Shown here one piece after another: positions 1-64,000 of a DNA stretch of 64,000 bases; position 1 is the first letter of the stretch, and each line of letters begins with the position of its first letter. Below the pieces are notes generated by a model. The model had not been told where the DNA came from. It made no database searches and worked only from the letters and a program-made list of their open reading frames with translations. This DNA comes from Rhodococcus sp. RD6.2 (GTDB lineage: Bacteria; Actinomycetota; Actinomycetes; Mycobacteriales; Mycobacteriaceae). The stretch spans positions 118,209 to 182,208 of the forward strand of contig NZ_CVQP01000008.1 in the NCBI RefSeq assembly GCF_001040705.1. The letters run 5' to 3'. The translations under genes were made by a program, and so were the position numbers.

Positions 1-27
1 CAGCACGAGCCCCCGAGAGGATGCGGA

Positions 28-1194
28 ATGAGTTCCCCGAGTACGACGCCACCGACCTGGCAGGTGTGGCCGCTGTACGCGGCGGGATTCACCACCGCCT
101 TCGGTGCCCACTCGGTTGCGGCCACCCTCGGTTCCGACGCCGGTGACCTGCAGAGCTCGCTCCTCTACCTGGGTCTGCTCCTCGCCCTGTACGACGGCGC
201 CGAGGTGATCCTCAAGCCCGTGTTCGGCACCCTCGCCGATCGGATCGGCGCCAAGCCCGTGATGATCGGCGGTCTGATCGCGTTCGCCGTCTGCTCTGCG
301 CTGTTCGTCGTCGCCGACGACGAAACATGGCTGTGGGTGACGCGCCTCGGGCAGGGCGCCGCGGCGTCGGCGTTCTCCCCCGCTGCCGGCGCCCTCGTCG
401 CACGGCTGAACCCGAACGCCTCGCACGGCAAGGCGTTCGGCAGCTACGGCTTCTTCAAGAGCATCGGCTATACCCTCGGCCCGTTGATCGGGGGCGTCAT
501 CGTCTGGCTCGGCGGACTGCCGGCCCTCTTCGTGGTCCTCACCGTCGTCGCCGCGGTGACCGCCGTGTGGGCCGCGGCCGCCGTGCCCGCGGTACCGCCG
601 CTGCCGAAGACCCGGCAGACCGTCGTCGACCTCGCCCGGCGCCTCACCGACCGCACCTTCCTCGCACCGACCGCCGCGCTCGCCGCCGCGACCGCGGCGC
701 TGTCGGTCGGCGTCGGGTTCCTCCCGGTCTCCGGTGCGGCGGCGGGCCTCGGCCCGGTCGCGACCGGAGCCGCGGTGTCCGTCCTCGCCGCGACCGCCGC
801 GTTCGTCCAACCCCAGATCGGACGTCGGTACGACGCGGGCAGGTTCACCGCCCGCGCGGGCATCAGCGTCGGCCTGCTGATCACCGCCGCCGGTCTCGCC
901 TTCGCAATGGTGCCGGGCCTGGCGGGCGTGCTCGTCGCGGCCGTCGGTATCGGCGTCGGCACCGGCATCATCACTCCGCTCGGCTTCGCGTCCCTCGCGT
1001 CGTCGACTCCCCCGGAACGCATCGGGCAGACGATGGGCGCGGCCGAACTGGGCCGCGAACTCGGCGACGCGGGCGGCCCGCTGCTCGTCGCGGGCGTCGC
1101 CACGGTCGCCACGCTCACCGCCGGCTACGGCGTCCTGGCCGTCCTCGTCGCGCTACTACCCACGGTCCCGAAGTTGCGCAGTCCCGTGCCGTGA
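28..1194 (+). CDS. MFS transporter
   Basis: A 388-residue, strongly hydrophobic protein with the layout of a 12-helix major facilitator superfamily permease. After the second helix comes a loop of the form PVFGTLADRIGAKPVM (about residues 64-79), the classic MFS G-x-L-aD-r-x-G-r/k-k motif A. A Gly-rich stretch around residue 150 (GYTLGPLIGG) resembles the antiporter motif C. The ATG is preceded by GAGAGG about 8 bases upstream. The substrate cannot be read from sequence; drug or metabolite efflux is the usual role of such single-gene permeases. It converges on the lipoate ligase gene and has no operon partner in view. Confidence 0.85.
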   Translation: MSSPSTTPPTWQVWPLYAAGFTTAFGAHSVAATLGSDAGDLQSSLLYLGLLLALYDGAEVILKPVFGTLADRIGAKPVMIGGLIAFAVCSALFVVADDETWLWVTRLGQGAAASAFSPAAGALVARLNPNASHGKAFGSYGFFKSIGYTLGPLIGGVIVWLGGLPALFVVLTVVAAVTAVWAAAAVPAVPPLPKTRQTVVDLARRLTDRTFLAPTAALAAATAALSVGVGFLPVSGAAAGLGPVATGAAVSVLAATAAFVQPQIGRRYDAGRFTARAGISVGLLITAAGLAFAMVPGLAGVLVAAVGIGVGTGIITPLGFASLASSTPPERIGQTMGAAELGRELGDAGGPLLVAGVATVATLTAGYGVLAVLVALLPTVPKLRSPVP

Positions 1195-1225
1195 GTCCGG
1201 GTGTCCGCAGGCGGGCCGAAAGGCG

Positions 1226-2275
1226 TCACGGCACCCGGCGCGTCCAGGCGTCCGTCGTGAACTTGGTCTCGACCAGTTCACGCGCGGCGGCCAGTTCGGC
1301 GTCGGTGTACTCGCTCGGCCGGGTGTCATAGCGGGCGCGGAAATGTGCGACGAACGCACCGATGATCTCAGCCCTCGACATGCCGGTCTGGGAGCGCATC
1401 GGGTCGACCCGCTTGCCGGAGCTGGTGATTCCCTTGTCGGAGATCTTCTCCCGGCCGATGCGCAGCACCTCGGTCATCTTGTCGGCGTCGATGTCATAGG
1501 ACATCGTCACGTGGTGCAGCACCGCACCGGCGACGAACCGCTTCTGTGCGGCGCCGCCGATCTTGCCGTGCTCGGAGACGATGTCGTTGATGAGGACGTA
1601 CCGGGCCTTGATACCGACGTCGGCGAGCGCACCCATCACCCACTGGTCGAGGAACTCGTAGGACCGCTCGAAGCTCAGTCCGTCGACGAGCGAGGTGGGA
1701 ACGGACAGCGAGTAGGTGATGCAGTTGCCCGGTTCCATGAACATCGCGCCGCCGCCGGAGATGCGTCGCACGATGCCGATGCCGTGTCGCGCCGCAGCCT
1801 CCTCGTCGACTTCGTTGCGCACCGACTGGAACGAGCCGATCACCACGAGCGGTGAGTCCCAGTCCCAGAACCGCAGCGTCGGCCCGCGTTCCCCCGACGC
1901 GACCTCTCGCGTGATGACCTCGTCGAGCGCCACGTGCATCGCCGGGTCGAGCACGACCGGCCCGACGACGTCGAAGGTGTGGTCGTACCAGCCCGTGGCG
2001 TGGCCGAGTGCGCGACGGATCGCGATGCCAATGGATTCGGGGGTGAACCCGATCATCGCGACCCCGTCACCGAGTGCATCCGTGATCGCCTGCCCCAGTT
2101 GCGCGGCATCGGCATTCACGGACATGCCGGTCACCGCGGCGACGATGTCGCCGAGCGCCTCGTCGGGTTCGAGGAAGAAGTCGCCGGACAGCCCCACCCG
2201 CGACAGCCGCCCGTCCTCCGTCTCGACATCGACGATCACGAGTTTGCCGCCGGGAACCTTGTACTCGCCACGCAT
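1226..2275 (-). CDS. lipoate--protein ligase with N-terminal accessory domain
   Basis: A 349-residue member of the LplA/BirA-like ligase fold. Residues about 100-330 form the catalytic domain, with RRISGGGAMF (170-179), the signature of lipoate/octanoate attachment enzymes, and GKIGGAAQKR around 237-246, whose first Lys (K238) matches the conserved adenylate-binding lysine. Residues about 5-90 (KVPGGKLVIVDV, then GLSGDFF at 28-34) resemble the small accessory domain that follows the catalytic domain in bacterial LplA. Here it comes first, so the domain order is swapped. The expected role is ATP-dependent attachment of lipoate to E2 or GcvH proteins in the cytoplasm. The neighbours are unrelated. 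Start ATG at 2275. Confidence 0.85.
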   Translation of the reverse strand: MRGEYKVPGGKLVIVDVETEDGRLSRVGLSGDFFLEPDEALGDIVAAVTGMSVNADAAQLGQAITDALGDGVAMIGFTPESIGIAIRRALGHATGWYDHTFDVVGPVVLDPAMHVALDEVITREVASGERGPTLRFWDWDSPLVVIGSFQSVRNEVDEEAAARHGIGIVRRISGGGAMFMEPGNCITYSLSVPTSLVDGLSFERSYEFLDQWVMGALADVGIKARYVLINDIVSEHGKIGGAAQKRFVAGAVLHHVTMSYDIDADKMTEVLRIGREKISDKGITSSGKRVDPMRSQTGMSRAEIIGAFVAHFRARYDTRPSEYTDAELAAARELVETKFTTDAWTRRVP

Positions 2276-2302
2276 CGGTCCAGCCTAACTACGATCGACA
2301 CC

Positions 2303-2656
2303 ATGCGAGTCAGGCGAATCACCACGAACCTGCCGGTGGCCGACATCGACGCCGCGAGGTCTTTCTACACCGACTATCTCGGCTTGAGCACCGAGGAGTT
2401 CAACCTCGGGTGGGTCGCCCGCTATACCGACCCCGAGACGGGCGCCCACGTCCAGCTCGTCACCGGAGACGCGACGGCGCCCGAGGATTCAGCGATCTCG
2501 GTCCACGTCGACGACCTCGACGCCGCCTACGAGGAAGCGGTCCGGGCCGACTACGAGATCGTGCATCCCCTCACGGTCGAGAAGTGGGGCGTACGACGGT
2601 TCTTCGTGCGCGCACCCGACGGCACGGTGATCAACGTCGTCGCACACCACCACTGA
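2303..2656 (+). CDS. VOC (glyoxalase/bleomycin-resistance) family protein
   Basis: A 117-residue single-unit vicinal-oxygen-chelate protein. The N-terminal beta-strand and helix (TTNLPVADIDAARSFYTDYL) and the C-terminal FVRAPDGTVINVV are typical of the family; the latter supplies the last strand and usually a metal-ligand region. The protein ends in a His-rich tail (AHHH). Members are dioxygenases, isomerases or antibiotic-binding proteins, and nothing here fixes the substrate. The ATG starts 28 bases from the divergent lipoate ligase start, so the two genes share a very short promoter interval. Confidence 0.8.
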   Translation: MRVRRITTNLPVADIDAARSFYTDYLGLSTEEFNLGWVARYTDPETGAHVQLVTGDATAPEDSAISVHVDDLDAAYEEAVRADYEIVHPLTVEKWGVRRFFVRAPDGTVINVVAHHH

Positions 2657-2684
2657 AGGCAGGAGTGTGACGCGAGCGCGCGTC

Positions 2685-3032
2685 TCACCCCACCGGAGCG
2701 AGCGCGACGACCACCGTCACCGAGCCCTTGTCGTCGCGGCGGCTGACGGCGTGCCCGGCCCTGGTCCCCTCCGGAAGCTGCAGCTCGATCGGACCACCCT
2801 CGCCGGTGAAGTTGCGCCACCAGGTCTTCTGATCGGGAAGTGCGACGCTCACCGACACCTCGTCGCCACTACGGCGATACGCGACGGGAAGCTCGACGCG
2901 GTTGCCCGATCTGCGCCCGCGATAGGCGAGCACGACCATCCCCCGACCGAGCAGCCGCCCGACGACCGGGAGTTCGAGCAACGGGACCACTGCCTTGTTG
3001 ACGACCTTCGCCGCCCGTGAGAATCCACCCAT
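2685..3032 (-). CDS. deazaflavin-type nitroreductase/quinone reductase-like protein
   Basis: A 115-residue protein. The core pattern YRGRRSGNRVELPVAY (about 38-53) followed by TWWRNFTGEGGP (about 71-82) matches the split-barrel family of F420-dependent nitroreductase and quinone-reductase proteins common in Rhodococcus and Mycobacterium. F420 binding is inferred from the family only. The start is uncertain: ATG at 3032 gives the family's core length, but the same frame stays open upstream without a stop, and no clear Shine-Dalgarno precedes 3032. The gene converges on the VOC gene. Confidence 0.65.
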   Translation of the reverse strand: MGGFSRAAKVVNKAVVPLLELPVVGRLLGRGMVVLAYRGRRSGNRVELPVAYRRSGDEVSVSVALPDQKTWWRNFTGEGGPIELQLPEGTRAGHAVSRRDDKGSVTVVVALAPVG

Positions 3033-3318
3033 GCCCGCGAGTGTGCCCGCGGACGCCGCCCACCGCCAGGCGGCAGCCGAACCCCGACCGCCACCGGCAC
3101 CGTCCAGCGCGCGAAGTGCGCACCGTTGCTCGCTCATCCTCACGCACAGCCAGTTCCCGCACGACCCGACCCGCCGTCGGCGATGTGCAGAAGGGACCCG
3201 AGGCCCTAGGGCCGCGGGTCGTTCGGATGCGATGGATAGCGGCGTGTCGCGGCCGACCCCTCGGTAGCATCCCGAGCAGTTGCTTCTCCCTGTGCCTGAC
3301 AGCCAAAGGAGTTCGACG

Positions 3319-5136
3319 ATGAAAATCTCGCGACGCGGATTCTTCGGACTGACCGGTTCGGCCGCCGCGCTCGGCTGGCTGGGCGCACCCGCGGCCTCCG
3401 CCGCACCGGGTGCACCAGTCCCACCGCCGCCGGTCCCGATCCCCGATCTGCCCCCACCCGTCGACCCGAGTCCGTTGAATTTCTCGTCACCGCCGCTGCG
3501 CCGGTTCGTCACCGACCTGCCACGCTTGACGACGACGGCGGCGGCGGGAACGCTCACCGCGCAGTCCAGCACCCACGCGTACCACCCGGATCTGCCGACG
3601 ACGACAGTCCTCGGATACCACGCCGGACTCCTCGGCCCGACACTCGAAGCCCGGCGCGGCTCGCCGGCAACGGTGTCGTTCGCCAACGGGATCGACATCA
3701 ATCCGCTCGGCGACGCCGTCGACCTGACGATGCACGGCGCCACCGAGGAAGACCGGACGAATCCACGGACGACGGTGCACCTGCACGGCGCGCCGAGCCG
3801 TCCTGACTCGGACGGGCACCCGTTGATCGCGTGGCGGCGAGGCGGCGTGCAGACCAATCACTACGCCAACTCCCAGGAGGCCACCACCCTCTGGTACCAC
3901 GACCACGCGATGGCGAACACCCGACTGAACGTGCAGGCCGGGCTCGCCGGGTTCTATCTGCTGCGCGACGAGTTCGACACCGGACGCGCCGACAATCCGC
4001 TCGGGCTGCCGGCCGGCGAGTTCGAGGTGCCGATCATGGTGCAGGACCGCATGTTCAACGCCGACGGAACGCTGCAGCCGCGGCTGGCCCGCTTCCAGCC
4101 TCCCGGCTACAACCAGGGCGGCCAGTTCGGCGACGTCGCCGTGGTCAACGGGGTCGCATGGCCACGGATGCCGGTGCGACGCACGCTGTATCGGCTACGA
4201 CTCGTGCAGGCCTCCAATTCGCGCACCTACCGGTTCGGGTTCTCGAACGGGATGCGGTTCACGGTGATCGGCGGCGACCAGGGCCTGCTCGACGCCTCGG
4301 TCGACACCGACCACATCGTCATGACCTCCGGGGAACGCGCCGACCTGCTGGTGGACTTCTCGGCGCTCGCGCCGGGCGAGTCGGTGACACTCGTCAACAC
4401 TGCCCTCAACAGTTCCGGCAACGCCGTGCTCGGGGTCCCTGCACTGCCCGAGATCATGCGGTTCGATGCGGATCAGGCTGCGGCCGCACCGGTTCCGATA
4501 CCGGGACGGCTGCGCGGCGGGCCGGGACTCCCCCCGGCGATCGCCCCCGCCACCACCGACGGCGTCGCCCGCACCCGGATCATGACGTTCCTGGCCCGGT
4601 TCGACCTGAACCGCACGGCCGCGGTGCTGCCACTGGCGGGGACGATCAACAATCTTCCGTTCCTCACCGACGACGTCAACGTCGCCCAGGCCGGCACGAC
4701 CGAGATCTGGCAGATCGTCAACACCTTCCCGTTCGAACATCCCGTCCACCTGCACCTGGCCCGGTTCCGGGTGCTCGGCAGGCAGAAGCTGTGGACCGCC
4801 GGCTACATGGCCGGCTCGCCCCCGCCGCTCGAGGACGGCATCCGCTGGGCTCCCGACCCCACCCCGTTCCTCATCGGGCAGCGAACATTGCCGGCAGCGT
4901 GGGAGACGGGCTGGAAGGATACCGCGCTCGTCGAGGCCGACGCGGTGCTCACCCTCCTCGTGCGCTGGCCCTCGGCCGCCGACCTCGGCTTCGACCCGGA
5001 CGCACCGATTCCGGTCCCTGCCGACGCGGAGGGGCACCACGGTGCCGACCAGGAGAACCGCGGGTACACCTGGCATTGCCACAACCTCGAACACCAGGAC
5101 CACGACATGATGCAGCCGATCCGGGTTCACGGGTGA
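3319..5136 (+). CDS. Tat-exported multicopper oxidase (CotA/bilirubin-oxidase-like)
   Basis: A 605-residue three-cupredoxin-domain oxidase that couples oxidation of phenols, metals or bilirubin-like substrates to reduction of O2 to water. All copper-ligand blocks are present: HLHG (H154, H156), WYHDHAMA (H194, H196), HPVHLH (474-479) and HCHNLEHQDHDMM (586-598). The N-terminus has a twin-arginine signal (SRRGFFG, then a hydrophobic stretch and an Ala-rich cleavage region near residue 30), so the folded enzyme should be exported. Start ATG with AAAGGA 8 bases upstream. It stands alone between the nitroreductase-like gene and the convergent rsmB cluster. Laccase, metal oxidase and phenoxazinone-synthase-like activities are all possible. 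Confidence 0.93.
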   Translation: MKISRRGFFGLTGSAAALGWLGAPAASAAPGAPVPPPPVPIPDLPPPVDPSPLNFSSPPLRRFVTDLPRLTTTAAAGTLTAQSSTHAYHPDLPTTTVLGYHAGLLGPTLEARRGSPATVSFANGIDINPLGDAVDLTMHGATEEDRTNPRTTVHLHGAPSRPDSDGHPLIAWRRGGVQTNHYANSQEATTLWYHDHAMANTRLNVQAGLAGFYLLRDEFDTGRADNPLGLPAGEFEVPIMVQDRMFNADGTLQPRLARFQPPGYNQGGQFGDVAVVNGVAWPRMPVRRTLYRLRLVQASNSRTYRFGFSNGMRFTVIGGDQGLLDASVDTDHIVMTSGERADLLVDFSALAPGESVTLVNTALNSSGNAVLGVPALPEIMRFDADQAAAAPVPIPGRLRGGPGLPPAIAPATTDGVARTRIMTFLARFDLNRTAAVLPLAGTINNLPFLTDDVNVAQAGTTEIWQIVNTFPFEHPVHLHLARFRVLGRQKLWTAGYMAGSPPPLEDGIRWAPDPTPFLIGQRTLPAAWETGWKDTALVEADAVLTLLVRWPSAADLGFDPDAPIPVPADAEGHHGADQENRGYTWHCHNLEHQDHDMMQPIRVHG

Positions 5137-5252
5137 GCATCGGCCGCCCGAATTCTCGGCGGGGTCACCTACAGCGCGACCCGGCGACGAATCGACTGCA
5201 CAACAAACACGGACGTGGACCGCTCACCTGAACTCGCGCCCTGTGCGAGCGT

Positions 5253-5309
5253 CGAACGGGCGGCTACCAAGGCCACCTTTGGGCGAATGTCCCGGCAACC
5301 GCCCGTTCG
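5253..5309. terminator. inverted repeat between convergent genes, probable bidirectional terminator
   Basis: Perfect 11-base arms (CGAACGGGCGG at 5253-5263 and its complement at 5299-5309) enclose 35 bases that contain a second, smaller inverted repeat (CCAAGG/CCTTTGG). It sits 10 bases past the rsmB stop and about 115 bases past the multicopper oxidase stop. There is no T-tract, as is common in high-GC actinobacteria. A terminator is the simplest reading; a decayed mobile-element end is possible. Confidence 0.5.
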
Positions 5310-5319
5310 GGGGTCTCGA

Positions 5320-6789
5320 TCACTGCGGCTTGCGCAACGCCGCCATGAACATCGCGTCGGTGCCGTGCCGGTGCGGCCACAACTGAACCCCCGGACCGGC
5401 GCCGATGGTCGGAACACCGGGCACGAACTCGCGGGTGTCGAGCGCTTCGACTCCGTGCCTGCGGACGGCATCCGCGACGACGGCGGCCGTTTCCGACAGG
5501 TGCGGCGAGCAGGTGGAGTACAGGACGACGCCGCCGGGACGGACCAGGGAGATCGCGGACGCCAGCAGTTCACGCTGCAGGGCGACGAGTTCGGCGACAT
5601 CGGACGGCTTGCGACGCCACCGCGCCTCGGGACGCCTGCGCAACGCACCAAGTCCGGTGCAGGGCGCGTCGACGAGGATCCGGTCGAAGCCCGGCTGGAG
5701 GCCCGGGTCGCGGCCGTCGGCGACGTGGACGTCGACGGGCAGCCCGCGGGTGGTCTTGCGAACCAGGTCGGCGCGGTGCGCCGCAGGCTCGACGGCGTCG
5801 ACCCGCGCACCTTCGATCGCGGCGAGCGCGCCCAGCAGCGCGGCCTTGCCGCCGGGGCCGGCGCACAGGTCGAGCCAGCGCCCGCCGTCGGGACCGTTCA
5901 GGGTGGCGCGCGCGAGCGCGAGGGCGACGAGCTGGCTGCCCTCGTCCTGCACGGCCGCGAGACCTTCCCGGACCGGTTCGAGCTGGCCGGGATCGCCGCC
6001 GTCGAGGTGCACCGCGTACGGCGAGTACGGGCCTTCCTCGCCACCGGTGATCAGTGCGAGTTCCTCCGCCGAGATCTCCCCCGGCCGCGCGACGAGGTGC
6101 ACGGCAGGACGCGCGTCGTCCGCGGCCAGTACCTGCTCGAGTTCCGCGGCGTCGGCGCCGAGGGCGTCGGCGAACGCCTGCGCGATCCACACCGGGTGCG
6201 CATACCGGAACGCGAGGTACCCGATCTTGTCTCGATCTGCGTCGGGCGCGAGCTGCGCGACCCACTCGTCCTCGGACTTCTCCGCAACACGTCGTAGCAC
6301 GGCATTGACGAAACCGGCTCGGCCACTGCCGAATTCGGTGCGGACCAGGTCGACGGACGTCGCGACCGCGGCGTGCGATCCGATCCGGGTTCGCAGCAGC
6401 TGGTAGGCGCCGAGACGCAGGACGTCGAGCAGGGGTCCGTCGATCTCGTCGACCGGCCGGCCCGCTCCCGCGGAGATCACGGCATCGAGCAGTCCCTGGG
6501 CACGGCACGCGCCGTAGGTCAGTTCGGTGGCGAGTGCGGCGTCGCGGCCGTCGATCCCCCGCTCCCGCAGCAACGCGGGGAGGACGAGGTTCGCGTAGGA
6601 GTCGCGCTCCCGGACCGCGCGCAGGACGTCGCGAGCCGCGGTTCGCGGCTTGTCGACGCCCGCACCGTCGGGCCGCTTCGCCTGCCGGGGGCGCGTGTTG
6701 GGCCGCTTGCCGTTCTGGTTGCCGGTTCGGTCCGCGTTGTCGCGGGGGCGGCCGCGGTTGCCGCGGGACGGACGTCTGGATTCGGTCAT
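5320..6789 (-). CDS. rsmB: 16S rRNA (cytosine967-C5)-methyltransferase RsmB
   Basis: A 489-residue protein. An Arg/Gly/Asn-rich disordered N-terminus of about 50 residues is followed by a NusB-like RNA-binding domain (about 50-190) and a SAM-dependent methyltransferase domain. The SAM loop is [11 protein letters not shown], and the two conserved cysteines lie in [15 protein letters not shown] and LYSTCSPH; the TC cysteine is the nucleophile that attacks the target base. It methylates C967 of 16S rRNA during 30S assembly. The ATG overlaps the fmt stop by four bases (ATGA), so translation is coupled to fmt. Confidence 0.93.
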
Positions 6790-7718
6790 TGTGCACGCAC
6801 CTCGGGGTCGAGGCGCGCACCGCGCGCCCAGTCTGCTGCCGCCATGAGCTTCTTTCCTTGCGGCTGAACCTGACTCAGCCGTACGGGTGTGGTCGCGGTT
6901 CCGACGTAGCAGCCGTCCTTGCGGACCAGGAACTGGCCCGGTTCGAGCGGCGCGTCCAGCGCGTCGACGGGGGTCACCGGCGCCACCTTCACGCGCAGGT
7001 CCCCGACCTGTGTCCACGCACCGGGCGCGGGCGTCACGGACCGGATGCGACGATCGATCACCGCGGCGGGCAGCGTCCAGTCGACACGAGCCGACTCGAC
7101 CGTCACCTTGGGGGCGTGCGAGACACCGTCGTCGGGCTGCGGGACCGGGATCAGCGCACCGTCCTCGATGCCGTCGAGCACCGATTCGAGCAGGTAAGCG
7201 CCACTTTCCGCGAGCCGACCGAGCAACTCGCCCGCGGTGTCGGTGTCGCGGACCCGTTCGGTGGCGACCCCGTAGACGGGTCCCGTGTCGAGACCCTCTT
7301 CGAGGCGGAAGGCGCTGGCACCGGTCATGTCGTCACCGGCGGCGATCGAGGCCTGCACAGGCGCGGCGCCACGCCATGCCGGTAGCAGCGAGAAGTGCAG
7401 GTTCACCCAGCCGTACTTCGGGACGTCGAGGACAGGCCGCGGCAGCAGTGCGCCGTACGCGACGACGGGCGCACAGTCCGGCGCCAGCTCCGTCAGCCGG
7501 GCCAGGAAGTCCGGGTCGGACGCCCGGGCGGGGGTGAGGACCTCGATGCCGTGCTCGTCGGCCAGCAGCCCGACCGGCGACCGGGTGACCTTGCGGCCAC
7601 GACCAGCGACGGCGTCTGGACGCGTCACGACGGCGACGACCTCGTGCCGGGTCGACGCGATCAGCCGGGCCAGGGACGGCACTGCGGGTTCGGGTGTGCC
7701 CGCGAAGACGATCCGCAT
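6786..7718 (-). CDS. fmt: methionyl-tRNA formyltransferase
   Basis: 310 residues, normal family length. N106, H108 ([15 protein letters not shown]) and D144 (EEGLDTGP) fall at the same numbers as the catalytic Asn-His-Asp of E. coli Fmt. The C-terminal OB-like tRNA-binding domain ends at about 310. The enzyme transfers the formyl group of 10-formyl-THF to Met-tRNA(fMet). It lies one base after def and overlaps rsmB by four bases, giving a def-fmt-rsmB operon that couples formylation, deformylation and 16S modification. Confidence 0.96.
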
Positions 7719-7719
7719 G

Positions 7720-8232
7720 TCAGCGCACCCCCGCGTCCGCGCCGAGCCACGGAGCGTCGCGAAGTGTGCGCATCGCGGACTTCCGGTCGGCCGGTTCCAT
7801 CCGCGACAGGAACAGCACCCCGTCCAGATGGTCCGTCTCGTGCTGGACGCAGCGGGCCATGATGTCGGTGCACTCGAAGGACACCGGTTCGCCGTGCATG
7901 TCGACGCCGCTGACGCGAACGGTCGTCGCCCGCCGGATGTCCGCGCGCACGCCGGGAATCGACAGGCAGCCCTCGGTGCCCACCTGCTCGTCGTCGCCGA
8001 CGACCTCGTAGGTCGGGTTCACGATGTGCCCGAACATGTCGCCGCAGTCGTACGCGAACACTCGCAGAGACACACCGATCTGAGGGGCCGCGATGCCTGC
8101 ACCCTCGTGCTCGCGCATGGTGTCCACCAGGTCCGTGACCAGCTGCTCCAGCTCCCGATCGAACTCGACCACCTCGTCCGCACGGGTCCGCAGGACGGGA
8201 TCGCCGAAGAGGCGAACAGGCTGAACACTCAC
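7720..8232 (-). CDS. def: peptide deformylase
   Basis: 170 residues. All three deformylase motifs are present: GAGIAAPQ (44-51), EGCLS (87-91, metal ligand Cys89) and HETDH (131-135, two His ligands and the catalytic Glu). It removes the formyl group from the N-terminal Met of nascent proteins and is a metal-dependent cytoplasmic enzyme. The GTG start at 8232 is chosen because GGGAG lies about 8 bases upstream and no ATG fits; the frame continues open upstream without similarity. First gene of the def-fmt-rsmB operon. Confidence 0.94.
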
Positions 8233-8471
8233 TGGGCTGCTCCCGGGAAGTCGATGCGACGGTCCAGAACAGTCTAGGGAAGTGGCGCCCCGTTCCCGAC
8301 CACAGGCGGCAACGCCTGCCTCGGACCGGCGCAGAGGGTGTCGCCGATGCAACGGTTTCGCAAACCTCGGCCTGTACCCCCGCGTTCCGCCGCACTTCGT
8401 TGCCAGACTTGCTGTCGCGCGGCCCGACCGCGCGCACGCCCGAGTACCACCGAACACACACGGAGGTCGAC

Positions 8472-8678
8472 ATGGCAGGTACGGACAACAAGCTCGACAA
8501 GGCATGGGAAGGCAAGTCGATCGAGGAGATCGCGAAGGCCCCCGTCTCCGCTCTTCAGGGGGTGAGCGAGAGCGACGCCGACCATCTCGCGGCGGCGTTC
8601 GGCATCAAGACGGTCGCCGACCTCGGCACCAACAAGTACTTCCGGTGGGCGCAGGGGTTCGCGGCACTCGCCGACTGA
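8472..8678 (+). CDS. small helix-hairpin-helix-like actinobacterial protein
   Basis: 68 residues, starting at an ATG with CGGAGG six bases upstream, an excellent ribosome-binding site. The middle (SALQGVSESDADHLAAAFGI, then KTVADLGTNKYF) reads like a helix-hairpin-helix or SAP-type fold in which a Gly-Val turn connects two helices, as in small DNA- or protein-binding modules. From memory, near-identical short proteins occur across actinobacteria without an assigned function. It lies upstream of and divergent from def, and converges on the lipase gene. Confidence 0.75.
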   Translation: MAGTDNKLDKAWEGKSIEEIAKAPVSALQGVSESDADHLAAAFGIKTVADLGTNKYFRWAQGFAALAD

Positions 8679-8703
8679 CGACTCCCGACCTCGCTCGACC
8701 CCG

Positions 8704-9699
8704 TCACCGCCCGATCATGCCGAGCATTCCCGTGCCCAGTGGCACCGGACGGCAGACGGGGTCGGGCGCCGTCGGATCGAGGGCCTGCAGCGCGAGTCCG
8801 ATGGTGTACTCGTCGTAGACCATGTTCATGTGGCCGGTCATGTTCTGCGGGCAGCGATCCTGGATCAGGATGTTCGTGGCGCCAGGGCCCCGCATCGCGA
8901 TGTTCGTGTACGGCTGGATCATCTCGTCGTAGCGGGTCCCGATGGTGGTGTACCGGACGCCGGGCACGGTGTCGCCGTTCCCGTTGAGGTCGGCGAGGAA
9001 GTCCGATCCCTGCGCCTGCTGCGCGACGGCCACCGTGGTGAACAGGCTCACGATGTCGCGTCCGCCGGGGATCGCGTCCGCGGCGGGCACCAGTCCGTAG
9101 AAGATGCCGCCGTAGCTGGGTGACGCGATGCCGATCCACTTGTCGACGACCGCCGCGCCGCCGAGATCGTTGACGAAGTACCGCGTGACGGTCGCGCCCT
9201 GGGAGAACCCGACGAGATCGACCTTCGTAGCACCGGTTTCGCGGAGGACGCGGCCCACGAAGTCGGCGATTTGCTCGGCACTGAGGTACATGTCCTCGTT
9301 GCCGTACGACGTGGCACCGGGTGCGGCGCCGAAGTCGAGGGCGAACACGCAGTACCCGGCGTTATGAAGTCTGGGCGCGATCGCGGCCCAGTCCGAGTAG
9401 GTGCTGGAGTCGCTGCCGTGGGCGAGCACGACCGGATTGGGGTGCTGCGGGGTGGGCCGGCACCCGAAGTCGTTGGTGCCGGGCGGGACGCTTCCGGGAT
9501 GCGCTTCCGCGAAGTCGGCGGCCCCCGCATGGGCGGCCTGCACGGGTCCGGGCAGGAGCGGCACATTCGACACCGACACCGGGTCTGCGGCGGTCGACCC
9601 GGCACTGCCGGCCGGTGCCGCACTCGCGCCACCTGCCGTCGCAGCAACCAGCATCACTGCACCCATCAGCGCGCCGCCAACCAATACCCCGACCCTCAT
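8704..9699 (-). CDS. secreted lipase, class-2 alpha/beta hydrolase
   Basis: 331 residues with a Sec-type signal peptide (hydrophobic 5-25, Ala-rich cleavage near 28). The nucleophile elbow GFSQG (164-168, Ser166) and the oxyanion-hole stretch VVLAHG (90-95) mark an alpha/beta hydrolase of the actinobacterial lipase/esterase group. The probable acid lies in TRYDEMIQPY and the His in TGHMN. Cys80, Cys117 and two later Cys may form disulfides, as in exported relatives. It should hydrolyse acylglycerols or other esters outside the cell. The PadR gene lies 62 bases upstream on the same strand and may control it. Confidence 0.88.
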   Translation of the reverse strand: MRVGVLVGGALMGAVMLVAATAGGASAAPAGSAGSTAADPVSVSNVPLLPGPVQAAHAGAADFAEAHPGSVPPGTNDFGCRPTPQHPNPVVLAHGSDSSTYSDWAAIAPRLHNAGYCVFALDFGAAPGATSYGNEDMYLSAEQIADFVGRVLRETGATKVDLVGFSQGATVTRYFVNDLGGAAVVDKWIGIASPSYGGIFYGLVPAADAIPGGRDIVSLFTTVAVAQQAQGSDFLADLNGNGDTVPGVRYTTIGTRYDEMIQPYTNIAMRGPGATNILIQDRCPQNMTGHMNMVYDEYTIGLALQALDPTAPDPVCRPVPLGTGMLGMIGR

Positions 9700-9761
9700 G
9701 ACGTTCTCCCCGAGCGACGCGGAACCAGGCTCATCATGCTCGCATTATGAACTGCTGTTCG

Positions 9762-10604
9762 TCACTGTTCTCTGTCAGAAACTCCGCTGGTATCGCCCGG
9801 TTCGTCGGCGAGAATTCGGTAGATCGCACGTTTCGCCCCGGTCAGCACCTCGCCCGCAGCCCTGGCCTGATCGATGGTGCCGACGGAGGCGACCTGACGG
9901 ACCGCTCCGGTCAACTGGTTCATCAGTCCACGCAGTTCCTGCGCCGGCCTGCCGACGGAGGCTCTGATCTCGTCCCACGGGTTGCCGAGTTCGTCGCGAT
10001 GCTCCTCGACGTAGGTGACGCCCGCGTCCGTGAGCCGGGCCGTCTTGCGCCCGTCCACCTTCTCGATGAGAACGAATCCCTCGTCCTCCAGCTGGGAGAG
10101 CGCCGGGTAGATGGACCCGGGGCTCGGCTTCCACACCCCGTTGCTGCGTTCTGCGATGCGCTGGATCAGCTCGTAACCGTGCATCGGCTGCTCGCCAAGC
10201 AGCAGGAGCACCGCCGACCGGACGTCGCCGCGGCGTCCCCTGCCCCCTCGGCCGCGCCCCCGCCCGAGCCGGTCCTCGACCGGACCCCGGGACCGCCGCC
10301 CCGCACCCGGGCCGTAGTCACCGCGCGGGCCGTAATCCCCTCGCGGTCCGTAGTCACCCCGTGGACCGTAATCCCCGCGCGGACCGAAGTCGCCGCGCGG
10401 CCCGTAATCACCACGAGGGCCGTAGTCGCCACGCGGCCCGTAGTCGCCACGCGACCCGAAATCCGCTCCCTGACGACCGGATTCGCCTCGACCCGCGTCA
10501 CCGCCACCCTCCGGACCGATGTCCCCGCGGCGGCTGTCACGGCCGATCCGACCGGGACGCCTGGGGCGGCCACGCTCGCTCATGTCTCGCTGAATGTTAT
10601 CCAT
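9762..10604 (-). CDS. PadR-family regulator with collagen-like Gly-X-Y N-terminal region
   Basis: 280 residues. The PadR winged-helix domain occupies about 128-205 (AVLLLLGEQPMHGYELIQRI, then WKPSPGSIYPALSQLEDEG), followed by a helical dimerisation tail. Before it lies a 125-residue low-complexity region with about 17 uninterrupted Gly-X-Y triplets (residues 50-100, mostly GDYGPR) and an Arg/Gly-rich stretch (RGRGRGGRGRR). The ATG at 10604 is chosen because AAGGGA lies 8 bases upstream; an upstream in-frame start lacks one. PadR proteins are usually autoregulated repressors, and a palindrome lies just upstream. The lipase downstream is a possible target. Confidence 0.88.
   Translation of the reverse strand: MDNIQRDMSERGRPRRPGRIGRDSRRGDIGPEGGGDAGRGESGRQGADFGSRGDYGPRGDYGPRGDYGPRGDFGPRGDYGPRGDYGPRGDYGPRGDYGPGAGRRSRGPVEDRLGRGRGRGGRGRRGDVRSAVLLLLGEQPMHGYELIQRIAERSNGVWKPSPGSIYPALSQLEDEGFVLIEKVDGRKTARLTDAGVTYVEEHRDELGNPWDEIRASVGRPAQELRGLMNQLTGAVRQVASVGTIDQARAAGEVLTGAKRAIYRILADEPGDTSGVSDREQ
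10309..10451 (-). repeat. 18-bp tandem repeat encoding GDYGPR
   Basis: Eight consecutive, slightly diverged 18-base units inside the PadR gene. Each encodes Gly-Asp-Tyr-Gly-Pro-Arg (one has Phe for Tyr). Synonymous differences between units (for example ccgcgcgggcc against ccacgagggcc) suggest the array is old and kept at protein level. Confidence 0.9.
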
Positions 10605-10640
10605 GATGTCGTTCCCTTCATTCGTTATCGACACACTCAA

Positions 10641-10650
10641 CGATATATCG
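10641..10650. promoter_or_regulatory. palindrome upstream of padR, candidate operator
   Basis: CGATATATCG is a perfect 10-base palindrome in an unusually AT-rich stretch, 37 bases upstream of the PadR start, flanked by two further TATCGACA-like copies. PadR repressors often bind AT-rich dyads in their own promoter. Autoregulation is inferred. Confidence 0.4.
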
Positions 10651-10712
10651 ACAATCGGTCTACGACAAGGATGATTCTCGACGTCACAGTGTTCGCTGCC
10701 AGGTGGAGCGCG

Positions 10713-12728
10713 TCAGCCGATCCGGAGCGGATCGATCTGCACACGCAGAGGTCCGGACTCCTTGCGGGCCGCGCGGCTCGACTGCGCCTCCCGCAGCGCC
10801 CGCGACAGCGCGGCACCCGATTCGCGCGGCACCCGCACCAGCATGCGTTCCACCTCGTCGGGCTCCGGGCCGTCGCCACCGAACGGCACCCGCTCCCCCG
10901 CCGGCAGCGGGACGGGCCCCAGCTTCTCGGCGTCCGCGGGCAGCACGGCGGCTCCGAGGAACGCGTCGATCGCCGCGCGGGTGCCATCGACCGCCGCCAT
11001 GTGAACGGTCGGAGGAAAGTGCACCTCGGCGCGCTGCGCAAGCTGAATCCTCGCCGCCCCCACAGGATCCCAGCGCACCAGAGCCTGTACGGCCGGGATA
11101 CCCGAGTCGGCGACGACAACCACCCGGCCCCCTGCCGACGCGGGCCGGACGAGCGCGCCCGCCGTCATCCAGCGGCGCAGCGTCTCCTCCTCGGCTCGCA
11201 GGTCGGCACGCCCGAGCAACGCCCACCCGTCGAGCAGCAGCGCGGCGCCGTAGCCACCCTGCATCACGGGTTCGGCGCCGACAGTCGAGACGACCAGCGC
11301 CGCACCGGGTTTCACGTCCGTCAGCACCTCACCGCCACCCGACATCCGCACCGGGACGCCGGGGAACGCCCGCCCCAACTCCTCCGCGGTTCGACCCGCC
11401 CCGACGACCACCGCGCGCAGCTGCCGCGAACCACAGACGTTGCACCGATGTGTGGCATCCGCGACACCGCACCACCGACAGCTGGGTGTGCCTGCACCGT
11501 CGGGCGCGGCCGCTGCCGGCAACGCGAGCGGGCCGTTGCAGCGTCGGCAGCGCGCCGGCGCGCGGCACTTCCCACACGCCAGCGACGGGACGTAGCCGCG
11601 GCGTGGAACCTGCACCAGCACGCCGGTATCCGCCGCGAGCGCCTCACGGGCCGCGGTGAACGCGATCCCCGGCAGCCTCGCCGCACGGGCACCGGGATCG
11701 CGGGCCAGTGCGTGATCGCTGTCGGCGAGCGCCGTCACCTGCGGCGCGCGGGACCGCACCACCGGCCGATCCGCGACGAGGTCGCTCGCCCACCCCGACT
11801 CGACGAGGGCCTGCGCCTCCACCGTGCGCGAATGCGACCCGATGACGGCGGCCGCACCCGTCCCGTGCGCGCGCAGCAGCGCGACCTCGCGGGCGTGCGG
11901 GTACGGCGCGCGCGGTTCGGCGTGCAGGTCGTCGCCGTCGTCCCAGACGACGATCAGACCCAGGTCGGGGACGGGGGCGAACACCGAAGCGCGGGTGCCG
12001 ACGACCACCTTCGCCGTGCCGCGCAGCGCCGCCAGCCAGCGTCGATACCGCATCGCGGGACCCAGTCCCGCGGCAAGCGGAACGACCAGGTCGTCACCGA
12101 GAACGGCCGCACACGCCGAGGCGACGCGGTCGAGGTCCTTCTGGTCCGGGACGACGATCACGGTGGATCGTCCGCCACGCGCCACCACCGCGGCGAGTTC
12201 GCCGATGCGGGTCGGCCAGTCCTCCCCCGGCAGTGCCTGCCACACCGCGCGCGGCGAGCGGCCGTCGACCAGCGCGGACACGAAACTGTCGCCGTAGCGG
12301 TAGGCGGACCATGCCGACAGGTCCGGATCGGCGGTGGCCACCGCCGGCTCCGCCGCCTCCTCTGCCTCCACGCGAGCGTGCCGCGGCGGGACGGCCAGCC
12401 GCAGCACGTCCGCACGTGTCCCCGCGTAGCGGGCGGCGACGGCGTCGACCAGCGTCGCGACCTCGGCGGTCAGCACCGGCTCGGACGACACCACCCGTTC
12501 GAGCCAGCCCAGCTTGCCGGGATGCTCGCTCGTCTGGATGCGTTCGAGCAGGAACCCGTCGACGAGCCGTCCCGAGAACCGGATCCGCACCCGAACCCCT
12601 GGCCGGGCCTGCTCGTCCAACTCCAGGGGAACCAGGTAGTCGAACTCGCGGTCCAGATGCGCCACCGGCAGGATCGGCAACACCCGCGCGACCGGCAGCG
12701 TGGACGCGGCCTCACGGGCGGCCGTCAC
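10713..12728 (-). CDS. priA: PriA-like primosomal protein N' lacking helicase motifs
   Basis: About 671 residues from a GTG at 12728, preceded by GTGGGG. The N-terminal DNA-binding domain begins LPVARVLPILPVAHLDREFD. The zinc region has paired cysteines (CGKC, CRRC, CRWC, CNVC) typical of PriA. The helicase core is degenerate: the Walker A position reads around PGEDWPTRIGEL with no GKT, and the DEEH box is replaced by WDDGDD. This matches the actinobacterial PriA group, annotated as probably not a helicase. Its likely role is recognising forks and loading the replisome. The upstream boundary is uncertain because the frame stays open to 13040. Confidence 0.85.
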   Translation of the reverse strand: MTAAREAASTLPVARVLPILPVAHLDREFDYLVPLELDEQARPGVRVRIRFSGRLVDGFLLERIQTSEHPGKLGWLERVVSSEPVLTAEVATLVDAVAARYAGTRADVLRLAVPPRHARVEAEEAAEPAVATADPDLSAWSAYRYGDSFVSALVDGRSPRAVWQALPGEDWPTRIGELAAVVARGGRSTVIVVPDQKDLDRVASACAAVLGDDLVVPLAAGLGPAMRYRRWLAALRGTAKVVVGTRASVFAPVPDLGLIVVWDDGDDLHAEPRAPYPHAREVALLRAHGTGAAAVIGSHSRTVEAQALVESGWASDLVADRPVVRSRAPQVTALADSDHALARDPGARAARLPGIAFTAAREALAADTGVLVQVPRRGYVPSLACGKCRAPARCRRCNGPLALPAAAAPDGAGTPSCRWCGVADATHRCNVCGSRQLRAVVVGAGRTAEELGRAFPGVPVRMSGGGEVLTDVKPGAALVVSTVGAEPVMQGGYGAALLLDGWALLGRADLRAEEETLRRWMTAGALVRPASAGGRVVVVADSGIPAVQALVRWDPVGAARIQLAQRAEVHFPPTVHMAAVDGTRAAIDAFLGAAVLPADAEKLGPVPLPAGERVPFGGDGPEPDEVERMLVRVPRESGAALSRALREAQSSRAARKESGPLRVQIDPLRIG

Positions 12729-12950
12729 GCGCCCCACCGGCCCGAACGACACGAGCCGCCCACCGCGAACGGTGAGCGGCTCGGACGAGGAGCCAGGGGG
12801 TGTCTCCCGATTCCCATCGGATGCACCTGGCGAAGAAATCGGCGTCCGGCAAGACCGAGGAGTCGCTCCGCGGGCTCCGCTTCTGCGCGGAGGAGAAGCC
12901 GATACCGGGGTTGTACCGGCGCCGACGACAACGCAGCATGGCGGCGATTT

Positions 12951-12965
12951 GGCGCCAGGGGCGCC
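12951..12965 (-). terminator. small hairpin after metK
   Basis: GGCGCC-AGG-GGCGCC lies 24 bases past the metK stop. It is a short GC-only stem of six pairs with no T-tract, a weak terminator candidate separating metK from priA in the otherwise gene-free 12729-12988. Nothing else was recognised in that 260-base interval. Confidence 0.3.
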
Positions 12966-12988
12966 GATATGGGATTGGGAGGCACGCC

Positions 12989-14203
12989 CTAGAGCCCGGC
13001 GGCCGCGCGCAGCTTCTCGGCGCGGTCCGTGTGCTCCCACGGCAGGTCGATGTCGGTGCGGCCGAAGTGGCCGTACGCCGCCGTCTTGGCGTAGATCGGG
13101 CGCAGCAGGTCGAGGTCGCGGATGATCGCGCCGGGACGCAGGTCAAAGATCTCGGAGATCGCCGACTGGATGCGGGCCGGATCGGTCTTCTCGGTGCCGA
13201 ACGTCTCGACGAACAGCCCGACCGGGGCGGCCTTGCCGATGGCGTACGCGACCTGCACCTCGATGCGGTCGGCCAGACCCGCGGCGACAGCGTTCTTCGC
13301 CACCCAGCGCATCGCGTACGCGGCAGAACGGTCCACCTTCGACGGATCCTTACCGGAGAACGCTCCACCACCATGACGGGCCATACCGCCGTAGGTGTCG
13401 ACGATGATCTTGCGGCCGGTCAGGCCCGCGTCACCCATCGGACCACCGAGCACGAACTTGCCGGTGGGGTTGACGAGCAGGCGGACGTCGGACGTGTCCA
13501 GCGAGGGCACGTCGATCTCGGCGAGCACCGAGCCGAGCACCTTCTCGCGGATGTCCGGGGTGAGCAGGTTGTCGAGGTCGATATCCGCGGCGTGCTGCGT
13601 GGACACGACGACGGTGTCGAGGCGGACGGCCCTGTCGCCGTCGTACTCGATCGTGACCTGGGTCTTGCCGTCCGGACGCAGGTAGGGCAGGACGCCGGAC
13701 TTGCGGACCTCGGTGAGGCGACGGGAGAGCCGGTGCGCGAGCGCGATCGGCAGCGGCATCAGTTCCGGGGTGTCGGTGCAGGCGTAGCCGAACATCAGAC
13801 CCTGGTCGCCCGCGCCCTGACGATCGATGTCGTCGTCGGAGCTGCCCTCGACGCGCGCCTCGTGCGAGTGGTCGACACCCTGCGCGATCTCCGGCGACTG
13901 TGCACCGATCGCGATGTTGACACCGCAGGAGTTGCCGTCGAATCCCTTGGCCGACGAGTCGTAACCTATCTCGAGGACCTTGTCACGCACGATCTTGGGG
14001 ATGTCGGCGTACGCCGAGGTGGTGACCTCGCCCGCGACGTGGACCTGTCCGGTCGTCACCAATGTCTCGACGGCGACGCGGCTGCGGGGGTCCTGCTCGA
14101 GCAGTGCGTCGAGAACGGAGTCGCTGATCGCGTCACAGATCTTGTCCGGGTGCCCCTCGGTCACAGACTCGCTGGTGAATAGCCGACTACCGGACTTGCT
14201 CAC
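12989..14203 (-). CDS. metK: S-adenosylmethionine synthetase
   Basis: 404 residues from a GTG at 14203, preceded by GAGGGAGATCT; this gives the usual start [19 protein letters not shown]. The family signatures GHPDKICD (17-24), [13 protein letters not shown] and [19 protein letters not shown] are intact. It makes SAM from methionine and ATP as a cytoplasmic tetramer. Its product supplies RsmB and other methyltransferases. It lies downstream of coaBC on the same strand, 114 bases away, and that gap shows no recognisable SAM riboswitch. Confidence 0.97.
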
Positions 14204-14317
14204 AGATCTCCCTCTCGCCAACTGATGATGTATCGCACACGAACATTAATGCCTGGTACGGCAGATAAGAACACTTAGGATCACGGCGTTCGCGATGCGA
14301 TCGCCGTCACACCCACA

Positions 14318-15619
14318 CTACGAGCTTCCGGCGTGCCCGGCACCCGCGGAATCGCCGGACAGCAGGTCCGCAACGGCGTCGAGCACCCGGCTCGCCATCA
14401 GCGCCTTGGAACCGTGGGCCAGCGCGTGCTCGGAACCGTCCGCCGACAACAGCCACCCGTCGTTGCTGTCGACCTCGAACGCCTTGCCGTCGCCGACCGC
14501 GTTGACGACCAGCAGGTCGCAGCCCTTGCGCGCGAACTTCTCGCGGGCGTGGTCGAGGACGCTGCCGTTGGCGTCGCCGGTTTCCGCGGCGAATCCGACG
14601 ATGCGCGTCGCGGCGGGCAGCGAGCCGTCGGCGCGGGCCCGCACCAGGCCCGCGAGGATGTCGTCGTTGCGGGTCAGCGGGACGACGTCCGGCTCGTCGG
14701 CACCCTTCTTGATCTTGGACGCAGCGAGTGTGGTGGGCCGGAAATCGGCCACGGCCGCGGCCATCACCACGGCGTCGGCGGTCGGCGCGATCGCGTCGAC
14801 CGCGACCTTCATGTCCCGCGCCGTCTTCACCCGGACGACGTCGACCGCAGCCGGGTCGGCCAGTTCGGCCGTGTAGCCGGCGACGAGGGTCACCTCGGCG
14901 CCGCGCTGCGCGGCGAGGCGTGCGATCGCGTAGCCCTGCTTGCCGGAACTGCGGTTGCCGAGGAAGCGCACGGGGTCGAGCGGTTCCCGCGTTCCGCCCG
15001 CCGACACGACGATCCGCCGCCCCTCCAGGTCCCGAGGCAGTCCGTCGGCCCGCTCCAGGAGCAGGTTCGCCAGTCCGAGGATCTCGTCGGGCTCGGGCAG
15101 GCGGCCTGCACCGGTGTCCTTGCCGGTGAGCCTGCCGGAGGCCGGTTCGATCACGACGATGCCACGCGACCGCAGGGTCGCGACATTGTCGACCGTTGCG
15201 GGGTGCTCCCACATCTCGGTGTGCATCGCGGGCGCGAACAGCACCGGACAGCGCGCGGTCAGCAGGGTCGCGGTGAGCAGGTCGTCGGCGCGGCCGTGCG
15301 CGGCACGGGCCATCAGGTCGGCCGTGGCAGGCGCGATGACCAGGAGGTCCGCTTCCTGCCCGAGCCGCACGTGCGGCACCTGCGGCACATCCGTGAAGAC
15401 GCCGGTCTGCACCGGGTTCCCGGACAGCGCCTCGAAGGTGGCGCGACCGACGAACTCGAGCGCCGACTCGGTGGGAACCACCCGGACGTGGTGCCCGGCC
15501 TCCGTGAAGCCACGGATGATCGAACAGGCCTTGTATGCGGCGATACCGCCGCCCACCCCGACGACGATGCGTCGTGGTGAACCGGCGGTATCGGTAAGCG
15601 AATCCGTCACGGACGCCAC
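14318..15619 (-). CDS. coaBC: phosphopantothenoylcysteine decarboxylase/phosphopantothenate--cysteine ligase
   Basis: 433 residues, a bifunctional CoA-pathway enzyme. The N-terminal CoaC half has the FMN-binding start VGVGGGIAAYK and PAMHTEMWEHP. The C-terminal CoaB half begins near 200 (IVVSAGGTREPLDPVRFLGN, then SSGKQGYA) and carries the Asn- and Lys-rich nucleotide and dimer motifs. It converts 4'-phosphopantothenate plus cysteine to 4'-phosphopantetheine. GTG start at 15619, 34 bases after rpoZ in the gmk-rpoZ-coaBC cluster. Confidence 0.96.
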   Translation of the reverse strand: MASVTDSLTDTAGSPRRIVVGVGGGIAAYKACSIIRGFTEAGHHVRVVPTESALEFVGRATFEALSGNPVQTGVFTDVPQVPHVRLGQEADLLVIAPATADLMARAAHGRADDLLTATLLTARCPVLFAPAMHTEMWEHPATVDNVATLRSRGIVVIEPASGRLTGKDTGAGRLPEPDEILGLANLLLERADGLPRDLEGRRIVVSAGGTREPLDPVRFLGNRSSGKQGYAIARLAAQRGAEVTLVAGYTAELADPAAVDVVRVKTARDMKVAVDAIAPTADAVVMAAAVADFRPTTLAASKIKKGADEPDVVPLTRNDDILAGLVRARADGSLPAATRIVGFAAETGDANGSVLDHAREKFARKGCDLLVVNAVGDGKAFEVDSNDGWLLSADGSEHALAHGSKALMASRVLDAVADLLSGDSAGAGHAGSS

Positions 15620-15653
15620 AGTATCGGGGCGTTCCGGGTGATTACGGAGTGGG

Positions 15654-16684
<1,031 letters not shown>

Positions 16685-16691
16685 CTGCGAC

Positions 16692-17012
16692 TCAGGCCTC
16701 GAAATCGAACCTGGTCAGCAGCGCCTTGCGCTGACGATCGCCGAGGCCACGCAGGCGGCGGGTCGGAGCGATCTCCAGCTCGGTCATGATCTCCTGCGCC
16801 TTGACCTTGCCCACCTTGGGCAGGGCCTCGAGCAGGGCGGACACCTTCATCTTGCCCAGGATCTCGTCATTCTCGGCGTCCTTGAGGACCTGCTTGAGGT
16901 CGGTGCCGCCGCGCTTGAGGCGCTCCTTGAGCTCAGCCCGGGCCTTACGGGCGGCAGCCGCCTTCTCCAAAGCAGCAGCACGCTGCTCATCGGTCAACTG
17001 GGGAAGGGCCAC
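16692..17012 (-). CDS. mihF: integration host factor, actinobacterial type (mIHF)
   Basis: 106 residues. A basic, Ala/Lys-rich helical N-terminus precedes the helix-two-turn-helix core ([17 protein letters not shown]) and [18 protein letters not shown], the mIHF signature. It is a nucleoid-associated DNA-bending protein, essential in mycobacteria. The GTG at 17012 has GGAGG a few bases upstream (GGAGGAACC-GTG). It sits upstream of gmk, as in mycobacteria. Confidence 0.94.
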
Positions 17013-17138
17013 GGTTCCTCCGTCTCGTCGTGTGCAAATGCCTACAACCCCCGGATAACCAGGGGCGATAGCGACCGTACTCACGCCGGGCGACGATTGC
17101 GAACCCACCCCCCGACCCGAGGCGGCAAAACGCGTCGG

Positions 17139-17962
17139 CTATGCGAGGCCGGTCTCGACCTCGTCACGGACCCGCACAGCCGCCTCACGCAGAGCCGAAA
17201 CGGACGGACCCGATCGGAGAACATCACGAGACGTGTTGGGCAACAACAATTCTCGCGATCCTTCGAAAATGTCGGCGAGATCACGCACGGTGGCGCCCTG
17301 CGCACCGAGTCCCGGCGCCAGAATCGGTCCGGCGAACTCGGACAGATCGAGGCCGTGACCGCGTGTCGCACCCACTACCAGGCCGATCGTGTCGTTGCCG
17401 TCACGGTTCTGTGCCACCGCTGCATCGACGATGGACTGCGCCACCGAGGGCCCGTCGGACGTCACGGACTGCTGCAGTCCACCGCCCTCCGGGTTCGAGG
17501 TGCGGGCCAGCGCGAACAGGCCCCTGCCGGTCTCACCCGCCAACGTCACGGCCGGATCGAGGGCACCGAAGCCCAGGTACGGAGACACCGTCACCGCGTC
17601 CGAGACGAGCGGTGAGCCCTCCCCCAGCCACGCCTGCGCGTACGCGGACATCGTCGAGCCGATGTCCCCGCGCTTGGCGTCCGCGACGACAAGCGTCCCG
17701 GCGTCCCGGAGCGCCACGATGGTGCGCTCCAGGACGGCGAACCCGGCCGAGCCGTACGCCTCGAAGAACGCCACCTGAGGCTTCACGAGGGCGACCTCGC
17801 CCGCGAACGCCTCGACGCAGATGTCGGCGAATGCCGCGAGACCCTCGGCCGTTCTCGGCAGGCCCCACGCGTCGAGGAGAGGCGGATGCGGGTCGATGCC
17901 GACACACAGCCTGCCCCGGCTCCGGACCGCGGTCCGGAGCCGGTCACCCCAGCGATCGGAAC

Positions 17963-17966
<4 letters not shown>
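17139..17966 (-). CDS. pyrF: orotidine 5'-phosphate decarboxylase (actinobacterial type 2)
   Basis: 275 residues. The active-site motif [12 protein letters not shown] carries the catalytic Lys-Asp network (D-x-K-R-x-D) in the arrangement of the longer mycobacterial type. It converts OMP to UMP, the last step of de novo pyrimidine synthesis. The GTG start overlaps the carB stop by four bases (GTGA). Last gene of the pyr operon. Confidence 0.95.
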
Positions 17967-21300
<3,334 letters not shown>

Positions 21301-21301
<1 letters not shown>

Positions 21302-22467
21302 TACTTCTTGGCTCCTTCGAGCAGGCTGGTGAAGCGGTCGAACAGGTATGCGGCGTCGTGCGGACCGGCCGCGGCCTCCGGGTGGTACTGCACGGAGAAG
21401 GCGGATCCGTCGAGCAGACGGACACCTTCGACCGCACCGTCGTTGGCGCAGGTGTGGCTGACCTGGGCGCGACCGAACGGGGTGTCGAACTCCTGGCCCG
21501 CCTCGCCTTCGAGGGCGAACCCGTGGTTCTGAGCGGTGATCGCGATACGTCCGGTCTCGTGCTCGACGACCGGGATGTTGATGCCGCGATGGCCGAACTT
21601 CATCTTGTAGGTACTCAGGCCCAGTGCGCGGCCGAGGATCTGGTTACCGAAGCAGATGCCGAACAGAGGAAGCCCCTGGCCCAGGACCTCCTTCGTCAGG
21701 TGCACCGCACCGTCCGCGGTCGCCGGGTCGCCCGGACCGTTGGACAGGAACACGCCGTCGGCACCGAGGTCGAGGATCTGCTCGAGGCTCGTCGTCGAGG
21801 GCAGCACGTGCACCCGGATGCCCCGCTGCGCGAACATGCGCGGGGTGTTGGTCTTGATACCGAGGTCGATGGCGGCGACGGTGAACCGCGCCTCGCCGCC
21901 GATCGGCTCGATGACGTAGCCGGAGTCGGTGCTGACCTCACGCGCCAGGTCGGCGCCGAGCATCGACGGCTGACCCTGCACCGCGGCGAGCATCGACGCG
22001 TCGTCGCCCAGCGCGGAGCCGGAGAAGACGCCCGCGCGCATCGAACCGCGGGTACGAAGGTGGCGCACCAGTGCGCGGGTGTCGATGCCGGCGATGCCGA
22101 CGACGCCCTGAGCGACCAGCTCGTCCTGCAGCGACCCGGTGGCCCGCCAGCTCGACGTCGTGCGGGACGGATCCCGAACCACATAGCCCGCGACCCAGAT
22201 CTTGTTCGAGTCGCCGGAGGCCTGGCGGCCGGCCGAGAGTGCCTCGCCGTCCTCGCCGTTCCAGCCGGTGTTGCCGATCTGCGGCGCGGTGGCGACCACG
22301 ATCTGCCGGTGGTAGCTGGGGTCGGTGAGGGTCTCCTGGTAGCCGGTCATGCCGGTCGAGAACACCGCCTCGCCCAGAGTCTGTCCGACGGCGCCGAATT
22401 CGACGCCTCGGAAGATCCGTCCGTCCTCGAGGACGAGGGCCGCGGGCCCTGCTTGCACGATGCTCAC
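21301..22467 (-). CDS. carA: carbamoyl-phosphate synthase small subunit
   Basis: 388 residues. The class I glutamine amidotransferase domain has the nucleophile elbow [17 protein letters not shown] (Cys in GICFG) and the catalytic His near FSVQYHPEA. The N-terminal CPSase domain begins [16 protein letters not shown]. It hydrolyses glutamine and channels ammonia to CarB. The GTG at 22467 overlaps the preceding membrane-protein stop by four bases. Confidence 0.97.
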
Positions 22468-22955
22468 GCTTTCTCTCCGTTCACCCAGATCGGGTACACA
22501 CTCTTGTCGTCTCCACGGAATCCGGTGTCGATCTCCGTACCGGTGGGGAGCTCCCACCGGATCACCAGGACTCCGTCCTTCGTCATGACCTTGCCCGCGA
22601 GTCCCCGCTCGGTGCGGATGGCGCGGATCGATTCGTTCGGGATCCAGATCGGGGACTCGCCGTCCCGTTCCATCAGGATTCCGTGTTCGTAGCGGGCGAG
22701 GTCGCAGTTCGCGCGGTGACCGAGGTCACCGACGGCGATCCGGTTCTGCCAGCTCGGCGCGAGCGTGCTGCCCACGTACAGTCCCGTGCTCGGTGCGATC
22801 AGCTGGGCTCCGAGGTCCGTGGGGACGGCGGGCAACTCCCCGACCGTGTCCTGTTGACGCTTGGCGCGGCCCTTCCAACCCCAGTACATCAGCGCGACCA
22901 GCAGCACCCACACGAGGACGAAGCCGGCGGTCAGCCAGACCCGGTCCCAGCTCAT
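22464..22955 (-). CDS. membrane-anchored PH-like protein of the pyr operon
   Basis: 163 residues. One N-terminal TM helix ([20 protein letters not shown], about 7-26), a short basic linker, then a beta-rich soluble domain of about 115 residues resembling the bacterial PH-like fold. It occupies the same place as Rv1382 of M. tuberculosis (between pyrC and carA). It overlaps both neighbours by four bases, so it is made with the pyrimidine enzymes. Its function is unknown; it is not a pathway enzyme by sequence. Confidence 0.8.
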
Positions 22956-24261
22956 CGCTGCACCTCCCCGCCCAGCACGGTCACCCGACCGCGCAGCAGC
23001 GTCGTGGTGACCTTCGCACCGAACGTCATCGACTCGAACGGCGTGTTGTTCGCAATCGACGCCAGCTCGGGGCCGTGGACGGTCCATTCCCGATTCGGGT
23101 CGACCAGCGTCAGGTTCGCCGGTTCGCCGACCGCAATCGGACGACCCTGGTCGGGCAGTCCGACGATCTCGGCGGGCCGCTCGCTCATCACCTTCGCGAC
23201 GCCGCGCCAGTCCAGGAGACCGGTCTCGACCATCGTCTGCGCGATGATCGCGAGGGCCGTTTCCAGCCCGAGCATGCCGGGCCGGGCCTGCGCGAACTCG
23301 CAGCACTTGTCCTGCTCGGCGTGCGGGGCGTGGTCGGTGCCGACGCAGTCGACGGTGCCCTCGGCGAGCGCGACACGCAACGCCTCCACGTCGGAACGTT
23401 CCCGAAGCGGCGGATTGACCCGGTTGACGCCGTCGTAGGTCTCGAGCCGTGAGTCGTCGAGCAGCAGGTGGTGCGGTGTCACCTCGGCGGTGATCGAGAT
23501 GCCCTGGCCCTTGGCCCACTTCAGCAACTCGACGGTGCCCGCGGTGGACGCGTGGCAGATGTGCACCCGCGCCCCGGCGTCACGCGCGAGCAGCGCATCG
23601 CGGGCGACGATCGACTCCTCCGCAGCGCGGGGCCAGCCGCCGAGCCCGAGGCGGGCCGCGGTCGGGCCCTCGTGCGCGACCGCGCCGACGGTCAGGCGCG
23701 GCTCCTCCGCATGCTGGGCGATGAGGACACCGAGCGCGCTGGAGTACTCGAGTGCGCGGCGCATGATGAGCGGGTCGTCGACGCAGTGCCCGTCGTCGGA
23801 GAACAACTTGACCTGCCCGACGCCCGCGGCCATCGTCGCCATCTCGGCGAGCTGCTTGCCTGCGAGACCGACGGTGACGGCGCCGACCGGATGGACGTCG
23901 ACGAGGCCGACCTCCTGGCCGCGTCGCCACACGTGGTCGGTGATGACGACGGAGTCGGCGACCGGATTCGTGTTGGCCATGGCGAACACCGCGGTGTAGC
24001 CGCCGAGAGCGGCCGCGGCGGAACCGGATTCGATGGTCTCGGTGTCCTCGCGACCGGGCTCGCGCAGGTGGGTGTGCATGTCCACGAAGCCGGGCAGAAG
24101 AACCTGACCCGCGGCGTCGATGACGGTCGAGCCGTCGGGCGCGGTCAGACCGGTGCCGATCTCACGGATCTCACCGCCGGAGATCAGAACGTCCTGCGGC
24201 TCGCCCTCGCCGTAGATCCGCACCCCGCGGATCACCACGTCGCCGCGGGAGTTGTCACTGC

Positions 24262-24265
<4 letters not shown>
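22952..24265 (-). CDS. pyrC: dihydroorotase
   Basis: 437 residues, a class I amidohydrolase. The metal-binding motif [11 protein letters not shown], a later CHAST block and [15 protein letters not shown] give the zinc ligands and catalytic Asp. It cyclises carbamoyl aspartate to dihydroorotate. The GTG start overlaps the pyrB stop by four bases. Confidence 0.96.
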
Positions 24266-25868
<1,603 letters not shown>

Positions 25869-25943
25869 TCAGCGGTGGTGCCGCCGACCCGAACCCGCGC
25901 GAGGTGTCGTCAGCCACACGACGGCGTGCCCGGTCGGAGAACG

Positions 25944-25980
25944 ACGAACGCCGCGGACCCCGAAGGTCCGCGGCGTTCGT
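25944..25980 (-). terminator. nusB/efp transcript terminator hairpin
   Basis: Perfect 16-base arms (25944-25959 and 25965-25980) with a five-base loop (TTCGG on the transcribed strand), 16 bases past the nusB stop. Very stable and without a U-tract, like many actinobacterial terminators. It separates the efp-nusB transcript from the pyr promoter. Confidence 0.8.
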
Positions 25981-25995
25981 GTCGTGCATCGGCGT

Positions 25996-26496
25996 TCAGC
26001 TCTCGCCGGAGGTCTCTCGGTCGACCGGCGTCTGCGCCGTCGCCGCTGCAGCGGCACGCACCTGAGGTGCGACCAGGACGACCTGGCCGAGGATCCCGTT
26101 GATGAATCCCGGCGACTCGTCGGTCGAGAGTTCCTTCGCGAGCTCGACCGCTTCGTCGACGGCGACCACCGGAGGCACATCCGTCGCGTGGAACAGTTCC
26201 CACACCGCGATCCGGAGAATCGCACGATCCACGGCGGGCAGACGCTCGAGCGTCCAGTCCTGCAGATGGTCGGCGATGACCCGGTCGAGCCGGTCCAGGT
26301 TCTCCGCGACACCAGTGACGACGGTGACCGTGTACGGGTTGACGGGTGCGACGGTGTCGTCCTTCGAGGACAACGTCACCCGCTCGGCCGCGAGGTCCAC
26401 CGGGTCGAGATCACGCGCCTCCGCCTCGAAGAGGAAGTCGACGGCGCGCTTGCGGGCCTTGTGCCTGGCCCCGAGCTTCTTCTGGCTACCGGACAC
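25996..26496 (-). CDS. nusB: transcription antitermination factor NusB
   Basis: 166 residues, an all-helical NusB fold. [20 protein letters not shown] at the N-terminus is the basic RNA-binding face, and [20 protein letters not shown] is the conserved C-terminal helix pair. With NusE it binds boxA RNA to promote antitermination in rRNA operons. The final 20 residues are an Ala/Thr-rich tail. The GTG start lies one base after the efp stop. Confidence 0.95.
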
Positions 26497-26497
26497 G

Positions 26498-27061
26498 CTA
26501 CGAGTTCACGCGGCCCAGGTAGTTGCCGTCACGGGAGTCGATCTTCAGCTTGTCGCCCGTATTGATGAACAGCGGAACCTGGACCTCGGCGTCCGTCTCC
26601 AGCGTGGCCGGCTTGGTGCCACCGGTGGAGCGGTCGCCCTGCAGGCCCGGATCGGTGTGCTTGACGACGAGCTCGACGGTCACGGGCAGCTCGACGAACA
26701 GCGGCGCGTCCTCGTGGGTCGCGACCTGGACCTGCATGTTCTCCAGCAGGAAGCGCGCGCCCTCGCCGACGGTTGCCTCGTTGATCGAGATCTGGTCGTA
26801 GGTGTCGCCGTCCATGAAGACGTAGTCGCTACCGTCGTGGTACAGGTACGTCATGTCGCGGCGGTCGACGGTCGCGGTCTCGACCTTGACGCCCGCGTTG
26901 AAGGTCTTGTCGACATTCTTGCCGGAGAGCACGTTCTTGAGCTTGGTGCGCACGAACGCGGGACCCTTGCCCGGCTTGACGTGCTGGAACTCGATGATCT
27001 GCCAGAGCTGGCCCTCGATCTTCAGTACGAGCCCGTTCTTGAAATCACTGGTGTCAGCCAC
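26498..27061 (-). CDS. efp: translation elongation factor P
   Basis: 187 residues, three beta-barrel domains. The loop [14 protein letters not shown] puts Lys32 at the position that enters the peptidyl-transferase centre to rescue polyproline stalls. No modification enzyme is nearby. GTG start with AAGGAG about 11 bases upstream. It forms the efp-nusB unit downstream of the M24 peptidase, the mycobacterial order. Confidence 0.97.
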
Positions 27062-27079
27062 TGGCTTCGTGTCTCCTTA

Positions 27080-28186
27080 TTAAACGATTGTCAGATCTTT
27101 GCTGGTGAGCGTGAGGAGCTCCGGCTCCTCCTCGCGAACCACGAGAGTGTCCTCGATCCGGACGCCTCCGCGTCCCGAGAAGTACACCCCGGGCTCGACG
27201 GTCACCGCAGCACCGGCTAGTAGTGTACCGGCCCCGGCCTTGCCGATTCCCGGCGCTTCGTGGATCTCGAGGCCGACGCCGTGCCCGAGACCGTGCAGGA
27301 ACAGCTCGCCGTAGCCCGCTGCCTCGATCACCGAACGCGACGCCGCATCCACCTCGGCCAGCGGGGCACCCGGCGCCAGCGCCGCGCGTCCGGCCGCCTG
27401 TGAGCGCGACACCAGGTCGTACACGTCACGCTGCCAGTCGGCCGCCGACCCCAGTACGTAGGTGCGGGTCATGTCCGAGTGGTAACCGGCGACGGTGGCA
27501 CCGAAGTCGAGTTTGACGAAGTCGCCCGACGCGAGCACCGCGTCGGTGGGCCGGTGGTGCGGAATCGCCGAGTTCGCACCGGCCGCGACGATCGTCTCGA
27601 ACGAGATGCCGTCGGCGCCGTTCTCGAGCATGAGGAACTCCAACTCGCGACCGACCTCGCGTTCCGTCCGTCCCGGCCGCAGCCCGCCGCGTTCGATCAG
27701 CGCGGCGAGTGCCACGTCGGCTGCTGTGCACGCGCGCCGGAGCAGACCGATCTCGTGTTCGTCCTTGACCTCCCGCAGGCGTTCGACCACGCGGGGGCAG
27801 CGGGTCAACGTCAGGTTCGGCGCAGCGTCGCGCCATCCCGCGAGGGCGTCGACCGTAACGACGTGACTCTCGAATCCGGCTCGCACACCTGGGCGGTCGG
27901 CGAGCGTGCGGATCAGCGCGGCGGCGCTCGCCCGGTCGATGATCGCCCGCAGGTCCGGCACCTGTTCCCCGACCTGGGTGACGTAACGACCGTCGGTGCA
28001 GACGACGGTGCCGTCCTCCGCGCCCGGCTCGTCGGCGGCGTCGACGACGAGCGCCGCGTTCGATCCCGTGAAACCGGTGAGGTACCGGATGTTGAGGAGG
28101 TCGGTGACGATCAGGACGTCGAGTTCGCGGTCGGTGAGCAGGCGGCGCAGTGCGGCCCGCCGGGCTCCGTGATCTGCAGTGGACAT
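27080..28186 (-). CDS. pepQ: M24 Xaa-Pro dipeptidase/aminopeptidase
   Basis: About 368 residues. An N-terminal creatinase-like domain (about 1-130) precedes the pita-bread catalytic domain. Metal ligands are visible in [20 protein letters not shown] (two Asp), [12 protein letters not shown] (His, Glu), TVEPGVYF and VRIEDT (Glu residues). It cleaves peptide bonds next to proline. Start taken as ATG 28186; an in-frame ATG at 28213 is possible. It is the counterpart of Rv2535c beside efp. Confidence 0.9.
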
Positions 28187-28310
28187 GGGCCCAAACGTAC
28201 GACAGCCGGGCACCGACTTCGTGCGGAAGGCGACTGTGACCGGATGATGTCCGTCACCGTCGATGTCGGTTGCGTCACGCCACGAACGTGACCCTCGTTA
28301 CGCTGTGGGT

Positions 28311-28934
28311 ATGAACTCCTGGATTGTTCGTGGACTCGGCATGACCTTCGTGCATGTCGTCACCCGGGTCGCGCTGGGCGTCGCGGTCGCGGCCTGGCCA
28401 CTGCACGGGTCGCTGATGAGGTGGCTCGGCCTGGCCGTCGTCGTGCTCGCCGCCCTCGTGTGGGCCGGTCTCGACGGTATCCGCGACGCTCGTGCGCACC
28501 CGTCGGAGCGGGAGGAAGCCGACCTGACGATGACCTGGCTCAAGGCCGGTGCAGTCGCGGGTCTGCTCTCCGGTGCACTGTGCTGGCTCATCGGGTCGGT
28601 CTCCGACGTCTCGCTCGGCGAGAACTCGCTGTTCTTCGAGCTCACCTCGGGTGCGGCGTTCACCCTGCTGCTCGTGTTCGTCCCCGCGATGCTGGCGGTC
28701 GCGGTCGGCCGATTCATCGCTCACCGAGACGCACAGAAGAACGAGGCGACCGAGGATCGGACCGCGGCACCGGTCCCGGTCGGAGTCGGCGCAGCAGGCG
28801 GCGACGAGTGGGCACACGAGGACGACGGCTACGGATTCGCCGAGGGCCCGTACTCGGACCCGGCCACCAGCGCGGACGGCTACCCCGACGACGCACCGAC
28901 CGAGGCGTTCCGCGCCGTCCGACCCCAGGAATAG
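28311..28934 (+). CDS. four-TM membrane protein (B-4DMT family type)
   Basis: 207 residues. Four hydrophobic segments (about 10-30, 35-55, 75-98, 108-133) are followed by an acidic, disordered cytoplasmic tail of about 70 residues. Position and layout match Rv2536 of M. tuberculosis, placed in the B-4DMT transporter-like family. Function unknown. It is divergent from the M24 peptidase and convergent with the next gene, 14 bases apart. It marks the left conserved edge of the accessory insertion. Confidence 0.8.
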   Translation: MNSWIVRGLGMTFVHVVTRVALGVAVAAWPLHGSLMRWLGLAVVVLAALVWAGLDGIRDARAHPSEREEADLTMTWLKAGAVAGLLSGALCWLIGSVSDVSLGENSLFFELTSGAAFTLLLVFVPAMLAVAVGRFIAHRDAQKNEATEDRTAAPVPVGVGAAGGDEWAHEDDGYGFAEGPYSDPATSADGYPDDAPTEAFRAVRPQE

Positions 28935-28948
28935 CCTGGGACTTCAAT

Positions 28949-29476
28949 TCACGCGAGCATCATGGCGACGAAGCCCGCGACGTACAAAAGCGCGAAGAGG
29001 ACTGGAATCCACTTCTCGAGATGGGCGAGTGGCCAGTACCGGGACCGGTCTGCGCCCTCGCCCAGCGCCCACCATTCGGCGCGCCAGAATGGGGAGGCCG
29101 GGAGTCGTTCCTCGAGGGCGCCGACGACCCGATACTTGGCGCTGTTGAGCAGCCGGTAGCTGCGCACCAGGTAGAACCAGGCGGCGCACTGGCCGAGTAC
29201 CGCGACCAGTGGAATTGCCAGCCACGATCGAGTGCCCTCAGGGGCAGCCTCGCCGAACGTGGCGACGACGGTGACTATGCCGGTGTTCAGCGTCAGGAAG
29301 AACGAGTTCGCGAGTCCGCGGCGGGCGCTGATGCGGTCTGCCATCTCGACGTAGAGCCGGTATTGTTCGAGCACCGCGGCCTCGACGGTCATGACCTTGC
29401 CGTCGGGCCGCGTGTCATGTGGTGCGTCGTTCCAGAGTCGGTCGCGGAGCTCGGACTGACTGTCTCGGCCATCCAC
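28949..29476 (-). CDS. RipA-like small three-TM membrane protein, divergent partner of a SIR2-TIR/nSTAND module
   Basis: 175 residues from a GTG at 29476 with AGGAGG seven bases upstream. A short cytoplasmic segment contains LEQYRLYVEMADRISARRG, followed by TM1 (ANSFFLTLNTGIVTVVATF), TM2 (about 95-115) and TM3 at the extreme C-terminus. The YRLYVEMADRISxRR-xxN-FFLTLNT block matches my memory of the RipA-like octameric membrane family, which often sits beside TIR, SIR2 and nucleotide-signalling genes. It is a plausible membrane effector or sensor. It is not a paralogue of the neighbouring housekeeping membrane gene. Confidence 0.7.
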   Translation of the reverse strand: MDGRDSQSELRDRLWNDAPHDTRPDGKVMTVEAAVLEQYRLYVEMADRISARRGLANSFFLTLNTGIVTVVATFGEAAPEGTRSWLAIPLVAVLGQCAAWFYLVRSYRLLNSAKYRVVGALEERLPASPFWRAEWWALGEGADRSRYWPLAHLEKWIPVLFALLYVAGFVAMMLA

Positions 29477-29642
29477 GCTGCACCTCCTGGGGTGTCGCCG
29501 CGCCTTGCTCGCTGTTCCATTCTCCCGCGCCAGCCGGTCCGACATGCCAGGAACCCTCGCTCGAGTTCCCGCCTATCCGACTCTTCGGAGCCCGCTCGCC
29601 GCACCTGCCACGCATGCATTCCGCATGAGCACTCTCGCAGTC

Positions 29643-29659
29643 GAGTAGTCGGCTACTCT
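29643..29659. promoter_or_regulatory. inverted repeat overlapping a possible -10 before the SIR2-TIR gene
   Basis: GAGTAG-TCGG-CTACTC is a perfect 6-base inverted repeat, and TACTCT (29654-29659) within its right arm fits a -10 element 35 bases upstream of the ATG. It could be an operator in the 217-base divergent interval 29477-29693, where no other element was recognised. Confidence 0.35.
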
Positions 29660-29693
29660 GGCTGCGGCTCCGTCCGCCGAGCACCATGAATTC

Positions 29694-31106
29694 ATGCCTC
29701 AGTTGTCCACCACGGACGCGAACGACGTCTTCTGGGAGGACCTCCTCTCCCATATCGGGGGTCGACTCCTGGTACCCGTCGTCGGTCCGGACATGACATT
29801 GGTCAAGGTCGGCACCACCGAGGAGCGACTCGGAACACTCATCGGACGGCGCTTGGCCGATCGCTATCGCCTGCCACCGGGGTCGACCACGATGGGTGAC
29901 GCGGTGGCGGCCTTCCTGCACGAGCGCGGCCGGGATGAGATCGAGCGACTGTACCGCGTCATCAACGACATCATCGCCGAGGTGGATCCCGTTCCCGGAG
30001 ACGCGCTCCGGAACCTCGCCGCGATCGACAATGTTCCCCTGTTCGTGAGCACCACCCCGGACCGGTTGCTCGCAACCGCGGTGAACGACGTCCGGTTCCA
30101 CGGCCGCCCGGGTGTTCGGGAAGTGTCGTTCTCCCCGAATCAGAGCACGAGCGAACAGTCACGCAACTCGGAACCAGCGGAGAGTACCGACACCGTCGTT
30201 CTGAACTTGTTCGGCCAAACGTCGTCGACGCCCCAGTACGCGATTCACGAGGAAGACCGACTCGAGTGGCTCCACTCATTGCTCAGCGACGCGGCGAGCC
30301 TTCCCGATTGGCTCGACTATCCGCTGAAGCACCATCCGTTGTTGTTCCTCGGATGCGAAATACCGGACTGGCTGGGACGATTCCTGCTTCGCATGTCCAG
30401 CAACTCACGCCTGTCGCTGGAACGCAACCAGCAGTTCTTCTTCGTCGGCAAGTCCATCTCGCCCACACTGTCGAACTTCTTCGCGACCTACTGCCGTAGG
30501 ACGATGGTCCAGCAGTTGGACATGGAGCCTTCCGAGTTCGTCGTGGAGCTGCGCGCACGCTGGGAGCGTCGGACCGCGAGCAGGGCGCGTCCGCCGCTCG
30601 ACCAGACGGATCGTTCGCGGGGAGTCGGCTCCACCAGTTCACCGTCGTCCCCTCCGACCATCTTCATCAGTTACATGAGGGAGGACGCCGATGCCGCCCG
30701 GCGGCTCTACGACGCGATCGACGGCCTCGGCGGAGACGTGTGGCTGGACGAGCGGCAGATCAGCCCGGGCGATGAGTGGGAGAAGGAAGTCCTGGCGAGA
30801 ATTCACGGAACCGTTCGATTGTTCGTCCCGGTCATCTCACGCAACACGGAGGCCGAGGACGAAGGCTACGTCTTCCGGGAGTGGCTGGAGGCGGCGGATC
30901 GCTCGCGCTCGATTCCACGCCGGAGATTCATCGTCCCGGTTGTCATCGACGACGACTACGAGGGTGACGCGAGGCGATACCAGCAGATTCCGGAAGAGTT
31001 CAGCCGCTTGCATTTCGGTCGGGCTCCGGGAGGCGACCCGGATGCCGAGTTGCTCGATGTGCTGACTGCCGAAATCCGCGCCATGCGGCGCACCAATGCG
31101 GCCTGA
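29694..31106 (+). CDS. SIR2-like/TIR fusion protein, candidate defence NADase
   Basis: 470 residues. Residues about 10-290 form a SIR2-like Rossmann domain: VVGPDM (29-34), VSTTPDRLL (118-126, in place of TTNYD), VLNLFG (169-174) and LLFLGCEIPDWLGRF (216-230). Where relatives have a catalytic His before L-x-G, this protein has Asn171. A Ser/Pro linker (about 300-321) leads to a TIR domain: TIFISYMREDADAARRLYDA (322-341), DVWLDERQISPGDEW, then YVFREWLEA with E396 as candidate NADase glutamate. It ends 15 bases before the nSTAND gene. The likely role is NAD cleavage or signalling after the partner senses infection. Start ATG 29694 has only a weak ribosome site. Confidence 0.78.
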   Translation: MPQLSTTDANDVFWEDLLSHIGGRLLVPVVGPDMTLVKVGTTEERLGTLIGRRLADRYRLPPGSTTMGDAVAAFLHERGRDEIERLYRVINDIIAEVDPVPGDALRNLAAIDNVPLFVSTTPDRLLATAVNDVRFHGRPGVREVSFSPNQSTSEQSRNSEPAESTDTVVLNLFGQTSSTPQYAIHEEDRLEWLHSLLSDAASLPDWLDYPLKHHPLLFLGCEIPDWLGRFLLRMSSNSRLSLERNQQFFFVGKSISPTLSNFFATYCRRTMVQQLDMEPSEFVVELRARWERRTASRARPPLDQTDRSRGVGSTSSPSSPPTIFISYMREDADAARRLYDAIDGLGGDVWLDERQISPGDEWEKEVLARIHGTVRLFVPVISRNTEAEDEGYVFREWLEAADRSRSIPRRRFIVPVVIDDDYEGDARRYQQIPEEFSRLHFGRAPGGDPDAELLDVLTAEIRAMRRTNAA

Positions 31107-31121
31107 CCGACGGAGCATGCC

Positions 31122-34100
31122 ATGCAGCTCGACAGAGACAACCCGTGGCCTGGGTTGGCATCATTCGAAGAGGACGCGCAGGCCTACTTCTTCGGGCGCA
31201 ACCGTGAAATTGGAGCGCTGGGAAACCACGTCCTCGACTCGCCCGTCACCGTCCTGTACGGCCGTTCCGGCCTAGGCAAGACGTCCCTGCTTCAGGCGGG
31301 ACTGTTTCCCGTCCTGCGTGCACGCCACCTGCTGCCGATCTATGTTCGGTTCGATTTGAAGCCGGACGCGGCACGACTCGTCGACCAGCTCCGACACGCT
31401 GTCTGCGATTCGATCCGGGCCCAGGCGCCTGACGCGGTCCTGCCCTCGGAAGGCGAATTACTCTGGGAGTACCTGCATCGCAAGGACTTCGAGCTGTGGA
31501 GCGCGCAGAACTATCCGCTCACCCCCGTGATCGTCCTCGATCAGTTCGAAGAACTGTTCACCCTGGGCGAGCGAGTTCCCGACCTCGTTCGCGAGTTCAG
31601 GGACGATCTCGGCGATCTGGCCGAGAACCGCATACCCGCAGACCTGGCCGCACGGATCGAGAACGACGAGGGCGTGGCTGCGCGATTCGACCTGCGGTCA
31701 CGCACGTCGAAGCTGTTGATCAGCCTGCGCGAGGACTTCCTCCCCGAGCTCGAAGGCTGGCGACAGCTCATTCCATCGCTGGGACGCTCACGAGTGCGCC
31801 TGCTGAACCTGCGCGCAAGCGACGCCCTTGCCGCCGTGCACGAACCAGCGGCGCACCTCATGACAGAGCCACTGGCTCGCCGGGTGGTCGCCATCGTCGC
31901 GGGCGAAGACCTGCACCGCGGCCACGACACCGCCCACTCCGAGTCCGATCATCCCCACGATCACCGCGGCGAATCGGACGTGGAACCCGCACTGCTGAGC
32001 CTGTTCTGCCGCGAGCTCAACGAGGAGAGGAAGCGACGTGGGCAGCCGCAGTTCGACAAGCAGCTCGTCGAGGACGCCAAACGCGACATCCTGTCGAACT
32101 ACTACTCATCGTGCGTCAATGGGATGCCGCCCCGCGTCGCGCGCTTCATCGAGTCCGAGCTGATCACCGAAAAGGGTTTCCGCAACAGCTACCCCCGCGA
32201 GGACGCGGTGCCGTCGCACCTGACGGATGACGAACTCACCCGGCTGATTCAGTCGCGGCTGCTCCGGATCGAGGAGCGCTACGGCGCGCAACGGATCGAA
32301 CTGACCCACGATGTGCTCACGCGTGTCGTGCGAGAACACCGTGATCGCCGCCGTGTGCAGGAGGAGAGTGCAGCACGCGAGGCGCGCCACGCCGCGGCGC
32401 AGCAACGCCAGCAGGCCGCGCTCCGCGACGCCCATGAGCGCCAACGGGAAGCCGAGAACTACGCCCGCGCGCTGCGCAAACGCTCCCGCACCCTGCGCGC
32501 GGTACTGGCAGGCACCGTGATCATCGCTGTGCTGGCCGTCGTCGCGGCGCTTCTCACTTGGCGGGCATACGACGAGGCCAATACCCGCAAACAGGAGGCG
32601 CTCGGCGAACGACTCGCTTCGGAAGGGCAGGCGATCCTCTCTGGCGGTCAACCAGGCAGTGAACTTCCCGCGTTCGTCAAGGTTATTGCTGCACAGAATC
32701 TTTCACCGCAAGCCAACGTTGGAGGACTGCGCCTGGCGGTCGACGGTTGGTCGAACCTTGACGAGATATATCCGAACTCGGGCATGTTCAGCCGCATCCT
32801 CAGCGGCGACGGTCAGCGCGTCGCGAACACCGACGACGATGGCGTTCATCTGATCGACACCCGAACGTGGATGCCGGTCGGCGCTCCGGTCGACAATCCG
32901 GCCGCGTATGCCACTGCGATCGACTTCAGTGGCCGCTACCTCACGATCTTTGACAGCACCGACAAAACCACTGGCGTGTGGGACACCGACACCGGAGATT
33001 ACATCGGGCAACGGGTGCCTGGCGGAACCACAGTTGGCGAAGCCGCTGTCAGCATGGATGGGCGTCGGGTTGCAGTGAGCGACGACCAAGGATTGCGGCT
33101 GTGGGACCCCAAGACGGGGCAGCCGGTTGCCACATTGACAACCGATCCCGGCATCAGCGTCACCGCACTGGCGTTCAGCCCCGACGGACGTCGACTCGCT
33201 ACAGCCACCAGCGACCGCGAGGGCACAATCCAACTGTGGGATGCCGAAACCGGAGCTGCGCTTCGCGAGACATCGCAGTTCCGCGACGAAGCAATCCGCG
33301 ACTACGACTTCGTCTCAAGCCTCGCTTTCAGTCCGGACGGGACCGTGGTCGCCGCTGGCGGATTTACAGTAGGTGTTTCGTCACTGAATGGCGGAACGCC
33401 ACTAAGGATATGGAATGCCGACACCGGCGAATTGATTGGAGCACCCGCAGCAGGCGACTACGGCCTGATCTGGTCCCTAGCGTTTAGCCCCGACGGCCAC
33501 CATATCGTTACCGGTAGCACCGACAAAAGCGTGCGACTGTGGGACGGGGCCACAGGTCAGCCGACTGGCAATCAATTGCGCTTTCAATCACCGGTGGAGC
33601 ATGTCGCATTCACGAAAGCGGAGGACTCGCTAATTGCAGTGACCGATGAGTCCGTTCAGAAGCTGGATGGACAACTCGATGAGCAGCTGCTCGTAGAGAC
33701 GGCGGGCAGCAAGGCCGCCCCACTAGACCTCGCTGACACCCTAGGTGTGGATACCACCACAGATGTACCTCAGATCGTGTTCACGCGGGACAACTCAAGA
33801 CACCGTTTGAATGCCGACACCGGGGAGCACATCAGCACCTTCACGAACGACACGCTCCGGTCAGTCCGGACGCAAAGCGGCAAGGCTGCGGACTGGAGTC
33901 GCGACTATCGATGGCTCGCCATCGCCGGAGAGGACAACGCGATTCGTATCCTCGACACGTCAAACGGACGACCCGCAGGCCAGCCCGTCACCGGATACAA
34001 CGGAGCCGACAAAGGGTTCACGATCAGCCCCGACGGGAAGGTCCTCGCGTACACCAGCGATGACAACGCCGTGCGATTGTGGGACACGCAGAGAGGCAAA

Positions 34101-34796
34101 CAGATCGGAGATCCGCTCTCCGGCGATGAAGCCGCGACCTACGAGGTCACTTTCAGCCAGGACGGCACCCACCTGTTCGCACGAGGCGACAGCTCGATCT
34201 GGGTGTGGGACATGACTATGCGGCCACCTTTGGGAGAGCAGGTCGCCGGTCGGGATAGTCCGACCTACTTCGACGACATGGCCGTGAGTCCCGACGGTCA
34301 CCGAGTCGCAACTGCGACACTCCGAGGTGAAATTCAAGTATGGGACGTTGACAGCGGTGAGTCCATCGGCAAGCCCATGACGGGGCACAGCGGCATATCC
34401 GGCATCGTGTACAGCCCCAATGGCGACTTCCTGGCGTCGATCGGCGATGTGGGCACCGACGACACCCTGCGGTTCTGGGATGCCGAATCGGGCGAGCAAG
34501 TCGGCCAGCCAGTGGATACAGAATCCATAGGCGCTGCGGGCTCGGTGGAATTCGGCAAGGACGGACAGACTGCCTACATCGTTGGACTGCCTGTGACGCT
34601 GACCGGCAGCGGGCCAACTGCCGGGAGCCCCGCGGTCTGGCAGCTTCCCGCGCCGGCGGCGTGGAAGGACGTGCTGTGCGAGAAGCTGGTCGCCAACCCG
34701 AGCGAGGAGCAGTGGCGGGAGTGGGTCTCTCCCGACGTCGAGTACAAGGAACCATGCCCCGGCAAACCCCGAGCCGCCGACACCAGCAGTGAATGA
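31122..34796 (+). CDS. nSTAND NTPase with TM helix and WD40-like double propeller
   Basis: 1224 residues. The N-terminus NPWPGLASFEEDAQAYFFGR (7-26) is the nSTAND1 opening. Walker A GRSGLGKT (47-54), Walker B VIVLDQFEELF (135-145), and RIELTHDVLTRVVREHR (390-406) closes the winged-helix part. A coiled Gln/Arg/Ala-rich stretch (410-455) precedes one TM helix (457-478). From about 540 to 1190, roughly 14 blades of the FSPDG...LWD type suggest two seven-bladed propellers. A C-terminal cap (WKDVLCEKL, then YKEPCPG) is usual for the family. Base composition falls in the propeller region compared with its neighbours, a sign of transfer. It is the probable sensor/ATPase of the module with the SIR2-TIR protein. 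Confidence 0.88.
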   Translation: MQLDRDNPWPGLASFEEDAQAYFFGRNREIGALGNHVLDSPVTVLYGRSGLGKTSLLQAGLFPVLRARHLLPIYVRFDLKPDAARLVDQLRHAVCDSIRAQAPDAVLPSEGELLWEYLHRKDFELWSAQNYPLTPVIVLDQFEELFTLGERVPDLVREFRDDLGDLAENRIPADLAARIENDEGVAARFDLRSRTSKLLISLREDFLPELEGWRQLIPSLGRSRVRLLNLRASDALAAVHEPAAHLMTEPLARRVVAIVAGEDLHRGHDTAHSESDHPHDHRGESDVEPALLSLFCRELNEERKRRGQPQFDKQLVEDAKRDILSNYYSSCVNGMPPRVARFIESELITEKGFRNSYPREDAVPSHLTDDELTRLIQSRLLRIEERYGAQRIELTHDVLTRVVREHRDRRRVQEESAAREARHAAAQQRQQAALRDAHERQREAENYARALRKRSRTLRAVLAGTVIIAVLAVVAALLTWRAYDEANTRKQEALGERLASEGQAILSGGQPGSELPAFVKVIAAQNLSPQANVGGLRLAVDGWSNLDEIYPNSGMFSRILSGDGQRVANTDDDGVHLIDTRTWMPVGAPVDNPAAYATAIDFSGRYLTIFDSTDKTTGVWDTDTGDYIGQRVPGGTTVGEAAVSMDGRRVAVSDDQGLRLWDPKTGQPVATLTTDPGISVTALAFSPDGRRLATATSDREGTIQLWDAETGAALRETSQFRDEAIRDYDFVSSLAFSPDGTVVAAGGFTVGVSSLNGGTPLRIWNADTGELIGAPAAGDYGLIWSLAFSPDGHHIVTGSTDKSVRLWDGATGQPTGNQLRFQSPVEHVAFTKAEDSLIAVTDESVQKLDGQLDEQLLVETAGSKAAPLDLADTLGVDTTTDVPQIVFTRDNSRHRLNADTGEHISTFTNDTLRSVRTQSGKAADWSRDYRWLAIAGEDNAIRILDTSNGRPAGQPVTGYNGADKGFTISPDGKVLAYTSDDNAVRLWDTQRGKQIGDPLSGDEAATYEVTFSQDGTHLFARGDSSIWVWDMTMRPPLGEQVAGRDSPTYFDDMAVSPDGHRVATATLRGEIQVWDVDSGESIGKPMTGHSGISGIVYSPNGDFLASIGDVGTDDTLRFWDAESGEQVGQPVDTESIGAAGSVEFGKDGQTAYIVGLPVTLTGSGPTAGSPAVWQLPAPAAWKDVLCEKLVANPSEEQWREWVSPDVEYKEPCPGKPRAADTSSE

Positions 34797-34817
34797 GGCA
34801 CGACCTGCGGAAGGGAA

Positions 34818-34841
34818 GTCGCGGGGCTGACACCCCGCGAC
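34818..34841. terminator. bidirectional terminator between the nSTAND gene and aroB
   Basis: Perfect 9-base stem GTCGCGGGG/CCCCGCGAC with loop CTGACA, 22 bases past the nSTAND stop and 34 bases past the convergent aroB stop. No T-tract. Confidence 0.75.
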
Positions 34842-34874
34842 CCCACCTCCCGCCCGCAGCGGCGTGCGAGCCCG

Positions 34875-36543
<1,669 letters not shown>

Positions 36544-36547
<4 letters not shown>

Positions 36548-37740
36548 CGTGCCAGCCGCTCCCGCACTGCCGCGAGGTACCCCTCGACGTTGCGCTGGGT
36601 CTCGGCGGCGGAGTCGCCACCGAACTTCTCGAGCGCGGCCTGCGCGACGACGAGCGCGACCATGGACTCCGCGACGACGCCCGCTGCGGGCACCGCGCAG
36701 ACGTCGCTGCGCTGGTGGATCGCGACGGCCTCGTCGCCGGTCGCCATGTCGATGGTGGCCAGCGCCCGCGGCACCGTGGAGATCGGCTTCATCGCCGCGC
36801 GCACGCGCAGCGCCTCGCCGTTGGTCATGCCGCCTTCGAGTCCGCCCGCGCGGTTGGTCGACCGCAGGACACCGTCGGGTCCGGGCTTCATCTCGTCGTG
36901 CGCCGCGCTGCCGCGACGTCGGGCGGTCTCGAAGCCGTCGCCGACCTCGACGCCCTTGATCGCCTGGATGCCCATCAGGGCAGCCGCGAGGCGCGAGTCG
37001 AGGCGGTTCTCGCCGCTGATGAACGAGCCGAGTCCGATGGGCAGTCCCTCGATCACGACCTCGACGACACCGCCGAGGGTGTCGCCGTCCTTCTTGGCGG
37101 CCTCGATCTCAGCGATCATCGACTCCTCGGCCGCCTTGTCGAACGCGCGAACGGGGCTGGCGTCGACGGCGTCGAGGTCGTCGGCGTGCGGGGCGGGGCC
37201 GACATAGGGCTTCGAGGCGCCGATGGAGATGACGTGCGAGACGACCTCGACACCGAACACCTGGCGGAGGAAGTTCCGGGCGAGGGTTCCGGCAGCGACG
37301 CGGGCCGCGGTTTCGCGAGCACTGGCGCGTTCGAGCACGGGCCGGGCGTCGTCGAAGCCGTACTTGAGCATGCCCGAGAAGTCGGCGTGGCCGGGCCGCG
37401 GCCGAGTCAGCGGGGCGTTCCGGGCGAGGTCCTTGAGCAGTGCCTCGTCGACGGGGTCGGAGGCCATCACGGTCTCCCACTTGGGCCACTCGCTGTTGGC
37501 GACCTCGATCGCGACGGGTCCGCCCATGGTGCGGCCGTGCCGGACGCCGCCGACAACGGTGACGACGTCCTTCTCGAAGCTCATGCGGGCACCGCGACCG
37601 TAGCCGAGGCGGCGGCGAGCCAGTTGGGTGGCGATCTCGTCCGAGGTGATCTCGACCCCGGCGACCATTCCGTCGACCATCGCGACGAGGGCGGGACCGT
37701 GGGATTCTCCAGCAGTTATCCAGCGCAGCACGTCGACCAT
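36544..37740 (-). CDS. aroC: chorismate synthase
   Basis: 398 residues. N-terminal [18 protein letters not shown] and the [14 protein letters not shown] block are family signatures, with [14 protein letters not shown] further on. It uses reduced FMN to convert EPSP to chorismate. The start is one of two adjacent in-frame ATGs (37740 or 37743) without a strong ribosome site. First gene of aroC-aroK-aroB. Confidence 0.97.
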
Positions 37741-37774
37741 CATTCCACGGGCCGACCACTGCAATGCACACCGG

Positions 37775-38200
37775 TCACAGCGTCAACGCGGCGAGCGTCG
37801 CGAAGCACATCGACGGTCCGTGCGGCAGGTCCTCGACACGACGCCCGGCAACCCGCAGGACACAGCCCACGAGGGCGGTCAGTGCGAACGCTCCCACTGC
37901 CGCGGCCAGCCACACTGCCGACCCGGCCGTTCCCGTCGCGGCGCCGAGGCCGAGCGCGAGTTTGACGTCGCCGCCGCCCATCGACGCCGGTGACGCGAGA
38001 TGCATAAACAGGTACACGCCTGCCAGCAGCAGTGCGCCCACGATCGCAGGGCGCAGCTCACCGCGCAGACCGGCAACGCCGACGATCGCCACTGCACCCG
38101 ACAGCGTCACCGCGTTCGGTAGGCGTCTCGTCCTCAGGTCGGTCACGCTCAGCCACACACACCACACGGCGAGCACCGCGAATTCCCACATCTCCCCCAT
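37775..38200 (-). CDS. type IV prepilin peptidase-like (A24) membrane protease
   Basis: 141 residues, about five TM segments. The two catalytic Asp are present: D21 in [12 protein letters not shown] and D78 in [10 protein letters not shown]. It lacks the N-terminal methyltransferase domain of PilD, like the short actinobacterial members next to aroE. It would cleave prepilin-like leader peptides at the membrane, but no pilin gene is in view. The start is ambiguous between ATG 38200 and GTG 38209. Confidence 0.88.
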
Positions 38201-38258
38201 GCGGTGCACGCTGCCACACCCGCGCGCACCGACCGGCGCGGTGACCTGGCGTTACGTA

Positions 38259-39122
38259 TCAGCCTGTGGATGAACGACGCGGGAGCACAGCGGCCATGGC
38301 GTCGCGGGGCGCGGGCCTGCCCGTGAACTGCTCGACCTGGCCGAACGCCTGGTTGAGCAGCATCCGAAGACCGTCGACGACGGTGCCGCCCGCGGCGGCG
38401 ACAGCGGACGCGAGCGGGGTGGGCCAGGGATCGTAGATCGCGTCGAACACCACCGGCGCCTGCGCAACGGCGGACGCATAGGGGGCGATCGCGTCGGCGG
38501 GCACCGTGCTCACCACGACCGCGGCGTCGCGGCACGGGGCCGACAGTCCGTCGAAGTCCTGGTACCGGGCGCGCACGCCCATCACCTCCGCACAGGCGAG
38601 GGTGTCCGCGGCGCGGTCGGCCGAGCGGGCAACCACCGTCACCTCGGCGACCCCGAGGTCGGCGAGTGCACGCAGCGCAGGTCGTGAGGTGCCGCCCGCG
38701 CCGATGACGACGCCACTCGACCCGCTCAGGTCGACGACCCCGACCTCGGCGAGCGCGCCCGCGACGCCGTCGACGTCGGTGCAGTCCGCGCGCCAGCCGC
38801 CCCCCGAACCGCTGTCACCGATGCGGACGAGGGTGTTCGCGGACCCGACCTGCACGGCCCGCTCGGTCCGTTCGGTGGCGTGGGCGAGCGCGGCGAGCTT
38901 GCCCGGCATCGTCACCGACAGTCCAACCCACTCCGGCCCGAGCCCGTCGACGAGCGCGGGAAGCTGCTCGCCGGTGCACTCGATGCGCTCGTAGGTCCAG
39001 TCGGTCAGTCCGAGCGCCCGGTACGCGGCGAGGTGCAGGTCGGGTGAGCGGGAGTGCTCGATCGGCTTGCCGAGGACCGCCGCGCGGCGCGGCCCGCTCA
39101 CCGTGTTGTCGTAACCCGTCAC
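38259..39122 (-). CDS. aroE: shikimate dehydrogenase
   Basis: About 287 residues. The substrate-binding HSRSPDLHLAAYRALGL, the catalytic lysine in VTMPGK, CTDVDG for the usual N-T-D-G, and the NADP-binding VIGAGGTSRPALRAL are in order. It reduces 3-dehydroshikimate to shikimate. The start is unsettled: GTG 39122 lies just after the mltG stop, GTG 39137 overlaps it, and neither has a good ribosome site. Confidence 0.92.
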   Translation of the reverse strand: MTGYDNTVSGPRRAAVLGKPIEHSRSPDLHLAAYRALGLTDWTYERIECTGEQLPALVDGLGPEWVGLSVTMPGKLAALAHATERTERAVQVGSANTLVRIGDSGSGGGWRADCTDVDGVAGALAEVGVVDLSGSSGVVIGAGGTSRPALRALADLGVAEVTVVARSADRAADTLACAEVMGVRARYQDFDGLSAPCRDAAVVVSTVPADAIAPYASAVAQAPVVFDAIYDPWPTPLASAVAAAGGTVVDGLRMLLNQAFGQVEQFTGRPAPRDAMAAVLPRRSSTG

Positions 39123-39126
39123 GTTG

Positions 39127-40356
39127 TCAGCGACCACTGCGCAGGATCCCACTTTCCACGGCCTTCTTGCTGTTCTCCAGGTGCTCCTCGTAGCTGTGGG
39201 TGAACAGCGTGGTGCCCTGGTCGTCGATGGTGACGAAGTACAGCCAGTCCCCCGCAGGCGCGGTTTCCACCGCCTGGACCGCCGCGATGCTCGGTGACGA
39301 GATCGGGGTCGCGGGCAGGCCTTCCTTCGCGTACGTGTTCCACGGTGTGACGGTGGCCCGGTCCTGGTCGGTGGTGGCGAGTTCGGTGGTGTCGAGCGCG
39401 TAGTTGACCGTCGAGTCGAACTCGAGCTTCTGGGGCACGGCGAGACGGTTGACGATCACTCGAGCGACCTTGCCGAAGTCGGCGGGCAGCGACTCCCGCT
39501 CGACGAGCGAGGCCGCGATCAGCACCTCGTAGGGGTTCAACCCCACGTTCGCTCCGGCGGTGGTGATGCCGGTCGACTGGTACTTCGCGGCGCTTCCGCC
39601 GACGAGCCCGCTGAGGATCTGGGTGGCGTCGGCGGCGGGATCGAAGTCCCAGCTGCCCGCGGCGATGAGCCCTTCGAGTTGACGGGACGCATCGGGCACC
39701 CTGCGCACCTGGTCGATCGCCCAGGCGGGCACCCCGAGCCCGACGAGGTCGGGGCTCGCGCCCGCAGCGTCGAGCTCGTCGACGGTGACGCAGTCGAGCC
39801 CGCCGGAGGCCCCCGGCAGGCAGCTCGCCTCCGAGATGAGCGTGTAGATGCCGCGTTTGACGGCGCCGGTGTTGACGTCGCGGGTGTCGTGCAGCTGCCT
39901 GCCCTCGGAGATCACCAGGGATCCGACTCGCGACGACGGGTCGACGAGCGTGGCGACGGCTTCGGCGGCCGGCAGTCGCGACTGCAGGTGGTAGTAGCCG
40001 GGCTGCAGCGATTGCATGTCCGGGTTCGCGATCGCGGCCTCGTAGAACGCGGAACTGCTTGCCACGACGTCCTTCTCGGCCATCTGTGCGCCGATCTGGG
40101 TCGCGGTGTCGCCCGCGTTCACGACGACGACCACCTCGGGTCCGGCTTCGCCAGACGCGTAGTCGGGGGCAGCTTTGCCACCGAGCATGTCGAACGCCAC
40201 GTACCCGACGCCGCCGACGACGGCGAGGCCGACCACGACCGCCAGCGCGAGGAAGACCCCGCGACCGCGCTTGCGGCGGGTCACCGCCGCCTCCTGGGCT
40301 TCACGTGCACGACGGGCTTCGGCCCGGCTCACGTACTGCCGCTGGTCGTGCGTCAC
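39127..40356 (-). CDS. mltG: endolytic murein transglycosylase MltG
   Basis: 409 residues, a bitopic membrane protein with a basic N-terminal cytoplasmic segment, one TM helix (about 34-54) and a periplasmic LysM-like then YceG catalytic domain. The catalytic Glu is E286 in [28 protein letters not shown] is the conserved substrate-binding motif. It cuts nascent glycan strands. GTG start overlaps the ruvX stop by four bases. Confidence 0.94.
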
Positions 40357-40880
40357 TCCGCGCCCTCCGGTTCGGTCACGTCCGGTCCCTCCGGTTGTGC
40401 GGCCTGCGCCGACCGCAGCGCCGCGCTTCGCTGATCGAGCCACCCCTGGAGGATCGCGACAGCTGCTGCCTGATCGATCACCGACCGCTGGCCCTTGGCC
40501 TTGACCCCGCTTTCACGCAGGGATCGCGACGCGGTGACCGTCGTGAAGCGTTCGTCGGTCATCCGGACCGGGATCGGAGCGATCCGTTCCCGGAGCTGGT
40601 CGGCGAACTTCACGGCCAGACCTGCTGCGGCGCCGCGTTCCCCACGCAGGGTCTGCGGCAGACCGACGATAACCTCCACCGCCTCGTACTCCTCGACTAT
40701 CGCGGCGAGTCGCCGGAGGTCGGAGGTGTCGGCCCTGCTCTTGGACCTCGGTACGGTCTCGACCGGCGTGGCGAGGATACCGTCGGGGTCGCTGGCGGCG
40801 ACGCCGATGCGGACGCTTCCGACGTCGATCGCGATGCGGCGACCCCGACCGGGGTCGCCGCTTCCGTCCAGGTCCGTCAC
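40353..40880 (-). CDS. ruvX: RuvX/YqgF Holliday-junction resolvase-like RNase H-fold protein
   Basis: 175 residues. [17 protein letters not shown] (catalytic Asp19), [13 protein letters not shown] and the downstream DERFTT and [10 protein letters not shown] blocks match YqgF. A 20-residue acidic tail follows. The proposed roles are pre-16S rRNA 5'-end processing or junction resolution. Overlaps the alaS stop by four bases. Confidence 0.95.
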
Positions 40881-43543
40881 CCGGCGATCTCGGCGACGCG
40901 GGCGCGGACAGCCGAGAGCGCTGCGGGAATGCCGGACGCATCGCTGCCCGACCCCTGCGCCATCTCGGGCTTGCCGCCGCCGCGGCCACCGATCAGCGGC
41001 CCGAAGGCGCCGACGAGGTCGCCGGACTTGACGCCCAGATCCAGTGCCGCCTTCGTGGCTGTCACGACGAACGGAACCTTGCCGTCGGCGGAGCCGAGCA
41101 GGACGACGACGGCGGCCTCGGTGCCGAACCGGCCGCGGATGTCGGTGGCGAGGGTGCGCAGATCGCCTGCGGGCACGCCGTCGGGTGCCTGCTCGGCGAC
41201 GAGCAGCAGCCCACCGACGCGCTGCGCCTTCTCGACGAAGCCCGCCGCGGAGGCGAGCACCGCCGCCGCCTTGGTGGCCTCGAGTTCCTTCTCGGCGACC
41301 TTGAGCCGCTCGACGAGCTGCTCGACGCGGCCGGGCACCTCGTCCGACGGCACCTTCAGGGCGGTCGCGACGCCCGCGAGCAGTGCGCGTTCCTTGGCGA
41401 GGTAGCGGTACGAGTCGAGGCCGACGAACGCCTCGACGCGGCGCGCGCCGGAGCCGACGGACGACTCACCGAGCAGCGTGATCTGACCGATCTGCGCCGA
41501 CGACTGCACGTGCGTGCCGCCGCAGAGTTCCATCGAGAACGGTCCACCGATCTCGACGACCCGGACCTCGTTGCCGTAGTTCTCGCCGAACAGTGCCATC
41601 GCGCCCATCTGCTTGGCCTTGTCCAAGTCGGTGACGAACGTGTTGACGGTGTGGTTGGCCGCGACGGCCTCGTTGGCGACGGCCTCGATGTCGGCGAGTT
41701 GCTGCGCCGACAGCTGGTTCTGCCACGCGAAGTCGAACCGCAGGTAGCCGGGCTTGTTCAGCGACCCCTTCTGCGTGGTGTTGGGGCCGAGCACCTGCCG
41801 CAGCGCGGCGTGCACCATGTGGGTTCCGGAGTGGCCCTGAGTTGCACCGGACCGCCACGCCGCGTCGACCTGCGCGAGGATCGCGTCCCCCTCGGTCAGC
41901 TGGCCTTCCTCGACGGTGACCTTGTGCACCCAGACCTTCTTGGCGATCTTCTGCACGTCGCGGACCCGGACCCGCAGACCCGGTCCGGTGATGAGACCGA
42001 TGTCGGCGATCTGGCCACCGGACTCCGCGTAGAGCGGGGTGCGGTCGAGGATGACCTCGACCTCCTGCCCCGCGGTCGCGGTCGGGACCCGGACTCCGCC
42101 CGAGATGAGCGCGAGAACCGTTGCCTCGGTGGTCAGTTCGGCGAAACCGGTGAACTCGGTCTCGCCGCGGTCGACGAACTCCTTGTAGATGCTCAGGTCC
42201 GCGTGCGCGTGCTTGCGGGACTGGGCGTCCTCCTTCGCGCGCTTGCGCTGCTCGGCCATCAGCGACCGGAACCCGTCCTCGTCGACCGAGAGGCCTGCCT
42301 CGGCCGCCATCTCCAGCGTCAGGTCGATCGGGAAGCCGTAGGTGTCGTGCAGGACGAACGCCTCGCTGCCGCCGAAGACCTTCTTGCCCGCCGCCTTGAC
42401 CTCGTCGGCCTCGGCCTCGAACATCTTCGACCCCGACGCGAGGGTGCGCAGGAACGCGGTCTCCTCGCCGACCGCGACACCGAGAATGCGGTCGAAGTCG
42501 GTCGCCAACACCGGGTACGACTCGGACATCGTGTCGCGGACGACCGTGACGAACTCGGCCATGCTCGGCTTCTCCGCGCCCAGCAGTCGAGCGGAACGCA
42601 CGATGCGGCGCAGCAGGCGGCGCAGCACGTAGCCGCGGCCCTCGTTGCCGGGGTTCACGCCGTCCGCGATGAGCATCACGCCGGTCCGGGCATGGTCGGC
42701 GATGACGCGGAACCGGACGTCGGACTCGTGGTCGGTGCCGTAGGAGCGACCGGTCAGTTCCTCGGCCTTCGTGATCACGGGACGCACGAGGTCGGTCTCG
42801 TAGACGTTGTCGACGTCCTGGAGCAGGAAGGCGACGCGCTCTACGCCCATGCCGGTGTCGATGTTCTGCTTGGGTAGCGGCCCGAGGATCTCGAAGCTGT
42901 CCTTGCCGGTCCCCTCGCCGCGCTCGTTCTGCATGAACACGAGGTTCCAGATCTCGAGGTAGCGATCCTCGTCGGCCTCGGGGCCGCCCTCGACACCGAA
43001 TTCGGGGCCGCGGTCGTAGTAGATCTCCGAGCACGGGCCGCACGGTCCGGGAACGCCCATCGACCAGTAGTTGTCGGCCATGCCGCGGCGCTGGATGCGC
43101 TCGTCCGGGATGCCGGCTTCTTCCTTCCAGATGTCGCGGGCTTCGTCGTCGTCGAGGTAGACGGTGACCCACAGGCGCTCGGGATCGAAGCCGTAGCCGC
43201 CATCCTCGACGCTGTTCGTCAGCAGCGCCCAGGCGTGCTTGATCGCGCCGCGCTTGAAGTAGTCGCCGAAGCTGAAGTTGCCTGCCATCTGGAAGAACGT
43301 GTTGTGCCGTGTGGTGACACCGACGTTCTCGATGTCGCCGGTGCGCACGCACTTCTGGACGCTGGTCGCGGTGTCGTAGGGCGGGGTCTGCTGACCGAGG
43401 AAGTAGGGCTTGAACTGCACCATGCCCGCGTTGACGAACAGCAGGTTCGGGTCGTCGAAGAGCAGCGAGGCGCTGGCCACCTCGGTGTGACCCGCCTTGA
43501 CGAAGTGGTCGAGGAATCGCCTGCGGATCTCGTGGGTCTGCAC
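40877..43543 (-). CDS. alaS: alanyl-tRNA synthetase
   Basis: 888 residues, full length. The catalytic class II domain begins with IRRRFLDHF. The editing domain zinc ligands are HSGTHMVH (around 570) and CGGTH (around 672). The C-Ala domain ends with [15 protein letters not shown] start with GAAGGG about 10 bases upstream. The 138 bases upstream contain no recognised T-box. Confidence 0.97.
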
Positions 43544-43681
43544 CTTTGTTGCCCTTCGCGAGTGAACTGAACCTTGCCGTCGACGCCGCCGAGTGAGGCG
43601 AATCGACCATTCACAAGCTTAACTGTCGAGTCTGCGGGTTTTCTCCCGGCGGGTTTCCTCCGGGCGGGCTCGCGTCCCGGT

Positions 43682-44823
43682 TCAGGTCAGCCGGACCGGC
43701 AACCGTGACCAGCCACCTGCCGGACAGCGGGCCGGCACGGGCGCCTGCACTCCCGGTGCGATCACGATCGTGCCGGAGAACAGTTCCTCGAACAGCACCC
43801 GCAGTTCCAGTCGCGCCAACCGCGCACCCGGGCAGTAGTGCTTGCCTCGCCCGTAGACGAGGTTGTCGGCAGGATCGCGGTCGAGACGGAACTCGTCGGG
43901 GTCTCCGAACACCCGCGGATCGCGGTTCGCCGACATCCACACCACGTACACCCGGTCCTCGGCCTCGAGTGGAGTGCCTGCGATCTCGGTGGCGACGGTG
44001 ACACGCCTGCGGCTCGCGACGAACGGCGAGTTCATCCGCTGAATCTCGTCCGTGGCGACGTCGAACAGCCCGGGGTCGGCGCGCAACTGCTCCTGAACGT
44101 CGGGGTGCCGCGCGAGGAAGCCCGCGACGACGCCCGCACTCGCCGCGATCGTGCCCAGTTCTGCGACCGACCAGTTCCGGATGATCGACACGATCTCCTC
44201 GTCGCTCAGCGGTCGACCGTCCAACCGTTCCTCCAGCAGCGCACCGGTCGGGTCGGTGGCGGGCCGTCCCCGTCGGGCGTCGAGTTGGGTGCGGATGTGG
44301 TCGTCGAACTCGACGGCGATCTCGGCCATCGCCGTGCGGTCGACGGCGAGGGTCGCGCGGCGGTTCTTCTCCGTCCACTCCCGCATCGGTGCACGCAGCG
44401 AATCCGGCCAGCCATGAACGCACACGTCGTGTCGTTCGCAAACGGTTCGGCCAGTTCCGCCATCAGATCCACGTCCACTCCGCGCGGCACGGCGGTGACG
44501 AGATCGGCGCAGATGCTGCGCAGCGTCGGTTCGAATCCGGCGATGGCGTCGTCGGTGAAGTAGCGGCCGATCATCGTCCGGTAGTCGCGGTGGGCGGCGC
44601 CGTCGAATCCGTTGGGAACCTGCAGGTGCCGTGACACGGCGTTGGAGTACGTCGCGGTGTCGTCGGCGACCGCAACGGCGTCGGCGTGCCCGAACACGGT
44701 CCAACTGTCATTGCCGTCATAGGCGATCGGACACCCCTCCCGCATCGCGTCGTACGACGCGACCTGGTCGGATTGCACCTCGTCGGACCGAGGCTGCCAG
44801 TCCGGTTCACGCTGTCGCGTCAT
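43682..44823 (-). pseudogene. cytochrome P450, interrupted by a single-base frameshift
   Basis: Two frames together make a complete P450 of about 380 residues. The first frame (44823 to about 44414) ends with PFANDTTCAFM. The second continues from GWPDSLRAPMREWTEKNRR to the stop. Joined, they read CAFM-GWPDSL, the normal helix G/H region, which needs one extra G: the run reads catGGctgg where GGG is expected (c44412-c44413 on the plus strand). The rest is sound: ExxR in DEIQRM and the heme loop YGRGKHYCPGA. The I-helix lacks the usual acid-alcohol pair (SVAELGTIAASAG). Either a recent pseudogene or a base-call error. Start ATG 44823 or 44835. Confidence 0.85.
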
Positions 44824-44870
44824 CACGGATCCCATCGCCGAGAGGTGCGCCCAGTCTCACCCTCCCGAGG

Positions 44871-46307
44871 TCAGCCGCGCACGATACGACGCAGCTTTCC
44901 GACGCGTGTCGAGAGTTCCCGTTCACCACCGTGCGTGGTCGGCGCGTAGTAGTCGACGCCGACCAGTTCGTCGGGCGGATACTGCTGCGCGAGGACACCG
45001 TCGGTGGTGTCGTGCGGGTACCTGTATCCGATTGCGTTGCCGAGTTTCTGTGCGCCCGCGTAATGCCCGTCCCGCAGGTGCGACGGAACGGCACCCGCCT
45101 TACCTGCCCGGATGTCGGCTATCGCGGCGCCGAGCGCGGCCGTGACCGCGCCGGACTTGGGTGCGGTCGCGATGTGAATCGTGGCCTGCGCCAACGCGAG
45201 TTGCGCCTCGGGCATGCCCACCAGTTGCACCACCTGGGCGGCCGCGGTCGCGGTCTGCAGCGCGCTCGGGTCCGCCATCCCCACGTCCTCGCTGGCGTGG
45301 ATCATCAGTCGGCGCGCGATGAACCGCGGGTCCTCCCCCGCGACGATCATGCGGGCCAGGTAGTGCAGTGCGGCGTCCACGTCCGAGCCGCGGAGCGACT
45401 TGATGAAGGCACTGGTGACGTCGTAGTGCTGATCGCCGTCGCGGTCGTAGCGCACTGCCGCCCTGTCGACGCTGGACTCGACGGCGGCGAGGTCGACGAC
45501 AGCGCCTCCGTCGCGATGCTGGACGGCGCCTCCGTCGCGGTCGAGGACGGTGCCGGAGGCGGCCTCCAATGCCGTCAGCGCGCGGCGCGCGTCACCGCCT
45601 GCGAGCCGCACCAGGTGGCCCGTGGCTTCGTCGGTCAACGTCACCGCTCCACCGAGCCCGCGCGGGTCGGTGACGGCGCGATCGAGCAGCGTCCGGATGT
45701 CGTCGTCGGTCAGCGATCTCAGCTGCAGCACCAGCGAGCGTGAGAGCAGCGGCGACACGACCGAGAACGACGGATTCTCGGTGGTCGCGGCGACCAGGAG
45801 CACGATGCGGTTCTCGACAGCGGCGAGCAGGGCATCCTGCTGGGTCTTGGAGAACCGGTGCACCTCGTCGATGAAGAGGACGGTCTGTTCCCCTGCCGTG
45901 AGTCTGCGGCGGGCGAGGTCGATCACGGCGCGCACATCCTTGACGCCCGCGGACAGCGCGGACAGCGCCTCGAACCGGCGGCCCGTCGCGCGCGAGATCA
46001 GTGACGCGAGCGTCGTCTTCCCGGTTCCGGGCGGCCCGTAGAGCATGACCGACGCGGCTCCCGAACCCTCGACGAGACGCCGCAGCGGTGCACCCGGTTC
46101 GAGAAGGTGACCCTGCCCGAGGACCTCGTCGAGGGTCTCGGGTCGCATCCGGACGGCGAGCGGCGCGTCGGGGCGGGTCGGAGCGAGTCCGCCGGTGACC
46201 CCCGCGGAATCGGGCGGGGATTCGGGACGGGTGGTGTCGAACAGTCCGTCCTCTTCGGACCCGTGCGGTCCGTCCGTGCCGTCGCGGGGCCCCAGCCAAT
46301 CGCTCAC
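44871..46307 (-). CDS. rarA: replication-associated recombination protein A (RarA/MgsA)
   Basis: 478 residues. AAA+ ATPase with Walker [10 protein letters not shown] (91-99), Walker [11 protein letters not shown], sensor 1 AATTENPSF and the C-terminal MgsA tetramerisation domain. It acts at stalled forks with SSB. Around residue 285 there is a small internal duplication ([15 protein letters not shown]). Start GTG 46307 is chosen by family length; no ribosome site is clear. Confidence 0.93.
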
Positions 46308-46389
46308 GGGTTCGAATCTACCCGGCGGCATGACCGACCCCGAAGGCGACGAGATGCCGAACACTCGGCGAACATCGGGCGTTCAGCGC

Positions 46390-46418
46390 GAATCTGGATT
46401 GAACGGGCGTCCAGATTC
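46390..46418. promoter_or_regulatory. 9-base inverted repeat in the phoD-like leader
   Basis: GAATCTGGA (46390-46398) and TCCAGATTC (46410-46418) are perfect complements separated by 11 bases, ending 16 bases before the ATG. It could be an operator or a leader hairpin near the ribosome site. No typical PhoP direct repeat was recognised. Confidence 0.45.
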
Positions 46419-46434
46419 ATATGTCATCCGAGGT

Positions 46435-48075
46435 ATGCCGCAATTGAACCGTCGCGCGATGCTGCGCGGAACCACCCTGGCGACCGGCGCCGCACTGCTC
46501 GCTCGCCCGGCTGCCGCTGCCGCGCAGTCCGGAACCCCGTTCGTTCACGGCGTCGCCTCCGGTGACCCACTCCCCGATCGGGTGATCCTGTGGACGCGCA
46601 TCACTCCCACCCCGGACGCCGTTCCCGGCTCCGGCCTCGGGGGTCCGGTGACCGTGCGCTGGGAGGTGGCGTCCGACGCCGGGTTCGGTTCCGTGGTCCG
46701 CTCCGGGTCGGTGACCGCGACGGCGGACGCAGACCACACCGTGAAGGTGGACGCCACCGGACTGCAGGCCGGCCGGTCGTACCACTTCCGGTTCGTCGCC
46801 CCCGACGGATCGCGGTCCCCGGTCGGTCGCACCCGCACCGCGCCGGCCGAGGACGCCGCGGTGTCGTCGCTGCGCTTCGGCGTCGTGTCCTGTTCCAACT
46901 GGGAGGCGGGCTGGTTCGCCGCGTACCGGCACCTGGCCGCACGCGACGACCTCGACGCGATCGTGCACCTCGGCGACTACCTCTACGAGTACGGCCGCGG
47001 CGAGTACGGCACCCGGGGCCGCTCCGTGCGCTGGCACGACCCCGCCCACGAGATCATCTCCCTCGCCGACTACCGGATCCGGCACGCCCAGTACAAGACC
47101 GACCCCGACCTGCAGGCGCTGCACGCGCGGTTCCCGTTCATCGTCACGTGGGACGACCACGAGACCGCGGACAATGCCTGGATCGGCGGCGCGGAGAACC
47201 ACGACCCGGCGACGGAGGGCGACTGGGCATCTCGGTTCGCCGCGGGCAAGCGCGCCTACCTGGAGTGGATGCCAATCCGCGTGTCGGGAACCGAGCAGCC
47301 GCTGTACCGGCGGCTGCGTTTCGGCACGCTCGCCGAACTGTCGATGCTCGACCTGCGCAGCCACCGCGACCTGCAGGTGTCCGCGACGTCGAAGAACGTC
47401 GATTCCCCGGATCGGAGCCTCACCGGTCGCGCCCAGTTCGACTGGCTCCGATCGGGCATCGTGTCGTCGCCGACGCAGTGGAAGCTGGTCGGCAATCCCG
47501 TGATGATCGCGCCGATCCTGTTCCCACCCTTGGACACTCGCACCACGCAAGCCCTGACCGACATGGTGGGGCTGCCCGACTCCGGCATCCCGTTCAACGC
47601 CGACCAGTGGGACGGGTACACCGCCGACCGGCGTCGTCTGTTCGATGCAATCGCGGGCGATGCGGTCACCGACACCGTCTTCCTCACCGGCGACATCCAC
47701 TGCTCGTGGGGTGCGGAGTTGCCGCTGAACGCGGCCGCGCAGCCCGCGGGTGTCACCGTCGGAACCGAGTTCGTGGTGCCGTCGGTGACCTCGCCGAACA
47801 TCGACGACAGTCTCGGCGTTCCGCCGCGTTCGACCTCGCCCGCCGTCGAGGCGGCGTTGCAAACGACGAACCGGCACCTGCGATACGTCGAACTCGACTC
47901 GCACGGGTACGGCGTCCTCGACGTCGACGCGTCCCGGGCGCAGATGGACTGGTGCTTCCTCACCGATCCGACCGATCCGGGCGCGGGTGTGCGGGTGGGC
48001 GCGAGCTTCGCGACGCCGCACGGCAGTCAGCGACTGGCGCCGGCCGCTCCGCTTACGCCGGGAACTGCGCGGTGA
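46435..48075 (+). CDS. phoD: Tat-exported PhoD-type alkaline phosphatase/phosphodiesterase
   Basis: 546 residues. A twin-arginine signal (NRRAMLRGTTLATGAAL, Ala-rich cleavage near 33) precedes the N-terminal beta domain. The metallophosphatase core has SCSNWEAGWFAAY, IVHLGDYLYEYG, WDDHETADN and FLTGDIHCSW, giving the iron/calcium ligands of PhoD. It hydrolyses phosphate mono- and diesters outside the membrane. Start ATG 46435. Confidence 0.93.
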   Translation: MPQLNRRAMLRGTTLATGAALLARPAAAAAQSGTPFVHGVASGDPLPDRVILWTRITPTPDAVPGSGLGGPVTVRWEVASDAGFGSVVRSGSVTATADADHTVKVDATGLQAGRSYHFRFVAPDGSRSPVGRTRTAPAEDAAVSSLRFGVVSCSNWEAGWFAAYRHLAARDDLDAIVHLGDYLYEYGRGEYGTRGRSVRWHDPAHEIISLADYRIRHAQYKTDPDLQALHARFPFIVTWDDHETADNAWIGGAENHDPATEGDWASRFAAGKRAYLEWMPIRVSGTEQPLYRRLRFGTLAELSMLDLRSHRDLQVSATSKNVDSPDRSLTGRAQFDWLRSGIVSSPTQWKLVGNPVMIAPILFPPLDTRTTQALTDMVGLPDSGIPFNADQWDGYTADRRRLFDAIAGDAVTDTVFLTGDIHCSWGAELPLNAAAQPAGVTVGTEFVVPSVTSPNIDDSLGVPPRSTSPAVEAALQTTNRHLRYVELDSHGYGVLDVDASRAQMDWCFLTDPTDPGAGVRVGASFATPHGSQRLAPAAPLTPGTAR

Positions 48076-48100
48076 CCCTCGGGTCGCGCTGACCTGCACT

Positions 48101-48123
48101 CGGGGCCGCCTGCAGCGGCCCCG
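48101..48123. terminator. bidirectional terminator after phoD
   Basis: Perfect 9-base stem CGGGGCCGC/GCGGCCCCG with loop CTGCA between the convergent phoD-like and kinase genes; its right edge is six bases from the kinase stop. Confidence 0.7.
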
Positions 48124-48129
48124 GGGTGC

Positions 48130-49326
48130 TCAGCCCCAGTTCTCGGTGAACCGCGCGGCAACCTCGTGCGCGTGCTCGGCGACCGCGGCGTTGCCGACGT
48201 GTTCGGCGAACTCGGCGAGTGCACGCCACCGGGAGATCAGGGCCCTGGAACGCGGCGCCGACAGCTGGTGCTCACGCACCGCGGCGATGCGCGCGTGGTC
48301 CTCGGGCAGGAACCAGTAGGTGGACAGCCACACCCACACCAACTGCGCGTCGAGCAGGCGCGAGTGGAGGGTGCGGTCGTCGGCGAGCGCGGGCCAGATA
48401 CCGACGACCTCGGCACGCCACGCCTCGATCATCGCCAGCGAGCGGTCCAGGGACAGCGAGAAGCTGCAGAGGCAGCCGGGGAACGAGACGAGCGCGTACG
48501 CGATGTCGAGGGTCGCGTCGCGGAAGCCGCCCCACTCGTAGTCGAGGAACCGGACGCCCTCGTCGTCGACGATGATGTTGTCCGGGCACAGGTCGGACGG
48601 GCTGAACGCTCGGTGACGTCCACCCGAGAACAATGCGACGCCACGCTCGGCGGCCTCGGTGACGTCCGGTCCGGGCGTGACACCGATCTCCTGGCTGAGC
48701 ATCGTGGGCAAGCGCGGGATGCTGGAGGTGACCTCCGACGACACGAGGTTTCCGTTGTGGGAGACGCCGGAGCGTCGCAGCAACGCCGAGAAGTCTTCCT
48801 CGCGTCCGACGGTCGCCGCATGCATCCGGCCCATCGCCTGTGCCAGTGCCATCAGGGAATTGGTCACCGCGGCCTCGTCCGGTCGCACGAGCAGCCGGGC
48901 GATCGGGGCGGCGTCGCCTAGGTCGGTGAGGATGAGCAGCCGGGCTTCGAGGTCGTAGGCGATGAGCGAGGGCCCGGGCCGGTTCTCGGTGGCCAGCGCG
49001 GTGGCGAACTGGTAGGACACCGCTTCGCGGAGGAACGCGGAGTCGACGCCGTCGCCCTGGATCCCGTCCGGGAACGCGCTGTCGGAGTGCGGGCTCGCAC
49101 TGAGGGCGTGTGCCGCCTCGGACAGCTCGCGGACCTGTTTGACCACCAGGGTCCGGGGCAGCGAGAACGGGTTCGCCGCGCACCGGACGCGGAGGACGAC
49201 GGTGCGCCCACTACCTCCGAGGTCGACGGGATCGACGAGGGACACCGGGGCTCCGGTGCGTCGCTCGAGCAGCCGTTCGGCTGCGGCGACCACGTCGGAG
49301 ACTGGATCTGCCAAGAGTGTGGTCAT
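48130..49326 (-). CDS. aminoglycoside phosphotransferase-like kinase
   Basis: 398 residues, a protein-kinase-like fold of the APH/choline-kinase group. The catalytic loop SPSDLCPDNIIV (around 240-252) keeps the Asp and Asn of the Brenner motif HxDxxxxN, but has Ser where His is usual. RFLDYEWGGF supplies the metal-binding Asp. An N-lobe Lys lies in TLVVKQVREL. The substrate is unknown; small alcohols or sugars are common in this group, and resistance should not be assumed. ATG 49326. Confidence 0.82.
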   Translation of the reverse strand: MTTLLADPVSDVVAAAERLLERRTGAPVSLVDPVDLGGSGRTVVLRVRCAANPFSLPRTLVVKQVRELSEAAHALSASPHSDSAFPDGIQGDGVDSAFLREAVSYQFATALATENRPGPSLIAYDLEARLLILTDLGDAAPIARLLVRPDEAAVTNSLMALAQAMGRMHAATVGREEDFSALLRRSGVSHNGNLVSSEVTSSIPRLPTMLSQEIGVTPGPDVTEAAERGVALFSGGRHRAFSPSDLCPDNIIVDDEGVRFLDYEWGGFRDATLDIAYALVSFPGCLCSFSLSLDRSLAMIEAWRAEVVGIWPALADDRTLHSRLLDAQLVWVWLSTYWFLPEDHARIAAVREHQLSAPRSRALISRWRALAEFAEHVGNAAVAEHAHEVAARFTENWG

Positions 49327-49513
49327 AGCGCCCAACAACCTACCTGTCCGGTGTGACAGTTCGGGTGCCGTCGGCGATGCCGACCGCATCGAATCGGGGA
49401 TCGATCACCCCCGATTCGCCCCCTTCTCCCGGGCGGACCAGCGACAACAGACCGTACAGTCCTCATTGTTGCGAAACGGTCACGGCCGCCCGGGATCGGG
49501 AGGTCAGAGGCGA

Positions 49514-51367
49514 TCAGCTGTCGCTGTCGCCCTCGTCGGACTTCTTCGACTCGGCCTTGGCGTCCTTCTCGGCCTTCGGCTCGGGCTTGGCATCCTTCTC
49601 GGCCTTCAGCTCGGGCTTGGCATCGATGCCCGACTCCTTGCGCTGGAGGGCGGTGATCGGGGCGGGCGCCTCGGTGAGCGGGTCGACGCCGCCACCGGAC
49701 TTCGGGAACGCGATGACCTCGCGGATCGAGTCCATTCCCGCGAGCAGTGCGGTGATGCGGTCCCAGCCGAACGCGATGCCGCCGTGCGGCGGCGCTCCGA
49801 ACGCGAAGGCGTCGAGGAGGAAGCCGAACTTCTCCTCCGCCTCCTCGTGGGAGATTCCCATGACCTGGAAGACGCGTTCCTGAATGTCCTTGCGGTGGAT
49901 ACGGATCGAGCCGCCGCCGATCTCGTTGCCGTTGCAGACGATGTCGTAGGCGTACGCCAGTGCCGAGCTCGGATCGGTGTCGAAGGTGTCCATCGACTCC
50001 GGCTTCGGGGAGGTGAAGGCGTGGTGCACCGCGGTCCAGGCGCTGTAGCCGAGTGCGACGTCGCCGCCCGCGACGGCATCGGAGGTCGGCTCGAACATCG
50101 GCGCGTCGACGACCCACACGAACGCCCATTCGTTGGGGTCGATCAGGTCCTGCTTACGGGCGATCTCGCCGCGTGCCGCGCCGAGCAGTCCACGCATCTG
50201 CTTGGTCGGTCCTGCGGCGAAGAAGATGCAGTCGCCGGGCTTGGCACCGACGTGCGCGGCGAGGCCGGCGCGCTCGGTGTCGGTGAGGTTCTTGGCCACC
50301 GGACCGGTCAGCTCGCCGTCCTCGGCGATCAGCACGTACGCGAGGCCCTTGGCGCCGCGCTGCTTGGCCCATTCCTGCCAGCGGTCGAGCTCACGCCGCG
50401 GCTGGTTCGCACCGCCGGGCATGACGACGGCGCCGACGTACTCAGCCTGGAACACCCGGAAGGTGGTGTCCTTGAAGAACTCCATGCACTCGACCAGTTC
50501 GATACCGAACCGCAGGTCGGGCTTGTCGGAGCCGTAGCGGCGCATCGCGTCCGCGTAGGTCATCCGGGCGATCGGGGTGGTGATCTCGTGCCCGATCAGC
50601 TTCCAGACGTTGGTGAGGATCTCCTCGGCCAGCAGGATGACGTCGTCCTGGTTGACGAAGCTCATCTCGATGTCGAGCTGCGTGAACTCGGGCTGCCGGT
50701 CGGCGCGGAAGTCCTCGTCGCGGTAGCAGCGCGCGATCTGGTAGTACCGCTCGATGCCGCCGACCATGAGCAGCTGCTTGAACAGCTGCGGCGACTGGGG
50801 CAGCGCGTAGAAGCTGCCAGGCTGCAGGCGGGCGGGGACGAGGAAGTCGCGGGCGCCCTCGGGGGTGGAGCGGGTGAGGGTCGGGGTTTCGACCTCGACG
50901 AACTCGTGGTGCGCCAGCACCTCGCGGGCCGCGGCGTTGACCTTCGACCGCAGCCGGATCGCGTGGCCGGGGCCCTCGCGCCGCAGGTCGAGGTAGCGGT
51001 ACTTCAGGCGTGCTTCCTCACCGGCGTTGTCGTCGAGCTGGAACGGCAGCGGGGCGCTCTCGTTGAGCACCTCGAGCACGGTGGCGTTCACCTCGATGGC
51101 ACCGGTGGGGATCTCGAAGTTCTGGTTGCCCTCGGGGCGGACCTCGACGACACCGGTCACCTTGACGCAGTACTCGGCGCGCAGTCGGTGCGCCTGCTCG
51201 AGAACGTCGTCGCTGCGGAAGACCACCTGCGACACGCCCGAGGCGTCGCGCAGGTCGATGAAGATGACGCCGCCGTGGTCGCGTCGCCGCGCAACCCAGC
51301 CGGTGAGGGTGACGGTCTGGGCGGCCTGCTCGGGTCGCAACGAGCCGGCGAGATGGGTGCGCAGCAC
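49514..51367 (-). CDS. aspS: aspartyl-tRNA synthetase
   Basis: 617 residues. The OB-fold anticodon domain begins LRTHLAGSL. Class II motif 2 ([21 protein letters not shown]), the bacterial GAD insertion and motif 3 (GIAFGWDRI) are complete. In this lineage the enzyme is commonly non-discriminating and feeds GatCAB. The GTG at 51367 gives the family N-terminus. The last 35 residues are a charged Lys/Glu/Ala repeat absent from typical members. Confidence 0.96.
49556..49625 (-). repeat. 30-bp tandem repeat in the aspS 3' end
   Basis: Slightly more than two copies of a 30-base unit encoding a 10-residue block of the type [20 protein letters not shown]. It forms the charged C-terminal tail of AspS. 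Confidence 0.75.
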
Positions 51368-51530
51368 GGGGTTCCTTTCACACTTCCAGTCACACAGGAT
51401 CTGGGACTTGTTGTCCTGTGATCCTACGGAGGCGCGGATTCGATGACACATCGCACCGGAACCATCGGCAATGCAGGTCCGCGTGCCAAGCTGTGACGGG
51501 ACGGAGCCGGCCAACTGACGAGAGGTGCCG

Positions 51531-52457
51531 ATGACCTTCAACGAGGGCGCGCGAATCGACCCGAACCGGGTCAAGGTCGGCGGCGGCGGGGGCCGCGGCG
51601 GCAAGGTCGCGATCGGCGGCGGCCTGGGCGGACTGGTCGTGGTGATCCTGGCGCTGCTGCTGGGCGGGGACCCCGGATCTCTGCTCGGGGCCACCTCGGG
51701 GACCGACGACGGCGCGATCGGCAGCGGTCCGATCGGCGGTCTCGAGAACTGCGAGACGGGCGCGGACGCCAACCGCGACGTCGACTGCCGGGTGGCGTTC
51801 ACCGCGGCGAGCCTCGACTCCGTGTGGGGCGCCGAACTGGCCGACCAGACGGGCACGCCGTATGTGCAGCCCGAGGTCGTCCTGTTCTCCGGTTCGGTCG
51901 CCACGGGCTGCGGCAACGCCACCAGCGAGGTCGGGCCGTTCTACTGCCCGGCGGATTCGACCGCCTACTTCGACACCAGCTTCTTCCAGTTGCTCGTCGA
52001 CCGGTTCGGATCGTCGGCGGGTCCGCTGGCGCAGGAGTACGTCGTGGCGCACGAGGTCGGTCACCACATCCAGAACCAGCTCGGCGACATCGGCCGCGCG
52101 CAGGCCGATCCGCGGGGCCCCGAGTCGGGCGCGGTCCGCACCGAGTTGCAGGCGGACTGTTACGCAGGCGTCTGGGCGCACTACGCCGACAACCAGGCGG
52201 GGCCCGACGGCGGTACACCGTTCCTGAAGCCGCTGTCGACGTCTGACGTCGAGGACGCGTTGTCGGCGGCGGCGTCGGTCGGCGACGATCGCATCCAGAA
52301 GGCCGCGACCGGCCGCGTCAATCCCGAAGGGTGGACGCACGGTTCGGCGGAGCAGCGGCAGAAGTGGTTCCTGACCGGCTACCAGACCGGGCAGGTGTCG
52401 GCCTGTGACACCTACCGCGCCCGCGACCTCGACAACCCGTCCGGGCTCACCCGCTGA
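51531..52457 (+). CDS. membrane-anchored neutral zinc metallopeptidase (YpfJ type)
   Basis: 308 residues. A Gly-rich N-terminus, one TM helix (about 28-46), then an extracytoplasmic domain with the zincin motif HEVGHH (174-179) and downstream [14 protein letters not shown], the third-ligand region. The substrate is unknown. ATG 51531 with GAGAGG upstream. Divergent from aspS, as in mycobacteria. Confidence 0.9.
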
Positions 52458-52472
52458 CTCGTCACGACCTGA

Positions 52473-52584
52473 CTACTCCACAACGATGAGGCCGGGGGCG
52501 CCGCGATCCGCGGCTGCCATCCGGTGGTTGAGGAACGTGTGGGTGCCGGGTTCGACCGAACTGCATCTCGACGAATCCGCCGCT
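52473..52584 (-). pseudogene. remnant C-terminus of a cupredoxin (NirK/multicopper oxidase type) gene
   Basis: The interval between the peptidase and the AI-2E gene still encodes the end of a copper protein in two frames: SGGFVEMQF, then after one extra base (near 52556) VEPGTHTFLNHRM followed by AAADRGAPGLIVVE and a stop. PGTHTFLNH-x-A-x-RGA-G is the usual last-strand copper-site region of two-domain cupredoxins and NO-forming nitrite reductases. Everything upstream of SGGF is missing; the AI-2E stop lies there instead. A deletion relic. Confidence 0.6.
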
Positions 52585-52588
52585 GCGA

Positions 52589-53809
52589 CTACTCCTCGGA
52601 CGGCGACTCGGGCGGCGACTCCGCCGACTCCTGTTCGGCGACGAGTTCGTAACGGCGACCGTAGGTTTCGACAATCGCCTGGATGACGGCGACAACGGGA
52701 ACCGACACCAACGCCCCGATCGCGCCGAACAGTGACGCGCCCACGATCACGGATCCGAATGCGACGGCCGGGTGGATCGAGACGGTCCGCGACGTGATGC
52801 GCGGATGGAGCACGTAGTTCTCGAGCTGTTGGTACGCGGTGCCGAAGGCGATCACCCACACGCCGTCCATCGGCTGCTGCGCCGCGGCGATGATCGCGGG
52901 CAGGGCGATCGCCAGGTAGGTGCCGAGCGTCGGAATGAACTGCGAGACGACGCCGGTCCAGATCGCCAGCGGCAGCCAGTACGGGACCCCGATCAGCATC
53001 AGGAAGATTCCCGTACCGACGGCGCTCACGGCGGCCAGGATCAGCCTGGACACCACGTAGCCGCCTGCCTTCTCGACCGAGATGCTCCAGACCGTCGCGA
53101 TGACCTCCTGCTGCCGAGCCGGGAACCAACTCGAGATCGTCCGCCGGAACTGCGGTCCCTGCGCCGACATGTAGAACACGAAGAGCAGCATCGTCAGGGC
53201 CTGGAACACGACCCCGACGATGGACGAGACCACTCCCAGAACACTGGGTGTGTAGCGCTGCGCGAGGTCCTTGACGGTCTCGGGAGTGATCTTGATCAGG
53301 TCCTTGCCGGTGGCGAATTCAGTGCCGAAGGTGCGGTTCGCCCACTCGGTCACCTGGGACAGCGCGTCGGGCAGCGCGGTGAGCAACTGCGCCAGCTGCT
53401 CGGCCAGCAGGGTGCCGAAGAGGGCAATGAACCCGATCGAGAACACCGTCAGTGACGCCATGACGATGCCCGTGCCCGCGCCGCGGCGCATACCCTTCCG
53501 TTCGAACCAGTCGACCACCGGTTCGATCGTGACGCTGGCCAGCCAGGCCAGGAACAGCAGGCCGAGGAAGCCTCGCAGATTGTGGAAGAGCCACCCCGAC
53601 ATCTGATAGGCCGCGATCGCGAGGACGGCGTACACGGTGATCAGCCGCAGCCATCGCACGTTCGTTGTCCGCGCGGCGGTCTCGGGCCCGAGACGCCGGA
53701 CCGAGGATCTGGCGGCCGCGGATGTACGCGCACCCGAGGAGTCCGGGGTGACTCGGTTCACGCGCTTGGGGGTCGGCGCAGGTGACTCCGCCGGGTCGTC
53801 TTCACTCAT
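52589..53809 (-). CDS. AI-2E family transporter
   Basis: 406 residues, seven or eight TM helices. The long amphipathic middle (about 140-200) and the conserved GVPYWLPLAIWTGVVSQFIP and FGTAYQQLENYVLHPRI blocks belong to the AI-2E/PerM exporter family. Substrates range from signals to ions, so AI-2 transport should not be assumed. Acidic C-terminal tail. ATG 53809 with GGAGGTGCG directly upstream. Confidence 0.88.
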   Translation of the reverse strand: MSEDDPAESPAPTPKRVNRVTPDSSGARTSAAARSSVRRLGPETAARTTNVRWLRLITVYAVLAIAAYQMSGWLFHNLRGFLGLLFLAWLASVTIEPVVDWFERKGMRRGAGTGIVMASLTVFSIGFIALFGTLLAEQLAQLLTALPDALSQVTEWANRTFGTEFATGKDLIKITPETVKDLAQRYTPSVLGVVSSIVGVVFQALTMLLFVFYMSAQGPQFRRTISSWFPARQQEVIATVWSISVEKAGGYVVSRLILAAVSAVGTGIFLMLIGVPYWLPLAIWTGVVSQFIPTLGTYLAIALPAIIAAAQQPMDGVWVIAFGTAYQQLENYVLHPRITSRTVSIHPAVAFGSVIVGASLFGAIGALVSVPVVAVIQAIVETYGRRYELVAEQESAESPPESPSEE

Positions 53810-53879
53810 CGCACCTCCACGCCGGTCGTGCCGCCCAGTCGGTTCGCACCCCGGTGCGGAATCTACTCGCGCAGCGGGA

Positions 53880-54917
53880 TCAGAACAGCGTCAACGCGGG
53901 CGCCGCGCCTGCGCCGACGAGTTCCCGAGTCGGGGCGACCGGCTCCTTCCGGATGGCGTCACCGGCGAGCCCGTACTTGTCGACCAGGGGCGACACACGC
54001 CGATGCAGCCACGTCTTGTACTCCGGTGTCACGTGTGAGCCACGCCCGTACAGCTGCCGGTACCGGCGGATCAGGGCCGGGTGGTGCTCGGCGAGCCAGT
54101 TGAGGAACCAGCCGCGGGTACTGCCGCGCAGATGCATGGGAAACACCGTCACTCCGGTGGCCCCCGCCTCGGAGATCGCCGACAGCAGTGCGTCGAGGTG
54201 CGCGTTCGAGTCGGTGAGGTACGGGATGACCGGCGCCACCATGACGTGACAGTCGAATCCGGCATCGGTGATCGCTCGGATCAGGTCGAGCCGGGCTCCC
54301 GGCGTCGGGGTTCCGGGTTCGATCGCCTGCTGCAGCTCGGGATCGCCGATCGCGAGGGACACCGACAGCGAGACCGGCACCTGCCGGGAGGCGAGGGTGA
54401 GCAGGGGCAGGTCGCGGCGCAGCAGCGTGCCCTTGGTGAGGATCGAGAACGGCGTCCCCGACTCGGCGAGCGCGGTGACGATTCCCGGCATCAGCCGGTA
54501 GCGGCCCTCGGCCCGCTGGTAGGGGTCGGTGTTCGTCCCCAGTGCCACCGGCTCGCGCTTCCAGGATCGTCTGGCGAGTTCGCGGCGCAGCACCGCCGCG
54601 ACGTTGGTCTTCACGACGACCTGCGTGTCGAAGTCGGTGCCCGCGTCGAGGTCGAGGTACTCGTGCGTCGGCCGGGCGAAGCAGTAGCGGCAGGCATGCA
54701 TGCAGCCGCGAAAGGTATTGACGGTGAATCGGAACGGCAGCGTCGACTCCGCGGGGAGCTTGTTGAGAGCCGACTTGCACAGCACCTCGTGGAAGGTGAT
54801 CCCCTCGAACTCGGGTGTCTGTACGCTTCGGACCAGCCCGGCCCGCGCGAGCCCGGGAAGGGCGCCGTCGTCGAGGTCCGACTGCACGGCATCGAGTGTC
54901 TGACCCTGCCAACGCAT
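53880..54917 (-). CDS. Rv2578c-type radical SAM protein
   Basis: 345 residues. The radical SAM cluster motif is GCMHACRYCF (C72, C76, C79), followed by TNTDPYQRAEGRYRL and repeat-like strands typical of the spore-photoproduct-lyase-related group. Mycobacterial relatives are known to host an intein; none is present here. Reaction unknown. The ATG lies 90 bases from the divergent FAD monooxygenase start. Confidence 0.88.
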   Translation of the reverse strand: MRWQGQTLDAVQSDLDDGALPGLARAGLVRSVQTPEFEGITFHEVLCKSALNKLPAESTLPFRFTVNTFRGCMHACRYCFARPTHEYLDLDAGTDFDTQVVVKTNVAAVLRRELARRSWKREPVALGTNTDPYQRAEGRYRLMPGIVTALAESGTPFSILTKGTLLRRDLPLLTLASRQVPVSLSVSLAIGDPELQQAIEPGTPTPGARLDLIRAITDAGFDCHVMVAPVIPYLTDSNAHLDALLSAISEAGATGVTVFPMHLRGSTRGWFLNWLAEHHPALIRRYRQLYGRGSHVTPEYKTWLHRRVSPLVDKYGLAGDAIRKEPVAPTRELVGAGAAPALTLF

Positions 54918-55007
54918 GGCGATAGTCGAACACTTGTTCTAGGTCAAGTCAAGCGCACTCGACCACAAGCCCAGCGCATTCGGGCGAGGAGTCGCAGAAT
55001 TGACGAC

Positions 55008-56624
55008 ATGACCTCGGCCGTGGATCCGAAAGTCCCCCACTCGTCCACCGACGTTCTGATCGTGGGAGCGGGGCCGGTCGGACTCACCCTCGCGGTGCAG
55101 TTGCTTCGCCGCGGCGTCGACGTCGTGGTCGTGGACAAGCGCAGGGAGCGCGCGCCGTACGCGAAGGCGATCGGTGTCTCGCCCCGCACACTCGAGGTCT
55201 TCGATGCGATGGGAATCGTCCGCGCGGCCGTGGACGCGTCGATCACGATGCGCGGCCAGATCGTGTATGTCGACGGAGGCCCGCCGCAGACGCTCGACCT
55301 CGCGCTACCCGACGCGGTCCCGTACCGCGCGATCGCGATGCCGCAGTACGAGACCGAGCGCATCCTCGACGAGGCGTTCACCGCACTCGGTGGCCGCATC
55401 ACGCGCGGGGTCGAGTTCACCGGCTTCACCGAACGCGACGACACCGTCACCTCAACACTGCACGGTGCGGCCGGCGGGTCGACCGTCTCGTCCCGCTACC
55501 TCGTCGGCTGCGACGGCGCACACTCCCTCGTCCGGAAGGGAATAGGTTCGCCGTTCGAGGGCGACGCGTTCCCCGAGGAGTACATGCTCGCCGACGTCGA
55601 GGTGGACTGGAACCAGCCCGCGGGGTACGGGGTCCGGGCGATGCACCGCACCGACGGCGTCGTCGACGACCTGCTGGTCGCGATCCCGCTGCCGCCGGAC
55701 AGCGGGTCCGGAAACCCGCGGTACCGAATCTCGATGCTCGTCCCGGACGACCTCGCCACGGCACCGAAGGAGGGCGAGGTGGCGCACGGACTCGAGAGCG
55801 GGCACGCACCGGAACTGCACCACATCCAGGCCGTGCTGGACCGTCTCGCGCCGGAATCCACGACGGCGTCGAACATGCGGTGGTCATCGGTCTTCCGGAT
55901 CAGTCACCGCCTCGCACAGCGGTATTCGTCGGGCCGGGTGTTCCTCGCGGGCGACGCCGCGCACATCCATCCACCGACGGGTGCGCAGGGAATGAACACC
56001 GGGATCCAGGACGCGACGAACCTGGCGTGGAAGCTCGCACTCGCCGTCGCGGGCCGCGCCGACCCGGACCTGCTCGACACCTATCACCTGGAACGACATC
56101 CGGTCGGCGAGGAGGTCGTGGGCCGCACGGTCCGCAATGCCCGCCACGGCATCGGTGCGGGTGAATCCGACCTGACGGTGGCCCTTCTGCGGGAGGCGCA
56201 GTTGCTGGTCGCGTACCCGGACAGCCCAATCTGCGACGGTGACGGCGAGCGGGCGCCCGACGCCCGCGGCCTCGTCCAGGACTGTTCGTCGGTGCCGCTA
56301 CGGGTGCACGACCTGCTGCGCCACCCGAACCACACCGCACTGCTGTACGCCGCGGATGCGGACGGCGTGACGGCGCAGCGTGCGCTCGCGGCCGGCCTGA
56401 GGGAGCGGTACGGGCATCTCGTCCGCGCCTACGTGATCACGTCCGACGCGGGGGTGGACGCCTCGGGAATCGTCGTGCGCGACGGTGCGGGTGAATTCGC
56501 GGCCGCCTACCCGTCCGGGCCCCGCGGTGGGCACGTGATCCGGCCCGACGGCTACGTCGGCATGCACGCCGATGCCGTGTCCCTCGATGCGATCACGACA
56601 CACCTGGCGCGCATCCTCGGATGA
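55008..56624 (+). CDS. FAD-dependent aromatic monooxygenase
   Basis: 538 residues, group A flavoprotein hydroxylase. Dinucleotide motif GAGPVG (20-25), the second FAD motif FLAGDAAHIHPPTGAQGMN (around 313) and a thioredoxin-like C-terminal domain (about 400-538) are as in phenol/resorcinol/3-hydroxybenzoate-type hydroxylases. It should use NAD(P)H and O2 on an aromatic or polyketide substrate, which cannot be named. It ends one base from the convergent TetR gene. Confidence 0.9.
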   Translation: MTSAVDPKVPHSSTDVLIVGAGPVGLTLAVQLLRRGVDVVVVDKRRERAPYAKAIGVSPRTLEVFDAMGIVRAAVDASITMRGQIVYVDGGPPQTLDLALPDAVPYRAIAMPQYETERILDEAFTALGGRITRGVEFTGFTERDDTVTSTLHGAAGGSTVSSRYLVGCDGAHSLVRKGIGSPFEGDAFPEEYMLADVEVDWNQPAGYGVRAMHRTDGVVDDLLVAIPLPPDSGSGNPRYRISMLVPDDLATAPKEGEVAHGLESGHAPELHHIQAVLDRLAPESTTASNMRWSSVFRISHRLAQRYSSGRVFLAGDAAHIHPPTGAQGMNTGIQDATNLAWKLALAVAGRADPDLLDTYHLERHPVGEEVVGRTVRNARHGIGAGESDLTVALLREAQLLVAYPDSPICDGDGERAPDARGLVQDCSSVPLRVHDLLRHPNHTALLYAADADGVTAQRALAAGLRERYGHLVRAYVITSDAGVDASGIVVRDGAGEFAAAYPSGPRGGHVIRPDGYVGMHADAVSLDAITTHLARILG

Positions 56625-56625
56625 C

Positions 56626-57165
56626 TCAGCCGTCGATCACTGCTTGGACCAGCGCGCCGTAACGGCGGATGAGTTCTTCCCGCTCCACGACGTCGGGCGT
56701 GAGCAGGCCCACGTGGCGCATGGCGCCCGCGAGACCGAGCAGGGTCGTCAGCACCAGTTGGGATCGCACGTGGCCTGCACCGGCGTCGCCGATGCGCTCG
56801 GCGACGGCGGCGACGTAGCGGGTGCGGATGCCGTCCCGGACGGTGTCGGGGTCGTCGGACTCGTGGATCAGAGTGGGCGCCATCGACAGTGCGTCCGGCT
56901 CGCCGTTGTCACGCCGGTCGACCACTCGTCGCACCAACTGACAGCCGACGGACTCCAGGGCGACGCGCGGTTCCTCGAGCACCACCGCGGACGGGTCCGC
57001 GGCGGCGAAGAGTTCGGCCTTGCTTCCCGTCAGCTTCATCACCAGCGCGGGCGAGCACCCGGCGGCAGCGGCTACGTCCTTGATCGTCGTGGCGGTGTAG
57101 CCGCGGCGCGCGAACATCTCTCGGGCGACCGCGACGATCGCATCGCGTGTCGACGGTGTGGTCAT
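56626..57165 (-). CDS. TetR-family regulator
   Basis: 179 residues. The helix-turn-helix lies near residues 26-47 (TTIKDVAAAAGCSPALVMKL); the C-terminal ligand/dimer domain is otherwise unrevealing. It overlaps the upstream MFS stop by four bases, so it is co-expressed with the transporter and probably represses that operon. Confidence 0.88.
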   Translation of the reverse strand: MTTPSTRDAIVAVAREMFARRGYTATTIKDVAAAAGCSPALVMKLTGSKAELFAAADPSAVVLEEPRVALESVGCQLVRRVVDRRDNGEPDALSMAPTLIHESDDPDTVRDGIRTRYVAAVAERIGDAGAGHVRSQLVLTTLLGLAGAMRHVGLLTPDVVEREELIRRYGALVQAVIDG

Positions 57166-58622
57166 CCGACTCTCACCGCATCCCCCTCGTCGGCCCGGGT
57201 CGGGACGGGATCGGACACGGGCGCCGTGCGTCGCGGAATGAACACGGCGACCCCGACGGCAACGAACGCTGCGGCGGCAGACATACCGAAGATGATCTGG
57301 AATGCCGCGAGTGAGGGCAAGTCCCGACCCGCGACGTCAATGGTGACGGTGGTGAGGAGCGCCGCGATGACCGCGCCCGACACCGACGTTCCCACGGCCC
57401 GGAGCAGGGTGTTGAGCCCGTTCGCCGACGCGGTCTGGGTGATCGGAACCGAGCCCATGATCAGCAGCGGCATGGTGGCGTAGGCGATGGCCGTGCCGGT
57501 GGTGACCAGCATGGCGCCGAGGACGATCAGCGGCACCGATCCGGTGAGGAAGATCCGGACGACGTACGCGACCGCGAGGACCGAGCCGCCGACGATCAGG
57601 GTGAGCCGGGCCCCGACCCGCGCGATCATCCGTGCGGAGACCGGCGCGAACGCGATCATCATGAGGCTCGCCGGCATCATGCAGAGCCCCGCGACCAGTA
57701 CGGAGAGCCCGTGCCCGTATCCGGTCTCGTCGGTGATGACGAGTTGCTGCGTGGTGGCGAACATGTTCGCGTACATCGCGAATCCGACGAGCAACCCGAC
57801 GACGTTGGTCAGCAGGACGGGCCGCCGCGCCGAGACGCGGAGGTCCACCATCGGCGCACGAAGACGCAGTTGCAGCGGGAACCAGATCGCGAAGGACACC
57901 ACCGAGGTCACCGCGGCGATCAGGGTGAACTGGGAGGTCCAGCCCCACGTTCCGCCCTTCGACACGGCCAGGAGCATCGAACTCAACGCGGCGGAGAGGA
58001 GGACGGCACCGAGGTAGTCGAACCGGCCGGGCGTCCGGATCGGAGATTCCGGAACGACGCGCCACAGCGCGACGAGGAGCGCGAGCCCGGCGGTCGCGGA
58101 GAGCCAGAAGATCGACTCCCAGCCGAGGAATTGGTACACGAGACCGGACAGCGGCAGTCCGAGTGCCGAACCGATGCCGAGGGTGGCGCTCATGAGTGCG
58201 GTGGCGCCTGCGACCTTCTCGCGCGGCAGTTCGTCCCGGAGGACGGCGATCGCCACCGGGATCATCGACGGTGCGAGCCCCTGGAGCGCCCGGCCGATCA
58301 GGACCGGCACGAACGAGCCTCCGACGGCGGCGACGACCGAGCCGACGATCATCGTCGACATCGCGATCAGCATCATCCGCTTCTTGCCGTACATGTCGGC
58401 GAGGCGGGAGACGATCGGCATCGCCACCGCCGAGACGAGCAGCGTGACGGTGACCAGCCACGTCGCGTCGGCGTAGTCGATGTCCAGGAGCTCCGGCAGG
58501 TGCGTCACGAGGGGCGTGACGAGCGTCTGCTGCAGCGCCACCACGGTTCCCGACAGACACAGGACGGCGGTGAGACCGCCGCTCGACACACGCGCCGGTT
58601 CGGCAGGGGGCAAAGCAACCAC
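57162..58622 (-). CDS. EmrB/QacA-type MFS efflux transporter (14 TM)
   Basis: 486 residues. Fourteen predicted helices. Motif A is RLADMYGKKRMM, and motif C is near GSALGLPLSGLVYQ. The family exports hydrophobic or cationic drugs using the proton gradient. GTG 58622 with TGGAG eight bases upstream; the open frame beyond it has no similarity. Paired with its TetR gene downstream. Confidence 0.88.
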   Translation of the reverse strand: MVALPPAEPARVSSGGLTAVLCLSGTVVALQQTLVTPLVTHLPELLDIDYADATWLVTVTLLVSAVAMPIVSRLADMYGKKRMMLIAMSTMIVGSVVAAVGGSFVPVLIGRALQGLAPSMIPVAIAVLRDELPREKVAGATALMSATLGIGSALGLPLSGLVYQFLGWESIFWLSATAGLALLVALWRVVPESPIRTPGRFDYLGAVLLSAALSSMLLAVSKGGTWGWTSQFTLIAAVTSVVSFAIWFPLQLRLRAPMVDLRVSARRPVLLTNVVGLLVGFAMYANMFATTQQLVITDETGYGHGLSVLVAGLCMMPASLMMIAFAPVSARMIARVGARLTLIVGGSVLAVAYVVRIFLTGSVPLIVLGAMLVTTGTAIAYATMPLLIMGSVPITQTASANGLNTLLRAVGTSVSGAVIAALLTTVTIDVAGRDLPSLAAFQIIFGMSAAAAFVAVGVAVFIPRRTAPVSDPVPTRADEGDAVRVG

Positions 58623-58647
58623 GGGTCGACTCCAGATGTGCGCCAAG

Positions 58648-58694
58648 GGGGTGAACGTGCGTTTACCCTTTAGGGGTGTACACCCGTTCACCCC
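58648..58694. promoter_or_regulatory. nested palindromes upstream of the MFS/TetR pair, candidate operator
   Basis: GGGGTGAACG (58648-58657) and its complement CGTTCACCCC (58685-58694) are perfect 10-base arms. Next to the right arm is the 12-base palindrome GGGTGTACACCC (58674-58685). The cluster lies 26-72 bases upstream of the MFS start, the right place for TetR control. Confidence 0.5.
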
Positions 58695-58726
58695 TGGCGC
58701 GCAAGGGCCCGCGCTGATGCTCCCGG

Positions 58727-60742
58727 TCAGGCCGCCTGCTTCGAGAACTCCCCTGCCGCCGCCCATGCCGACCGCTCGGCGGCGAACGCCTCCGCCTGCG
58801 TCGCCCGGAACCCGGCGATCGACTCGGCATTCGCGGCCAGGAACGACTCGTGGTCCGCGAGGGAGAAGCTGCCGTCGGTGATCTGCACACCGCCCGCACC
58901 TCCCGCAGCCGTCTCGGCACGCAGGTCGAGCAACTCCTCGGGCTCGACGGGGTACCAGGAGATCCGGTCGAAGAACCGCAGCAGCCAGGGCGTGCCGTCC
59001 TCGAAGGCCGCCGAGTTCTGCGGGTAGCGGTGGTTCCACACCTGCGTCGTGCGTCCGACGAACTGGTAGCCGCCCGGGCCTTCCATGCCGTAGATGCACA
59101 GGTACGCGCCACCGATGCCCACGGCGTTCTCCGGGGTCCAGGTGCGAGCCGGGTTGTACTTCGTGGTGACGAGGCGGTGCCGCGGATCGAGCGGGGTCGC
59201 CACGGGTGCACCGAGGTACACGTCACCGAGCCCGAGCACCAGGTACTCGGCATCGAACACGGTGTCGAAAACGTCTGCGACCGTGTCCAATCCGTTCATC
59301 CGGCGAATGAACTCGATGTTCCAGGGGCACCACGGCGCATCCGAGCGCACGCCGTGCATGTACCGCTTGATCGCCTCCCTCGTCGCCGGGTCGTCCCACG
59401 ACAGCGGCATCCGGACGTGCCTGCTCGGCACCACCAACTGCGACGACTCCGGAATCTCGTTCTCCACCTCGCCGAGGAGACCCACGAGCTTCGGGACGGA
59501 CAGGACGTCGGGGTCGACACGGACCTGCAGTGAGCGGATGCCGGGAGTCAGATCGAGCAGTCCCGCAGGCTTGTCCGCCTCGAGGCGCTGGTGCAGCGCA
59601 TGTACCCGGGCCCGCAACGCCAGGTCGAGCGTCAGGTCGCCGTACTCGACGAGCACGTTGTCGTCGCCGGAACGCCGGTACGTGACGGCGGTCGAGCCGT
59701 CGCGGCGCGCGATCACGCCGTCGTCGCCGTCGCCGGATGTCGAGAACACGGACGGGAGTGCCGCGCGCCGACCCACCCCGAGGTCGCGAAGGGACGCCGC
59801 GTGCGCCGCCTTGACCGGGACGAAACGCACCCGGTCGCCGGGGCTGAGCTGACCGAGCTTCCACCGCTCCGAGGACACGACCGTGACGGGGCAGACGAAT
59901 CCGCCGAGGCTCGGGCCGTCGGGACCGAGCAGGATGGGGGTGTCACCGGTGAAGTCGAGCGCACCGACGGAGTACGCGTTGTCGTGGATGTTCGACGGGT
60001 GCAGGCCGGCCTCGCCTCCGTCCGGGCGCGCCCAGTCGGGTTGCGGACCGACCAGGCGGACGCCGGTGCGGTCGGAGTTGAAGTGCACCTCGTAGTCGGT
60101 GCCGTAGAGCGTGTCGATGTCGCCGCGGGTGAAGAATTCCGGCGCTCCGTGCGGACCCTCCGTGACGGCGATCTCCCATCGCGACGAGATGACGGGGACG
60201 TGCTCACCGGGGACCGGTTGCGCCGCAGCGTGATTCTCGGTGGTGACGCCGATGGAGAGGGTGTCACCGACCTGGAGGACACGGCCCTCGTGCCCGCCGA
60301 ACCTGCCGAGGGTGAACGTGGCACCGCTGCCCATGTAGTCGTCGACCTCGATGCCGCCCCGGATCAGCAGGTACACCCGGAGGCCGGGACCGGTCACGGC
60401 ACCGATGTCCAGTACTCCCCCGGCCGGCACCGTGAGCGGCTGCCACATCGGAGCCACCCGGCCGTCGACCCGCACCGGTACCGGCGCTCCCGCGACACAC
60501 ACGACGGCGTCCGCGGAGAACCTCAGCGCCGGCCCGGACATCGCGAACTCGAGACCCGCTGCGCCCTCGCCGTTCCCGACGGCGACGTTGCCGAGCCGGA
60601 ACGACAGGTCGTCCATGGGCCCCGACGGCGGCACCCCGATCTGCCAGTACCCGATGCGCCCGGGCCAGTCCTGGACGGTGGCGAGCATGCCGGGCCGCAC
60701 CACCTCGACGGTGGCGGCGCCACCGTTGCTCACCGTGCTCAT
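58727..60742 (-). CDS. carboxyltransferase part of urea/guanidine carboxylase (KipA-KipI fusion)
   Basis: 671 residues. Residues about 12-310 are the KipA/AHS2 domain ([31 protein letters not shown]), and about 340-560 the KipI/AHS1 domain (ITDAELLVLG-type region near [11 protein letters not shown], then [13 protein letters not shown]). The protein stops after the helical linker ([16 protein letters not shown]) that in full urea carboxylase leads into the biotin carrier domain. It has no biotin carboxylase domain and no AMKM biotin site. It must work with a carboxylase elsewhere, act like 5-oxoprolinase PxpBC, or be a remnant. ATG overlaps the DUF1989 gene stop by four bases. Confidence 0.85.
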
Positions 60743-61401
60743 CGCGTCTCCTCGGTGGGGCGGGTGACGATCATCCGGACCTCGGTCGGGTCGAAGCCGT
60801 TGCAGGGGTTGTTGATCTGCGGGCAGTTCGAGACCAGCACCAGCGAATCGACCTCGGCGCGCAGCGCGAGGCGCTTACCCGGCGCGGACAGTCCGTCCAC
60901 GATGCCGAGGGTGCCGTCCGCGTCGACGGGGACGTTCATGAAGAAGTTGATGTTGGAGACCATGTCCCGCTTGCCGAGCCCCCACTTCGCGCCCTCGACG
61001 AGGAAGTTCTCGACGCAGGCGTGCTGGTGCTTGGTGTGGTGGCCGTAGCGCAGGGTGTTCGACTCCTGGGAGCACGCTCCGCCGACGGTGTCGTGGTTGC
61101 CGACCTCGTCGCCGACGATCGTCATCAGGGCGCTGCCGTCGCAGGCGCGGAGTATCGAACCGGTCGTGAGGAACAGGCTCCGCTGGGCGGTGACGGTCGC
61201 GGCGGCGTCGTAGCGGACGGCACGGTTGCCGGCCGAGTAGATCAGCGTGTCCACCGCCTGGTTGCCGTGCAGGTCGACGATGGTGAGAACGTCACCGGCG
61301 CGGACGACGGCGGACCAGGGGCCTCGGGCTCCCGCGATCTCGTCCAGGACGACTGTGCCGGGAACGAGGGCGAGGGATTCGGCTGCGAGGGTGGCGGTCA
61401 T
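60739..61401 (-). CDS. urea carboxylase-associated protein 1 (DUF1989)
   Basis: 220 residues. DUF1989 signature blocks: [41 protein letters not shown] and [15 protein letters not shown]. In guanidine-degradation clusters the UAAP1/UAAP2 pair forms carboxyguanidine deiminase, yielding allophanate. Cys128 and the Cys/Asn residues of the last block are candidate metal or catalytic residues. The start ATG shares one base with the UAAP2 stop. Confidence 0.88.
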
Positions 61402-62264
61402 CAGGCGTCCTTCCCGAACCGCGATGCAGTCCAGCTGTCTTCGGTGTTGAGTACTGCGCGGAGGTACTCGGGTTCGTCGTTCGGCAGTGCGTCCAGGTCC
61501 TCGGGTGCTCGCCACGCGAGCACCTCGAGCGAGGTGGTCTCGTAGGAAGGAGCCACGTCGAGCGGGTGCGCGGTGTTGGCGACGAGCACGATCACCGGCA
61601 GGTGGAGAAGCAGCTCGACGGCGGTGTCGGGTCCGGCGTTGCCGGTGGGCGTCAGGGCGCCGTCCGGTTCCACGCGGACACCGTGGAAGAACGACAGTGC
61701 GGGCGGGAGATCGCGCGGCGCCAGGTCGTGCTTGGCCGCGGCGAGCGTCAACAGTTCCCGCCCGGCGGGCGATGCCGAGTGCACGGTGCCGTCCCCGTAT
61801 CTCGCGGTGTTGCCCGCGAGGGTGGTGGTCCCGCAAAAAGTGTCGTGACGCCCGGAGCTGTCGGCGACGACGGTGGCGAGGACTCGACCCTGGTCGGAGA
61901 GCAGCGGGTGCCCGACGCCGAGGTACGCCTGCCACGGCACTTTCACGGTGTCGGCGACGTTGAGGCGCTCGTGCGGGGCGTCGGCGCGGTACAGCAGGAC
62001 GGTGGCGCAGGCCCGGCCGTCGATGTCGCGCAACCGGATCCGCGTGCCCCGTGCCAGGACCTTGCTGGTGTAGCAGCCGCCGGGGACCGTCTCGGCCCAG
62101 GTGAGTCGGGCGGCGTCGACGCCTGTGGGCGGGGTGGGCCAGGCGGAGGCAGGCAGGACTGGCATCGAGTCGGTGACCGCCCCGGCCTGGGATCGGGCGT
62201 GGTCGCGGGCGGCGCTCGTGGTCGCGGTGCTAGCGGCGCTTGTGGTCGGTGTGTTCACGGACAC
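61401..62264 (-). CDS. urea carboxylase-associated protein 2 (DUF1989)
   Basis: 287 residues. An Ala/Thr-rich leader of about 35 residues precedes the DUF1989 domain (WAETVPGGCYTSKVLARGTR, ARYGDGTVHSASPAGREL, LSFFHGVRVEPDGAL). It is the paralogous partner of the next gene. GTG 62264 with TGGAG nine bases upstream, three bases after the permease stop. If the leader is not translated, an internal ATG near 62164 is possible. Confidence 0.86.
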   Translation of the reverse strand: MSVNTPTTSAASTATTSAARDHARSQAGAVTDSMPVLPASAWPTPPTGVDAARLTWAETVPGGCYTSKVLARGTRIRLRDIDGRACATVLLYRADAPHERLNVADTVKVPWQAYLGVGHPLLSDQGRVLATVVADSSGRHDTFCGTTTLAGNTARYGDGTVHSASPAGRELLTLAAAKHDLAPRDLPPALSFFHGVRVEPDGALTPTGNAGPDTAVELLLHLPVIVLVANTAHPLDVAPSYETTSLEVLAWRAPEDLDALPNDEPEYLRAVLNTEDSWTASRFGKDA

Positions 62265-62267
62265 GGC

Positions 62268-63788
62268 TCAGGCTCCAATCGTGACGGGGTTCGGGACGGC
62301 CTTGCCGCGCGGGTAGCAGAGCGCTCCGAGGAGCACGACGGCGATGATGGTGAGCGGACCGGCCCACTGCAGGACGGGGTACTCCCCGGTCGGGTTGAAG
62401 ATCTCGGCGCGCGGCCAGGCCAGGTTGATCACCATGACGACGCCGTAGGTGACGGCGGCGATGTTGACGGGAAGTCCCCAGCGGCCGAGCGAGAACAGCG
62501 GCTTGCCCTCGGCGTCGACCTGGGTGCCGCCGTGCGGCCAACCCCTGAGCCTGCGCAGCAGCAGCGGCGTCGTGACGAGCAGGTAGGCCAGGTAGATGAG
62601 GATGATGCACACGCTCGAGAGGGTGGCGAAGATGGCGGAGTTGCCGACGTTGACGGCGAGGACGCCGATGCAGAGCACGCCGATGAGGACGGACGGCGCG
62701 ATCGGGGTTCCGGTGCGCGGGTTGACCTTCGAGAGCACCGCGGAGGCCGGGAGGCGGCCGTCGCGAGCCATCGAGAACATCAGCCGCGACGCGGCGGTCT
62801 GAATCGCGAGGGTGCAGACGGTCACCGCGATCGCGACGTCGACGAGAAGCAACGTGCCCCACGGCGAGGACAGGATCGAGTTCAGTACGTACGGAAGACC
62901 TTCGGTGGCGAGTCGCCCGTCGGTGAGGCTGGGCGCCGCCATGAGCGCGCCGACGATCATCAGTCCACCACCGAGTGCGGAGACGGACAGTGCCAGGCGG
63001 ATGGTGCGGGGTGCGACGCGGCGCGGGTTGCGGGTCTCCTCCGCGAGTTCACCCGCGGAACCGAAGCCGACCATGACGTAGGCGGCCATCAGTCCGGAGA
63101 CGATCCAGGCCCAGATGTAGCCTGGCTGAGTGCCCTGAACCCCGGTGTCGAACACGACCTGCGGGCCGCGCTCGGCATGGGTGAAGAACATGCCGATCAC
63201 CGCGATGACGCCGATGATCTCGCAGGTGACGCCGATGTTGTTGATCCGCGACATCCAGTTGACGCCGACGCAGTTGATGGTCGTGGTGACGACGAGGAGA
63301 ACCGAGCCGAGCAGAACGGCGTTCGCCGCACCCGACTGCGACGTCAGGGACGGATCGTCGCCGATGACCTGGAATCCGCTCCACACATTCGGGAGAACGA
63401 CCTGCAGTGCGATGGCGGCAGCGGACGCGGTGACGATCTGCGCGAGGATCATGAACCAGCCGGCGAACCATCCGACGATCTCGCCCGCCATGCGCCGAGA
63501 CCACTGGTAGATCGCACCCGAGATCGGGTAGCGCGCCGCGAGTTCCGCGAAACACAACGCGACCATGAACTGCCCGACGAAGACGACCGGCCACGTCCAG
63601 AAGAAGGCGGGTCCCGCGAAGCCGAATCCCAACCCGAAGAGCTGGAAGATCGTGGTGAGGATGGAGACGAACGAGAAGCCGGCGGCAAAGGAAGCGAACT
63701 TTCCGAGGGAACGGTGCAGTTGCTGCTCGTACCCGAACTCGGCGAGGTCACCGTCGTCGCCGCCGTTCTTCGAGGCGAGGGTCGTCAT
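62268..63788 (-). CDS. APC-family permease of the DUF1989/carboxylase cluster
   Basis: 506 residues, 12 TM helices. FSFVSILTTIFQLFGLGFGF in helix 1 and GFGSAGELAEETRNPRR after helix 6 mark the APC amino acid/polyamine/GABA-permease group. As first gene of the operon it probably imports the nitrogen source (guanidine, urea derivative or amino acid). ATG 63788 with AGGAG eight bases upstream. Confidence 0.88.
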   Translation of the reverse strand: MTTLASKNGGDDGDLAEFGYEQQLHRSLGKFASFAAGFSFVSILTTIFQLFGLGFGFAGPAFFWTWPVVFVGQFMVALCFAELAARYPISGAIYQWSRRMAGEIVGWFAGWFMILAQIVTASAAAIALQVVLPNVWSGFQVIGDDPSLTSQSGAANAVLLGSVLLVVTTTINCVGVNWMSRINNIGVTCEIIGVIAVIGMFFTHAERGPQVVFDTGVQGTQPGYIWAWIVSGLMAAYVMVGFGSAGELAEETRNPRRVAPRTIRLALSVSALGGGLMIVGALMAAPSLTDGRLATEGLPYVLNSILSSPWGTLLLVDVAIAVTVCTLAIQTAASRLMFSMARDGRLPASAVLSKVNPRTGTPIAPSVLIGVLCIGVLAVNVGNSAIFATLSSVCIILIYLAYLLVTTPLLLRRLRGWPHGGTQVDAEGKPLFSLGRWGLPVNIAAVTYGVVMVINLAWPRAEIFNPTGEYPVLQWAGPLTIIAVVLLGALCYPRGKAVPNPVTIGA

Positions 63789-63980
63789 GGGCTCTCCTGC
63801 GAGGTGCGGCTGTCGGCTGAATTTCTGTCGAGTGACAGTTTTCGTGCCGCCGGTTTTCTCGCGATGACTCCCACGTTTCGCTGTGTAGCCGTTGTGTATC
63901 GGGTGCATGTCCGGCGTTACCGCCGTGTTTCTGCGCCCTCACTCGTGGGGTGGCGCCCACTGTAATGCCAGGATGGGCGC

Positions 63981-64000
63981 ATGAACGAACCGCTCGTGAT
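63981..64000 (+). CDS. start of a plus-strand gene, cut by the window edge
   Basis: ATG at 63981 is preceded by CAGGATGG and, 18 bases upstream, TGTAAT, a good -10. Only MNEPLV is visible, so no function can be given. It would be divergent from the APC permease. Confidence 0.4.

Follow-up and report, generated by a model that had tools for sequence, protein, structure and literature searches.

What function do three genes serve that lie together in the chromosome of Rhodococcus sp. RD6.2, encoding a small membrane protein, a fusion of SIR2-like and TIR domains, and an NTPase of the nSTAND type with a WD40 propeller? A sequence-only reading of the window (the whole stretch of DNA analysed, 64,000 nucleotides) had taken them for a single three-gene defence module. 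The account that we favour, and hold to be probable without being secure, is a two-gene, STAND-triggered NADase module accompanied by a TIR-associated membrane gene, the latter as a probable accessory. That immunity is the purpose of the locus is something we infer.

The three open reading frames were confirmed as predicted, together with their domains: 28949–29545 on the minus strand, and 29694–31106 and 31122–34796 on the plus strand, the latter two separated by just the 15 bases first reported. The interval shared by the divergent genes depends on where the minus-strand gene begins. Its first ATG is at 29545, which leaves 148 bases, while comparison with homologues favours a GTG at 29476, with which the earlier figure of 217 bases (29477..29693) stands; a promoter scan found no sigma-70-like match there. 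The terminator thought to close the locus fared less well. Between the convergent genes, a hairpin search returned an imperfect 18-nt hairpin (34809..34850), which is followed by no T run and does not appear in the output of the terminator scan.

All three genes fall within a 5.9-kb block (28935..34874) between P0005 (28263–28934), a small membrane protein, and a gene that we take to be aroB (34875–35984), this and the other housekeeping names being our own reading of the sequences. In the sister genome G095 (L032), the homologues of P0005 and aroB lie 55 bp apart with no block between them, and in three other sisters the gap is 543 bp (G047), 490 bp (G021) and 496 bp (G064). In G047 and G064 it is filled by a 141-aa ORF (L033 846–1271 and L036 791–1216) that we read as a type II dehydroquinase and that is missing at the same site in both the window and G095. 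The contig of a fifth sister, G081, ends near its P0005 homologue, and the site comparison is one of four sisters. No match to the membrane protein (P0001) or the nSTAND protein (P0003) was found at the site in L032–L036, and the genus-wide matches to the SIR2-TIR protein (P0002) are all located elsewhere. Since the flanking genes are adjacent or one small gene apart in the sisters, the block looks like an insertion at this position. GC content ranges over 0.59–0.68 in the block, 0.68–0.73 to its right and 0.63–0.71 to its left, so that GC alone is weak evidence.

The association of the two plus-strand genes is found well beyond this site. A pattern scan of an 84,980-species collection, which detects close relatives of the SIR2-TIR protein, returned five at 59–71% identity, and a plasmid search added one full-length relative at 33% identity, in Paraburkholderia caribensis. 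An nSTAND NTPase gene lies directly 3' of the SIR2-TIR gene in all six of these loci, in Actinomycetota and Paraburkholderia, two of the six nSTAND genes being incomplete: the L005 contig ends after 75 aa, and L008 carries an in-frame stop at residue 504. This stop, in Nocardia vaccinii (L008 11374–15060), falls after the TM region and ahead of the propeller. In R. maanshanensis the pair occupies a different site (L009). The recurrence of the pair in six loci out of six, together with the absence of the block from four sisters, indicates more than chance, and the gene order supports the view that SIR2-TIR and nSTAND form a conserved operon built like the immune systems of NADase type, as had been supposed. 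The SIR2-TIR family is rare and patchily distributed. Of 301 genomes from the same taxonomic family, two have full-length matches and two more match over the TIR part only, and among 394 genomes of the class and 397 of the order the window's own copy was the sole one found. Pattern scans of viral contigs returned no relative of the SIR2-TIR protein (or of its alignment) or of the membrane protein, and phage records held no relative of the latter. A literature search of partial coverage found no published description of a SIR2-TIR/nSTAND-WD40 pair.

Which half of the fusion protein (470 aa; 29694..31106, plus strand) could act on NAD? Its SIR2_2-matching stretch (aa 118–255; 30045..30458) scores slightly below the Pfam cut-off (E 4e-5, 24.3 bits against 24.5), and profile–profile comparison of the SIR2 half with 16 SIR2_2 proteins gave a probability of 96.5 (E 1e-9). 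Against the PDB, a sequence search with the whole protein returned TIR matches only, and the SIR2 half used as a profile returned no match. In the profile alignment, the sirtuin catalytic Asn is replaced by T121 (30054..30056; TTNYD to STTPD) and the sirtuin His by F173 (30210..30212; LHG to LFG), and both replacements are invariant in all seven family members. In ThsA, the substitutions N112A and H152A abolish NAD cleavage, the second also altering the oligomeric state (PMC7272460). Avs5 is functional with an Asn at the His position (NG for HG), while its N110A and D112A substitutions abolish immunity (PMC12931631). Thus, Avs5 is active without the His, but here the Asn is lost as well, which makes inactivity of the SIR2 half likely, if unproved. 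That this half could still act as an NADase, its site altered, so that the protein would have two NAD-cleaving domains, seems to us quite improbable: the retention of Asp123, the nearby invariant His185 and the tolerance of Avs5 would allow it, but the uniform change of both Asn and His, set beside the ThsA mutants, argues the other way. The sequence-only reading had the SIR2-TIR protein destroy NAD or make a signal; that it is the SIR2 moiety which destroys NAD is accordingly unlikely, this moiety probably being no NADase.

The TIR half (aa 323–423; 30660..30962) is recognized without difficulty (TIR_2, E 6.2e-15, 56 bits against a cut-off of 28), and its putative catalytic Glu, E396 (30879..30881), is conserved in all ten aligned TIR rows, seven from the family and three from other TIRs. 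The protein has, then, a TIR domain with the Glu expected of a TIR NADase. As the SIR2 half probably has no such activity, destruction of NAD would come from the TIR half. The SIR2 half itself looks like an adaptor that couples the protein to its STAND partner, a reading new to this analysis.

The partner (P0003; 1224 aa; 31122..34796, plus strand) begins with an nSTAND1 NTPase (aa 8–418; 31143..32375) that matches PF20703 at E 5.8e-29, with 102 bits against a cut-off of 27. Its Walker A motif, GxSGLGKTS, is conserved, includes the Walker lysine K53 and is invariant at G47 and S49–L57 in four aligned orthologues. A single TM helix is predicted from hydropathy at aa 460–478 (32499..32555), followed by a WD40 propeller region recognized by Pfam at about aa 569–1180 (32826..34661). 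The NTPase side of the helix is rich in K/R, with eight such residues in the 20 that precede it and four after it, and the same excess is seen in all six TM-bearing nSTANDs scanned (the window, L009, L006, L007, L012 and L072). From hydropathy and charge, the protein is most likely a single-pass receptor with the WD40 propeller outside and the NTPase inside, an arrangement that is new here. The related nSTANDs of L069 and L070 have no TM helix by the same test, so part of the wider nSTAND class looks cytosolic. Relative to the NTPase (70, 72 and 67% identity to three orthologues), the propeller side (aa 483–1180; 52, 31 and 26%) is, on these alignments, diverging fast. The C-terminal segment (34677..34757) holds C1186 and C1212, the only Cys after the TM helix in the window protein, and both are invariant in four orthologues. 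Other nSTANDs depart from this pattern, L006 and L007 having extra Cys after the helix and L012 none.

A predicted outward-facing sensor would also suit a device for envelope-stress or developmental signalling, such as regulated cell death or kin recognition, rather than for defence against phage. STAND proteins with repeat sensors have been proposed to act in conflict and in cell death in multicellular bacteria (PMC7159879, PMC8195603), which agrees with this alternative. We think it unlikely nevertheless, for the patchy distribution of the family and the absence of the block from the sisters are more in keeping with defence cargo that moves between genomes than with a core signalling function.

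There remains the membrane gene (P0001; 28949..29476, minus strand, with the likelier GTG start). It belongs to the 8xMP family (PF24838, E 9.4e-44, 149 bits against a cut-off of 30), so that its description as a membrane protein holds; the three TM helices once assigned to it are less certain, simple hydropathy giving two strong segments. A PDB sequence search returned no significant match. No 8xMP gene was found in the flanks of any of the six other SIR2-TIR loci, which covered about 10 kb per side, or 8 kb in L012 and the upstream side alone in L005. R. maanshanensis has the pair but gave no 8xMP match in its genome. The exact trio was seen at none of the six other loci, and from these comparisons the core unit is the SIR2-TIR/nSTAND pair, not the set of three that had been suggested. 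Other genes are found beside the pair: a SLOG-patatin and a TPR-S gene in L006, a patatin and an ion channel in L007, and a sub-threshold GDSL lipase with a TPR-S protein in L012; near L005, L008 and L009, none of patatin, TPR-S or channel type was recognized by eye. Since several of these neighbours could act on membranes, 8xMP may belong to a set of interchangeable accessories.

The family does, however, keep company with TIR genes. Our census took in 25 other 8xMP loci, 17 of them from plasmid records and eight from other genomes, and a partner was counted as TIR by record annotation or by a Pfam TIR model above cut-off. The plasmid search had yielded 20 records with a relative, of which three, all additional strains of Leptolyngbya boryana, were set aside. 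In 15 of the 25 loci, 8xMP has a same-strand TIR gene as its immediate neighbour or, in L029, with one small gene in between; these are ten plasmids (L013, L014, L038, L040–L044, L046, L048) and five genomes (L026, L028, L029, L051, L052). In all 15, 8xMP is 3' of the TIR gene, whereas it is divergent in the window. ThsB_TIR (PF08937) scores above cut-off in nine of the 15 partners, and PADLOC called ThsB in all four scanned. The ten loci without a counted TIR are four of Streptomyces type, L039 (with a TIR about 2.5 kb from 8xMP), L017 (whose neighbour has a sub-threshold TIR_2 match, 18.7 bits against 28, and was excluded), L027 (whose neighbour had no Pfam match and was likewise excluded), L045, L047 and the truncated L025. 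Our own TIR profile is insensitive, failing on L026 and L070, where Pfam detects a TIR, so that L025, L045 and L047, called TIR-free by the profile alone, may be under-called. The census supports an association of the 8xMP family with TIR genes, of which a literature search of partial coverage found no published description.

Several of these loci have features of their own. A ThsB-type TIR gene is followed directly by 8xMP in L013, L038, L040, L041, L044, L051 and L052, from bacteria and a haloarchaeon. We regard ThsB-type TIR plus 8xMP as a candidate for a Thoeris-like system of two genes, in which the effector would be a membrane protein. In L029, L051 and L052, a third gene of about 93–100 aa accompanies TIR and 8xMP; for the copy in L052, neither NCBIfam nor PADLOC gave a match. 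On the Paenarthrobacter plasmid (L041 475–1837), a second TIR gene and then a caspase-family gene lie about 2–3 kb from the TIR-8xMP genes. In the Streptomyces-type loci (L015, L016, L037, L030), 8xMP is near an unassigned membrane protein with a conserved VLYLRxF...WE motif. A DUF4328 protein is annotated between the two in L016, and comparable ORFs are present in L015 and L037. The VLYLRxF protein has no Pfam match in L016 or L030 and, with probabilities of 8 and 0.8 in profile comparison with TIR, was not counted as TIR.

How closely 8xMP belongs to the pair can be judged against two alternatives. One is that all three genes form an obligate system, in which an ADP-ribose signal made by the TIR domain, triggered by nSTAND, opens an 8xMP pore in the manner of Thoeris. 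The TIR-8xMP neighbourhoods speak for this, among them L042, where a Rhizobium leguminosarum plasmid encodes a protein of TIR-NB-ARC-WD40 order, that of TIR-type NLRs, with 8xMP directly 3', and L026, where a TIR-TM-WD40 protein is directly followed by 8xMP; so does the confinement of all three genes to one block that the sisters lack. We nonetheless find it rather unlikely, given the other pairs that do without 8xMP and the transcription of 8xMP apart from the pair. SLATT proteins are predicted nucleotide-responsive pore effectors that accompany TIR and other nucleotide effectors (PMC7159879), and one of 16 8xMP members matches SLATT_1 (E 6.6e-4), but the same scan matches three of the 16 to Trp_oprn_chp at up to 1e-5; with more members and better E values on that side, the SLATT_1 match is weak. 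The other alternative, which we consider possible though doubtful, makes 8xMP an unrelated passenger at the insertion site, perhaps the remnant of a lost TIR-8xMP operon. Its absence near the other pairs is as expected on that account, as is the 5'-truncated 8xMP that the sister G081 has at a different site, one with no TIR match. Set against it, the only PF13676 (TIR_2) match and the only 8xMP match in the window genome are neighbours, an adjacency that we estimate would arise by chance about once in 2500 on our own assumptions of some 5000 genes, randomly placed. Between obligate partner and passenger, an accessory of the pair is a plausible role for 8xMP.

The pair also belongs to a looser class. 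SIR2_2 proteins occur in 24 of 118 genomes of the class, from which 16 loci were taken, and in two of these an nSTAND-profile match lies no more than about 1.5 kb away (L053/L069 and L055/L070); most SIR2 genes thus lie outside such pairs. The same two are the good matches to the SIR2 profile of the window family, while L057 matches it at 7e-4 with no nSTAND in 12 kb. The SIR2 gene comes first and overlaps the nSTAND gene by 4 bases in L069 and L070, which are actinobacterial and have no fused TIR, and in Haliscomenobacter (Bacteroidota). The third gene of L070 encodes a TIR-WD40 protein (TIR_2, E 9e-33). On the Haliscomenobacter plasmid, SIR2-EAD11, nSTAND1 and two annotated WD40 genes stand in a row, the EAD11 being at the C-terminus of the SIR2 protein, in the position of the TIR, and the WD40 proteins being encoded separately, both with signal-peptide-like starts by eye and hydropathy. 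Four domain orders can be written: SIR2-TIR/nSTAND-TM-WD40 (the window), SIR2-EAD11/nSTAND-TM/WD40/WD40, SIR2/nSTAND/TIR-WD40, and SIR2-TIR/nSTAND-TM-other (Paraburkholderia). As read from these domain assignments, the slot behind the SIR2 half varies between TIR, EAD11 and none, which is new here. By our own reading of the SIR2 residues, Haliscomenobacter keeps the Asn with Phe at the His position, L055/L070 carries Ser and Gln at the two positions, and both residues are intact in L053/L069.

In our preferred reading, of a two-gene module with an accessory, the nSTAND protein would be held in the membrane by its one helix, the propeller outside reading an event at the envelope, such as phage adsorption, DNA entry or damage. 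The NTPase would then oligomerize, and the SIR2-derived half, probably non-enzymatic, would couple to it in a complex and so cluster the TIR half. Clustered TIR domains would cleave NAD or make an ADP-ribose signal, and 8xMP may permeabilize the membrane or respond to a signal made by TIR. To our knowledge, those bacterial STAND immune receptors that have been characterised (Avs, bNACHT) act intracellularly, on phage parts. We tentatively propose, with less conviction than we give the module itself, that the locus is a cell-surface counterpart of NLRs, in which an outward, fast-diverging WD40 sensor would relay an envelope event through a dead SIR2 adaptor to a TIR NADase. As one part with this proposal, and held just as tentatively, the modular class would extend across Actinomycetota, Pseudomonadota and Bacteroidota, with an exchangeable sensor (fused WD40, secreted WD40 or another domain after the TM helix), an effector slot taken by TIR, EAD11 or active SIR2, and 8xMP as a recurrent TIR-activated effector. 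If the proposal is true, this would be a STAND receptor that senses the outside, and an event at the surface could trigger NAD-based suicide in bacteria. The locus is also a clear case of a seemingly dead enzyme domain retained for use as an adaptor in signalling, and through it 8xMP emerges as often partnered with TIR genes, in archaea as well as bacteria.

Among known systems, the SLATT 2TM effectors resemble 8xMP in that they reportedly accompany TIR genes (PMC7159879); 8xMP differs in being a Pfam family of its own, and its pore formation is putative. Thoeris, with its TIR protein ThsB and its SIR2-SLOG protein ThsA, likewise brings SIR2 and TIR folds together around NAD. In the window, by contrast, SIR2 and TIR share one polypeptide whose SIR2 half lacks both Asn and His, and it is accompanied by a STAND protein; no ThsA-type SLOG or macro domain appears in the Pfam results for P0001 and P0002 or among the best 25 of 56 for P0003, and the NCBIfam ThcB4 match reaches 26.5 bits against a cut-off of 220. 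PADLOC gave no close match for nSTAND or 8xMP, and none of its Avs models is among the matches listed, up to E 1, for either P0002 or P0003. The EAD/nSTAND counter-invader systems described by Aravind and colleagues share the nSTAND1 clade, swaps in the adaptor/TIR effector slot and superstructure repeats as sensors (PMC7159879, PMC8195603), and one homologous SIR2 partner, that of Haliscomenobacter, carries EAD11. They differ from the window, where no EAD is found in the Pfam results for P0001 and P0002 or among the best 25 of 56 for P0003, and the available parts of the same two papers do not include a SIR2-TIR/nSTAND-TM-WD40 pair. Avs5 also joins a SIR2-like domain and a STAND NTPase that ends in a repeat sensor, and its output is NAD hydrolysis; it is a single intracellular protein, with a Sir2-like effector, an ATPase and C-terminal TPR/Sel1 repeats (PMC12931631). 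The window departs from it in dividing SIR2 and STAND between two genes, in joining a predicted TM anchor and WD40 to its nSTAND1, in a degenerate SIR2 with Thr121 and Phe173 where Avs5-type proteins have the catalytic Asn and the His or NG, and in the addition of a TIR domain.
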